Shown: positions 1 through 40,583 of the stretch, piece after piece | Layout: the number at the start of each line of letters is the position of its first letter | How positions within the stretch are numbered: the first letter of the stretch is position 1 | DNA from: Myxococcota bacterium | GTDB taxonomy: Bacteria > Myxococcota > B64-G9 | DNA: 40,583 nucleotides | Assembly: GCA_022710975.1 (NCBI GenBank) | Contig: JAKLGA010000011.1 | Span: forward strand, 241,842-282,424 | Direction: 5' to 3' | Program-made: the position numbers and the translations under genes | The notes under the pieces: generated by a model | Told to the model about the DNA's origin: nothing | What the model saw: only the letters and a program-made list of their open reading frames with translations | Database searches by the model: none

Positions 1-400
1 GCTCGGCCAGGAAGGCCCGCAGGCGGCCCTCCAGATCGGCCACCCCCTCGCCGCCCGGGGCCTGGAAGCCCTCGAAGTCCAGCAGCCCGCGCTGCAGCGC
101 CTCGGGGATCTCCAGGAAGGGCACCCCCTCGAGCTCCCCGAAGCCGATCTCCCGCAGGCGCGCGTCCGCCCGGGCCGGGCCGAAGGCCAGCTCGGCCGTC
201 TCCACGGCGCGGGCCAGATCCGAGCTCCACACCCCCTCGAAGCGCTGGCCGGCCAGGTGCGGCCTGAGCCAGCGGGCCTGCTCGCGGCCGAGCTCGGTGA
301 GCGGCACGTCCTGCCAGCCGCTCAGCCGGCCATCCGAGTTGCGGATGGTCTCGCCGTGCCGCACCAGCCACAGCTCGAGGGGTGGAAGCTCCGCGCTCAC
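1..400 (-). CDS. Histidine phosphatase family protein (phosphoglycerate mutase-like), 3' end outside window
   Basis: The reverse strand reads from a GTG at 400 and stays open to the window edge (133 codons seen). The N-terminus has the catalytic motif LVRHGET (residues 12-18, phospho-acceptor His15), then the family-typical WSSDLARAVETAE segment and REIGFGELEG, which holds a second conserved acidic position. Members of this family remove or move phosphate through a phosphohistidine; substrates range from phosphoglycerate to alpha-ribazole phosphate (CobC) and cannot be told apart here. There is no signal peptide, so it is probably cytoplasmic. GTG is the only start that keeps the motif at the usual place. 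No strong ribosome site precedes it. A TTGACA lies at 430-435 on this strand, but its -10 match is poor. The C-terminal half, with the second catalytic His, is not in the window. Confidence 0.85.
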   Translation of the reverse strand, partial: MSAELPPLELWLVRHGETIRNSDGRLSGWQDVPLTELGREQARWLRPHLAGQRFEGVWSSDLARAVETAELAFGPARADARLREIGFGELEGVPFLEIPEALQRGLLDFEGFQAPGGEGVADLEGRLRAFLAE

Positions 401-514
401 CGGGTCAAGGTGCCGGCCCCGGGCGGGCCTGTCAACGAGAATCCCCACCCCGGAAGAACGCGCTGGGCGATCCACACCTGGAAGGTCTGCCAACGTCCCT
501 CTTCTGGCTTGGCA

Positions 515-1315
515 TCAGGGCCGGGTGCGCTCGGCCTTCACCAGCCGGCCGCCCTGGTAGTCGTAGGTGCCGACGGGGGTGCCGTCCGGGGCGAAGTCCT
601 GCCAGCGGCCCTCGCGCTGGCCGAGCCGGTACTCGCCCGTGCGCTCCACCTGACCGTTCGGGTGCCAGGCGGTCCAGCGGCCCTGCTCCAGGCCGTCCAG
701 GTACTCGCCCTCGGTCCAGCGCGGGGCGGGCTCGCCGTCGGGCCCGTGCCAGCACACCCAACGCCCGCTCTTCCGCCCGGCGCGGTACTCCCCGGCGCAG
801 CGCCGCCGCTCCTCGGTCCAGGTCGTCCAAGCCCCGACCCGCTCGCCGTCCTCGAGACGGCCCTCGGCCACCACCCGGCCCTGGGCGTCGAGGTGGCGCC
901 AGGGGCCGGTCTTCTGGCCCTGCCGGTACTCGCCCTCGGCGGCCAGCGCGCCGCGCTCGTGCTCCCGCCAGCGGCCGTGCCGCTGGCCCGCGACGTAGGT
1001 GCCCTCCTCCTGGAGCTCGCCCCGCTCGGAGAAACGGCGCCAGGCGCCGTCCTCGAGCCCCTCGCGGTAGGCGCCCCGCGAGCGCGGCTGGCCGTTGCGC
1101 CAGTCGGTCTGGTGGGGCCCGTGCCAGCGCCCGGCCGCGTCCTGGCAGCCCTGCGCGCGGCCGAACCAGACGAGCTCCTCGACCGCGCCGGTGGCCGGCG
1201 GGCAGCCCAGGCGCGCGGCCAGGGCCCGCTGCGCGGCCTCGTCCGCGCAGCCCGCGCCGAGCGCGAGCGCGATCCCCAGGGCGAGCGGGCCGGGCCGGAA
1301 GCTTGCCGTGCGCAT
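515..1315 (-). CDS. MORN-repeat (YwqK-like) lipoprotein
   Basis: A 266-residue protein with an N-terminal lipoprotein signal: basic start, hydrophobic stretch and lipobox ending LGAGC, so Cys23 is the likely lipidated residue. The rest is a run of about seven 20-25 residue repeats of the form G-x-W-x(n)-G-x(n)-G-x-Y-x(2)-G, for example QRHGRWREHERG and QGQKTGPWRHLDAQG. These match the MORN variant found in YwqK-type proteins, although that family is often annotated as a toxin-antitoxin component with little support. Its role is not known. The beta-hairpin repeats suggest a surface or periplasmic binding scaffold. It diverges from the lytic transglycosylase gene across only 46 bases. A weak promoter (TTGAAG, 16 bases, TAAGCT) can be read in that gap. 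Confidence 0.8.
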   Translation of the reverse strand: MRTASFRPGPLALGIALALGAGCADEAAQRALAARLGCPPATGAVEELVWFGRAQGCQDAAGRWHGPHQTDWRNGQPRSRGAYREGLEDGAWRRFSERGELQEEGTYVAGQRHGRWREHERGALAAEGEYRQGQKTGPWRHLDAQGRVVAEGRLEDGERVGAWTTWTEERRRCAGEYRAGRKSGRWVCWHGPDGEPAPRWTEGEYLDGLEQGRWTAWHPNGQVERTGEYRLGQREGRWQDFAPDGTPVGTYDYQGGRLVKAERTRP

Positions 1316-1361
1316 GGGCGGAGCTTACCCTCTTCGGGGTCCGCTTCAAGGGGTCTCGCGC

Positions 1362-3878
1362 ATGTGGCTCCTGGTGTGCTTGCTCGCGCAGGGCGCCGCC
1401 CTGGCCCAGGCCGGGCCGGTCTGGCCTCCCCTGCTCGACGACCCCGGGGCCCGGGCGGCCGCGCGGCTGCTCGACCTGGGCGCGGTCGGCAAGGCGGCCG
1501 AGGCGGCCGAGCGCCGGCTGCGGGGCGAGGCGCTCGCCGAGGACGAGGCGGCCGCGCTGGGCTTCGTGCGCGCGCTGGCCCGCACGCGCGCCGGGCTCCC
1601 GGCCGATCCGGGCGACTTCATGCGCGCCTTCCACGCGCCCGGCCTGCGGGGGCTGGACGGGCACGCGGCCTGGTACCTGGGCAGGCTGCTGTGGGAGCGC
1701 GGCGCCCGGCTGAGCGAGGCCAAGGCCTACGACCTGGCCGGGCCGTACCTGGAGCACGTGCCCTTCCCCGGCCGCTTCGGGCTGGAGGCCCGCCGGCTGC
1801 GGGTGCGCGGGCTGGTGGCCACGGGCGCGCTGCCCCAGGCGCTGGCGCTGGCCGAGGACACGGCCGCGCGGCTTGAGCGCCGGGCGGGTGAGCCCGCGGC
1901 GCTGCTGCTGCTGGCCTGGGTCAGCGAGCGCGCGGGCCACGCGGCCGCCCAGGCGAAGGAGCGCGAGGAGTCCCTGCGGCTGCTCGGTCAGGCGGCCGCC
2001 CTCTACCGGCAGGTGCGGGCGGTGTGGCCCGAGCATCCGGCCGCGCTCCAGGCGGCCGCGGGCGAGGACCGCCTGCGCGCCGCCAGGGTGCGGCCCGGGT
2101 CCGGGCTCGCCCCGCGGGCGCTGTCGCTGATGCGCGCGGTGGTCTCGCGCCCGTTCGGGCCGGCCGACTTCGGCCTGGTCTCGCGCCTGCGCGGGCTCCT
2201 GCCCGCGGACCCGCGCGACGGGGCCGCGGCCGAGGCGGATCTGCTGTGGGCCGAGGTGGCCATCCGCCTGCGGCGCTTCGAGGCGGCCAGCGCGCGGCTG
2301 GTCCGGGTGCGCGAGCGGGCGCCCGGCCCGGAGGCGCAGGCCCGGGCCGCGCTGGTGCTGGCCCGGCTCCAGGCCCGGCGCGACTCGGCCGGCGGCCAGC
2401 GCGCCTACCTGGCGGTGGCCGACCGCTGGCCGGAGACCCGCTCGGCCGGCTCGGGGCTCTACCGGGCCGCGGAGATCGCCCGCCGGCTGGGGCGCCCCGA
2501 GGAGGCCCAGGAGCTCTTCGAGCGCTGCGCGCTGGAGCACTCCCTGGATCCCGCCGCGGGGGGCTGCCAGTGGGGGCTGGCCTGGTTCGAGCTCGAGGCC
2601 GGCGACCTGGCCTGCGCCCTCGAGCGCCTCGACGCGCTGGCGGGCGTGGAGGACCCGGCGGATGGGGTCGGACCCGGGGAGCTGGAGATCGATCTCGATC
2701 CCGAGGACTTCGAGGACCCGGCCGCGGACACCGCCGACCCCGAGCTGCCGCTGGTGCCGCTGTCCCCGGAGGGCGAGGACCCGGCCGCGGAGGAGGCCGG
2801 GCAGGACGAGTCCGACGAGCTCACCGCGTTCGATCTGGGCGCGGCCGCCTTGCGCTCCCGGGCGCGCTACTGGGCCGCGCGCGCGCGGGAGCGGCTGGGC
2901 CAGGCCGGGGCGGCCCCGGACGCCCTGGCGGCCCGGGCGGCCTACCGCGCCCTGGCCGAGGAGGAGCCCTTCGGCTACTACGGGTTGCTGGCCTGGGAGC
3001 GCCTGCTGGCGGGGGGCGCCGCGCCCGGCGACGCCCCGGCGCTCGGCCACCCGCGCTGGCCCGCCGAGGAGGGTCCGCCCGATCCGCTCCGGCCGCGCTG
3101 GCCCGCGCCGGACATGGCCGGGCTGGGCGGGGAGGCGGCAGCGGCCGTGGCCTACGAGCGCATGGGCCTGCGGCGCGAGGCCCTCGCCAGCCTGGCCGGG
3201 CTCCGGCCCGGGGACACGTCGCCGGCGGACGCGCGCGCGGCCGCGCTCATCCTGGACGCGGCGGGCGAGCTCCGGCGCTCGCACCGGCTGGCGCCGCTGC
3301 CGCGCGACGGGGGCCTGCCGGGCTACCCGGAGGCCGAGCTCGGGCTGGACGCCCGGCTGGCCTACCCGCGCGCCTACGGCGGGCTGGTCGAGCTGGCGGC
3401 CCGCGAGGCGCGCGTGCCGGCCGCGCTGATCTTCGCGGTCATGCGCCAGGAGACCGGTTTCTGGGCCGAGGGGCGCTCGCCGGCCGGGGCGCGCGGGCTG
3501 CTGCAGGTCTTGCCGGCCACGGGCGCCTGGATGGCCCAGCGCGCGCGGCTGCGCGGCTACGCCGGCTGGAAGCTGTACGAGCCGGAGACCTCGCTGCGGG
3601 TCGGCGCGGCCTTCCTGGCCTTCCTGCTGGAGCGCTACCAGGGCAACGTGCCGCTCGCCCTGGGGGCCTACAACGCCGGCCAGGGGGCCATGGACCGGTG
3701 GATCGCGAAGCGGCCCGGGCTCGAGCTGGACGCGCTGCTGGAGGAGATCCCGGTGGCCGAGACCGCGCGCTACATCCGGCGGGCGCTGTGCTTCTACGCG
3801 GCCTACCGCCTGCTCGACGATCCGGGCGCGGAGCGCCCCCTGGCCCTCGACTTCTCCCCGCCCGCCGTGCCCGACTGA
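1362..3878 (+). CDS. Soluble lytic murein transglycosylase (Slt70-like)
   Basis: An 838-residue secreted enzyme that should cleave the MurNAc-GlcNAc bond of peptidoglycan to give 1,6-anhydro products. The start at 1362 begins a clear signal peptide (WLLVCLLAQGAALA). Residues 30 to about 640 are alpha-helical and Ala/Leu/Arg-rich with TPR-like units, like the helical ring of Slt70. The SLT catalytic domain lies at about 675-825: AVMRQETGF with catalytic Glu697, GARGLLQVLPATG, and LALGAYNAG, in family order. The frame is open upstream of 1362, but those residues overlap the divergent lipoprotein gene and have no signal peptide, so I reject the longer start. Odd feature: an acidic, Pro-rich, probably disordered insert at about 434-490 in the helical region. 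It converges with the membrane-protein gene at 3895, leaving 16 bases. Confidence 0.9.
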   Translation: MWLLVCLLAQGAALAQAGPVWPPLLDDPGARAAARLLDLGAVGKAAEAAERRLRGEALAEDEAAALGFVRALARTRAGLPADPGDFMRAFHAPGLRGLDGHAAWYLGRLLWERGARLSEAKAYDLAGPYLEHVPFPGRFGLEARRLRVRGLVATGALPQALALAEDTAARLERRAGEPAALLLLAWVSERAGHAAAQAKEREESLRLLGQAAALYRQVRAVWPEHPAALQAAAGEDRLRAARVRPGSGLAPRALSLMRAVVSRPFGPADFGLVSRLRGLLPADPRDGAAAEADLLWAEVAIRLRRFEAASARLVRVRERAPGPEAQARAALVLARLQARRDSAGGQRAYLAVADRWPETRSAGSGLYRAAEIARRLGRPEEAQELFERCALEHSLDPAAGGCQWGLAWFELEAGDLACALERLDALAGVEDPADGVGPGELEIDLDPEDFEDPAADTADPELPLVPLSPEGEDPAAEEAGQDESDELTAFDLGAAALRSRARYWAARARERLGQAGAAPDALAARAAYRALAEEEPFGYYGLLAWERLLAGGAAPGDAPALGHPRWPAEEGPPDPLRPRWPAPDMAGLGGEAAAAVAYERMGLRREALASLAGLRPGDTSPADARAAALILDAAGELRRSHRLAPLPRDGGLPGYPEAELGLDARLAYPRAYGGLVELAAREARVPAALIFAVMRQETGFWAEGRSPAGARGLLQVLPATGAWMAQRARLRGYAGWKLYEPETSLRVGAAFLAFLLERYQGNVPLALGAYNAGQGAMDRWIAKRPGLELDALLEEIPVAETARYIRRALCFYAAYRLLDDPGAERPLALDFSPPAVPD

Positions 3879-3894
3879 CCCGAGTTCGCCAGCG

Positions 3895-4569
3895 TCAGGG
3901 ATTGCAGCCGGCAAGCGCCCGGGCGACGTGGTCGCTCGCGCAGCCGAGGCTCGCGGGGCCCGCCCCGCGGCTCTGGCAGGTGGTGCGGCCCGAGGGGCAG
4001 CGCGGCGAGCTGGCCGGGTCCCAGCGCTCGCGGCCGCACTGGCAGGGCGTGTCGTCGAGCAGGATGGCCGGGCAGGCGCCTCGGGCGCGGAGCTCGCGGC
4101 GCTGCCGCTCGAGCTCGATGCAGGCGTAAGCCGGGTCGATGACCGGGAACAGCGGGCCGAGCCCCTCGTCGAGCAACCGCTCCCGGCTGGCCCGGGTGGA
4201 CTCGCAGCCCGCCCGCGCGCAGATCTCCGCGGAGACGTCGAGCCGGAGCGCATAGTAGGTAAACAGCCCGCCCCCGAGGATGGCGGCGAGGAGCGCGAGC
4301 ACGCCCGTGGCCTGCAGCGCGCGCCGCAGGCGGAGCTCCCTGGGCCACGCACCCAGCCAGCGCCAGACGCCGGCGGCGAGCAGCCCGGCCCCGAGCAGCA
4401 TGAGGCCGCCGAGCGTCCTCGGGCTCACGCCCAGGCGGTGGATCCCGCCCCAGAGGTCGACCGCGGCGAACAGGCAGCCGAGCGCGAGCACGACCGCGGC
4501 GCCCCCGGCGAAGAGCCAGAGGCCCGAGCGACGCCGCGCGCGAGCTCCGTCATCGGGTCTGGATTCCAC
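3895..4569 (-). CDS. Membrane protein with three TM helices and a Cys-rich C-terminal domain
   Basis: A 224-residue protein of no family I recognise. A basic N-terminus is followed by three hydrophobic helices at about 16-42, 52-74 and 84-108, with a basic loop (RELRLRR) between helices 2 and 3. By the positive-inside rule the remaining ~115 residues face the periplasm. That domain has ten cysteines, including CQCG and paired-looking positions, as expected for a disulfide-bonded fold. It is the last gene of a leftward run that starts with the ECF-like sigma factor at 7569; the gene before it ends 43 bases upstream. The Cys-rich exported character is shared with the lipoprotein at 5524-6348. 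Confidence 0.75.
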   Translation of the reverse strand: MESRPDDGARARRRSGLWLFAGGAAVVLALGCLFAAVDLWGGIHRLGVSPRTLGGLMLLGAGLLAAGVWRWLGAWPRELRLRRALQATGVLALLAAILGGGLFTYYALRLDVSAEICARAGCESTRASRERLLDEGLGPLFPVIDPAYACIELERQRRELRARGACPAILLDDTPCQCGRERWDPASSPRCPSGRTTCQSRGAGPASLGCASDHVARALAGCNP

Positions 4570-4612
4570 GGGGAGAGGCTAGCACGGGTGGGGCATTACT
4601 GCGAGGCCGGCG

Positions 4613-5494
4613 CTACTCTCCCCACACCCGGAGGCGGTCGAAGTCGCAGGTCATGCGCGCCTCCATGTGCATGCCGATGTTCGCGCCGAAGAGCTCGCGG
4701 GCCTTGATGGTGTCCAGGGTCTGGCCGTTGGCCTGCAGGACCCACCTGCGGCCCTGCCTGGCCAGGGCGATGGTGATCCACTGGACCCCGCCGGCCTGGA
4801 TGGCCGTGTGCGCCTGCCAGCCGGTCAGGTCCCGCCACTGGCCGCCCTCGAAGTAGGACAGGCGGTACTGGCCGCCGTCGGTGACCTCGAAGGAGTAGCC
4901 GTTGTTCGCGTCGCTGGACCCGAACCACAGCCCGCAGCCGTAGTTGTCGAGGTTCTGGTGGATGCGCAGGGTGAGCTCGAAGCGGTAGTCCCCGCGCGCG
5001 CGCACGGGCTTCGTCATCCAGGTCGCGTAGCCCCCGGCCACGTGGTGGCGCAGCCACAGGCGACCGTCCTGGACGCCGGACTCGGCCTGATCGGTCGCCC
5101 CGACCCACCAGGCGTTGCGGTTGTCGTCGAAGGTCTCGTCGAGCAGCAGCTCGCCGCCGCTCGCGCCCCCGTCCCGCGCGTCCTCGAGCGCCTCGAGGGC
5201 GTCGCGGATGGCGGCCTGGACCTTCCTGGGGCAGTCGTCCCCGGCCGCCTCGCGGGCCTCCCGGAGCGCGCGCCGCGCCTTCTCCGGCCTGGCGCTCCTC
5301 TTCTCCAGCCTGTCCGCCGCGTCCTCGAGGTCCTCGAGCACGGCCTGGCGGCAGGCCTTGCCGGCCTGCTTGGCCTCGTCGATGGCCTCCTCCACCGCGC
5401 GCAGGGCCCGCTTGCCCGGCCCGCCCCCGGCCAGGGCGGGGCAGGCGAGCAGCAGCAGCGCGCAGATGGACACTCCGAATCGCCCAGGGTTCAT
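4613..5494 (-). CDS. Secreted protein with helical N-terminal region and LamG/concanavalin-like C-terminal domain
   Basis: A 293-residue protein. The ATG at 5494 is preceded by GAGGAGG at good spacing and opens a signal peptide (MNPGRFGVSICALLLLACPALA), so longer readings upstream are rejected. Residues 25-105 are highly charged and probably alpha-helical, with two cysteines. Residues about 115-293 look like the beta-sandwich of LamG or DUF1080-type (3-keto-disaccharide hydrolase) domains: DETFDDNRNAWWVG at the start, then YRFELTLRIHQNLDN, GLWFG, GYSFEVTDGGQYRL, and the terminal CDFDRLRVW strand. Such domains usually bind sugars or act as adhesion modules; no catalytic residues can be named. 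It lies 29 bases after the Cys-rich lipoprotein gene and is probably cotranscribed with it. Confidence 0.75.
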   Translation of the reverse strand: MNPGRFGVSICALLLLACPALAGGGPGKRALRAVEEAIDEAKQAGKACRQAVLEDLEDAADRLEKRSARPEKARRALREAREAAGDDCPRKVQAAIRDALEALEDARDGGASGGELLLDETFDDNRNAWWVGATDQAESGVQDGRLWLRHHVAGGYATWMTKPVRARGDYRFELTLRIHQNLDNYGCGLWFGSSDANNGYSFEVTDGGQYRLSYFEGGQWRDLTGWQAHTAIQAGGVQWITIALARQGRRWVLQANGQTLDTIKARELFGANIGMHMEARMTCDFDRLRVWGE

Positions 5495-5523
5495 GGCGGC
5501 CTCCTCGCCGGTCTGGCCGGGCC

Positions 5524-5805
5524 TCAGGAGCAGGTCCCGCTGGTGCAGGCGCCCGAGTCGCAGTCCGAGTCGTACTCGCAGCGATCGCCGAAACCGCGGC
5601 CGTGGCAGGTGCCGTCCACGCAGTTCTGGGTGTCGCAGTCCGAGTCGTAGTCGCAGGGCGAGCCCTCGCCGTTGCCCTGGCACTGGCCGTCGGTGCAGTT
5701 CTGCGAGTCACAGTCCGAGTCGTACTCGCAGGGGCAGCCGTTGTCGTTCTCCCAGCAGGAGCCGTTCGCGCAGTTCTGGGTCTGGCAGTCCGAGTCGTAG
5801 TCGCA
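5524..5805 (-). repeat. Four 75-bp in-frame tandem repeats in the Cys-rich lipoprotein gene
   Basis: Units start at 5805, 5730, 5655 and 5580 on the reverse strand, exactly 75 bases apart. Each begins with a TGC codon followed by the sequence for (D/E)YDSDC. The last unit is cut short by the stop codon. The DSDC core is nearly invariant, while the linker residues differ. Confidence 0.85.
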
Positions 5806-6348
5806 GGCGCTGCCCTGCAGGCAGGTCCCGGAGATCGCGCACTCGCCGTCCTTGGCGGGGTTGCGGGTGCAGGCCGAGGGGTCGTGCGTGGCGCTCTCGG
5901 CCTGGGCGAAGCACCCGTCCATGCAGTCGAAGTCCATGGGCTGGCAGGCGGCCATGCAGCCTTCGAGGTCGAAGCCGACGCACAGCTCGAAGGCGCTCTC
6001 GGTCGCGCAGTCGTAGTAGATGTCGTTCAGGCAGCACCACCCGTAGGCGGCCACCTGCCCGGGTTTGCAGTCGCCGGCCTCGCACACCTCGCCGGCGGCG
6101 CAGTCGGAGTCGTGCGCGCACTCGGCGCTCTCGGGCACGCAGGCGCCGTTGAGGCACTGCATGAGCGCGCCGCAGTCGGCCGCCGTCTGGCAGGCGGCCG
6201 GGGGATCCACGCACACCCCCAGATCGCAGATGCGCGCCCCCTTGCAGTCGGTGTCCTGTGCGCAGGCGCCGCGCTCCTCCGAGCCAGCCGTGCAGCCGAG
6301 GGCCATGAGGCCGAGCGTCATCCCGAGGGTCACCAGTCCTTTGAACAT
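5524..6348 (-). CDS. Cys-rich lipoprotein with four tandem 25-residue repeats
   Basis: A 274-residue lipoprotein with signal peptide and lipobox (MALGC, Cys19). Its first half has Cys-rich segments of the C-x(3-5)-DC-x(5)-C type (ACAQDTDCKGARICD, ECAHDSDCAAGEVCE), as in many myxobacterial secreted proteins. The C-terminal ~94 residues are four 25-residue units with core C-x-YDSDC-x(4)-C-x(2)-G-x-C. I chose the ATG at 6348 because GGAGG at 6356-6360 lies seven bases from it; the alternative GTG at 6354 almost touches that site. The upstream zinc-finger gene ends at 6351, so translation is probably coupled. It is likely a surface or periplasmic disulfide-rich protein; the repeats could bind metal or ligand. 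Function unknown. Confidence 0.8.
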   Translation of the reverse strand: MFKGLVTLGMTLGLMALGCTAGSEERGACAQDTDCKGARICDLGVCVDPPAACQTAADCGALMQCLNGACVPESAECAHDSDCAAGEVCEAGDCKPGQVAAYGWCCLNDIYYDCATESAFELCVGFDLEGCMAACQPMDFDCMDGCFAQAESATHDPSACTRNPAKDGECAISGTCLQGSACDYDSDCQTQNCANGSCWENDNGCPCEYDSDCDSQNCTDGQCQGNGEGSPCDYDSDCDTQNCVDGTCHGRGFGDRCEYDSDCDSGACTSGTCS

Positions 6349-6350
6349 GT

Positions 6351-6629
6351 TCACTCCTCCTTGTTCTCGAGGTCGTTCCGTGCGGACCTCTGGTTGGGGT
6401 CAGGTGCAAGAGGGGGGCTGCCGGAAAATGTCGCAGCCGGGCGCGAAGATTTCTGGCCGCGCTCGATCCGCCGGAGTTTCAACAGGAAGGCGATCAGCTC
6501 CCGGCAGCGCGGGCAGCGATCCAGGTGCTGCTCCAGGTCGGGCGTGGCCTCACCCCGCGCGCGGGCCTGCAGGCGATTCTCGTCCGGGCAGGGGGCGCGG
6601 ACGGCACGGGGGGTGGGGCGCAGCGGCAT
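6351..6629 (-). CDS. Small zinc-finger (anti-sigma-like, zf-HC2 type) protein
   Basis: A 92-residue soluble protein with no membrane segment. It carries a C-x(20)-H-x(3)-C-x(2)-C motif (Cys14, His35, Cys39, Cys42; EQHLDRCPRCREL), the arrangement of zinc-binding anti-sigma domains. The C-terminal 35 residues are polar and probably disordered. The gene lies 55 bases after the ECF-like sigma factor gene and its stop overlaps the ribosome-site region of the lipoprotein gene at 6348. The same motif, including the CPDEN lead-in, starts the divergent kinase at 7641. Family knowledge says such proteins hold an ECF sigma factor inactive; that role here is inferred. The assigned ATG has only a weak ribosome site. 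Confidence 0.75.
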   Translation of the reverse strand: MPLRPTPRAVRAPCPDENRLQARARGEATPDLEQHLDRCPRCRELIAFLLKLRRIERGQKSSRPAATFSGSPPLAPDPNQRSARNDLENKEE

Positions 6630-6684
6630 GCCAGCCCCAGGAGGGGCGGCCGGGCGGAAAGTCGCACCCGCGCCGGACCCCGGC

Positions 6685-7569
6685 TCAGGGGGCGGGCGGG
6701 TCGTCCGCCTGGCGGTGGAGCAGTGCCACCACCGAGACGTAGAGCTGGCTCTGCAGCAGCCGGATCACGCTGTCGAACTCGCCCTCGCTGAGGGTCAGGC
6801 GCCGGCGCAGGGCCTCGCGGGTGAGCTGGAACAGCCTGTGTTCGATGCGCTGCACCCAGCGTGCGCAGGTGGCGCGGTGCACGTGGTACAGGGCGCCGAG
6901 GTCGTCGATGCTCATGTCGTGCACCAGGCGGAAGCGCAGGATGTTCCGCTCCTTGGCCTCGAGCGCGGCCAGGGCCTCGCCGAACGCCGCGCGGAACTCC
7001 TCGAGGTAGTGCTGCTTGAGGTACCCCAGCTCGGGATCGGCGGGGGCGTCGAGGCGCTCGAGCAGCTCCTCCTCCGAGGCCACCTCCCGGCCGGCCCGCC
7101 CGGTCAGGGCCCGGGCCTCGCGGATGGCCACGATGCACAGCCAGCCCAGCAGGTCCCCGCGCCCGGCGTAGTTGGCGAGCTTCAACCGGCCGTCCGGACC
7201 GGGCAGCAGCAGCTTCTCGTACAGGCGCTGGCTGACGTCCTGCGGCGCGACGGTGCTGCTCCCGAGCCTGCGGACCGCCGCCTCGACCCGGGGGAACACG
7301 CGCTGCTCGAGCGCGGACAGCGCGGCGGGATCGTGGCGCAGGCACCCGCAGGCCAGGTACAGATCGGACAGCCTCAGGCTGGCGAGCTCCTCGTCCGGGC
7401 AGTCGGGGCTGGCCAGGCGCTCGGCCACGAAGTCGGCGAAGTGCTCCTCGGGCAGCCGGAGCTCCGGCCAGGCGCGCCGGGCCTCGCTCCACCTCTCCGC
7501 CCACACCCTCGAACCGCCGAACGCCACGTGCCCTCCCGCGGCCAGCACGGACTGGGGCGACCCTAGCAC
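6685..7569 (-). CDS. ECF-like RNA polymerase sigma-70 family factor (myxobacterial type)
   Basis: A 294-residue sigma factor. Region 2 lies at about residues 60-155, with APQDVSQRLYEKLLL and YAGRGDLLGWLCIVAIREA, the usual core-binding/promoter-melting helices. Region 4 lies at about 198-250 (ALEAKERNILRFRLVHDMSIDDLGALYHVHRATCARWVQRIE), a typical helix-turn-helix. It has extra N- and C-terminal segments compared with a minimal ECF factor, and resembles the Myxococcales-restricted sigma family known as Sig-70_gmx1. It heads a run of envelope genes and diverges from a Ser/Thr kinase gene 71 bases away. Start uncertain: GTG at 7569 is the longest. A GTG at 7527 follows GGGAGGG, and a weak TTGAGG/TAGGGT promoter would put transcription start just upstream of it, giving 280 residues. 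Confidence 0.85.
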   Translation of the reverse strand: MLGSPQSVLAAGGHVAFGGSRVWAERWSEARRAWPELRLPEEHFADFVAERLASPDCPDEELASLRLSDLYLACGCLRHDPAALSALEQRVFPRVEAAVRRLGSSTVAPQDVSQRLYEKLLLPGPDGRLKLANYAGRGDLLGWLCIVAIREARALTGRAGREVASEEELLERLDAPADPELGYLKQHYLEEFRAAFGEALAALEAKERNILRFRLVHDMSIDDLGALYHVHRATCARWVQRIEHRLFQLTREALRRRLTLSEGEFDSVIRLLQSQLYVSVVALLHRQADDPPAP

Positions 7570-7640
7570 GGCCGGATCCCCGCCTCAACCCGGCCGGCGG
7601 ACCGGTTGCGGCCGCCCGGCGGGCGTGCTCAGCTCGGCCC

Positions 7641-10430
7641 ATGAAGACCGACTGCCCTGACGAGAACACGATCCTGGCCTTCGCCCAGGGGAAGGGGCCG
7701 CCCACCCAGCACCAGGCCCTCGAGGCCCACCTGGACCAGTGCGCGGCCTGCCGGAAGGTGGTGGCCGATCTGGTGGCCGGCGGGCTGCTCGGCCGGCCCG
7801 CCCCGTCGCTCCAGCCCGGCACGCTGCCCGACCCGGCCCGCGCGTCGTCCGCCCAGCCGCCCGCGCTCGGCCGCGGGACGGTGGTCGGCCGGTACGTGCT
7901 GCTCGACCGCCTGGGGCAGGGCGGCATGGGCGTGGTCTGGTCGGCCTACGACCCGGAGCTCGACCGCCGCGTCGCCATCAAGCTGGTGCGCCGCGACTCC
8001 GCGCCGGGAGATCAGGAGCGCCCGGGCCGCCTGCAGCGGGAAGGCCAGGCCCTGGCCAGGCTCTCCCACCCCAACGTGGTGCCGGTGTTCGACGTGGGCG
8101 CGCACGAGGGCCAGCTCTTCGTGGCCATGGAGCAGGTGGACGGCTGGACGCTGGAGCGCTGGCTGCAGGCGGAGCCGCGGACCGTCGGGCAGATCCTGGA
8201 GGTGTTCGAGGCCGCCGGCCAGGGGCTGGCCGCGGCCCACCGCGCCGGCCTGATCCACCGGGACTTCAAGCCGGCCAACGTGATGGTGGGCAGGGACGGG
8301 CGGGTGCGGGTGACCGACTTCGGGCTGGCGCGGCTGGCCGAGGGGCCGGAGCCGGCCGGCCAGGCCCCCCGCCCGCCCGCGGAGGGCGCGCTCACCCAGA
8401 CCGGCGCCCAGCTCGGCACGCCCGCGTTCATGGCCCCCGAGCAGATCCGGGGAGAGCCCGTCTCCGCGGCCACGGATCAGTTCGCCTTCTGCGTGGCCCT
8501 CTACCAGGCCCTGTTCGGCGCGCACCCCTTCCTGTGGGAGCCGGGCCAGGGCACCCAGGCGCTGTGGCAGGCGGTGGTGGAGGGCCGGCTGCGCGAGGTG
8601 CCGCGCCGGCGCTCGCTGCCCGGGCGGGCGCGGGTGGCGCTGCAGCGGGGGCTGTCGCCCGACCCGGGCGCGCGCAACCCGGGCATGGAGGCCCTGCTCG
8701 CGGCGGTGCGCCCGGCCCCCCGGCTGCGGCGCCTCGTGCTGGCGGCCAGCCTCGCGGCGGCCGGCCTCGCGGCGGCGGCGGGGCTCGGGCTGCGGGCCTG
8801 GGTCACCTCGCAGGAGCGCGCGGCGGCCGAGCTGTGCGAGCGAGCCGCGGGCAAGATCGAGCAGAGCCTCGGCCCCGAGCGCCGCAGCGCGCTGGCCGCC
8901 CTGCTGGCCAAGGCCTCTCCGGGCGCGGAGCGCCGGGCGGCTGCGGCGCTGGAGGGCCTGGAGCGCTGGGCCGGGCGCTGGGAGGACGGCTACCGCGACG
9001 CCTGCCTGGCGAGCTCCGTGCGCCACGAGCAGTCGCCGGAGGTGATGCTGCTGCGGACCCAGTGCCTCGACACCCGGCTGCGCGAGTTCGACCAGGTGGT
9101 GCTGGCCTTCCTCGAGGGCGATCCGGCCCTGCTCGGCCAGGCCCCCCAGGTCGTCGCCCGCCTGACCGGGCTCGACTCCTGCGGCGACACGGTGGCGCTG
9201 CGCGCCCCGCTGCAGCCGGCCGCGGAGCTCGCCCCGGCCGTCGCCCGGGCCCGCGAGCGCCTGGCCGACGTCCTGGCGATGTACAAGACCGCGCGGGTGG
9301 ACCAGGCCCTGCCGCTCGCCCGCGAGACGCTGGAGCAGGCCAGGGGCCTCGGCTTCCGCCCGCTCCAGGCCGAGGCGGGCCAGGCCCTGGCGAAGCTCCT
9401 GTTCGCCAAGGCCGACTACGCGGCCCAGGAGGCCACCCTGCGCCGGGCCCTGGCCGACGCCCTGGCCGGTCGGCACGACGCCCTGGCGGTGGAGATCCTG
9501 GCGGACCTCGGCTACCTGCTCGGCCCGGCGCGCAACGAGTACCAGCAGGCGCAGGACGTGTTCGAGCTGGCCCAGGCGCTGCTCGATCGGCTGGGGGGCG
9601 TGGGATACTTACAGATGTTCGTCGACAACAACCAGGCGGCCAGCTTCATGGCCCAGGGCAAGCACGCCGAGGCCGAGGCCGTGCTGACCCGCCTGCGCGC
9701 GGCCAAGCTGCGGGCGGAGCAGGGGCAGGCGGTCCACTCGCTGCACCTCGGCCGCATCGACACCAACCTGGGGGCGGCCCTGGTCGGCCAGCGCAAGTTC
9801 GAGGCCGCGCTGCCGCTCTACCAGGAGGCCCGGACCGTCATGGAGCAGAACCTGGGCCCGGACCACCCCGATCTGGCGGTGGTGCAGAACAACCTGATCG
9901 AGCCCCTGTTCGAGCTCGGGCGCAAGGACGAGGCCCGCCGGGTGGCCGAGGAGGTGCTGGCTGCGCGCATCCGAGCGCTGGGCGCGGATCACCCGCAGAC
10001 CAACACCACCCGCTTCAACCTGGCCTCGCTGCTGATCGACGCCGGGCAGTACCCCCAGGCCCGGGCGGTGCTGGAGGAGTCGCTGGTCCACTACCGGACG
10101 CGCTTCGGGCCGGACCACGTCGCCGCGGCGGACGCGCTGTCGGCCCTGGGCAGCGTCCTGCTGGCGCAGGGCGAGCCGGCCGGGGCCCTGGAGGTGCTGG
10201 AGCGCTCGCTCGCGCTCCGCACCCGGGCCGGGGAGGAGCCCCTGCTCGGGGCGAACACCCGCTTCAGCCTGGCCAAGGCGCTGGCCGCCCTGGGGCGGGA
10301 CCGGCCGCGGGTCCGCGCCCTGGCCGAGCAGGCGCGCGAGCTGTACCTGGCCGCGGGCGCGGGCTACCAGGACCAGGCCGGGGAGATCTCCACCTGGCTG
10401 TCCGGCCTCCGGGCGCGGGGCCCCCGGTGA
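7641..10430 (+). CDS. Zinc-finger / Ser-Thr protein kinase / TM / TPR sensor protein
   Basis: A 929-residue fusion. Residues 1-40 hold a zf-HC2-like finger (Cys5, His30, Cys34, Cys37). Residues about 84-345 are a Hanks-type kinase: glycine loop LGQGGMGVVW, Lys114 (VAIK), catalytic HRDFKPAN with Asp208, DFG Asp226, and the GTPAFMAPEQ segment. All catalytic residues are present. A single TM helix follows at about 361-385, then an extracytoplasmic domain, with TPR repeats from about 550 to the end (for example ALPLYQEARTVMEQNLGPDHPDLA, kinesin-light-chain type). The layout suggests an outside-sensing TPR region controlling an inside kinase. It diverges from the sigma factor and zinc-finger genes. 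Substrate is unknown; the sigma factor or small zinc-finger protein are natural candidates. Confidence 0.9.
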   Translation: MKTDCPDENTILAFAQGKGPPTQHQALEAHLDQCAACRKVVADLVAGGLLGRPAPSLQPGTLPDPARASSAQPPALGRGTVVGRYVLLDRLGQGGMGVVWSAYDPELDRRVAIKLVRRDSAPGDQERPGRLQREGQALARLSHPNVVPVFDVGAHEGQLFVAMEQVDGWTLERWLQAEPRTVGQILEVFEAAGQGLAAAHRAGLIHRDFKPANVMVGRDGRVRVTDFGLARLAEGPEPAGQAPRPPAEGALTQTGAQLGTPAFMAPEQIRGEPVSAATDQFAFCVALYQALFGAHPFLWEPGQGTQALWQAVVEGRLREVPRRRSLPGRARVALQRGLSPDPGARNPGMEALLAAVRPAPRLRRLVLAASLAAAGLAAAAGLGLRAWVTSQERAAAELCERAAGKIEQSLGPERRSALAALLAKASPGAERRAAAALEGLERWAGRWEDGYRDACLASSVRHEQSPEVMLLRTQCLDTRLREFDQVVLAFLEGDPALLGQAPQVVARLTGLDSCGDTVALRAPLQPAAELAPAVARARERLADVLAMYKTARVDQALPLARETLEQARGLGFRPLQAEAGQALAKLLFAKADYAAQEATLRRALADALAGRHDALAVEILADLGYLLGPARNEYQQAQDVFELAQALLDRLGGVGYLQMFVDNNQAASFMAQGKHAEAEAVLTRLRAAKLRAEQGQAVHSLHLGRIDTNLGAALVGQRKFEAALPLYQEARTVMEQNLGPDHPDLAVVQNNLIEPLFELGRKDEARRVAEEVLAARIRALGADHPQTNTTRFNLASLLIDAGQYPQARAVLEESLVHYRTRFGPDHVAAADALSALGSVLLAQGEPAGALEVLERSLALRTRAGEEPLLGANTRFSLAKALAALGRDRPRVRALAEQARELYLAAGAGYQDQAGEISTWLSGLRARGPR

Positions 10431-10502
10431 GCCCGCTTTACCCCTAGAAGAAGAGGGCCCGTTGCGCTAGCCTGCGCTGGAGTTCGGGAAGGAAGCGGGG
10501 CC

Positions 10503-11615
10503 ATGCCGCTGTCGGGCACCTTCGACACCCTGTCGCTCGCGGACCTGCTCCAGGTGGTGCAGCAGAACCAGATCTCGGGCCTGCTGACGGTCACCTGCGG
10601 CCTGGAGGACACGCATCTGGTGCTCGCCCGCGGGGACGTGCTGGCGCTGGGCGCGGACGATCCGGCCCGGCTGGATCTCGGCCAGGAGCTGCTCGCGGCC
10701 CGGCTGGTCAGCCCGGGCGCGCTGCAGGTGCTGGTGCGCGAGCTGCCCGAGGGGGAGGGGCTGCGCGAGGCGCTCGGCCGCCAGGGCGGGGTGGACGCGG
10801 AGGCCCTGGCGGAGCTCGAGGCCCGGCACGCGAGCGAGCTCATCCTGGGGCTGCTCTTCCGGGAGGACGGCTCCTTCCACCTGTCCACACGCGCGCTGCC
10901 CGAGCCGCGCGAGGCGGGCGTGCCGAACCTGGTGGTGCTGGCCCGGCCGCTGCGCACCCAGGGGCTCCTGTTCGACGCCATGCAGCGGGTGGACGAGTGG
11001 AACCAGGTGCGCCAGGTGCTCCCCACCGGTCACGTGCGGGTGAGCGCCCCGCCCGAGGCCCTGTCCTGCGAGCTGCCGGCGGTGCGCCGGCTGGCCGAGC
11101 TGGGTGAGGCGCTCAACGTGGTGGAGCTGTGCCTGCGCATGGGCGGCAACCGTTTCGAGCTGCGGCGGCAGCTGGTCGAGGGGCACGCGCGCGGACTGGT
11201 GCGCGTGGAGCCGGCGGCCGAGGGCGGCGCGGAGCTCGAGGCCGCGGCCCGCCTGCTCGAGCAGGCGCGGGCGCTGCTCGAGCAGGGCCGTCACGACGAG
11301 GCCCAGGCCGTGCTGGCGGTGGCGCTCGGCCTCGATCCGGACAGCGAGCGCGCGCGCGAGCTGCTGACGCGCACCCGCGCGGACCAGCTCGCGCACCTGC
11401 GGCGCAAGCTCGAGTCCCACCGGGTGCCGGTGCTGGCCGTGCCGCCCGAGTCCCTGGCCGGGCTGCGCCTCGGCCGCCGCGAGCTGTACCTGGCCTCGCG
11501 CCTGAGCGGCCGGACGGACGTGGCCAGCCTGCTGGTGTCCATCGCGCTCGGGGAGCTGGAGACCCTGCGCAGCCTGGAGCGGCTGGTGGACGCCGGCCTG
11601 GTGCGGCTCGGGTAG
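10503..11615 (+). CDS. DUF4388 (PatA-like) domain protein
   Basis: A 370-residue cytoplasmic protein. The N-terminus (SGTFDTLSLADLLQVVQQNQISGLLTV) is the hallmark of DUF4388/PatA-type N-terminal domains, common in myxobacterial signalling proteins but of unclear biochemical role. A second segment continues to about residue 165. Residues 245-300 form two helices resembling one TPR unit (LLEQGRHDEAQAVLAVALGLDPDSERAREL). The last 45 residues look like a small winged-helix-like module. It starts 72 bases after the kinase gene, and rlmM begins eight bases after its stop, so it probably shares a transcript with the rRNA methyltransferase genes. There is no evidence linking it functionally to rRNA modification. 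Confidence 0.8.
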   Translation: MPLSGTFDTLSLADLLQVVQQNQISGLLTVTCGLEDTHLVLARGDVLALGADDPARLDLGQELLAARLVSPGALQVLVRELPEGEGLREALGRQGGVDAEALAELEARHASELILGLLFREDGSFHLSTRALPEPREAGVPNLVVLARPLRTQGLLFDAMQRVDEWNQVRQVLPTGHVRVSAPPEALSCELPAVRRLAELGEALNVVELCLRMGGNRFELRRQLVEGHARGLVRVEPAAEGGAELEAAARLLEQARALLEQGRHDEAQAVLAVALGLDPDSERARELLTRTRADQLAHLRRKLESHRVPVLAVPPESLAGLRLGRRELYLASRLSGRTDVASLLVSIALGELETLRSLERLVDAGLVRLG

Positions 11616-11623
11616 GTCGGCCC

Positions 11624-12706
11624 ATGGAGCGCGTGCTGCTGCTGTGCCGGGCGGGGTTCGAGGGCGAGCTGGCCGCCGAGGCGCAGGCGCGGGCCGCGGC
11701 CGTGGGGCTCCCGGGGTTCTGCCGCGCGCGGGCGGGTGAGGCCCGGGCGGAGTGGTGCCCGTCCCCGGACGCGGAGCTGACCGCCGGCCAGGCCGTCGAG
11801 CGCTTCGCGCGCGAGGTGCCGCTCGGCGAGCTCGTGTTCGCCCGCCAGCTGCTCCTGGCCGCGCCGGTGCGCTCCGGGCTCCCGCCGGAGGATCGCGCCG
11901 GGCCCCTGCTCGAGATCTTCGCGGGCTTCGGTCGGCCGGTGGACGGGCTGGTGGTGGAGACCCCGGACGTCGACGGGCTGAAGCCGCTGCAGGCGTTGTG
12001 CCGCAAGTTCGCCCCGATCTTCGAGCGGGCCCTCGGGCGGGCCGGGCTGTGGTGTCCGGGCCAGGCCGAGCACCGGGCCCACCTGGTGTTCCTGTCCACG
12101 GTCGCCGCCCAGCCGGCCCTGGCGTGGCTGGCGAACTCCTCGCCCTGGCCGGGCGGCATCGCCAGGCTCAGGCTGCCGGGCGACATCGCCAGCCGCTCGG
12201 CGCGGAAGCTCGAGGAGGCCGTGGTGACCTTCCTGGGGCCCGAGGAGCGCGCCGCGCGGTTGAGGGAGGGGATGCGGGCGGTGGATCTCGGCGCCGCCCC
12301 CGGAGGCTGGAGCCAGCTGCTCGCCCGCCGCGGCCTGCTGGTGACCGCGGTCGACAACGGCCCCCTGGACCCGGCCGCGCTGAAGAGCGGGCTGGTGGAG
12401 CACCAGCGCGAGGACGGCTTCCGCTACCGCCCGCCCAACCCGGTGGACTGGCTGGTGTGCGACATGGTGGAGCAGCCCGGGCGGGTGGCCCACCTGGTGG
12501 CGCGCTGGCTGGCCGAGGGCTGGTGCCGCGAGTGCATCTTCAATCTGAAATTGCCCATGAAGCGCCGCCAGGTCGAGGTGGAGCGCTGCCGCGCGCTCAT
12601 CGACCACGCCCTGGACGAGGCCGGCGTACCCCACCGGCTGGCCTTCAAGCAGCTCTACCACGATCGCGAGGAGGTGACCGGCCACCTCCGCCGGGTGGAC
12701 CCGTGA
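11624..12706 (+). CDS. rlmM: 23S rRNA (cytidine-2498-2'-O)-methyltransferase RlmM
   Basis: A 360-residue methyltransferase matching RlmM (YgdE), which uses S-adenosylmethionine to methylate the 2'-OH of C2498 in 23S rRNA. The N-terminal half corresponds to the THUMP-like RNA-binding region. The C-terminal half has the SAM-binding motif I VDLGAAPGGWSQLL (about 220-233), an acidic VTAVDNG strand, CDMVEQP (catalytic-type Asp), and FNLKLPMKRR, with the conserved Lys expected of 2'-O-methyltransferases. Length is close to the E. coli enzyme. The ATG at 11624 lies just past the DUF4388 gene; the frame is open further upstream but only as a shadow of that gene. Its stop overlaps the start of rsmE. 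Confidence 0.88.
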   Translation: MERVLLLCRAGFEGELAAEAQARAAAVGLPGFCRARAGEARAEWCPSPDAELTAGQAVERFAREVPLGELVFARQLLLAAPVRSGLPPEDRAGPLLEIFAGFGRPVDGLVVETPDVDGLKPLQALCRKFAPIFERALGRAGLWCPGQAEHRAHLVFLSTVAAQPALAWLANSSPWPGGIARLRLPGDIASRSARKLEEAVVTFLGPEERAARLREGMRAVDLGAAPGGWSQLLARRGLLVTAVDNGPLDPAALKSGLVEHQREDGFRYRPPNPVDWLVCDMVEQPGRVAHLVARWLAEGWCRECIFNLKLPMKRRQVEVERCRALIDHALDEAGVPHRLAFKQLYHDREEVTGHLRRVDP

Positions 12707-13440
12707 ACCTGCTGCTGCTGGAGCCCGGGGAGCTCGGCCCCGACGGCCGGGTCGAGCTTGCGGATCGGCGGGCCGTGCACGCGCGCGAGGTGCTCGGGGC
12801 GCGCCCGGGCACGCGGCTCCGGGCCGGGCTGCTGGCGGGCCCGCTGGGCGAGGCCGAGGTGCTGTCCGACGACGGCCGGCGGCTGGTGCTGCGCTTCCGG
12901 GCCGGCGCGCCCCCGCCCCCGCGGCCGGCGGTGGACGTGCTGCTGGCGCTGCCGCGCCCCAAGGTGCTCCGCAGGCTGCTGGCCCCGCTGGCCGCCCTGG
13001 GGGTCGGCCGGCTCATGCTGACCAACGCCTGGAAGGTGGAGCGCGACTACTTCGACACGCACGTGCTCGGCGCCGCCGCGCTGGGCGCGGAGCTGCGCCT
13101 GGGGCTGGAGCAGGCCCAGGACACCTGGTTGCCCGAGGTGAGCGTGCACAAGCACCTGCGGGCCCTGCTCGAGGACGAGCTGGACGGCCTGTGCCCCGGG
13201 GCGCTCAGGCTCGTGGCGGATCCGTCCGGCCGCGAGCGCCTGCACGCGGCCACGGCCGCGGGCGCGGCCGCCCGGCTCGTGCTGGCCGTGGGGCCGGAGG
13301 GCGGCTGGATCGAGCGCGAGCTCGAGCTGCTCGCCCGGCACGGCTTCCGGCTGGTGGGCCTGGGGCCGCGGCCCCTGCGCACGGACGTGGCCTGCCTGGC
13401 GCTGGTGGCGCTGGCGCACGACGCCCTGGCCGCGAGGTGA
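12703..13440 (+). CDS. rsmE: 16S rRNA (uracil-1498-N3)-methyltransferase RsmE
   Basis: A 245-residue SPOUT-family methyltransferase. The N-terminal PUA-like domain includes RRAVHAREVLGARPGTRL. The C-terminal knot domain has LALPRPKVLRRLLAPLAALGVGRL, LAVGPEGGWIERELELL and LGPRPLRTDVACLALVALA. These correspond to the RsmE signatures GPEGG and LG-x-RILR-x-ETA; here the last is RTDVA, a conservative variation. It methylates N3 of U1498 in 16S rRNA. Translation starts at a GTG whose last two bases are shared with the rlmM stop (GTGA, four-base overlap), so the two are very likely translationally coupled. It ends six bases before the stop of the convergent lipoprotein gene. Confidence 0.88.
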   Translation: MNLLLLEPGELGPDGRVELADRRAVHAREVLGARPGTRLRAGLLAGPLGEAEVLSDDGRRLVLRFRAGAPPPPRPAVDVLLALPRPKVLRRLLAPLAALGVGRLMLTNAWKVERDYFDTHVLGAAALGAELRLGLEQAQDTWLPEVSVHKHLRALLEDELDGLCPGALRLVADPSGRERLHAATAAGAAARLVLAVGPEGGWIERELELLARHGFRLVGLGPRPLRTDVACLALVALAHDALAAR

Positions 13441-13446
13441 GCGGGC

Positions 13447-14142
13447 TCAGTCGACCCGGTAGTCCAGGCTCACGGAGTCGATCCGCCGGGACTCGGTGTG
13501 CCCGCTGTCGTAGGCCGCGTTCACCTGGCCGTCGATCACCCGGGTGACCGTCACGGTGAGCTCGCAGGAGCGCGGGTTCAGCTCGTCGGCGTCCACGAGG
13601 GGCAAGGAGGTGTAGCTGCCGCTGTCGCCGAGCCCGCTGTCCGCCTGGAGCTGGATGCAGGCACCGGTGATGCTCACGCGGATCGAGTCGCCCGGCAGGC
13701 TGTCGTCCCAGGTGACGGTCACGCTGTCGCCGGCGCGCGCCTCGAGCGAGGGCGTGACGTCGAGGATGACCGGCGGCGCGGCCGACTCCAGGTGGGTCTC
13801 GACCTCCTCGTCCGTGCGCAAGAACTCGAAGTCGTAGCCCGAGATCGACGGGCTGACCTCGGCGCGGTACCAGTGGTAGTTGGTGATGGGCTCCTCGTAC
13901 TCCCGCAGCCGGGTGCCGTTGCACTCGATGCTCTCGCCGCCGGACATGGTGACCACGGTGCCCAGCGACCCGCCCACCCGCATCTCCGCCCAGGCCACGA
14001 CCGTGTCGTCCGGGTGGTGATCCAGGCCGAAGTAGGCCCAGATGCCCGAGGTCTTGATGTCCTGCGAGTCGACCAGCGTGCAGCCCCCCGCGAGCAGGGC
14101 GGTCAGCGCGGCCGCGGCCAAGAGCGTTCCGGTCCTGTGCAT
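13447..14142 (-). CDS. Lipoprotein of unknown function
   Basis: A 231-residue protein with a lipoprotein signal (ALLAGGC, Cys21) preceded by AGGAGGAG. The mature part is rich in beta-strand-type sequence, Ser, Thr and acidic residues. Residues about 120-225 could be an Ig-like fold (PPVILDVTPSLEARAGDSVTVTWDDS, later CELTVTVTRVIDGQ). I recognise no enzyme motif. It is divergent from pgi across a 136-base region with inverted repeats, and convergent with rsmE. Confidence 0.72.
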   Translation of the reverse strand: MHRTGTLLAAAALTALLAGGCTLVDSQDIKTSGIWAYFGLDHHPDDTVVAWAEMRVGGSLGTVVTMSGGESIECNGTRLREYEEPITNYHWYRAEVSPSISGYDFEFLRTDEEVETHLESAAPPVILDVTPSLEARAGDSVTVTWDDSLPGDSIRVSITGACIQLQADSGLGDSGSYTSLPLVDADELNPRSCELTVTVTRVIDGQVNAAYDSGHTESRRIDSVSLDYRVD

Positions 14143-14172
14143 GGCTCCTCCTGTGACGGGCTTCCCCGGTGC

Positions 14173-14201
14173 ATTCTAACCCCGTGGCCCGCCAGGGGCC
14201 A
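14173..14201 (-). promoter_or_regulatory. Sigma-70-like promoter for the lipoprotein gene at 14142
   Basis: On the reverse strand TAGAAT (14178-14173, five of six consensus bases) lies 17 bases from TGGCCC (14201-14196, three of six). It predicts a leader of about 24 bases that includes AGGAGGAG. The -35 box lies in one arm of an inverted repeat (TGGCCC, 5 bases, GGGCCA; 14185-14201). Confidence 0.4.
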
Positions 14202-14209
14202 GGTGCCTC

Positions 14210-14237
14210 TTGACGGCCGGCGGGGGCCGGGCGTCAA
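14210..14237. promoter_or_regulatory. Hairpin/operator-like inverted repeat upstream of pgi
   Basis: TTGACG and CGTCAA form outer arms, and CCGGC and GCCGG inner arms, around GGGG. This gives 11 pairs with one G-G mismatch. The left arm could also be a -35 box for pgi, with a weak TCAACT 18 bases further on. It could be an operator or a 5' leader hairpin; there is no T-run, so it is not a typical terminator. Confidence 0.4.
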
Positions 14238-14278
14238 CTCCGGGGTGAGCCGGGGGGCGAGCTGGAAGGAGGTCCGGG

Positions 14279-15910
14279 ATGAACCCGAGGCGCAACGAGC
14301 TGGTCGAGTGGAAGGCGCTCTCGCAGCGCGCGGCGGCGCTGCGAGGGCAGCACCTGCGGGCGCTGTTCGCCGCGGACCCGGACCGGGCCGGGCGCTTCTC
14401 GGCCGAGGCGGCCGGCTGGTTCCTCGACTACTCCAAGAACCGCATCGACCAGGAGGCGCTCGGGCTGCTGCTGGCCTACGCCCGGGCCTGCCGGCTCGAG
14501 GCGGAGCGGGACGCCATGTTCTCGGGCGAGGCGGTGAACCGCACCGAGGGCCGGGCGGTGCTGCACGTGGCGCTGCGCGATCGCTCCGGCCGGCCCGTGC
14601 GCGTGGGGGGCCAGGACGTGATGCCCGAGGTGCGGCGGGTGCTCGGGCGCATGGCGGAGTTCGCCGAGGCGGTGCGCGGGGGCGCCTGGCTCGGGCACAC
14701 CGGCAAGCGCGTGCGGAACGTGGTGAACATCGGCATCGGCGGTTCCGATCTGGGGCCGGCCATGGTGACCGAGGCCCTGCGCTCCTACGCGGAGCGCGGG
14801 CTGTGCGTGCGCTTCGTGTCCAACGTGGACGCCACCCACTTCGCCGAGGCCGTGCGCGACCTGGACGCGGAGGAGACCCTGTTCCTGGTGGCCTCCAAGA
14901 CCTTCACCACCCAGGAGACCCTGACGAACGCCCGCACGGCCCGGGCCTGGCTGCTCGCGCGACTCCGGGACGAGCGCGCGGTGGCCCGGCACTTCGCGGC
15001 CCTGTCCACCAACGCCGCGCTGGTGGCCGAGTTCGGCATCGACGCCCAGCGCAACATGTTCCCCTTCTGGGACTGGGTGGGCGGGCGCTACTCGCTGTGC
15101 TCGGCCATCGGCCTGCCGGTGATGATCGCCATCGGCCCCGGGCGCTTCGGCGAGCTGCTGGACGGCTTCCACGCCATGGACCGGCACTTCGCCGAGGCCC
15201 CGCTCGAGCGCAACCTGCCCGCGCTGCTCGCGCTGCTCGGCTTCTGGTACGCGGACTTCCTGGGCGCCGAGAGCCACGCCGTGCTGCCCTACGACCAGTA
15301 CCTGGCGCGGCTGCCGGCCTACCTGCAGCAGGCCGACATGGAGTCGAACGGCAAGGGCGTGGATCGCGCCGGCCGGCGCGTGGCCTACCCCACCGGCCCG
15401 GTGCTGTGGGGCGAGCCGGGCACCAACGGGCAGCACGCCTTCTACCAGCTCATCCACCAGGGCACCCGCCTGGTGCCGTGCGACTTCATCGGCTTCTGCC
15501 GCTCCCGGAACCCGCTGGGCGATCACCACGACAAGCTGATGGCCAACCTGTTCGCCCAGACCGAGGCCCTGGCCTTCGGGCGCACCGAGGCGGAGGTGGC
15601 CGCCGCCGGCACGCCGCCGGCGCTGGTGCCCTTCAAGACCTTCGAGGGCAACCGCCCGACCAACACCCTGCTGGCCGAGGAGCTGACCCCGGCCGCGCTG
15701 GGCGCGCTCGTCGCGCTGTACGAGCACAAGATCTTCTGTCAGGGCATCCTGTGGGACGTGTACTCCTTCGACCAGTGGGGCGTGGAGCTGGGCAAGCAGC
15801 TCGCCGGGACCGTGCTGAAGGAGCTCACCGCGCCCGGGGACCCCGAGCTGCGGCACGACGGCTCGACCAACGCGCTCATCGCGCGCTACAGGCGGCTGCG
15901 GCGCGGCTAG
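14279..15910 (+). CDS. pgi: Glucose-6-phosphate isomerase
   Basis: A 543-residue protein, close to the 549 of the E. coli enzyme, which interconverts glucose-6-phosphate and fructose-6-phosphate in glycolysis and gluconeogenesis. Visible signatures are [19 protein letters not shown] (phosphate-binding), [27 protein letters not shown] (PGI signature 1), [19 protein letters not shown] (catalytic Glu and His segment), and [11 protein letters not shown] near the end. The ATG follows GGAAGGAGG at ideal spacing. No other glycolytic gene adjoins it. It converges on the Lys/Pro-tail gene at 15920, leaving nine bases. Confidence 0.96.
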
Positions 15911-15919
15911 CCCCGGGCG

Positions 15920-16873
15920 CTACTTCTTCTTCGAGGACTTCTTCGGGACCGGCTTCTTGGGAGCTGGCCTCTTCGGGGCCGGCTTCTTCGGGGTGGACCT
16001 CTTGGGGACCGGCTTCTTGGGAGCTGGCCTCTTCGGGGCCGGCTTCTTCGGGGCCGGCCTGGTCGCGGTCCTGGCGGTGGGGGCCGGCGCCGCGGGCGTG
16101 GAGGTGATCTTCGGGGCCGCGGGCGCCCTGGGGGCGGCCGCGCTCGGCCTGGGGGGCGCGCCCGGCGGGCCGAACCCGGTCACGCGCTCGAGGATCTCGA
16201 GATCCTGGTCGGTGACCACGGCCAGGCGGCGCGCGCCGTCCGGGAGCACCAGCCGGAGCATGCGCCGGCCGTCCAGGGACTCCAGCCCGTAGCCGCCGGC
16301 CAGGGCGATCTGGACGGCCAGGTCCGCGAGCCGAGGGGTCAGGGCGTCGTGCCGCCGGCCGATCGGCAGGAAGAGCTCCAGCACCTGGCCGGCGGGGGAG
16401 CTGTCCTCGGCCGCGCCCACCAGGACGCGCAGCAGGTGGCTGGCCGTCTGGGCCAGGTCGCCGTGCGCCGTCCGCAGCGCGTCGGGCTCGAGCTTCGCGG
16501 CCAGGGGCTCCAGCCGGCCGTCGGGGCGGACCCGCAGCGAGCGGGCCTGGCAGACGAAGCCCAGCTCGCCGTCCGCGCGCCGCACCACCTCCTCGCGGGC
16601 CACCAGCTCGTGCACCAGCACGGCGGCCCCCAGCCGCGCGGCCAGCTCCCGCACCAGCGGCATCTGGCTGATCGGCTGGCGCTCGACGAACACCCAGCGC
16701 CCGCGCCCCGGGTGCTCCTGGACGCGGACCCGCAGGTGCTCGCCCTCCGCCTCGGGATCCTCGGGCGGCGCGACCCAGCCGCGCTCGGCGAACAGCCCGC
16801 TCACGATCCGCGCGAGCTGCGCCAGATCGTGCTCCGTGGTGCCCACTGCCGTGCCCACCAGCGTCTCGACCAT
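15920..16873 (-). CDS. Hypothetical protein with a Lys/Pro/Ala repeat tail
   Basis: A 317-residue protein of unknown function with no signal peptide. Residues 1-235 look like a compact alpha/beta domain or a pair of them (EHLRVRVQEHPGRGRWVFVERQ, MLRLVLPDGARRLAVVTDQDLEILERVTGFG). An Ala/Pro linker follows. The last ~46 residues repeat PAPKKPAPKRPAPKKPVPK, strongly basic and resembling the tails of bacterial histone-H1-like proteins. Such tails usually bind DNA or RNA without sequence preference. The ATG at 16873 follows GAGGGGAGGAG. The function of the folded part cannot be deduced. It is downstream of, and in the same direction as, the ABC genes, with 79 bases between. Confidence 0.7.
   Translation of the reverse strand: MVETLVGTAVGTTEHDLAQLARIVSGLFAERGWVAPPEDPEAEGEHLRVRVQEHPGRGRWVFVERQPISQMPLVRELAARLGAAVLVHELVAREEVVRRADGELGFVCQARSLRVRPDGRLEPLAAKLEPDALRTAHGDLAQTASHLLRVLVGAAEDSSPAGQVLELFLPIGRRHDALTPRLADLAVQIALAGGYGLESLDGRRMLRLVLPDGARRLAVVTDQDLEILERVTGFGPPGAPPRPSAAAPRAPAAPKITSTPAAPAPTARTATRPAPKKPAPKRPAPKKPVPKRSTPKKPAPKRPAPKKPVPKKSSKKK
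15945..16053 (-). repeat. 60-bp-period direct repeat coding the Lys/Pro tail
   Basis: A 49-base stretch at 15945-15993 recurs exactly at 16005-16053, a 60-base (20-codon) period. It encodes the PAPKKPAPKR-type tail. Exact identity at the DNA level suggests recent duplication or gene conversion. Confidence 0.85.
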
Positions 16874-16952
16874 GACTCCTCCCCTCGGCCGGTCGGCCGA
16901 CCCAGGCAGTGTACTACGGAACCAGGAGAAAAAAGGAAGTCGGCATGCCCGC

Positions 16953-17885
16953 TCAGGTCGCCTTGAGGACCGCGTCCTCGAGGCTGGTGCCCTTCTGCAG
17001 GCCGACGAAGTTCACCCCCTGCGCCACCAGGATCCCGATGAACTCGGCGGAGGCCTCGTCGATACCCTTCTGATCCACGCGCACGGTGAGCTGCAGCTTG
17101 CGCTCCACCGGGCGGACCTCCGCGGCGCTCACGTAGGCCAGCGCGCGGAAGGGCGCGGCCAGGGCGTCCTTGGGTGCCTCGGCCAGGGTGAACACCACCA
17201 CGGCCTCGCGCCGGGTCAGCTCGTCCATGCGGCGCTGCTCCACGATGCGGCCGGCCTTGATGATGGCCACGTGCGAGCACAGCGCCTCGATGTCGGGCAT
17301 GTCGTGCGACGAGATGAGGAAGGTGCGCTTGCCGCTCTCGCCCTGGACGAGCAGGCGGATGGCGCGGGCCTGGGCCGGGTCCAGCCCGGCGATGGGCTCG
17401 TCGAGCAGCACCACCGCGGGGTCGCCGATCAGCGCCTGGGAGATGGCCACCCGCTTGGCCATGCCGTGCGACAGCTTGTCCGGGTGGCGCCCGACGCAGT
17501 CGGCCATGCCGGTCAGCGTCAGCACCCGCAGCACCTCGCGCCTGGCGTCCTCGGCCGAGAAGCCCTGCAGCCGGGCGCACAGCGCCATCTGCCGGTCCAG
17601 CGGGACGCCCTTGCGCCAGGACGCGTCCTGGGGCAGCACCGCCAGCCGCCCGCGCAGGCGCTCGGCGCCGTGCTCCTCGCCCAGCACCCGCACCCGCCCG
17701 GCGCTCGGGCGCAGGAAGCCCGAGATGATGGAGAACAGCGTGGTCTTGCCGGCCCCGTTGGGCCCGACCAGGCCGAAACAGCTGCCCCTCGGGATGGAGA
17801 GCTCCACGCCGGCCAGGGCCTGGACCGCGCCGAAACGCTTGTGCACGCCCTCGACGACGACGGCCGCGTCGTTGCTCTGGTGCAT
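16953..17885 (-). CDS. ABC transporter ATP-binding protein
   Basis: A 310-residue ATPase. Walker A is GPNGAGKTT (Lys47), the ABC signature is LSHGMAKRVAI (usual form LSGGQ), Walker B is AVVLLDEPIAGLDP, and the switch His lies in LISSHD. After the nucleotide-binding domain (about 8-220) comes a ~90-residue C-terminal extension as in exporters of the CcmA/NatA/DrrA type. It starts three bases after the permease stop, so the two form one unit. Substrate unknown; such ABC-2 pairs export drugs, polysaccharides, sodium or membrane components. The frame is open upstream, but the ATG at 17885 is the natural start after the permease. Confidence 0.9.
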   Translation of the reverse strand: MHQSNDAAVVVEGVHKRFGAVQALAGVELSIPRGSCFGLVGPNGAGKTTLFSIISGFLRPSAGRVRVLGEEHGAERLRGRLAVLPQDASWRKGVPLDRQMALCARLQGFSAEDARREVLRVLTLTGMADCVGRHPDKLSHGMAKRVAISQALIGDPAVVLLDEPIAGLDPAQARAIRLLVQGESGKRTFLISSHDMPDIEALCSHVAIIKAGRIVEQRRMDELTRREAVVVFTLAEAPKDALAAPFRALAYVSAAEVRPVERKLQLTVRVDQKGIDEASAEFIGILVAQGVNFVGLQKGTSLEDAVLKAT

Positions 17886-17887
17886 GG

Positions 17888-18742
17888 CTACAGATCCCTC
17901 TTCTGGGTGACCCACACGGCCGCGCCCAGGAACACGCCCGTGTAGATCAGCATGGCCACCCCGGCCAGCGCCACCTGGGAGGGCGCGCCGATCATCAGGT
18001 CGTAGCGCAACGGGTTGGGCAGCAGGTAGCGGAACACGCGCAGGCCGTCGTTGATCCAGCCGCCCACCCCGCCCAGGAGCCAGACCCCCATGTAGGTCCC
18101 CAGCCCCATGGTGGCCGACAGCAGCGGGCTGCCAGTGACCACGCCGCAGAAGGTCATCAGCGCGATGAGCGGCAGTGACAGCAGCAGCAGGGCCGCGGTG
18201 AACCACAGCCCGTCGAGCACCACCAGGGCGGGGCCGTGGTGCTCGTCGAGGATCAGCCCGGTCGCGGTGGCGCCCACGCCCAGCAGCACGATCAGCGTCC
18301 CCCAGAACAGGTAGGTGCCCAGGTAGCGGCCGATGACGAGGTTCAGCCGGGTGGTGCGCGGCAGCAGGAAGCGGATGCCCTTGCCGGAGATGTCGGAGGC
18401 GTTCTGATCGAGCGCCGCCACCATGGTGAACATCGGCGTGGCGAAGGCCACCGCCAGGTAGAGCGTGGTGATGAACGGCGAGTGCTCCTGGAACAGGCGC
18501 TGCATCACGCTCTGGTCCAGGTCCGCCGCCCACTGCACGATCGCCAGCAGGATGGACTCCTCCTGGGTGTAGCTCCCGGAGGCCAGGCTGTTGAGCGTGC
18601 CCGCGAAGTCGGCCACCTTGGACACGCACCACAGCGCGTACATGCCCAGGAACAGGAGCGCCAGCATGCCCGGCCCCGAGCGCAGCAGGAGCTTGAGCTC
18701 GTAGACGGCCAGGATCTTCAGGTCGCGGGGGTTCAGCGTCAT
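17888..18742 (-). CDS. ABC-2 type transporter permease
   Basis: A 284-residue membrane protein with about six hydrophobic helices (for example MLALLFLGMYALWCVSKVA, YLGTYLFWGTLIVLLGVGATATG, LLLLSLPLIALMTFCGVVTG, VALAGVAMLIYTGVFLGAAV). It has the N-terminal first-helix-plus-long-loop pattern of ABC-2 permeases. The ATG at 18742 follows GAGGGCGAG; longer readings upstream lack hydrophobic character and overlap the promoter region. It is the first gene of a two-gene operon with the ATPase. A good promoter lies 30-60 bases upstream. Confidence 0.85.
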   Translation of the reverse strand: MTLNPRDLKILAVYELKLLLRSGPGMLALLFLGMYALWCVSKVADFAGTLNSLASGSYTQEESILLAIVQWAADLDQSVMQRLFQEHSPFITTLYLAVAFATPMFTMVAALDQNASDISGKGIRFLLPRTTRLNLVIGRYLGTYLFWGTLIVLLGVGATATGLILDEHHGPALVVLDGLWFTAALLLLSLPLIALMTFCGVVTGSPLLSATMGLGTYMGVWLLGGVGGWINDGLRVFRYLLPNPLRYDLMIGAPSQVALAGVAMLIYTGVFLGAAVWVTQKRDL

Positions 18743-18773
18743 CGGCTCGCCCTCGGGTTGAACGGCGGGGGGC

Positions 18774-18802
18774 AGTCTATCCGCCCCGCGCCCGGCCTTC
18801 AA
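18774..18802 (-). promoter_or_regulatory. Promoter for the ABC exporter operon
   Basis: On the reverse strand TTGAAG (18802-18797), a 17-base spacer, then TAGACT (18779-18774): four of six matches in each box. It implies a leader of about 25 bases with a GAGG-type ribosome site, and supports the permease start at 18742. Confidence 0.5.
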
Positions 18803-18853
18803 GCACCCCGACGGGGTGGACGGCCCGCCCGCGCGGGGTGTAGGCTCGGGTCC

Positions 18854-19510
18854 ATGCGACCGCCTCCCACCGCCTGGCTGCCCGTCCTGGGCCTGCTGCT
18901 CGCCCTGGGCCCGGGGGCCTGCTGCCACCTCAACCGCCTGGCCAGCCTGTCCGCGCCGCTCGGCGAGGTGTCGGTCGAGGCCGCCAACCTCGGCTCGGCC
19001 TTCCTCGTCCTGGAGCGGCGGGCGGATCGGGCCGAGGGCGTGGTCATGCGCGGGGGCGGCGGCCTGAGCAACGTCTTCAACCGCTACCACCGGGCGGTGG
19101 AAGCACTCGGGGACGGGCGCCTGGCCGAGGGGCTGAGCGTCTCGCTGGCCGTCGCGCTCGAGCGCAGCCTGGGCTGGGCGGCCGCGGAGGGTGAGCGCAG
19201 CGCCATGCTGCGGGCCGAGGTGGAGGAGCTGCGTATCCTGGCCACCGATCCCGCCGCCAGCGTCCAGGTGCGCTGGCAGGTCTGGGCCGAGCTGCGGGAC
19301 GCGGGCGGCGAGGTGCTGTGGCGCGACTGCCTGGAGGTCGAGCGGCCCGTCCAGGGGCTGAGCCTGGAGCGGCTGCTGGTGGCCGACGACGACGAGCGCG
19401 CGCGGGTGCAGGCGGCCCTGGCCCGCGAGATGGCGGACGCCATCGCGGACAGGCTCCGCGCGGACGCCCGGCCCGGGGCGAGCGCGCCGGGCGGGGAGGG
19501 GAAGCCATGA
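18854..19510 (+). CDS. Putative lipoprotein of unknown function
   Basis: A 218-residue protein. The ATG at 18854 opens a signal peptide with hydrophobic core and LGPGACC (Cys23 as the likely lipidated residue, though the position -3 residue is unusual). The body alternates beta-like and helical segments, and the last part (WAELRDAGGEVLWRDCLEVERPVQG, then a helix ALAREMADAIADRLRAD) resembles small outer-membrane assembly or transport-auxiliary lipoproteins such as the LptE or PqiC types. This is only a resemblance of pattern. It is divergent from the ABC operon. Its stop overlaps the start of the PilZ gene by four bases (ATGA), so the two are coupled. Confidence 0.7.
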   Translation: MRPPPTAWLPVLGLLLALGPGACCHLNRLASLSAPLGEVSVEAANLGSAFLVLERRADRAEGVVMRGGGGLSNVFNRYHRAVEALGDGRLAEGLSVSLAVALERSLGWAAAEGERSAMLRAEVEELRILATDPAASVQVRWQVWAELRDAGGEVLWRDCLEVERPVQGLSLERLLVADDDERARVQAALAREMADAIADRLRADARPGASAPGGEGKP

Positions 19511-19875
19511 GCGAGCGGCCGGGGAGCGGCGTCAAGGAGCGGCGCGCGGCCTTCCGCGTGCCCGTGTGCCTGCCGGTGATGGCCGAGTGCGAGGCCTTCA
19601 GCCGGGGCTTCGTGACCAAGGATGTGTCCGAGAGCGGCATCTACCTGATCGGCGAGCTGGAGGCGGGCCCCGGCCAGGTGCTCAGCGTGGAGCTGCGCCT
19701 GCCCGCGGGGCTGGGCACGGTGCGCGCCGCCGCCAGCGCGGTGCGGCTGCAGGCCGACACCCCCCGCGGCGTGGGCCTGACCTGGATCCGGCTCGGGGCG
19801 GCCGAGCTGGCGCGCCTGCGGGACCTGGACCGGCGCTGGCAGGCGGCCTTCCCGCCCCGCGCGCCGCGGCCCTGA
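19507..19875 (+). CDS. PilZ domain protein (c-di-GMP binding)
   Basis: A 122-residue single-domain protein. The two c-di-GMP binding motifs are present: R-x(3)-R in KERRAAFRVPV and (D/N)-x-S-x(2)-G in KDVSESGIYL. The remaining sequence gives the six-strand barrel pattern (VLSVELRLPAGLGTVRAAASAVRLQ, then GVGLTWIRL). PilZ proteins relay c-di-GMP level to motility, secretion or polysaccharide output; the partner here is not shown. Translationally coupled to the upstream lipoprotein gene. Confidence 0.85.
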   Translation: MSERPGSGVKERRAAFRVPVCLPVMAECEAFSRGFVTKDVSESGIYLIGELEAGPGQVLSVELRLPAGLGTVRAAASAVRLQADTPRGVGLTWIRLGAAELARLRDLDRRWQAAFPPRAPRP

Positions 19876-19882
19876 TCCGTGC

Positions 19883-19912
19883 TTGACAGGTGGGTGGGGG
19901 CCGTGCAGGAAT
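19883..19912 (+). promoter_or_regulatory. Candidate infA promoter
   Basis: A perfect -35 box TTGACA (19883-19888) is followed 18 bases later by a weak -10, AGGAAT (three of six). It lies between the PilZ stop and infA and implies a leader of about 65 bases containing the hairpin at 19918-19940. Confidence 0.4.
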
Positions 19913-19917
19913 AGGCC

Positions 19918-19940
19918 GGCCCGGGCTTCCCGCCCGGGCC
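19918..19940 (+). promoter_or_regulatory. Perfect 9-bp GC hairpin in the infA leader
   Basis: GGCCCGGGC, loop TTCCC, GCCCGGGCC: nine uninterrupted GC pairs, 45 bases before the infA start codon. No T-run follows, so it is not a standard terminator. It could control mRNA stability or translation, or attenuate read-through from the PilZ gene. Confidence 0.45.
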
Positions 19941-19985
19941 GAGAGAGGCTCGTGCACCGGGCCGAAGGCGTTCGTGAGGAGGAGC

Positions 19986-20225
19986 ATGGCCGCGGAGAAC
20001 CAGACCCCCAACGGTGAAGAAGGCTTCGAGGTCGAAGGAACCGTCAAGGAGGTCCTGCCCGGCGGCATGTACCGGGTGGAGCTCGACGGCGGGCCCGTCG
20101 TCCTCGCTTACGTCTGCGGCAAGATGCGCAAGCACTACATCCGTATCGTGCTCGGCGACCGGGTCAGGGTCGCCTTCTCCCCCTACGGCCCGCAGCGCGG
20201 CCGGATCATCTACCGCTCCCGCTGA
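19986..20225 (+). CDS. infA: Translation initiation factor IF-1
   Basis: A 79-residue OB-fold protein that binds the 30S A site during initiation. The signatures are EVEGTVKEVLPGGMYRVELDGGPVVLAYVCGKMRKHYIRIVLGDRVRVAFSPYG and GRIIYRSR, matching the usual GKMRK-x-YIRI core. The ATG at 19986 follows GAGGAGG; the longer frame from 19890 would include the leader hairpin and is rejected. About seven residues longer at the N-terminus (AENQTPNGEEG) than the 72-residue E. coli protein. It stands alone rather than beside ribosomal-protein or secY genes. Confidence 0.95.
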   Translation: MAAENQTPNGEEGFEVEGTVKEVLPGGMYRVELDGGPVVLAYVCGKMRKHYIRIVLGDRVRVAFSPYGPQRGRIIYRSR

Positions 20226-20231
20226 TCCAGC

Positions 20232-20247
20232 GCGGCCCCCCGGCCGC
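20232..20247. other. GC inverted repeat between convergent infA and HTH genes
   Basis: GCGGCC, loop CCCC, GGCCGC lies just past the infA stop, in the 45-base gap before the convergent gene. It might help to end transcription from either side, but there is no T-run. Confidence 0.3.
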
Positions 20248-20270
20248 CGCGGCGCCCCGGCGCGCGGTGC

Positions 20271-20624
20271 TCAGAAGCCCCGGCTGCGGCGCAGCATCGC
20301 CTCGCGCACGAGCTGCAGGTTGAAACGCCACTCCCCGTCGACCTTGACGCCGGGGATCTGCCCGCCCTGGACCATCTTGCGCACCTGCAGCAGCGGCTGG
20401 TGGAGCTCCTGGGCCAGCTGGGCCATGTCGATGAGGTCCACCTGCGGCGCGGGCGCCGGCGGGGCCTTCGGCGCGGGCGGCTCGGCCGGCGCGGCGGGCT
20501 TGGCCGGCGCGGCGGGCTTGGCCTCCGCCTTCGGCTTGGCGGCCGCCTTCTTGGCCGGGGCCTTGGCGGGCTTCGCGCCCTTCGGGGGGGTCGACTTCGC
20601 GGGGCTCTTCTTGGTCGGGCTCAT
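20271..20624 (-). CDS. Helix-turn-helix (excisionase/MerR-like) protein with histone-H1-like N-terminal tail
   Basis: A 117-residue protein in two parts. Residues 1-60 are almost only Lys, Ala and Pro (KKSPAKSTPPKGAKPAKAPA), like eukaryotic H1 and bacterial H1-like tails. Residues 65-110 (DMAQLAQELHQPLLQVRKMVQGGQIPGVKVDGEWRFNLQLV) fit the winged-helix domain of excisionase-type DNA-binding proteins: an LAQEL first helix, a recognition helix, then the G-x(2)-PG-x-KV-DGEWRF wing. No integrase or phage gene lies nearby, so it is probably a chromosomal regulator or nucleoid-associated protein. It follows the TPR gene by 39 bases and is probably cotranscribed with it. Confidence 0.75.
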   Translation of the reverse strand: MSPTKKSPAKSTPPKGAKPAKAPAKKAAAKPKAEAKPAAPAKPAAPAEPPAPKAPPAPAPQVDLIDMAQLAQELHQPLLQVRKMVQGGQIPGVKVDGEWRFNLQLVREAMLRRSRGF

Positions 20625-20663
20625 GTTCCTCTCCGTGTCCGTGGTTCGGGTCCTCCGCGCGGC

Positions 20664-21821
20664 CTACATCAGGTCGCGCAGGATGGCCATGGCGTCACGC
20701 AGATCGTCTGCGCCGCCCAGGTTCAGCAGATCCTCGATGCGGCTCAAGTGGGTCTGCACGCGCTGCAGGATGGCGGTCTCCTCGACGTGCGGCGTCTCCA
20801 GGGACGGGCGCGCGGCGGCCACCGCGCGGAACTCGGTCAGGGAGCCGGGCGCGTCCAGGCACTCGAGCAGCGCCATCCCCAGGTGGAAACGGGGGATCGC
20901 GGTCGGGTCCTTGGCGACGGCCTCGCGCAGGTTGCGCACCGCCTTCTCCAGATCGCCGCGCTTGAGGTACACCACCCCGAGTGTGTCGCGGATGAAGCCG
21001 TTCGCGTTGCGATCCGGGAACACGTCCAGCGCCTTGCGCGCCAGCCGGGTGGCCTCCTCGAGCCGCGCCCCGCGCTTGGCCAGCACGTAGGCCAGCTCGT
21101 TCAGCAGCATGGCCAGGGCGTAGGGATCCTTGGGCTCGAGGGCCAGCCCCTGCTCGAGCCAGCCGGCGGCCTCCTCGTGCAGCCCGAGCACGTTGTCCAC
21201 CGAGCCCAGCGCCAGGAACAGGTAGGGCTCCTTCTTCTCCTCGTCGGCCAGCAGGGCGAGCTCGCGCCGGCAGCGGGACGGGTCCAGGGCCGAGCCGGCC
21301 GTCCACACGTCCAGCAGGTGGTAGCCCTTCTGCGGCTGGATGCGGTAGGCCAGCTTGGAGAGCGAGTAGGCGCGATCGAGCTGGCCCAGGCGGAAGGAGC
21401 CCATGGCCTTCTCGATCAGCTTCTCCGTGGTGATGGCGCCCGAGTCGAGCTCCGAGTCGGGCATGGGCGCGGCGCCGGGCCGCCGCCCGCGCAGGGCCGC
21501 CTCGGCCCCGTACAGGGACTCCGAGATGATGAGGATCTCCAGGTTCCAGGGGTCGAGCTGCTCGGCCTGGCCGATCGAGCGGCGGGCCTCGTCCAGATCC
21601 CCCAGGCGCAGCGCCACCTCGGTGAGCAGCCGCAGGCCGGGCACCGACTCCCGGAACTTCGCCAGGAAGGCGCGCAGCGCCTCCCGGGCGGCCTCCAGCT
21701 CCGCGATCCAGGCGGGGCTCGCCGCGCCGGTGGGGCGCTGGCGCAGCAGCTCCACCACCCTGGCGAACAGGGCGCGCTGGCCCTCGTCCAGGGCGGTCGG
21801 CTCCGGGTCCCGGGCGCTCAT
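20664..21821 (-). CDS. TPR repeat protein
   Basis: A 385-residue cytoplasmic protein with no signal peptide. It has several TPR-type helix pairs, clearest at about 60-95 (VALRLGDLDEARRSIGQAEQLDP), 205-245 (LGLHEEAAGWLEQGLALEP) and 275-315 (TLGVVYLKRGDLEKAVRNLREAVAKDP). These repeats mediate protein-protein contact; no enzymatic motif is seen. I chose the ATG at 21821 because GGAGGAGA precedes it and because the alternative at 21854 overlaps the -10 box of the predicted promoter. It is the first gene of a probable two-gene unit with the helix-turn-helix protein. Confidence 0.8.
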   Translation of the reverse strand: MSARDPEPTALDEGQRALFARVVELLRQRPTGAASPAWIAELEAAREALRAFLAKFRESVPGLRLLTEVALRLGDLDEARRSIGQAEQLDPWNLEILIISESLYGAEAALRGRRPGAAPMPDSELDSGAITTEKLIEKAMGSFRLGQLDRAYSLSKLAYRIQPQKGYHLLDVWTAGSALDPSRCRRELALLADEEKKEPYLFLALGSVDNVLGLHEEAAGWLEQGLALEPKDPYALAMLLNELAYVLAKRGARLEEATRLARKALDVFPDRNANGFIRDTLGVVYLKRGDLEKAVRNLREAVAKDPTAIPRFHLGMALLECLDAPGSLTEFRAVAAARPSLETPHVEETAILQRVQTHLSRIEDLLNLGGADDLRDAMAILRDLM

Positions 21822-21852
21822 GCCGATCTCTCCTCCAGCGGCATCCGGCCCC

Positions 21853-21880
21853 ATCAGACCACGTTGCGACCCGGTGTCAA
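21853..21880 (-). promoter_or_regulatory. Promoter for the TPR/HTH gene pair
   Basis: On the reverse strand a perfect TTGACA (21880-21875), a 16-base spacer, then TCTGAT (21858-21853, four of six). It rules out the ATG at 21854 as a start and gives about 25 bases of leader before the ATG at 21821. Confidence 0.5.
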
Positions 21881-21931
21881 GCGGGCGGCGGCGCGCGGGC
21901 CGCCAGCCCGCGGGGCCTCCTGGCGGGTCGC

Positions 21932-21960
21932 TTGACCGGGGCGCGGCCGGCAGGCAATAT
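21932..21960 (+). promoter_or_regulatory. Candidate glgP promoter
   Basis: TTGACC (21932-21937, five of six), a 17-base spacer, then CAATAT (21955-21960, three of six). The predicted transcript starts about 16 bases before the ATG and keeps the GGAGGG ribosome site. It is divergent from the TPR gene promoter about 50 bases away. Confidence 0.42.
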
Positions 21961-21982
21961 CGTCCCCCAACTGGAGGGCAGC

Positions 21983-24187
21983 ATGGCCTCGACCGACAGG
22001 CTCTACGACCAGCTCATGGAGATCGCCTTCAACCTGTGGTGGTCCTGGCAGCCGGACGTGCCCGAGATCTTCCGGGACCTGGACGAGCTCATGTGGCGCC
22101 AGGTGAACCACAACCCGGTGGCGCTGCTGAGGCGGCTGGGGAAGGCCGGCATTGCCGAGCGCGCCCAGAGCGCCGCCCTGGAGAGCCGGGTGCTGTACGC
22201 CTACCACCGGCTGCAGGAGTACCTGTCCTCCCGCCGCAACTGGGGCGATCACCACGGCGGCCCGCTCAAGGTGCGGCCGGTCGGCTACTTCTCGGCCGAG
22301 TTCGGGCTGCACGAGTCGCTGCCGATCTACTCGGGCGGCCTGGGGGTGCTGGCCGGCGACCACCTCAAGAGCGCCTCCGATCTCGGCGTGCCCGTGGTGG
22401 GCGTGGGCCTGTTCTACGCCCAGGGCTACTTCCGCCAGGTGATCGACGCCAACGGCTGGCAGCAGGAGTCCTACGGCGGCTCCGACCTCACCCAGATCCC
22501 GGTGGAGCCCGCCCTCACGCCCGAGGGCGCGCCGCTGCTCGTGCGCGTGGACACCCGCTCGGGCCCCCTGTTCGCCTCGGTGCTCAAGGTGCGGGTGGGG
22601 CGCTCGCTGCTCATCCTGCTCGACCCCAGCGTGAAGGAGAACAACCCGGCCGACCAGCGCCTGACCACCCACCTCGAGCGCCTGTACGGCGGCGGGCAGC
22701 GCGAGCGCATCCGCCAGGAGCTGCTGCTGGGGGTGGGCGGCCTGCGGGCCCTGCGCGCCATCGGCATCCACCCCGCGGTGCTCCACCTGAACGAGGGCCA
22801 CTGCAGCTTCGTCACCCTGGAGGCCATGCGCCAGGCCATGCGCGAGCAGGGCATGGACTTCCGCCAGGCGATGGCGCACGTGTCCGAGCGGGCCGTGTTC
22901 ACCACCCACACCCCGGTCGAGGCCGGCCATGACCGTTTCCCGGCCGAGCTGGTCGAGGAGCACCTCGGGCCCATGCGGGACGAGCTGGGCATCGACCCCT
23001 ACACGCTGCACGGCCTGGGCCGCATCCGGCCCGAGGATCCGCACGAGCCCTTCTGCATGACCGTGCTGGCGCTGAAGACCTGCCAGCGGGCCAACGGCGT
23101 ATCGCACATCCACGGCGGCGTGAGCCGCGCCATGTGGAACGGGCTGTGGCCCCAGCGGCAGACGCACGAGGTGCCCATCGGCCACGTCACCAACGGGGTG
23201 CACGTGGCCACCTGGCTGGCGCCCCAGATGCGCCGCCTGTACGAGCGGCACCTGGGCCGGGACTGGATGGAGCGCATCCGCCGGCGCGAGGTGTGGCGGG
23301 CCATCGACCTGGTCGACGACGGCGAGCTGTGGGAGACTCACCGCTACCTCAAGGAGCTGATGTTCGACTTCGTGAAGCGCCGGGTCGAGCGCCAGAGCCT
23401 GGCGCGCGGCGAGGACGCCGGCGACATCCGCCGGCGGCTCGGCAAGGTCAACGCGGACTGCCTGACCATCGGCTTCGCGCGCCGCTTCGCGCTGTACAAG
23501 CGCGCCTGGCTGCTGCTGAACGACGAGGCCTGGCTGGAGAAGCTGCTGTGCGACCCCGAGCGGCCGGTGCAGATCGTCTACGCCGGCAAGGCCCACCCCC
23601 AGGACGATCGCGGCAAGGAGATCATCCAGCGCATCTACCGCCTGGGCCGCGATCCGCGCTTCGAGGGCCACATCCTGATGGTCGAGGACTACGACATCAA
23701 CGTCGGCCGGCACCTGGTGCAGGGCGTGGACGTGTGGCTGAACAACCCGCGCCGGCCCCTGGAGGCCTGCGGCACCAGCGGCCAGAAGGTGCTGCTGAAC
23801 GGCTGCCTGAACTGCTCGACCCTGGACGGCTGGTGGGCCGAGGCCTACGACGGGTTGAACGGCTTCGCCATCGGCAGCGGGCTGGTGCACCGCGATCCGA
23901 GCTTCCAGGACCAGCGCGACGGCAGCGATCTGCGCACGGTGCTGGAGCGCGAGGTCGTGCCCATGTTCTACAAGCGCGACGCGCGCGGCCTGCCCCGGGA
24001 GTGGATCGCCCGCATCAAGCACGCGCTGCGCAGCCTGGCCTGGCGCTACAACGCCGATCGCATGGTCGTGGACTACACCACCACCGCCTACCTGCCCGCC
24101 GGCGGCGCCACCACCTCGGTGCTGCCTGACCAGTCCGATCTCGACCTGCCCACCGTGGTGCAGTGGCTGGCCCGCTACGAGATGTGA
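21983..24187 (+). CDS. glgP: Alpha-glucan phosphorylase (GlgP type)
   Basis: A 734-residue glycosyltransferase family 35 enzyme of the short type. With pyridoxal phosphate it should release glucose-1-phosphate from glycogen or maltodextrin. The N-terminus (FNLWWSWQPDVPEIFRDLD) and PVGYFSAEFGLHESLPIYSGGLGVLAGDHLKSASDLG are typical of this subfamily. GFARRFALYKRAWLL, VYAGKAHPQD, and the active-site segment EACGTSGQKVLLNG with Lys602 as the PLP lysine follow, then STLDGWWAEAY. The ATG follows GGAGGG at five bases; the TTG at 21932 that extends the frame is part of the promoter. Odd: Cys in EACGTSGQK where many members have Ser and Met. It ends seven bases before the stop of the convergent giant lipoprotein gene. 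Confidence 0.93.
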   Translation: MASTDRLYDQLMEIAFNLWWSWQPDVPEIFRDLDELMWRQVNHNPVALLRRLGKAGIAERAQSAALESRVLYAYHRLQEYLSSRRNWGDHHGGPLKVRPVGYFSAEFGLHESLPIYSGGLGVLAGDHLKSASDLGVPVVGVGLFYAQGYFRQVIDANGWQQESYGGSDLTQIPVEPALTPEGAPLLVRVDTRSGPLFASVLKVRVGRSLLILLDPSVKENNPADQRLTTHLERLYGGGQRERIRQELLLGVGGLRALRAIGIHPAVLHLNEGHCSFVTLEAMRQAMREQGMDFRQAMAHVSERAVFTTHTPVEAGHDRFPAELVEEHLGPMRDELGIDPYTLHGLGRIRPEDPHEPFCMTVLALKTCQRANGVSHIHGGVSRAMWNGLWPQRQTHEVPIGHVTNGVHVATWLAPQMRRLYERHLGRDWMERIRRREVWRAIDLVDDGELWETHRYLKELMFDFVKRRVERQSLARGEDAGDIRRRLGKVNADCLTIGFARRFALYKRAWLLLNDEAWLEKLLCDPERPVQIVYAGKAHPQDDRGKEIIQRIYRLGRDPRFEGHILMVEDYDINVGRHLVQGVDVWLNNPRRPLEACGTSGQKVLLNGCLNCSTLDGWWAEAYDGLNGFAIGSGLVHRDPSFQDQRDGSDLRTVLEREVVPMFYKRDARGLPREWIARIKHALRSLAWRYNADRMVVDYTTTAYLPAGGATTSVLPDQSDLDLPTVVQWLARYEM

Positions 24188-24193
24188 GCGCGC

Positions 24194-27100
24194 TCAGGGC
24201 GCCGCGGCCGCGGCCGGCCCGGCCGGGCTGGCCGGGCCCAGGACGAGCTCCTGCTCCTCGGCCTGGTCCACCAGGATGGCCTGGCTGCGGAAGGCCTCGT
24301 AGCCTGCGCGGGGCTCGCGGCCCGCGCGCACGGCCAGGCTGCGGGTGCAGCGCACCTCGTGCGCCTCGGCCCGGCAGCGGCGCTCGTAGCTGAACAGCGA
24401 CGTCTCGATCCGGGCGGGGGCGGGCAGGCTGCGCACGCCCAGCCCCGTCGGCAGCTGCAGGCTCAGCTCGACCCGCTGGACCCACGGCACCTGGATCTCG
24501 AGGTCGTTGTAGCGCTCGGGCCGGGGGGCGAGCAGCATGGCGACGTTCAGCGGCCAGAGCGGCAGCAGGCGCAGGCTGTCGCCCTCGGCGCGCACCTTGC
24601 CGGGCACGTGCAGGCCGTAGTCGGCGCGGACCTCGGGGCCGAGGTCGTCCAGCCCCGCGAAGGTGGCGTGGCTCACCCGCGCCCCGCGGTAGCGGTAGTT
24701 GAGCTGGCGCGCGAACTCCTCGAAGCGCTTGCCCGGGTTCTGCAGCCGCTCGCGGCGGCCGTAGGACCACAGGCCGGTCCAGCGCTCCTGGCCCGTGAGC
24801 GCCAGCGCGCCGCCCTGGATGCCGGCCGCCAGGCGCACCTCCTCGAGCGAGGTCTCCGGCCCGAGCTGGGGCGTCTCGACGATCTGGTGGCTCTGCCCGT
24901 CGAGCACCAGGGCCTTCAGCCCCTGGTCCCGCTCGGGCAGGTAGGCGAGGTGACCGAAGCGCGAGGTGCCGTCGACGAACAGCGGCTCGGGGAAACCCGG
25001 CTGGGCCGGGACGAAGGTGATGATGTGGTTGGTCTGGGCGCTGGGGATCTCCCAGAACACGGGCCCGCGGTCGCGGGTGCGCACGCCGGCGTAGGCGGCC
25101 TGGATGCCCACCTCGCGCAGCATGGCGATCATCAGGGTGGCCTTGTCCTTGCAGTCCCCGAAGCGGTTGTCGAAGACGTCCGCCGCCTTGTTGGGCTTCT
25201 TGCCGAAGATGCCGGCGTCGTGGTCGAGGTAGCGCACCTCCCGGGCCACGAAGGCGTAGATGGCCTCCAGCTTCTCCAGCGGCGTGCCGGCCCTGGCCAC
25301 CAGCTCGCGGGTCTTGTCGCGGATGGCCGCGGACACGTCGAACTGGTCCTGGATCAGGCTGTTCTGCCAGCGGGCCAGCGACTCCCAGGAGGGCACCGTG
25401 CTGACGTACACCGCCTGGGCCAGCTCCCGCGCGGCCGGTGTGTGCGGCTCGGAGCGCAGCATCGGCACGTGGTTCGCCCGCCAGATCCACACCTGCTCGG
25501 CGCCCAGGCGTTCCCGGGCCTCGTGGATCTGCGCCCCGCGACGCAGGACCGCGAGCTGCTTGTCGGCCGGCAGCGCCAGCACCCAGCGCGCCTGCTGCAC
25601 GGGGTTGGCGCCCTGGAAGGCGAAGTTCTCGTCGTAGTGATCCTCCATCCACGAGGAGGAGGAGCGCGCGTGGCGGTAGGCCACGTGCAGCACCGAGCCG
25701 GGCTGCAGGGAGGGGAAGTGGATCACCCCGGGCTCGATGGTGGCGGCCTCCTGGCGGCTGCCGTCGGGCTGGATCACCTCGGCCACGTCCAGGCGGAAGG
25801 TGGGCGAGTTGGGCACCCGGTAGTGATCGAAGGCCCGCCGTCCGTTCTCCGTCAGCACCAGGTGGATCTGCCGCACGCGGTGCTTGCTCGAGCCGTCGGA
25901 GAACACGTGGGTGATCTCGTCGTCCAGCAGGAACACCACGTCGGCCTCGGCGTGGGCCTCGGCCAGCGCGCGGGTGTTCTGCAGCAGCCCCTCCACCTCC
26001 GCCTCGGCCAGCTCGTAGTGCTCGAGCACCGGATCGGGCCGGCCGTCCGCGAAGTCCAGGTACTCGCGCAGGCGCGGGTTGTTCGGCTCCAGCTCCAGGG
26101 CGAGCCGGTACGAGCGCACGGCCTCCTGGCGCCGGCCCTGGCGGTCGAGGGCGTCCCCGCGCAGGCGGTGGAGCAGCCAGTACTCGGGCGCGATCTGCTC
26201 GACCCGGGCGCACACCTCCAGCGCCCCGGCCGGATCGTCGGCGGCCAGCAGCACCTCGGCCTGCTTGAGCGCCTTGACCACCGCGGTGGGGAAGATGCGG
26301 GCGTTCCTGCGCGTGAGCGCGAGCGCCTCCTGGAAGTCGCCCGCCTCCAGGGCCAGCCCGATGAGCCGATCGTAGGTCGGCTGGTGGTCGGCCTGCAGCT
26401 CGAGCGCGCGCCGGTAGGCCCGGCGCGCCTCCAGGGGCTGGCCCAGCGCGGCCTGCTGGTCGCCGAGCAGGCGCCACAGCCAGGCCCGGTCGGGCTCGAG
26501 CGCCAGGGCCGCGCGGGTCTCGCGCAGGGCGTCGAGGTGGAAGCCGCGCCCGGTCAGCAACGACAGGCGCTGCAGCGAGGCGCTGCGCAGCTCGGGCCGG
26601 GCGGCCCGCAGGGCCTCGAGCAGGCGCATGGCGCGCTCCAGGCGCCGCTGGTCCTGCTCGTGGCGCACCCGGGTCAGCACGGCCCCGGGCAGCCCCGGGG
26701 CCAGGCGCTCGGCCTCGGCCAGCGCGCGCAGCGCGGAGCTGGTGCGCTCGTCGGTCTGGTCCACCTGCGCCCACATGAGCTGGGCGAAGGCGCTGTGCGG
26801 GTAGCGCCGGGCGAAGGCCGCGGCCCGCGCGGAGGCCTGGCGCTGGAAGCCCAGGCGCCAGGTCCAGCCCACCTGGAGCGCGTCGCGGAACGGCCCCTCG
26901 GGCCGGGTCTCGAGCCAGGCGCGCAGCCCTCCCTCCACGGCGGGCCCGGGCGGCGGCTCCGCGCCGGGTCCTGGGTCCTGGCCGGCCGCGCCCGGGTGCA
27001 GCTCGGCGCTCTCCTCCAGCCCCTCGGCCGGCCGGCCGTCGGGCTCGGTGATGCGCAGGCGCAGCTGCCAGGCGCCGGTGCGCTGGCACACCTTGACCAG

Positions 27101-28015
27101 CAGCTTGTTCCAGCCCGACCGGAGGCGCGCCCCGAGCACGTGCTGGTCCAGGGCGGCCGAGCGGGCCTCGTCGTCCGCGAGCAGCAGCCGATCGTTGAGC
27201 CACAGCTTGACGCCCCGGTGGGCGGCCAGGCGCAGGGCCACGTCCCGCTCCGCCTCGGCGCGCACCCAGGTCACCAGGTACGCGGTGCTCCAGCGGGCCG
27301 GATCGAGCAGCGCCCCCAGGTTCACCCGCCCGTCGAAGTCCAGGTGCCGGACCTCGCGCCAGCCCACCTCGCGGAGCTTGCCCGGGTAGCGCTCGGACAG
27401 GGAGGCCAGGCCGCGCTCGGGCGGGAAGGCCGTCTCGAAGCCCGCGTTCTGATCGTTGTCGAACGGACCCGCGACCTGCCAGGCGCGCACCAGGCCGAGC
27501 CGGGCGAAGGTGTCCCCGGCCTGCTGGAAGTGGCCGAGCGAGCGCTGGCACAGCCCCAGGTGGTATTCCGCCCGGGCGCGCACGGGCCAGGGCGCGGCGG
27601 GTTCTTCGGCCAGCGCCTCCAGGCGTCCGGCCAGCGCGTGCACCTGGACGCGGGTGGAGGCCAGCCAGAAGGCCTCCCAGACGACCGCCTCCAGGGCGGG
27701 GTGGGGGACCTCCAGGGCCGCGAGCAGGTGGCCGAAGGCGCGCTCGTCCTCGCCCAGCGCCTCCGCGGTCCAGGCCGCCCACAGGCGGGTCTCGACGTCT
27801 GCCGGCGCGCGGGCGAGCGCCGCCTCCAGCTCCTGCAGCACCGGGCCGGGATCGCCTGGCCCGAGCAGGCGGGCCACGGCCGCGTCGCGCAGGCGCTCCG
27901 CCTCGGCCAGGGCCGAGGGCGTGACCGGGTCGCGCAGGCCGGCGCCTGGCCCGGCGCAGGCGGTGAGCAGCAGGCCTGCGCAGGCCAGGACGACAGGAGT
28001 GTGCGAGGCGCGCAT
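24194..28015 (-). CDS. Giant TPR / DUF3857 / transglutaminase-like lipoprotein
   Basis: A 1273-residue lipoprotein (LLTAC, Cys20). In order: TPR-like helices (20-180); a beta-sandwich-like region opening with WQVAGPFDNDQN (about 180-330), a motif seen before carbohydrate-binding-like folds; TPRs (about 400-690); DUF3857 (about 660-830, with EITHVFSDGSSKHRVRQIHLVLTENG and DHYDENFAFQG); a transglutaminase-like domain (about 900-1030) with FGDCKDKATLM (Cys955), TNHIITFV (His) and LFVDGTS (Asp), the expected Cys-His-Asp triad; then a C-terminal beta domain. It may be a periplasmic protease or cross-linking enzyme; the substrate is unknown. I chose the second Met at 28015: GGGAGG lies six bases from it but touches the first ATG at 28021. 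It follows the lipoprotein gene at 28081 by 65 bases. Confidence 0.87.
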   Translation of the reverse strand: MRASHTPVVLACAGLLLTACAGPGAGLRDPVTPSALAEAERLRDAAVARLLGPGDPGPVLQELEAALARAPADVETRLWAAWTAEALGEDERAFGHLLAALEVPHPALEAVVWEAFWLASTRVQVHALAGRLEALAEEPAAPWPVRARAEYHLGLCQRSLGHFQQAGDTFARLGLVRAWQVAGPFDNDQNAGFETAFPPERGLASLSERYPGKLREVGWREVRHLDFDGRVNLGALLDPARWSTAYLVTWVRAEAERDVALRLAAHRGVKLWLNDRLLLADDEARSAALDQHVLGARLRSGWNKLLVKVCQRTGAWQLRLRITEPDGRPAEGLEESAELHPGAAGQDPGPGAEPPPGPAVEGGLRAWLETRPEGPFRDALQVGWTWRLGFQRQASARAAAFARRYPHSAFAQLMWAQVDQTDERTSSALRALAEAERLAPGLPGAVLTRVRHEQDQRRLERAMRLLEALRAARPELRSASLQRLSLLTGRGFHLDALRETRAALALEPDRAWLWRLLGDQQAALGQPLEARRAYRRALELQADHQPTYDRLIGLALEAGDFQEALALTRRNARIFPTAVVKALKQAEVLLAADDPAGALEVCARVEQIAPEYWLLHRLRGDALDRQGRRQEAVRSYRLALELEPNNPRLREYLDFADGRPDPVLEHYELAEAEVEGLLQNTRALAEAHAEADVVFLLDDEITHVFSDGSSKHRVRQIHLVLTENGRRAFDHYRVPNSPTFRLDVAEVIQPDGSRQEAATIEPGVIHFPSLQPGSVLHVAYRHARSSSSWMEDHYDENFAFQGANPVQQARWVLALPADKQLAVLRRGAQIHEARERLGAEQVWIWRANHVPMLRSEPHTPAARELAQAVYVSTVPSWESLARWQNSLIQDQFDVSAAIRDKTRELVARAGTPLEKLEAIYAFVAREVRYLDHDAGIFGKKPNKAADVFDNRFGDCKDKATLMIAMLREVGIQAAYAGVRTRDRGPVFWEIPSAQTNHIITFVPAQPGFPEPLFVDGTSRFGHLAYLPERDQGLKALVLDGQSHQIVETPQLGPETSLEEVRLAAGIQGGALALTGQERWTGLWSYGRRERLQNPGKRFEEFARQLNYRYRGARVSHATFAGLDDLGPEVRADYGLHVPGKVRAEGDSLRLLPLWPLNVAMLLAPRPERYNDLEIQVPWVQRVELSLQLPTGLGVRSLPAPARIETSLFSYERRCRAEAHEVRCTRSLAVRAGREPRAGYEAFRSQAILVDQAEEQELVLGPASPAGPAAAAAP

Positions 28016-28080
28016 GGTCATCCTCCCAGGGGGTGTGGTCTGCGGCGGGGCAGGCTCCCGCGGCGGGAGCGCGGCGTGAC

Positions 28081-29112
28081 TCAGGGGGTCGCGCTCGGCG
28101 CGGCCGGCTTGTCGCCGGGGGCTTCCTCGCCGGCGGGCAGGGCGTCGTCGCCGGCCGGGAGCGCCATGTCGCGGCGGGCCTCCTTGATGCCCACGGCCAC
28201 GGCCTTCTCCAGCAGCGGCTTGAGATCGCCGGCGAAGTTGAGCGCCACGCTGTCGTCCTTGTGCTCGGTGCGCAGCTTGCCCAGCGCGTCGGAGACCGCC
28301 TTGAGGGTGTCCTTGTCCAGCTCCACGCCCATGTCCTTGCCGCCGCCCATGGTGAGCGCGGCCTGGACCGTCATCAGGCCGAGGTTCACCTTGCTGGCGA
28401 TGTCGCCGGCCCCCTGCTTGTCGCTGAGCAGCACGCCGGCCGCGCCGCGGTCCAGGTGCAGGAAGAAGCCCGCGCCCTGCATCTTCACCGGGATGGGCAT
28501 GTCCGGCAGGCTGCTGGCCAGCAGGTACACCCGCAGCTGGTCGTAGTCCTTGTGGGAGTCGAGCAGCCGCTCCAGCACCTTGCCGCGCTCGGTGCCGGCG
28601 ATGCCCGGGGCCTTGCCGAGGTAGGTGTCCACCACCTTCTTGAGCATGGCGTCGCTGCCGGCGGCCACCAGGCCCAGCCCCTTGAGCTCGGCGTAGGTGA
28701 GCCCGACGGCGGGGACCTGGAAGAGCGGCTGGCCCTGGTGCTCGCCCTTCGGCTGGCCCTTGACGTCAGCCGCGGTCAGCCCCTCCGCGATGACGGCCAT
28801 GTCGTCGGGGTTGCTGAGCGAGCCGAGCGCCGTGAGGCGGGTGAGCCTGGAGAGATCCAGGCCGCCCACCTGCATGGCCTGCTGGGCCAGCATCTCGTAG
28901 GTGGGGATCTGCGCCTTCATATCCGCCGGCACGGCCTTGCCGGCCACCTGCTTGGCGAAGCCGAGCAGCGCCGGGGCGTCCACGCTGGCCACGAGATCTG
29001 TGTCGGCCGGCACCGCCTTCAGCCCCGGCGGCACGTCCTTGGTGCAGGCCGAGGAGAGCACGAGCCCGAGGGCGGACAGGGCGACGATTGCGAGCTGGAT
29101 CCGCTTCTGCAT
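28081..29112 (-). CDS. Lipoprotein of unknown function
   Basis: A 343-residue protein with a signal peptide ending LSSAC (Cys23), preceded by GGAGGAA. The opening of the mature part (VPPGLKAVPADTDLVASVDAPALLGFAKQVAG) resembles a class of secreted proteins that start with a PADTDLVxxVD motif, similar in style to DUF3352 proteins. The rest is mixed alpha/beta with no catalytic motif, and the last 30 residues are a Pro/Ala/Glu tail (PAGDDALPAGEEAPGDKP). It shares direction with the giant lipoprotein gene downstream and a strong-looking promoter lies just upstream, so it probably leads a two-gene unit. Confidence 0.75.
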   Translation of the reverse strand: MQKRIQLAIVALSALGLVLSSACTKDVPPGLKAVPADTDLVASVDAPALLGFAKQVAGKAVPADMKAQIPTYEMLAQQAMQVGGLDLSRLTRLTALGSLSNPDDMAVIAEGLTAADVKGQPKGEHQGQPLFQVPAVGLTYAELKGLGLVAAGSDAMLKKVVDTYLGKAPGIAGTERGKVLERLLDSHKDYDQLRVYLLASSLPDMPIPVKMQGAGFFLHLDRGAAGVLLSDKQGAGDIASKVNLGLMTVQAALTMGGGKDMGVELDKDTLKAVSDALGKLRTEHKDDSVALNFAGDLKPLLEKAVAVGIKEARRDMALPAGDDALPAGEEAPGDKPAAPSATP

Positions 29113-29133
29113 GGGGGTTCCTCCGTGGGGCGC

Positions 29134-29163
29134 ATGGTAGGACCTGCCGCGGCCCGGCGTCAA
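29134..29163 (-). promoter_or_regulatory. Promoter for the lipoprotein gene at 29112
   Basis: On the reverse strand TTGACG (29163-29158, five of six), an 18-base spacer, then TACCAT (29139-29134, four of six). It gives a leader of about 15 bases that holds GGAGGAA. Confidence 0.5.
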
Positions 29164-29172
29164 GGCGCGGCG

Positions 29173-29201
29173 TGGACGCGAAGCCCGGGGGGGGTTAGAC
29201 T
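29173..29201 (+). promoter_or_regulatory. Candidate promoter for the thrombospondin-repeat lipoprotein
   Basis: TGGACG (29173-29178, four of six), a 17-base spacer, then TAGACT (29196-29201, four of six), about 50 bases before the ATG. The -10 hexamer is identical to that of the ABC operon. It is divergent from the promoter at 29134-29163. Confidence 0.4.
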
Positions 29202-29254
29202 GCCATCGACCTCGGGGGTGGAAACTCCAGGGACCCCGGGGCGAGGTGGGACAC

Positions 29255-31480
29255 ATGCGCGGACTTCTGCTGGCTGGAGCGGTGCTGGGCCTGGTGCTCG
29301 CGTGCGGCTGCGGGCGGGACTTCTCCCCGCCGCCGGGGCCCTCCGTGGTGCAGGGCGATCTCGACCTCGAGGGCGAGCCCGGCGCGGACCTGTCCGGCGC
29401 CCGGGTGCGCCTGCTGGAGTGCGGGTTGAGCACGGTGGCGGACAGCCAGGGCCTGTTCCGCTTCGAGGCCGTGCCGAGCGGCGACTTCCAGGTGCAGGTG
29501 GACGCCACGGTGCTCGTCGGCGGCGCCGCGCAGACCTTCAGCCTGCGCCGGGCTTCCCCCGCGCTGGTGCGCGGCCCCGCGGCCACCGATCTCGGCACGC
29601 TGCTGCTCGGCCGGGCCGGCTCGGCCGCCGGCGCGCTCTCCATGGCGGACGGGACCAGCCCGCTCGGGGCGGTGGTGTTCGTGCTGGGCGGGGAGCGCAC
29701 GGCCGCGGTCGGGTACAACGGGCGCTTCGAGCTGGAGCGGCTGCCCGCCGGCACCTGGCTGCTCAGCGCCGCGCGGCCCGGCTACCAGGCCGCGGCCAGC
29801 GTGGAGGTGGTGGTCCCGGCCGGCGGGGCGGCGCCCGAGGCCACCCTGACCCTCGAGCCCGCGCCGCCGGGCACCGGCGCGGTGAGCGGGGTGGTGATCC
29901 TGGGCAACCCGGGGCCGGCCCCGAACGTGGCCGTCGAGCTGCAGGACCGCATGAGCCTGGTGGCCTACGGCGCGCGTACGGACGGGCAGGGGGGCTTCCG
30001 GCGCGCGGACCTGCCGCCCGGGCTGTACCAGCTCGTGGCCAGCCACCCGGGCTACCGCTCGGTCGGGCTGGCCACCCTGGAGGTGCGCGCCGGCGAGGAG
30101 ACCAGCCTGCCGGCGACCCTGGTGCTGCCCCCGGACACGGGCGCCAACCCCAGCTACCCCTGGGACGGCGATCCCAGCGGCGACCTCGACGACGATCTCG
30201 ACGGCGTGGCCGATCTCGAAGACAACTGCCCGCTGCTGGCCAACCCCGGCCAGCAGGACGAGGACGGCGACGGGCTCGGCGACGCCTGCGAGGGGCTGGT
30301 GGGCGCGGACCCCGACGGCGACGGGGTGCCCAGCGATCGCGACAACTGCCCGCTGGCGGTGAACCCGCTGCAGGAGAACCACGACCTCGATCCGCTGGGC
30401 GACGCCTGCGACACCGACGACGACGAGGACGGGCTCCTGGATCGGGACGACACTTGCCCGCTGCTGCCCAACCCGGACAACCAGCCGCTGGTGTGCAACT
30501 GGACCGAGAGCCTGGTGTACGCGGCCCAGGACGAGGACGGGCACATCCAGCTCTGGGCGGCGCAGATGAAGCCGACCGGGCTGGCGACGCTGCAGCTCAC
30601 CGCGGAGCCCGGCGAGGCCTGGGGGGCGAGCCTGGACGAGACCGGCCAGGGGGTGTACTTCCACCAGCGCCGGCCGGGTGACGCCGGCTTCCGGCTGTGC
30701 CGGGTGCGGGTCACCCCGGGCGCGGTGCCGGTGTGCTACGACCTCGGCGAGACCTCGGTCATGAACCCGGCCGTGTGCGCCGGGCAGCTCATGTTCGACG
30801 CGTTCGTCCTGGACCACTGGGAGATCCACGGGCTCGCCCTGCCGCTCGGCCTGCCGCCCTTCGCGCCGGCCGAGGTCGGGCTGGAGGCCATGTTCAGCGG
30901 GATGGGGCTCGTGCCGGGGCGGCCCCACTCCTTCCGCTACCCCCGCTGCGGGCTGGGCATGAGCGTCAACCCCACCCTGTCCTTCAGCGCCGACTTCTTC
31001 GGCACCTTCGACCCCCTGGGCGGGGGCGCCTTCCTGGAGCAGGAGACCCAGTGGGTGATGTACTCCCCGGAGCTCGACGGCCGGGGGACCTTCCTGTGGA
31101 TGAACCCGACCATCCCGCCGGCCCTGGGCTGCGCGCAGCACCGCTCGACCGCCGCGAGCTCCTCCGCGCCCATCCTGGAGTGCCAGTCCATGGGCGGCTC
31201 CTGGCTGGTCACGCACCTGACGCAGCAGAACACCCTGCGCGTGCTCACCCCGGGGGTCGCGCGCGCGGAGCAGCCCGCCCTGTGGGCGCAGGACGACGGC
31301 CCGCTGGGGCTGCTGGCCTACGCGCGCGAGCGCGACGGCAGCCTGGACGTGGCCGTGGCCGTGGTGACCAACCCCTACGATCCGCAGATGAGCCTGTCCA
31401 GCCTGGTGTGGCTCACGGACGGGGCCGGCTGGGAGGGCAGCCCTGCCTGGGTGCCGGTCAGCCTAGCGGAAGTCCCGTAG
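29255..31480 (+). CDS. Lipoprotein with carboxypeptidase-regulatory-like and thrombospondin type 3 repeats
   Basis: A 741-residue exported protein. The signal peptide ends LVLACGC (Cys17 or Cys19 lipidated). Residues 30-300 hold three beta-sandwich units of the carboxypeptidase-regulatory type (for example AVGYNGRFELERLPAGTWLLSAARPGYQ). Residues about 306-408 hold three thrombospondin type 3 calcium-binding motifs: DDDLDGVADLEDNCPLLANP, DPDGDGVPSDRDNCPLAVNP and DDDEDGLLDRDDTCPLLPNP. The rest (410-741) looks like a TolB-type beta-propeller. I chose the ATG at 29255, which has GAGGTGGG at five bases, over the GTG at 29246, which is part of that site. The role is probably adhesion or binding at the cell surface. 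Its 3' end overlaps the end of the convergent Lon-like gene by 18 bases. Confidence 0.85.
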   Translation: MRGLLLAGAVLGLVLACGCGRDFSPPPGPSVVQGDLDLEGEPGADLSGARVRLLECGLSTVADSQGLFRFEAVPSGDFQVQVDATVLVGGAAQTFSLRRASPALVRGPAATDLGTLLLGRAGSAAGALSMADGTSPLGAVVFVLGGERTAAVGYNGRFELERLPAGTWLLSAARPGYQAAASVEVVVPAGGAAPEATLTLEPAPPGTGAVSGVVILGNPGPAPNVAVELQDRMSLVAYGARTDGQGGFRRADLPPGLYQLVASHPGYRSVGLATLEVRAGEETSLPATLVLPPDTGANPSYPWDGDPSGDLDDDLDGVADLEDNCPLLANPGQQDEDGDGLGDACEGLVGADPDGDGVPSDRDNCPLAVNPLQENHDLDPLGDACDTDDDEDGLLDRDDTCPLLPNPDNQPLVCNWTESLVYAAQDEDGHIQLWAAQMKPTGLATLQLTAEPGEAWGASLDETGQGVYFHQRRPGDAGFRLCRVRVTPGAVPVCYDLGETSVMNPAVCAGQLMFDAFVLDHWEIHGLALPLGLPPFAPAEVGLEAMFSGMGLVPGRPHSFRYPRCGLGMSVNPTLSFSADFFGTFDPLGGGAFLEQETQWVMYSPELDGRGTFLWMNPTIPPALGCAQHRSTAASSSAPILECQSMGGSWLVTHLTQQNTLRVLTPGVARAEQPALWAQDDGPLGLLAYARERDGSLDVAVAVVTNPYDPQMSLSSLVWLTDGAGWEGSPAWVPVSLAEVP

Positions 31481-33931
31481 CACCGCGGCCATCGCGGCCA
31501 GGCGGTCGGCCACCCGGCGGTTGAGCGAGCCGGGCGGGTAGCTGCCGTCGGGGCGCGGGCGGCCGGCCGCCAGGCCGGTCAGCAGCTCCATGCCCTGGTC
31601 GACGGTCTCGGCCGCCCACACGTGGAAGCGGCGGCGCTGCACGGCCTCGACCACCACGCGCGAGAGCATCAGGTTGGGCACGTTGGAGCGCGGGATGAGC
31701 ACGCCCTGGTGGCCGGTCAGCCCGCGCGCGCGGCACACCTCGAAGAAGCCCTCGATCTTCTGGTTCACCCCGCCGATGGGCTGCAGATCGCCGCGCTGGT
31801 TGACCGAGCCGGTCACCGCGATGGCCTGGCTGAGCGGCACCTCCGCCAGCGCGCTCAGGATGGCGTAGATCTCGGTGGAGGAGGCGCTGTCGCCGTCCAC
31901 CGGGCCGTAGCTCTGCTCGAAGCAGACGCTGGCGTCCAGCGCCAGCGGCTGGCGCCGGCCGAAGCGCTCCCGCAGGAAGCCGCTCAGGATGTGCACGCCC
32001 TTGTCGTGGATCTCGCCCGACAGGCCGCTCTCGCTCTCGATGTTCAGCACCCCGCGGCGGCCGACCCCCACCGCGGCGGTGATGCGGCAGGGCTTGCCGA
32101 ACACGAAGTCGCCCATGTCGAAGACCGTCAGCCCGTTCACCTGCCCGATCTGGGCGCCGCGGGTGGCGACCAGGATCTGTTCGCGCTCGATGCTCTCCTG
32201 GTACTTCTCCTCGGACAGGTTGAAGCGCCGGCGGCGCTCCTCCAGCGCGCGCTCCACGTCCGCGGGCACCACCGCGCGGTGGCCGGCCTGGCCGGCCCAG
32301 TAGTTGGCCTCGCGCGCCAGATCGGCCAGCGCGCGGAAGGCGGTGGACAGCTTGGTCTGGTCCTCGGCCGAACGCATGGCCTCCTCGACCAGCCTGGCCA
32401 GCGCCGGGCGGCCGAAGGCCCGCAGCCCCTCCTCGTGCACCACCCGGTGGACGAAGGCCAGCAGCTTCTCCAGATTCGTGCGCTCGAGAGTCATCACCTC
32501 GTCGAACTCGGCCTTCACCTTGAAGGTCTTCTTGAACTCCTCCTCGGCCATGTACATGGTGCGGTACAGGTCCTCGTCGCCCAGCATGATGATCTTGACC
32601 CGCAGCGGGATGGGGTCGGGCTTGAGGGCCGTGGGCGCCATGGCCATGGGGCCCTCCGGCATGCGGATCTCGAGCTGGTTGGAGGACACCGTGCGCTTCA
32701 GCATCTTCCACACGCCGGGCTCGGACAGCAGGTCCTCGGCCTGCACCACCAGGAAGCCGCCGTTGGCCCGCAGCAGCGAGCCCGCGCGGATGGCCATGAA
32801 GTCCAGCTCGAAGCGGGAGCCCTCGTCCAGGCCCCGCTCGATGGTGCCGAACAGGCGCACGGGCGTGGGGTTGTGCTCGACGACCACGGGGCAGCCCTTC
32901 CGCCGGGCGTTGTTCAGCACCACGTTGACCTGGAAGAGCGCCAGCGGATCGGGCGGGGAGATCTCGGGGCCCATGCCCATCGTCGCGGCCTGCGCGCCGG
33001 CCTGGGCGCCCTCGCGGGCGGCGTCCTCCTCCTCGCCGCGGCGCACCAGGGCCGGGATGCGCTCGAGCAGCGCCTCGCGCAGCTCCTCGATGTAGTCCTG
33101 GATCTGCTCGCGCCGGAACAGGTCGCGCAGCCCCTCGACCAGCGCGTCGATCACCGCCGAGCCGACCCGGCGATCGATCTCCTCCAGCTTCTCGGTCAGC
33201 TCGCGCGACAGCGTGCGGGTGCGGCGCTGCACCTGCTCCAGCTCGGTGCGCAGCTTCACCCGCTTGCGCTCGAGGTCCAGGTACTCGCGCCGGGAGAGCT
33301 CGCCCTTGCCGACCTTCTCCTCCAGCGCGGCCATGGGCTGGGGCTCCTCGCCCATCACCGGCAGCACGTCGTGCTCGACGACCGGGCCGCTCTGCACCTC
33401 GGCCACCACGAACTTGGCCAGGCGCACCCGATCCTGGAAGCCGGACACGGCCTCGTGCTCGTTGCGCTGGTACTCGGCGATGACCCGGTCGCGCTCCTTC
33501 TGGATGTGCTCGGTGGCGGCGGCCCGGGGCAGCTCGCGCTTGAGGGTGTGCACCAGGGTGTCGAGCGCCTTCTTGAGCTTCATGCCCTGGCCGGGCGGCA
33601 GCATCAGCAGCCGGGGCCGGTCGGGCTCCTGGAAGTTGTGCACGTAGACGTAGTCCTGGAGCGGCACGCGCGGCTGCTTGTAGCCGGCCAGGATGTGCTT
33701 GGTGGTGGTCATCTTGCCGCTGCCGGCCGGGCCGGACACGTAGATGTTGTAGCCGGGGCTGTCCAGGGACAGGCCCAGCTCCAGGGCGGCGATGGCCCGA
33801 TCCTGGCCGATGATGTGCGAGCGGTGGCGCTGGACCTGCTGCGGGCCGGGCAGCTCTGCGGGCGAGATCCGCCGGCGCAGCCGGGTGTGCCTGAGGCGCA
33901 ACTTCTCGTGCACGCGGGGGATCTTCTTCAT
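31463..33931 (-). CDS. Lon-like ATP-dependent protease (AAA_32/YcbZ-type)
   Basis: An 822-residue member of the Lon-related family that lacks the classical Lon N-terminal domain (compare E. coli YcbZ). The N-terminus carries the ATPase: IIGQDRAIAALELGLSLDSPGYNIYVSGPAGSGKMTTTKH, then a long helical insert (about 150-260, Glu/Arg-rich). The C-terminal S16 protease domain has YGPVDGDSASSTEIYAILS (Ser682) and GGVNQKIEGFFEVC (Lys725). The Ser-Lys spacing of 43 equals that of E. coli Lon (679/722). Expected role: degradation of damaged or regulatory proteins. Odd: the P-loop has Met after the Lys (GSGKM) instead of Thr or Ser. The ATG follows GAGGAG. It converges with and overlaps the lipoprotein gene by 18 bases. 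Confidence 0.88.
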   Translation of the reverse strand: MKKIPRVHEKLRLRHTRLRRRISPAELPGPQQVQRHRSHIIGQDRAIAALELGLSLDSPGYNIYVSGPAGSGKMTTTKHILAGYKQPRVPLQDYVYVHNFQEPDRPRLLMLPPGQGMKLKKALDTLVHTLKRELPRAAATEHIQKERDRVIAEYQRNEHEAVSGFQDRVRLAKFVVAEVQSGPVVEHDVLPVMGEEPQPMAALEEKVGKGELSRREYLDLERKRVKLRTELEQVQRRTRTLSRELTEKLEEIDRRVGSAVIDALVEGLRDLFRREQIQDYIEELREALLERIPALVRRGEEEDAAREGAQAGAQAATMGMGPEISPPDPLALFQVNVVLNNARRKGCPVVVEHNPTPVRLFGTIERGLDEGSRFELDFMAIRAGSLLRANGGFLVVQAEDLLSEPGVWKMLKRTVSSNQLEIRMPEGPMAMAPTALKPDPIPLRVKIIMLGDEDLYRTMYMAEEEFKKTFKVKAEFDEVMTLERTNLEKLLAFVHRVVHEEGLRAFGRPALARLVEEAMRSAEDQTKLSTAFRALADLAREANYWAGQAGHRAVVPADVERALEERRRRFNLSEEKYQESIEREQILVATRGAQIGQVNGLTVFDMGDFVFGKPCRITAAVGVGRRGVLNIESESGLSGEIHDKGVHILSGFLRERFGRRQPLALDASVCFEQSYGPVDGDSASSTEIYAILSALAEVPLSQAIAVTGSVNQRGDLQPIGGVNQKIEGFFEVCRARGLTGHQGVLIPRSNVPNLMLSRVVVEAVQRRRFHVWAAETVDQGMELLTGLAAGRPRPDGSYPPGSLNRRVADRLAAMAAVLRDFR

Positions 33932-33966
33932 GGGCGCGGCTCCTCGGAGGGGCGGTGGTGCGCCCG

Positions 33967-33995
33967 AGGCTAGCCCGCCCGGATGGCCCTGTCAA
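33967..33995 (-). promoter_or_regulatory. Promoter for the Lon-like protease
   Basis: On the reverse strand a perfect TTGACA (33995-33990), a 17-base spacer, then TAGCCT (33972-33967, three of six), with about 30 bases of leader. No heat-shock (sigma-32 type) boxes were recognised. Confidence 0.45.
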
Positions 33996-34018
33996 ACACC
34001 CGGGCCGCGCGCAGCGGC

Positions 34019-34047
34019 TTGATCCGCCGCGGGTTCCGGGGTACAAG
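34019..34047 (+). promoter_or_regulatory. Candidate promoter upstream of the small outer-membrane protein
   Basis: TTGATC (34019-34024), a 17-base spacer, then TACAAG (34042-34047, four of six). It lies only ten bases before the ATG, so if real the mRNA would be nearly leaderless. The only ribosome-site-like bases (AAGGGGG) overlap the -10 box. Confidence 0.3.
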
Positions 34048-34056
34048 GGGGCCTCG

Positions 34057-34584
34057 ATGAGGCGCCCTTCTCCGATCCCCGCCACCCTGCTGCTCGCCCT
34101 GCTCGGGCTGGCGGCGCCCATGGGGGCGGCCTCGGAGAGCGACGACCAGGGCGATCCGCCCGAGTGCTTCTTCCAGGGCCAGCTCCGCGGCGGGCTGAGC
34201 TGGGACAACGTGAGCGCCATGGAGACCGGGGTGCTGCGCTTCGGCGGCACGGCCGGGGTGTTCGTGGTCAACGGCCTCGAGCTCGGCTACGAGCAGCAGT
34301 TCATCGTGCCTCCCAGCTCCCGGGCCGAGGCGCGCAGCTGGCTGTTCCTGCGCTTCATGCCCTTCCGCGTGTTTCCGCTGGCGCCGTTCGCGGCCGTGCG
34401 CGCGGGCTACTACGGGCTGCCCGAGGACGACGCCGGCTCGTTCGGCGCCGGGGCCGGGGCGATCCTGTTCCTCGATCGGCACTTCGCCCTCGAGGTGTCC
34501 ATGTTCGTCCAGGGCGTCTTCTTCCCCACCGGCAAGGTGGAGCGGCAGACCGACTTCGACACCCGCGCGGTGATATATTTCTGA
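34057..34584 (+). CDS. Small outer-membrane beta-barrel protein
   Basis: A 175-residue protein with a clear signal peptide (RRPSPIPATLLLALLGLAAPMGAAS). The mature part has alternating hydrophobic strands separated by short turns (FFQGQLRGGLSWDN, VFVVNGLELGYEQQF, WLFLRFMPF, FAAVRAGYYGLP, FALEVSMFVQGVFF). It ends in Phe (RAVIYF), the pattern recognised by the barrel-assembly machinery. About eight strands are possible. Function unknown. It converges on the matrixin-like gene, seven bases away. Confidence 0.75.
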   Translation: MRRPSPIPATLLLALLGLAAPMGAASESDDQGDPPECFFQGQLRGGLSWDNVSAMETGVLRFGGTAGVFVVNGLELGYEQQFIVPPSSRAEARSWLFLRFMPFRVFPLAPFAAVRAGYYGLPEDDAGSFGAGAGAILFLDRHFALEVSMFVQGVFFPTGKVERQTDFDTRAVIYF

Positions 34585-34591
34585 GGCCCCG

Positions 34592-35419
34592 TCAGCCGCG
34601 GCGTCCGCGCCGGCCTCGTCCGAGCGCGAGGCCGAGCCCGAGGAGCAGGGCCAGCCCCCCGCTGCCGCCTGCGCTGGCGCAGCCGGAACCACCCTCCAGG
34701 CTGGCCGCGAACCGGCGCTGGACGTAGACCGGGCCGGCCGGGGTGCAGCTCGGCGTGGGCTGGCCGGCCGGGTACAGGGCGCACAGGGCCGCGAGCTCGT
34801 CCGCGCCGAGCGCGGCGAGGCGGGGCTCCGCCGGGGTGGAAGGGAACATGACCGCGCGCGGGCTGCGCGCGTGGTCCAGGCCGAGCGCGTGCCCGGCCTC
34901 GTGCAGGATCATGTTGTGCAGGGTGTCGGCCGAGAGGCCCGGCAGCTCGATCTCGATGTCCGCGTCCACGATGCGGCCGCTCGCGCGGTCGTAGGTCACC
35001 ACGGAGTGGCCGTCCTCGAGCGCCGCGGCCAGGGCCGCGCGCCGCGTGGCCCGGCCGGCCCGGCCCGCGTCGTCCACGCGGATCACCCGCGCGTTGTCCT
35101 CCGGGTGGTCGAGATCGGACTCGATGCGCGCGGCGCGCCGCGTGCCCACCAGGCGCAGCCGCAGGTCCGAGCAGCCGCTCCGGTTCCACGACTCCAGGGC
35201 CGAGGCGACCGCCTCCCAGCAGGCCGCCCGCGAGCCCTCCACCTCGCACTCCTCGTCGAGCCAGAAGTCGAGCTGCCGCGCCTCGCTCCACAGGCACACC
35301 CCGGTGAAGGGGTCGCGCGTGCGCTCCCAGGCCCCGGCCGGTGGGGGCCAGGCCAGCGCGAGCAGCGGGATCAGCGGGGCGAGGCAGGCGAGGGGGCCGG
35401 ACGACGGGTGCCTGGGCAT
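34592..35419 (-). CDS. Matrixin-like zinc metalloprotease with MYXO-CTERM-like tail
   Basis: A 275-residue secreted protease. The signal peptide is LIPLLALAWPPPAGA. The zinc motif is NMILHEAGHALGLDHARS (His173, Glu174, His177, His183; HExxHxxGxxH), followed by the Met-turn AVMFPS, as in matrix metalloproteases. After a linker with Cys comes SGCASAGGSGGLALLLGLGLALGRGRRGRRG: a Cys-containing motif, a hydrophobic helix and an Arg cluster. This is the MYXO-CTERM pattern, a myxobacterial sorting signal cleaved by myxosortases. The tail predicts anchoring at the cell surface or passage to the outer membrane. Substrate unknown. It lies 64 bases after the OMP gene at 35484 in the same direction. Confidence 0.85.
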   Translation of the reverse strand: MPRHPSSGPLACLAPLIPLLALAWPPPAGAWERTRDPFTGVCLWSEARQLDFWLDEECEVEGSRAACWEAVASALESWNRSGCSDLRLRLVGTRRAARIESDLDHPEDNARVIRVDDAGRAGRATRRAALAAALEDGHSVVTYDRASGRIVDADIEIELPGLSADTLHNMILHEAGHALGLDHARSPRAVMFPSTPAEPRLAALGADELAALCALYPAGQPTPSCTPAGPVYVQRRFAASLEGGSGCASAGGSGGLALLLGLGLALGRGRRGRRG

Positions 35420-35483
35420 GGGGATCCTCCTGGCGCAGAGGCCAGGGACACCCCGTCCCGGTCGAAGTTCCCGGAGGTCGCGC

Positions 35484-36377
35484 TCAGAACCACAGGCCGA
35501 GGTCGACGCCGATGATCACGTCCGGCCAGGCCCGGCGGAAGTTCTCGTCGCAGGCGAAGGTCACCCACACGGCCGGCTCGAACGGGCCGAAGTGCATGCG
35601 CAGGCCCGGGCTGACGCCCAGGATGGTCGGGGCCTGGGCCCCGGTCGCGTCCTTGACCCCCAGGGGGGTGTAGCCCTTGAGCTCGACCAGGAGGGCGACC
35701 ATCTCGTGCGCGTTCCAGCCCAGGGCGCCGCCCCAGGAGACGCCGCCGGTCACGTCGCGGTTGTTCCACTCCGTCACCGGGATGTACAGGCCGACGCTCA
35801 GCTCCATCTGGAAGAAGAACATGTGGCCCGGCACCACGAAGTCGAAGGTGCCCACCAGGTTGATGGCCTCCTGCTCCTGGTGCAGGCCGGGCTGCAGGGT
35901 GTGGAACATGGTGGTGGCCGCGGCGGGGCCGGTGAAGTTGCTCGGGAACTCGCCCATGAAGGTGGGGATGTAGAGATCGATCGACCAGCCGGTGAAGATC
36001 TCGACCGCCGGGTTGGTCGGGTCCACCCGGCCCTTGAAGTTCAGGCCGATGGCGCCCAGGGCGAACTCGCTGTCGTCGGTGGCGTCGTAGGCGATGTAGC
36101 TGACCGGCAGCTCGAGCCCGATGTAGATGGGGATGCTCTCGAAGGCGTAGCCGCCCCGGAGCAGGCCGGTGTAGGCGATCAGCTCGTCGCCCGGGGAGAT
36201 CCAGTTCGAGATCTGGAACCCCGAGGCCAGGGCGAAGTTCTTGAAGCTGAAGGGGTTGAGGATTTCGCCCTCCCCCGCGGGAGCCTCCTCGTCGTCGTAC
36301 CACTGTGCGCTCGCCGGGCTGGCCAGCAGGGCGAGACCCAGGGCCAGACAGCCGATCGTCAGCCCGCTTCGTCGCAT
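35484..36377 (-). CDS. Outer-membrane beta-barrel protein
   Basis: A 297-residue protein. The ATG at 36377 (GGAGGATCCC before it) opens a signal peptide ending LLASPASAQ. The mature part has amphipathic strands and Gly/aromatic-rich segments (GGYAFESIPIYIGLELPVSYIAY, AVEIFTGWSIDLYIPTF, HMFFFQMELSVGLYIPV, FGPFEPAVWVTFA) and ends GVDLGLWF, the C-terminal Phe expected of a barrel. About ten to twelve strands fit. A DDEE run lies just after the signal peptide. Function unknown. A longer reading to 36632 crosses the promoter and priA leader and is rejected. Strong promoter at 36413-36442. Confidence 0.8.
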   Translation of the reverse strand: MRRSGLTIGCLALGLALLASPASAQWYDDEEAPAGEGEILNPFSFKNFALASGFQISNWISPGDELIAYTGLLRGGYAFESIPIYIGLELPVSYIAYDATDDSEFALGAIGLNFKGRVDPTNPAVEIFTGWSIDLYIPTFMGEFPSNFTGPAAATTMFHTLQPGLHQEQEAINLVGTFDFVVPGHMFFFQMELSVGLYIPVTEWNNRDVTGGVSWGGALGWNAHEMVALLVELKGYTPLGVKDATGAQAPTILGVSPGLRMHFGPFEPAVWVTFACDENFRRAWPDVIIGVDLGLWF

Positions 36378-36412
36378 GGGATCCTCCGCTGAATCGGGAA
36401 CATGCTGCGGGC

Positions 36413-36442
36413 ATGATAAAACACGCCGCAGAAGCTTGTCAA
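36413..36442 (-). promoter_or_regulatory. Strong promoter for the outer-membrane protein gene
   Basis: On the reverse strand a perfect TTGACA (36442-36437), an 18-base spacer, then TATCAT (36418-36413, five of six). It gives a leader of about 29 bases. An inverted repeat GAAGC (36431-36435) / GCTTC (36450-36454) surrounds the -35 box and may be an operator. It is the most consensus-like promoter in the window and lies back to back with that of priA. Confidence 0.6.
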
Positions 36443-36471
36443 AAAAGCGGCTTCGCCGGGCCTGGCCCGCG

Positions 36472-36500
36472 TTGACAGGCCCGGACCGGGGGCATACGAT
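36472..36500 (+). promoter_or_regulatory. Promoter for priA and its leader ORF
   Basis: A perfect TTGACA (36472-36477), an exact 17-base spacer, then TACGAT (36495-36500, four of six). Transcription should start near 36507. The in-frame ATG at 36499 lies inside the -10 box, so it cannot be the priA start. Confidence 0.58.
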
Positions 36501-36535
36501 GCCGCTCCGATCCACCCGGCTCCGGAGGCGCGAGA

Positions 36536-36571
36536 ATGACCGAACGAGCCTGCCTTCAGCGCAAGGCGTGA
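36536..36571 (+). CDS. 11-codon leader ORF coupled to priA
   Basis: ATG at 36536 preceded by GGAGG (36523-36527), a good ribosome site, encodes MTERACLQRKA and stops at TGA 36569-36571. The stop shares two bases with the GTG start of priA (GTGA overlap). The priA GTG itself has only a weak AAGG before it. The layout fits a leader peptide whose translation delivers ribosomes to priA. Composition gives no clear amino-acid-sensing signal. It is also possible that it is a chance short frame; conservation would decide. Confidence 0.45.
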   Translation: MTERACLQRKA

Positions 36572-38799
36572 CCTCCTCCCCTCGCACCCTCGTCCAGGTG
36601 GCGGTGGCCGCGCCGCTTCGGCGCCTGTTCACCTACCTGGTGCCCGAGGAGTTGCCCGCCGGGCTCCAGCCGGGCCAGCTCGTCGAGGTGCCGTTCGGCC
36701 GCGGACGCGCCCGAGGGGTGGTGCTCGGCCCGGCCGCGACGCCTGAGCCGGGCCTGGAGCTGAAGGCCGTGGACCGGCTGGTGGAGCCGGAGCCGGTCCT
36801 GCCGGGGCCGCTGCTCGCCACCCTGCGCTGGGCCGCCGACTACTACCTGGTGCCGCCCGGGGAGATGCTGTTCGCCGCCCTGCCGCCGCTCTTCCGCCAG
36901 GTGGGCGCGGGCTCCGGCGAGCTCGCGGTCCTGGTGGCGCGGGTCGCCGAGGGGGTCGGGCCCGAGGCCCTGGCGGGGCTCGCCGGGCGCGCGCCGCTCC
37001 AGGCGCGCCTGCTCGGGGCGCTCGTCCAGGGAGGGCCGGCCGAGGTGGCCCGCCTCGAGGCGGAGCTCGCGGGGGCGCGCGAGGGGCTGCGGGCCCTGGC
37101 GCACAAGGGCCTGGTCCGGCTCGAGCGCGAGCCGCGGGCGCGCGCGCCGGTCCCCGCGGACCTGCCCGAGGGCGCGGGCGCGGTCAGCCCCACCCCGGAC
37201 CAGGTCCGGGCGCTCGCGGAGATCCACGCCGCCCTGGACGGCGGCGAGTTCGTCACCTGCCTGCTGCACGGGGTCACCGGCAGCGGCAAGACCGAGGTGT
37301 ACCTGCGGGCCATCGCCCGGGCGCTGTCCCAGGACCGGGGCGCGGTGCTGCTGGTGCCGGAGATCGCGCTGACGCCGCTGCTCACCCAGCGGGTGACCGC
37401 GCGGTTCGGCGCCCAGGTGGCGGTGCTGCACTCGGGCCTGGGCGCGGGCGAGCGGCAGGACGAGTGGCGGCGCCTCCGGCGCGGGCAGGCCCGGGTGGCG
37501 GTGGGGGCGCGCTCCGCGGTCTTCGCCCCCGTGCCTCGGCTCGGGCTGATCATCGTGGACGAGGAGCACGACCCCTCCTACAAGCAGTCGGAGCGCCTGC
37601 CCTACCACGGCCGCGATCTGGCCCTGGTGCGGGCCCGCCAGGAGGGGGCCGTGGCCGTGCTCGGCTCGGCCACCCCGTCGCTCGAGTCCTGCGCCCACGC
37701 CCGCGGGGGGCGCTACCGCCTGCTCCGCCTGCCCGAGCGGGTGCATCAGCGGCCGCTGCCCGAGATCGAGGTGGTGGACCTGCGCGAGGTGCTCGACCCG
37801 CTGGAGCGCGCCCACGCGCTGAGCCCGCGCCTGGCCGAGCTGGTGGCCGCCACGCTGGACCGCGGGGAGCAGGCCATCCTGTTCCTGAACCGGCGCGGAT
37901 ACTCCTCCTTCGCGCTGTGCAAGGACTGCGGCGAGGCGGTGCGCTGCGCCAACTGCAGCGTGACGCTGACCCACCACCTGCAGGGGGGCGGGCTGCGCTG
38001 CCACTACTGCGGGGCGCTGCAGCCGCTGCCGGAGCGCTGCCCGAGCTGCAAGCGCGGCCGCATGCAGCTCTTCGGCCTGGGCACGGAGAAGTGCGAGGCC
38101 GAGGTGCGCCGGCGCTTCCCCGGCGCGCGCGTGCTGCGGCTGGACTCCGACAGCGCCACCGGCCGCGGGGCGGTGGCCGAGATCCTGGGGCGCTTCGCCC
38201 GCGGGGAGGCCGACGTGCTGGTCGGCACGCAGATGGTCACCAAGGGGCACGACATCCCCGGGGTCACCCTGGTGGGCGTGGTGCTGGCCGATCTGGGCCT
38301 GCACCTGCCCGACTTCCGCGCGGCCGAGCGCACCCTGCAGCTCCTGCTGCAGGTCGCGGGGCGGGCCGGGCGCGGCGACCGGCCCGGGCAGGTGGTGGTC
38401 CAGACCTTCCTGCCGCAGCACGAGTGCGTGGTGCTGGCCCGGGAGAACCGCTTCGACGACTTCGTGGAGCACGAGCTCGCGCGGCGCCTCGCCCTGGGCT
38501 ACCCGCCCGGCCGCAGGCTGCTGCTGGTGCGCGCGAGCCACGCGGATCCCGCCAAGGCCGCGGCCCTGGCCCGCAGGCTGGCCGAGGTGCTGCGCGCCGA
38601 GGGGGGCGCCCGCTGCCAGGTGCTGGGGCCGGCCGTCTCCCCCCTGGCCCGCCTGCGGGGCCGCTACCGCTGGCAGCTGCTGGTCAAGTGCCCGCGGGTG
38701 GAGGACCTGCAGCGCGTGGCCGGGGCGGCCCTGCGGCGCGTGTCCCCCCCCGCGGGCGCGAAGCTACTTTTTGATGTCGATCCGGTCGACATGCTATAG
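36568..38799 (+). CDS. priA: Primosomal protein N' (replication restart helicase PriA)
   Basis: A 743-residue superfamily 2 DNA helicase that reloads the replisome at stalled forks. The N-terminal DNA-binding region (VAVAAPLRRLFTYLVPEELPAGLQPGQLVEVPFGRG) is typical. The helicase core has GVTGSGKTE (Lys241), LVPEIALTPLL, the DEEH box (331-334), GSATPSLES, and the C-terminal helicase motif with QVAGRAGRGDRPGQVVVQT. Between these is the zinc region with CKDCGEAVRCANC starting at Cys451, then CHYCG and CPSCK: eight cysteines for two zinc ions. The start is GTG at 36568: it overlaps the leader ORF stop, and upstream in-frame starts fall in the promoter. The N-terminus is close to that of other PriA proteins. 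Confidence 0.94.
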   Translation: MTSSPRTLVQVAVAAPLRRLFTYLVPEELPAGLQPGQLVEVPFGRGRARGVVLGPAATPEPGLELKAVDRLVEPEPVLPGPLLATLRWAADYYLVPPGEMLFAALPPLFRQVGAGSGELAVLVARVAEGVGPEALAGLAGRAPLQARLLGALVQGGPAEVARLEAELAGAREGLRALAHKGLVRLEREPRARAPVPADLPEGAGAVSPTPDQVRALAEIHAALDGGEFVTCLLHGVTGSGKTEVYLRAIARALSQDRGAVLLVPEIALTPLLTQRVTARFGAQVAVLHSGLGAGERQDEWRRLRRGQARVAVGARSAVFAPVPRLGLIIVDEEHDPSYKQSERLPYHGRDLALVRARQEGAVAVLGSATPSLESCAHARGGRYRLLRLPERVHQRPLPEIEVVDLREVLDPLERAHALSPRLAELVAATLDRGEQAILFLNRRGYSSFALCKDCGEAVRCANCSVTLTHHLQGGGLRCHYCGALQPLPERCPSCKRGRMQLFGLGTEKCEAEVRRRFPGARVLRLDSDSATGRGAVAEILGRFARGEADVLVGTQMVTKGHDIPGVTLVGVVLADLGLHLPDFRAAERTLQLLLQVAGRAGRGDRPGQVVVQTFLPQHECVVLARENRFDDFVEHELARRLALGYPPGRRLLLVRASHADPAKAAALARRLAEVLRAEGGARCQVLGPAVSPLARLRGRYRWQLLVKCPRVEDLQRVAGAALRRVSPPAGAKLLFDVDPVDML

Positions 38800-38800
38800 C
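38771..38800 (+). promoter_or_regulatory. Candidate promoter for the receiver-like/charged-helix gene
   Basis: TTGATG (38771-38776), an 18-base spacer, then TATAGC (38795-38800): four of six in each box, in an unusually A/T-rich patch at the 3' end of priA. A small inverted repeat (GATAG, CTA, CTATC) follows at about 38806-38818. Confidence 0.35.
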
Positions 38801-38832
38801 AGGTAGATAGCTACTATCACGGGGCGCACCTG

Positions 38833-40583
38833 ATGGCCGAGATCCTGGTCCTCGTGCCGGAACCGGAGCTTGCGGACAGCATCGCCGCCGGCGTGCGCGC
38901 CGCGGGGCTGGCCGCCAGCGTGCAGACGGAGGCCGGGGAGGTGACCGCCCGGCTGGCCGCCCGGCCGCCGGCGCTGATCGTGCTCGACCTCGCCATGGAC
39001 CTAGGGCAGGGGGTGGCCCTGTGCCACCTGATCCGCGAGGCGCCAGGGGGCGACCTGGTGCCCATCCTGCTGCTGGGCACCGGCCAGGAGGGCGTGAGCT
39101 CCTTCGGCGACGCGCTGGCCGAGGGGGCCGACTACTACTTCCAGAAGCCCGTGGACCTCGAGCTGCTGATCTCCAAGATCCAGACCTACGTGGTGAGCGG
39201 CGCGTCCTCGCCGCCGCCGGGAGGCCAGGACACGGCCGGGCCCGCCGCGCCGGGCGCAGGGCTCCCGCCCGAGCCGACCGGCGCCGAGCTGGCCGATCGG
39301 GTCGAGCGGATGATGGACCTCGGTTCGTCCTTCATGGGAGGGCTCCTGGCCCCGCCCGGCGGCCCGGACAGCCAGCCCCCGCCGGTCGAGGCGCCTCCCG
39401 CCCCGGCGGCGCCGGAAGGCGCGGGCCGCAGCCTGGCCGACGAGCTGTTCTCCGATGTGACCGCCGAGGTCGAGCAGCCCGCCGAGGCGGGCGGGCTGCT
39501 GCCGCCCCGCTCCGACGGCGAGGTGGCCGAGCCTGCGCCCAGGACGGTCGCGCAGCCCAGGTCCTCCGCGCCGCGGGAGGGCGAGTTCCGGCTCGAGCCC
39601 ATCGCGGCCGAGGACGGGGCCAGGCCGGACGGCCAGGATCTGCGCTCCTTCGAAGAGGGGCTGATGGACGCCGCGGCGCTGCCGCCCCCGACCCCGGCCC
39701 CGACCCAGGCCGAGGTGCTGCGCAGGGCGGACGACGAGCTGGCCAGGCTGGAGCGCGAGGCCCGGGCCCTCAAGCAGGCCGAGGCCGAGGCCGAGATGCT
39801 GCGCAAGGCCGAGGAGGCGGCCGCGGCCCGGGAGGCAGCCCGGGCGGCGCGCGCCAGGCACCTCGAGGAGCTCGAGGAGAAGCGCGCAGCCCAGGAGGCG
39901 GAGAGGGCGGCCGCGGCACGGGAGGAGGCCCGGGCGGCGCGCGCCAGGCACCTCGAGGAGCTCGAGGAGAAGCGCGCGGCCCAGGAGGCGGAGAGGGCGG
40001 CCGCGGCACGGGAGGAGGCCCGGGCGGCCCGCGCGCGCCACGTCGAGGAGCTGGTCGCCAAGCGGGCCGCCGAGGAGGAGCAGCGCAGGCGCAAGGAAGA
40101 AGAGGCCAGGAAGCTCAAAACGGAGATCGAGAAGAAGCGGCGGGAGCTGGAAGAGAAGAAGCGCCGCGAGGCCGAGGAGAAGAGGCGCCGCGACGAGGAA
40201 GAGAAGGCCCGCAAGGAGGCCGAGGAGAAGAAGCGCCGCGACGACGAGGAGAAGGCCCGCAAGGAGGCCGAGGAGAAGAGGCGCCGCGACGACGAGGAGA
40301 AGGCCCGCAAGCAGGCCGAGGAGAAGAAGCGCCGCGACGACGAGGAGAAGGCCCGCAAGCAGGCCGAGGAGAAGAAGCGCCGCGACGACGAGGAGAAGGC
40401 CCGCAAGCAGGCCGAGGAGAAGAAGCGCCGCGACGACGAGGAGAAGGCCCGCAAGGAGGCCGAGGAGAAGAAGCGCCGCGACGACGAGGAGAAGGCCCGC
40501 AAGGAGGCCGAGGAGAAGAAGCGCCGCGACGACGAGGAGAAGGCCCGCAAGGAGGCCGAGGAGAAGAAGCGCCGCGACGACGA
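38833..40583 (+). CDS. Receiver-like domain protein with long charged helical repeat region (truncated by window end)
   Basis: At least 583 residues, open at the window edge. Residues 1-118 form a response-regulator receiver-like domain: LIVLDLAMD with Asp52 at the phospho-acceptor position and FQKPVD with Lys105. However, the acidic pair normally present after the first strand is replaced by ILVLVPEPE, and LLLGTGQEG replaces the usual Thr/Ser-Ala switch segment, so it may be a pseudo-receiver. Residues 119-290 are a Pro/Ala/Gly-rich, partly acidic linker. From about 295 the protein is nearly all Glu, Lys, Arg and Ala, first in a 30-residue repeat, then in a 16-residue repeat. The layout is that of the myxobacterial polarity/motility proteins AglZ and FrzS (pseudo-receiver plus long helical rod); that kinship is inferred from architecture. 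The gene starts 33 bases after priA. Confidence 0.8.
39841..40050 (+). repeat. 90-bp-period repeat in the helical region
   Basis: The segment beginning CGGGCGGCGC at 39841 recurs at 39931 and, with more change, at 40021: three copies of a 30-codon unit ([15 protein letters not shown], then [15 protein letters not shown]). Confidence 0.8.
40192..40583 (+). repeat. 48-bp tandem repeat (16-residue E/K/R unit), at least eight copies
   Basis: Units start at 40192, 40240, 40288, 40336, 40384, 40432, 40480 and 40528; a ninth begins at 40576 and runs off the window. The unit encodes [16 protein letters not shown]. Copies differ by single codons: GAG or CAG at the ninth residue and AAG or AGG near the end. 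The first unit is slightly divergent. Confidence 0.93.

Follow-up and report, generated by a model that had tools for sequence, protein, structure and literature searches.

The window, a 40,583-nt stretch of a Myxococcota contig (JAKLGA010000011.1), contains a gene for an ECF-like sigma factor lying back to back with a gene for a membrane Ser/Thr kinase. A first-pass annotation had listed five co-directional genes and a divergent kinase gene; all of these were genuine and their placements mostly right, and codon composition was coding-like for every gene of the locus except in the second half of a 92-aa finger ORF. The features of the locus are as follows.

3895..4569, − strand: membrane protein with approximately three TM helices followed by a tail rich in Cys (10 Cys), from the translation
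4613..5494, − strand: secreted protein whose C-terminal domain looks LamG-like, from the translation with its signal peptide
5524..6348, − strand: Cys-rich repeat lipoprotein, co-directional with the sigma gene (DUF7107)
6351..6629, − strand: 92-aa ORF encoding a finger on its own, akin to those of the kinases (A1 profile, 42.9 bits)
6685..7569, − strand: gmx1 (TIGR03001) ECF-like sigma factor (NCBIfam TIGR03001)
6703..6786, − strand: C-terminal helix of the sigma factor past region 4, with Ser267, Ser274 and Ser279 (conservation and model)
7570..7640, no strand: sigma/kinase divergent intergenic region, 71 bp between the start codons (sequence)
7641..10430, + strand: membrane Ser/Thr kinase of 929 aa with an N-terminal anti-sigma-type finger, a kinase domain, a TM helix and a TPR ectodomain (Pfam Pkinase, TPR_12 and motifs)
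7653..7751, + strand: ZAS-like finger of the kinase (C5, H30, C34, C37; ligand conservation, PDB profile and fold)

The start of the LamG-like gene was corrected to the ATG at 5494, and that of the lipoprotein gene is most plausibly the ATG at 6348, which is preceded by GGAGGAG. The LamG-like product carries a signal peptide and can be kept as a secreted protein, but its domain name came from appearance only and found no match in Pfam. By our own count, the ten Cys of the membrane protein are all located after its last hydrophobic helix, as had been stated, and this protein had no family match in Pfam or NCBIfam. The lipoprotein consists of 14% Cys, contains DUF7107 in three stretches, and matched TIGR04201 (Myxo_Cys_RPT) just under the cut-off. 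The promoters of the sigma and kinase genes presumably both lie within the 71-bp intergenic region.

The sigma factor (294 aa, GTG start) belongs to the TIGR03001 family (Sig-70_gmx1), with a score of 223.6 bits against a cut-off of 154.6 (E = 2.3e-66) and a match spanning positions 1–243 of the 244 in the NCBIfam model. Regions 2 and 4 are both present, and the protein is extended at its N- and C-termini. Pfam recognized region 4 only, and in a structural model derived from 50 relatives, residues 66–163 corresponded to region 2 of E. coli sigmaE (Z 8.6–8.7) and residues 181–256 to region 4 of the sigma factor in the RslA complex (Z 8.5). The Pfam model of region 2 detected 2 of 50 gmx1 members; it is thus nearly blind to gmx1, and censuses built on that model would miss the family. 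TIGR03001 sigma factors above the cut-off were found in 108 of the 195 phylum genomes searched, with up to 20 copies per genome. When the window sigma was searched against named genomes, one relative only was obtained, at chance level. The TIGR03001 family model is silent on any kinase or anti-sigma partner, and no paper using the name TIGR03001 or Sig-70_gmx1 was found in the openly licensed literature searched.

Past region 4, the model contains a C-terminal helix (residues 262–289) with three positions at which Ser/Thr is conserved among the 81 family members compared (Ser267, 90%; Ser274, 81%; Ser279, 90%). Ser267 is replaced by Glu or Asp in 5 of the 81. From their conservation, we infer these three serines to be candidate phosphosites. 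At one locus (L052), the sigma tail is without this Ser signature and the partner kinase is absent as well; being a single case, this is only suggestive.

Pairing of gmx1 sigma factors with kinases

We investigated 81 gmx1 sigma loci, including the window, from more than 30 genera, and regarded a kinase as adjacent when a Ser/Thr kinase domain lay within 3 kb of the sigma gene. Such a kinase was found at 74 of the 81 loci, which argues that the pairing is more than chance; of the seven loci without one, two (L102 and L108) abut the end of a contig. The kinase gene was downstream and co-directional at 24 loci, divergent at 23, as in the window, upstream and co-directional at 16, and convergent at 11. 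That adjacency is kept while orientation changes argues for a functional link and not simple operon inheritance. The suggestion that this kinase and this sigma factor belong together was hence borne out by a pairing that recurs through the phylum in four orientations, and the proposed check of gene order found the adjacency kept beyond close relatives.

Distances among the sigma factors were correlated with those among the kinases (Mantel r = 0.58 over all pairs; null maximum, 0.18), and for paralogues within one genome the correlation reached r = 0.79, a value matched by 0 of 5000 shuffles. Neighbouring genes are inherited together, however, and this alone gives correlated trees; we therefore read the correlation as stable pairing, not as contact. 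The N-terminal finger of the kinase was correlated with the sigma factor about as strongly as the kinase domain was (r = 0.59 versus 0.57), and the partial correlation between finger and sigma given the kinase domain was 0.46 (null maximum, 0.12). We did not take this value to prove contact, since the reverse partial correlation is of similar size and both could arise from noise in the kinase distances.

In the complete genome G136, which has 109 Pkinase matches, each of the seven gmx1 sigma genes is accompanied by one of the seven strong finger kinases; two of these seven pairs were absent from profile building. Among the best-scoring and truncated-type kinases scanned in the window's genome, three were finger kinases, of which two lie beside gmx1 sigma genes and one is an orphan without a sigma neighbour (G000:C2:135744). 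No listed non-gmx1 sigma gene of the window's genome was within 3 kb of any listed kinase.

The window kinase matched Pfam Pkinase (E = 2.9e-37) and TPR_12, and the Hanks-type motifs VAIK, HRD, and DFG are intact in it and in 68 of the 74 partner kinases. Its earlier description as a kinase with a TM helix and a TPR region was confirmed, with a single hydrophobic helix at about residues 364–382 and the TPRs found. A minority of partner kinases (L067, L068, L070, L071, L081, L121, and L123) have no TM helix near residue 280 and about 1030 C-terminal residues, indicating that envelope sensing cannot hold for all members.

The N-terminal finger of the kinase

Within its first 40 residues, the kinase fits the ZAS/zf-HC2 pattern [C/H]-x(about 25)-H-x3-C-x2-C. 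Across 52 partner kinases, H30, C34, and C37 were invariant and C5 was conserved in at least 90%, the substitutes of C5, where seen, being His. Against the Pfam zf-HC2 model, the finger segment alone scored 23.9 bits (cut-off, 22.2) versus 20.3 for the whole kinase, which is below the cut-off, and 46 of the 52 finger members matched at E <= 0.01. When compared with the PDB, the finger profile matched six sequences, each of them an anti-sigma factor or a CHAT-domain version of such a factor: DdvA with two entries, one of them the CHAT form (4e-5 and 3e-4, respectively), ChrR with two (7e-4), RslA (7e-7), and RsiW (1e-3). The four structures listed for the finger model were likewise all anti-sigma factors, namely ChrR (Z 7.2 over 69 residues, rmsd 5.9), RsiW (5.8), and RslA (5.5), the Z values being middling and the domain small. 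Fold comparison and sequence profile thus agree on the anti-sigma type for this finger.

The finger profile was matched by 69 of the 74 partner kinases. Among the five others, contig ends truncate L094 and L058, a broken frame in L060 places its finger in the adjacent frame, and both L047 and L096 are degenerate. Zinc ligands are absent from L096 and from the nearer kinase of L047, and a further kinase, flanking the L047 sigma gene on its opposite side, matches the profile, again without zinc ligands, suggesting that metal binding is not essential everywhere. Additionally, the weaker matches of the profile were largely ordinary ZAS-type genes that directly adjoin ordinary ECF sigma genes, at 13 of 17 matches in G136 and 15 of 17 in G000 (28 of 34 combined), where about 1% is expected by chance. 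In other words, a profile built only from kinase N-termini locates ordinary anti-sigma positions.

These comparisons point to the kinase finger as a zinc-type anti-sigma domain by which the sigma factor would be inhibited. The first-pass annotation had noted the absence of a membrane anti-sigma factor at this locus; this view was overturned by the kinase's own N-terminal finger, with which a membrane-bound module of the anti-sigma type is present, fused to the kinase. Fingers of this kind could also bind a partner other than sigma.

The ZAS anti-sigma factors RslA, RsiW, and ChrR share the spacing and fold of this finger, judging from the profile and the model, and RsrA is another ZAS anti-sigma factor with the same spacing and fold. 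In the partners of gmx1, unlike these proteins, the finger shares one polypeptide with a Hanks-type kinase, a TM helix, and a TPR domain. DdvA (PDB 8rlz) resembles the gmx1 kinase in that a zinc-type anti-sigma domain heads a large multi-domain protein, whereas the DdvA CHAT-domain protein (8rot; its N-terminal sequence is the same as that of 8rlz by alignment) bears a CHAT domain, not a kinase.

Cys-rich genes and the small finger ORF

Cys-rich proteins had been proposed as the output of the sigma factor. At 4 of the 6 loci of the window's family, a gene for a Cys-rich secreted protein lies directly downstream of the sigma gene and is co-directional with it. These are the window, where the small finger ORF comes in between, L046 (the second locus of the window's genome), G002, and G005. 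Across the sampled loci, a Cys-rich stretch was present within 1.5 kb at 17 of 81, compared with the 6.7 that sequence farther away would predict (Poisson p ~6e-4). The Cys-rich theme is therefore real, yet it is not the general output of the gmx1 family; the proposal stands for the window's family, and the phylum-wide enrichment is modest only. The Cys-rich lipoprotein of the window is a probable output gene of its sigma factor.

The 92-aa ORF begins 55 nt behind the sigma gene, co-directional with it, and matches the finger profile with its finger ligands intact. GC3 drops from 0.92 to 0.72 in the second half of the ORF. Among the other 80 loci, only L060 contained anything comparable, a frame-broken piece, and no counterpart was found among the genomes of the window's family. 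Its nearest relatives are the N-termini of finger kinases, which suggests a duplicate or remnant. At G001, kinases occur on both sides of the sigma gene, and by analogy with this arrangement the 92-aa ORF may be the remnant of a second finger kinase; alternatively, it may be a decoy. The first-pass annotation had given the soluble finger a part in the control of the sigma factor; found at 1 of 81 loci, it is not a general component of the system, and its candidacy as a general anti-sigma factor was ruled out by this lack of conservation.

A proposed membrane switch and its alternatives

We propose that the sigma factor and the divergent kinase act as one signalling pair. The cytoplasmic N-terminal zinc finger of the kinase (ZAS type) would bind the sigma factor and keep it at the membrane, and the single TM helix would connect the kinase domain with a TPR domain in the periplasm, the sensor of the envelope state. 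Upon a signal, the kinase would become active and phosphorylate either its own finger or linker or the conserved serines of the sigma tail; this phosphorylation would free or activate the sigma factor, which would then transcribe the operon that encodes it, together with the genes for Cys-rich secreted proteins in that operon. The observed basis of this proposal is domain homology, conserved adjacency, correlated evolution, and intact kinase motifs, from which we infer sigma binding, inhibition, the direction of the switch, the phosphosite, the signal, and the regulon. For the window, we put slightly better than even chances on a one-piece membrane anti-sigma/kinase that holds the adjacent sigma factor and releases or activates it on a signal. 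The chances appear evenly balanced for the broader proposal that such one-piece switches operate phylum-wide, with one membrane protein serving as sensor, kinase, and anti-sigma factor for the adjacent gmx1 sigma, and with kinase activation opening the grip or marking the sigma tail, neither proteolysis nor a partner switch being involved.

Kinase-linked sigma factors are known from ECF43, in which EcfP/PknT of Vibrio parahaemolyticus and EcfK/PknS of Xanthomonas citri each combine a sigma factor with an adjacent Ser/Thr kinase, PknS being transmembrane (PMC8999054, PMC13147305). gmx1 is similar in that an ECF-type sigma gene lies beside a Ser/Thr kinase gene, in the window and at 74 of 81 loci. 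ECF43 sigma factors lack the DAED motif and are activated via a phospho-Thr in region 2.2 (PMC8999054). In contrast to ECF43, where DAED gives way to uncharged residues including Ser/Thr, most gmx1 sigma factors have acidic residues at this position (xDEVxQ) without a conserved Ser/Thr, and their kinase bears an anti-sigma-type finger. The window sigma is ambiguous, reading APQD, with one acid kept and with Ser104, Ser105, and Thr106 just upstream. The analogy to EcfP/PknT drawn in the first-pass annotation therefore applies to the linkage of the genes but breaks down at the mechanism, an EcfP-type mode of action being disfavoured by the acidic residues of most relatives.

Several other explanations deserve consideration. 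The finger might be a docking site only, with phosphorylation activating an idle sigma factor and no anti-sigma inhibition involved. The nearly equal correlations of finger and kinase domain with sigma, the active-site motifs intact in 68 of 74 partner kinases, and the three conserved serines of the sigma tail are all consistent with docking; however, every solved relative of the finger is an inhibitor, and its other genomic relatives occupy anti-sigma positions. As known ZAS proteins are inhibitors, we favour inhibition over mere docking and regard the latter as possible but rather unlikely. An EcfP/PknT-type mechanism, in which the kinase phosphorylates a residue of region 2.2 and thereby restores the negative charge for RNA polymerase binding, could draw on the APQD of the window sigma with its upstream Ser/Thr residues and on the adjacent kinase, a hallmark of phosphorylation-controlled ECF groups (PMC8999054). 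Nevertheless, it is improbable given the acidic, Ser/Thr-poor position of most gmx1 sigma factors, and kinase-linked groups have been described as having no anti-sigma factor (PMC8999054).

It is also quite improbable that the true anti-sigma factor at this locus is the 92-aa soluble finger, under regulation by the kinase. Its direction, its distance of 55 nt from the sigma gene, its intact ligands, and its 42.9-bit profile score would suit such a role, but the missing counterparts elsewhere, the weak codon bias of its second half, and its closest relatives, which point to a duplicate or remnant, do not. Finally, sigma factor and kinase might be neighbours by descent that do not act together, as co-inheritance of neighbouring genes would allow. 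We consider this very improbable, since adjacency has been kept through four relative orientations, finger kinases and gmx1 sigma genes match one to one in a genome with 109 Pkinase matches, and the listed non-gmx1 sigma genes of the window's genome all lie more than 3 kb from the listed kinases.

Kinase-controlled ECF sigma factors and ZAS anti-sigma factors are already known separately. No description was found, in the openly licensed literature searched, of a kinase fused to an anti-sigma finger, or of a membrane protein that combines the two and has an entire sigma family as its partner. According to a 2022 review (PMC8999054), ECF sigma factors that are linked to kinases but fall outside ECF43 retain acids resembling DAED, and their mechanism may differ from that of EcfP. 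How they work is an acknowledged open problem, to which the finger kinase offers a concrete, testable answer for one large family. Moreover, few of the kinases represented by the approximately 70 kinase-domain matches in the window's genome and the 109 in G136 have known targets, and the pairing ties a defined subset of them to defined transcription factors.

Genes flanking the window locus and the genome's second gmx1 locus

The gmx1 sigma gene (TIGR03001 family) and its divergent finger kinase, a Ser/Thr kinase with an N-terminal ZAS-like anti-sigma-type finger, are flanked in the window by two genes:

10503-11615 (+): DUF4388 protein, 72 nt 3' of the kinase gene and on the same strand
1095-3878 (+): lytic transglycosylase-like gene, convergent with the Cys-rich operon that lies 3' of the sigma gene

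The DUF4388 gene may be co-transcribed with the kinase gene and encode a partner of it. Only 16 bp separate the end of the lytic transglycosylase-like gene from the Cys-rich operon.

At L046, the second gmx1 locus of the same genome, two genes lie 3' of the sigma gene, their likenesses being judged by eye:

within about 9680-13270: Cys-rich secreted protein, NlpC/P60-type enzyme-like
within about 9680-13270: Cys-rich GH25-like protein

Both proteins appeared, again by eye, to end in MYXO-CTERM-like anchors.

Departures from the usual kinase–sigma pairing

The gmx1 sigma of L052, which is among the few loci without a partner kinase, lacks the C-terminal serine signature (Ser267, Ser274 and Ser279). 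The finger kinase of L158 (G000:C2:135744) is an orphan with no sigma gene nearby, and a Cys-rich lipoprotein gene lies ~2 kb upstream of its finger. At L047, one kinase stands on each side of the sigma gene, and the finger-like domain of one of them lacks the zinc ligands, but nonetheless matches the finger profile (E 3e-7). Additionally, partner kinases of L067, L068, L070, L071, L081, L121 and L123 form a subclass in which the kinase domain is not closely followed by a clear TM helix, and some 1030 more residues follow; they are probably cytosolic sensors.

Detection of gmx1 sigmas by Pfam

Among 50 gmx1 sigmas of the family to which the window sigma (6685-7569) belongs, Pfam Sigma70_r2 matched only 2, and it matched none of the nine in genomes G000 and G136. 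Censuses based on region 2 would therefore overlook the gmx1 family.

Follow-up and report, generated by a model that had tools for sequence, protein, structure and literature searches.

How do ribosomes reach a start codon that has no good ribosome site of its own? The question is raised by priA in a 40,583-nt stretch of Myxococcota DNA (the window, meaning the whole stretch analysed here), where the gene opens on a GTG and a short ORF with a strong ribosome site ends on that same codon.

The start codon of PriA

The priA gene occupies 36568-38799 on the + strand and encodes a replication restart helicase of 743 aa from GTG 36568. The protein scored 604.6 bits against the PriA model TIGR00595 (cut-off 230.35), and the Pfam search found the 3'BD, helicase, Zn, and C-terminal domains all present. 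The 3'BD model PF17764 was matched in full (1-96 of 96), beginning at residue 10 counted from GTG 36568 (nt 36595), and residue 4 of the solved PriA chain 8fak_H, which we take to be the E. coli protein, aligned to nt 36592; a start at GTG 36568 therefore retains the entire domain. The priA frame is open upstream to 36241, so the start codon is a matter of choice. GTG 36598 and GTG 36604 fall within the 8fak_H alignment and 3'BD match; starting at GTG 36598 would shorten the Pfam match by a single residue, and GTG 36604 is the start taken by the automatic gene caller.

Analysis of codon bias revealed that the frame turns coding-like at GTG 36568. The stretch 36538-36567, read in the priA frame, scored -8.61, a value as low as in 0.3% of 586 SD-trusted genes and equalled or exceeded by 59.4% of 483 non-coding stretches. 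The ten codons after GTG 36568 scored 0.36, with 32.9% of trusted genes as low and 4.6% of non-coding stretches as high. Among 98 distinct priA upstream stretches (described below), the distance from the last in-frame start to a conserved VAV is 10 codons in 30, which is the commonest value and also that of the window, in a tally that sums to 97 and a sample heavy in Myxococcaceae-like genomes. One member of the same family (L002) has a GTG at this same 10-codon position. GTG 36568 is the best-supported PriA start.

Anti-SD pairing at GTG 36568 is +1.2 kcal/mol, and 99.4% of called genes pair equally or more strongly, placing it in the weakest 1%; the sequence-only reading had been right to say that the priA start has no good ribosome site. 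The corresponding values are +1.2 kcal/mol for GTG 36598 and -3.8 kcal/mol for GTG 36604. A leaderless start at GTG 36568 was considered and ruled out, since no TANNNT box lies within reach and there is no -10 box near this codon.

Promoter, short ORF, and a proposed route to PriA

A putative sigma-70-type promoter, recognised by its match to the consensus, spans 36472-36500 on the + strand, with TTGACA at 36472-36477, a 17-base spacer, and TACGAT at 36495-36500. The promoter had been described from the sequence beforehand and was found again by an independent scan, with 10 of 12 consensus matches. In the 2 kb scanned (35500-37500), there were two promoter-like sites against a mean of 0.0 in shuffles, the priA promoter being the only one on the + strand; it exceeds chance expectation. 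Counted 6-10 bases past the -10 box, the transcript would start at about 36506-36510, which agrees with the earlier proposal of a start downstream of the in-frame ATG 36499. The predicted 5' leader ahead of the short ORF (36507-36535 on the + strand, as placed from the -10 box) would thus be about 26-30 bases long and include a GGAGG, which would make the start of the short ORF SD-led and not leaderless. With its start past ATG 36499, the transcript would carry a single strong ribosome site, that of the short ORF.

The GGAGG lies at 36524-36528 (+), 7 bases ahead of ATG 36536, and its anti-SD pairing of -9.5 kcal/mol is equalled or exceeded by 44.3% of called genes. From this ATG, in another frame than priA, an ORF of 11 codons (MTERACLQRKA, 36536-36571, +) runs to a TGA at 36569-36571, which has two bases in common with the priA GTG (36568-36570) and forms a GTGA overlap at 36568-36571 (+). 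All of these elements stand in the sequence as first described. The codon-bias score of the short ORF, -3.89, is ambiguous, with 6.5% of trusted genes as low and 23.4% of non-coding stretches as high, and gives no clear sign of coding selection.

The surroundings of the promoter hold further elements. A divergent promoter on the - strand, TTGACA-18-TATCAT, was found by the scan from 36442 to 36413; the -35 boxes of the two divergent promoters (36413-36500) begin 30 bases apart. A perfect 9-base inverted repeat, CCGGGCCTG/CAGGCCCGG, lies at 36456-36464 and 36476-36484 and overlaps the priA -35 box by 2 bases. The gene divergent from priA (35484-36377, -) encodes a 297-residue protein whose start looks like a signal peptide by eye and which had no Pfam match at E 0.001. 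At 38833-40581 (+), a response-regulator receiver domain is followed by a long charged repeat that runs off the end of the window.

We propose that ribosomes would bind at the GGAGG, translate the 11 codons from ATG 36536, and terminate at the TGA, and that a fraction of them would restart at GTG 36568, where PriA synthesis would begin. The role of this minicistron would be ribosome delivery, the peptide being incidental, and it may be a local solution in this genome, with priA in relatives mostly leaderless-looking or starting a short way from where an upstream gene ends. We hold this account, PriA made from GTG 36568 by minicistron delivery and restart, local to this genome, to be slightly better than even (probability about 0.55). 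Ribosome delivery is the best reading because the sole strong site serves the short ORF and because codon bias is coding-like from the GTG. It also speaks for this account that, in the genome sample described below, 4-base overlaps join 118 of 323 close gene pairs on the same strand. The earlier claim that PriA synthesis depends on translating the short peptide thus stands in part: delivery of ribosomes is kept, provisionally, and the control layer that had been attached to it is not supported. Four of five E. coli gene pairs lost much of their re-initiation when the internal SD was taken away (PMC6728339), and it counts against restart here that the priA GTG has no internal SD. If the account is true, the locus illustrates cleanly, in a natural setting, a short ORF whose sole function is to bring ribosomes to an SD-less start; little is learned from the minicistron about PriA function.

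Frequency of the layout in the same genome

The geometry was compared with a sample of 1.46 Mb of the same genome, with 1055 called genes, 481 of them first in their unit; the calls came from a home-made codon-bias script, which places starts only approximately and which also supplied the 586 trusted starts. An NTGA start was called for 137 of the first-in-unit genes. Under a strict definition (ATG-led, SD of at least 5, ORF of 3-40 codons), short ORFs ended on 2 of these starts and on 5 of 380 control stops near starts; the window is one of the two because the priA start was set by hand to 36568, from homology, in this count. ATG-led ORFs with an SD of 4 gave 7/137 against 17/380. With any start codon, the counts were 21/137 against 54/380 for an SD of 4 and 5/137 against 22/380 for an SD of 5. 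The layout of ORF and overlap is neither rarer nor commoner than chance predicts. A cruder earlier comparison of frames had found an excess in the gene frame. It gave 3 against 2 and 1 for ATG with SD 5; once every start codon was allowed, the figures were 18 against 9 and 2 at SD 5, and 65 against 24 and 15 at SD 4. Genuine start codons, which occupy the gene frame, were judged to explain this excess, and the comparison was replaced by the count conditioned on a stop being present.

These counts speak for a different reading, in which the short ORF arose by coincidence, ribosomes would initiate at GTG 36568 directly with no help from an SD, and the GGAGG and ATG would have little or no effect. 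The TGA is automatic because the GTG is followed by an A, and the overlap needs nothing more; 34.9% of called starts in the genome sample have A as the next base. The script caller left 130 of the 481 first-in-unit genes without an SD, and among divergent genes called with GTG starts the SD-less fraction was 29/61. A leaderless box was found at the called start in 30 of the 130 SD-less first genes, whereas the 273 whose SD is at least 5 included only 1; SD-less starts need not, therefore, all have a helper. Of the two strict cases, only the gene in the window is without an SD of its own; NTGA starts lacking an SD number 30 in all. Against coincidence stands the position of GTG 36568 among the weakest 1% for SD pairing. 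A null effect on the GTG is also hard to picture, since a strong SD and ATG 32 bases upstream would load ribosomes whatever their origin. We regard coincidence as unlikely, although it is the likeliest of the alternatives to delivery.

Upstream regions of priA in relatives

Comparison with relatives drew on a family sample of nine genomes, no two of one genus (eight relatives besides the window), and on priA upstream stretches taken from 115 loci in 102 genomes, of which 98 are distinct, counting that of the window. Two of 100 matched genomes (G085 and G127) were left out of the stretch set, and anchors are approximate in its most distant members. The best 80 of 592 PriA stretches from an alignment-query scan of genome contigs are distant, at 34-52% identity, and that collection may contain a closer relative. 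The strict layout (ATG, SD of at least 5) was found in 0 of the 8 family relatives, and the window is its only case among the 98 stretches; at the level of the family, the conservation proposed as a check was not seen. The pattern named beforehand as refuting the idea, relatives that lack the short ORF but keep an independent priA ribosome site, was found only in its first half: an SD of at least 4 is present at an in-frame start in only 24/98 stretches. Both the absence of a strict counterpart in 8/8 family relatives and the chance-level geometry count against delivery.

Under a loose definition (any start codon, SD of 4), a short ORF overlaps an in-frame start in 17/98 stretches, window included. 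Two of these are in the family, one of 3 codons from a TTG (L002) and one whose TTG lies within the upstream gene (L006). The sole other ATG-led case (L268) has an SD of 4 and ends on a TTG 28 codons out, and three GTG-led cases with an SD of at least 5 (L231, L234, L235) sit at starts that also bear a leaderless-type box. None of these was counted as the same layout.

A TANNNT box (at least 3 matches to TATAAT) lies 4-12 bases before an in-frame start in 62/98 stretches, two of the family (L007 and L008) among them and the window not, against 0/253 in-frame start codons inside priA; 14/98 stretches have none of the scored features. Most of the boxes in Myxococcaceae-like genomes read TACAGT and precede a GTG. 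Many Myxococcaceae-like and Anaeromyxobacter-like genomes (group names inferred; for example L010, L014, L019, L217, and L257) have a near-leaderless-looking priA, with TACAGT, TACACT, or TAGACT a few bases ahead of the start codon. A 2011 survey reported leaderless genes in 8 of 33 delta-proteobacterial genomes (PMC3160421).

In two family members (L002 and L003), metK (TIGR01034) lies upstream of priA, and its stop is 4 and 8 bases, respectively, ahead of the priA GTG as placed; in L006, a gene resembling PLP-dependent enzymes overlaps priA by GTGA. The upstream gene varies within the family: metK in L002 and L003, PLP-dependent-enzyme-like in L005 and L006 (and L004 by eye), response-regulator-like in L008, and methionine gamma-lyase-like in L009, with metK alone among these matches passing a curated cut-off. 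If minicistron delivery is true of the window, the locus shows that one gene can differ between relatives in its mode of translation start, which may be leaderless, near an upstream gene, or minicistron-coupled.

Other readings of the leader

One relative gives some ground for a reading in which an indel, from assembly or strain, between 36536 and 36568 split a single frame, so that PriA would start at ATG 36536. The SD and ATG with an MTE start resemble those of L009, whose ATGACCGAG shares the PriA frame (by eye), and the species is represented by one assembly. The fused protein would begin about 21 residues before the VAV, and the last in-frame start, which is not necessarily the true start, lies that far out in only 2/98 stretches. 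Neither of the two frames scores well for codon bias over 36538-36568, and the short ORF has no run of more than 2 equal bases. On this evidence an indel seems distinctly improbable.

The centroid fold of 36507-36580 pairs the GGAGG with a CCUCC at 36572-36576, in a stem that also takes in the priA GTG (36524-36531 / 36568-36576). The energy of this fold is ordinary, with a z-score of 1.07; the fold z-scores as a set (0.31; 1.07, 0.28, and -0.83) are like those of shuffles. A bolder form of the minicistron account, in which priA, once leaderless or coupled to a gene, came in this lineage to use the SD-led minicistron as its sole ribosome entry, with the GGAGG:CCUCC stem closing both starts and leader translation gating PriA, would be a long shot.

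Transcription from further upstream would permit PriA to start at ATG 36499 (36499-36501, +) with a 23-residue extension. This codon has a GGGGG ribosome site with a pairing energy of -8.6 kcal/mol, absent from the sequence-only reading, and its frame is open upstream. It overlaps the -10 box of the only + strand promoter-like site in 35500-37500 and is probably not transcribed; the codons up to GTG 36568, including 36538-36567, are not coding-like in its frame, and a similar extension was not noticed by eye in the 98 stretches. We consider a start at ATG 36499 very unlikely.

Least credible of all is a regulatory leader in which the minicistron would adjust priA in response to some signal, whether its own nascent peptide, a shortage of charged codons (codon starvation), or a protein that binds the RNA: the architecture resembles that of E. 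coli iraD (PMC5574718) and the GGAGG is paired in the fold, but the folds are like shuffles, inspection of the peptide found no regulatory codon run, and the relatives hold no strict counterpart. The control layer once suggested for priA is not supported, given the 0/8 relatives with the strict layout, the chance-level frequency, the shuffle-like folds, and a search of 35500-37500 that found no + strand terminator. An attenuator leader peptide was rejected for want of a codon run and of that terminator. The best Rfam match, CcsR1, reached 14.3 bits against a cut-off of 65.3 and was taken as chance.

Comparison with known systems

A literature search mostly outside subscription journals found no work combining priA, the primosome, and a uORF. 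Related architectures have been described elsewhere. Mycobacteria have a known class of small ORFs coupled by an RTGA overlap (Shell et al. 2015, PMC4633059). As predicted at priA, the short ORF is the first on its transcript, and its TGA, as here, shares the last two bases of the RTG; coupling is thought to outweigh peptide sequence, as it would here; and the class encodes 5-50 residues, which the 11 codons of the priA short ORF fit. The mycobacterial ORFs start leaderless, whereas that of priA would be SD-led, and the mycobacterial class is over-represented, whereas the present genome sample showed no excess.

In iraD of E. coli (PMC5574718), a leader ORF likewise has a stop overlapping the main start, and translation of the main gene is coupled to it. 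Experiments demonstrated that coupling, together with control by CsrA and sequestration of the iraD SD; in contrast, the priA GTG has no SD to hide, and its folds are no better than shuffles. Overlapping gene pairs with termination-re-initiation (PMC6728339) have the same 4-base stop/start overlap, but here the upstream partner is a minicistron and not a gene, and no SD precedes the second start. Short upstream ORFs are also named as possible deliverers of ribosomes in a review (PMC12548453), and the SD-less GTG of priA, with its overlapping short ORF, is probably a case of this known mode of translation start, in one genome.
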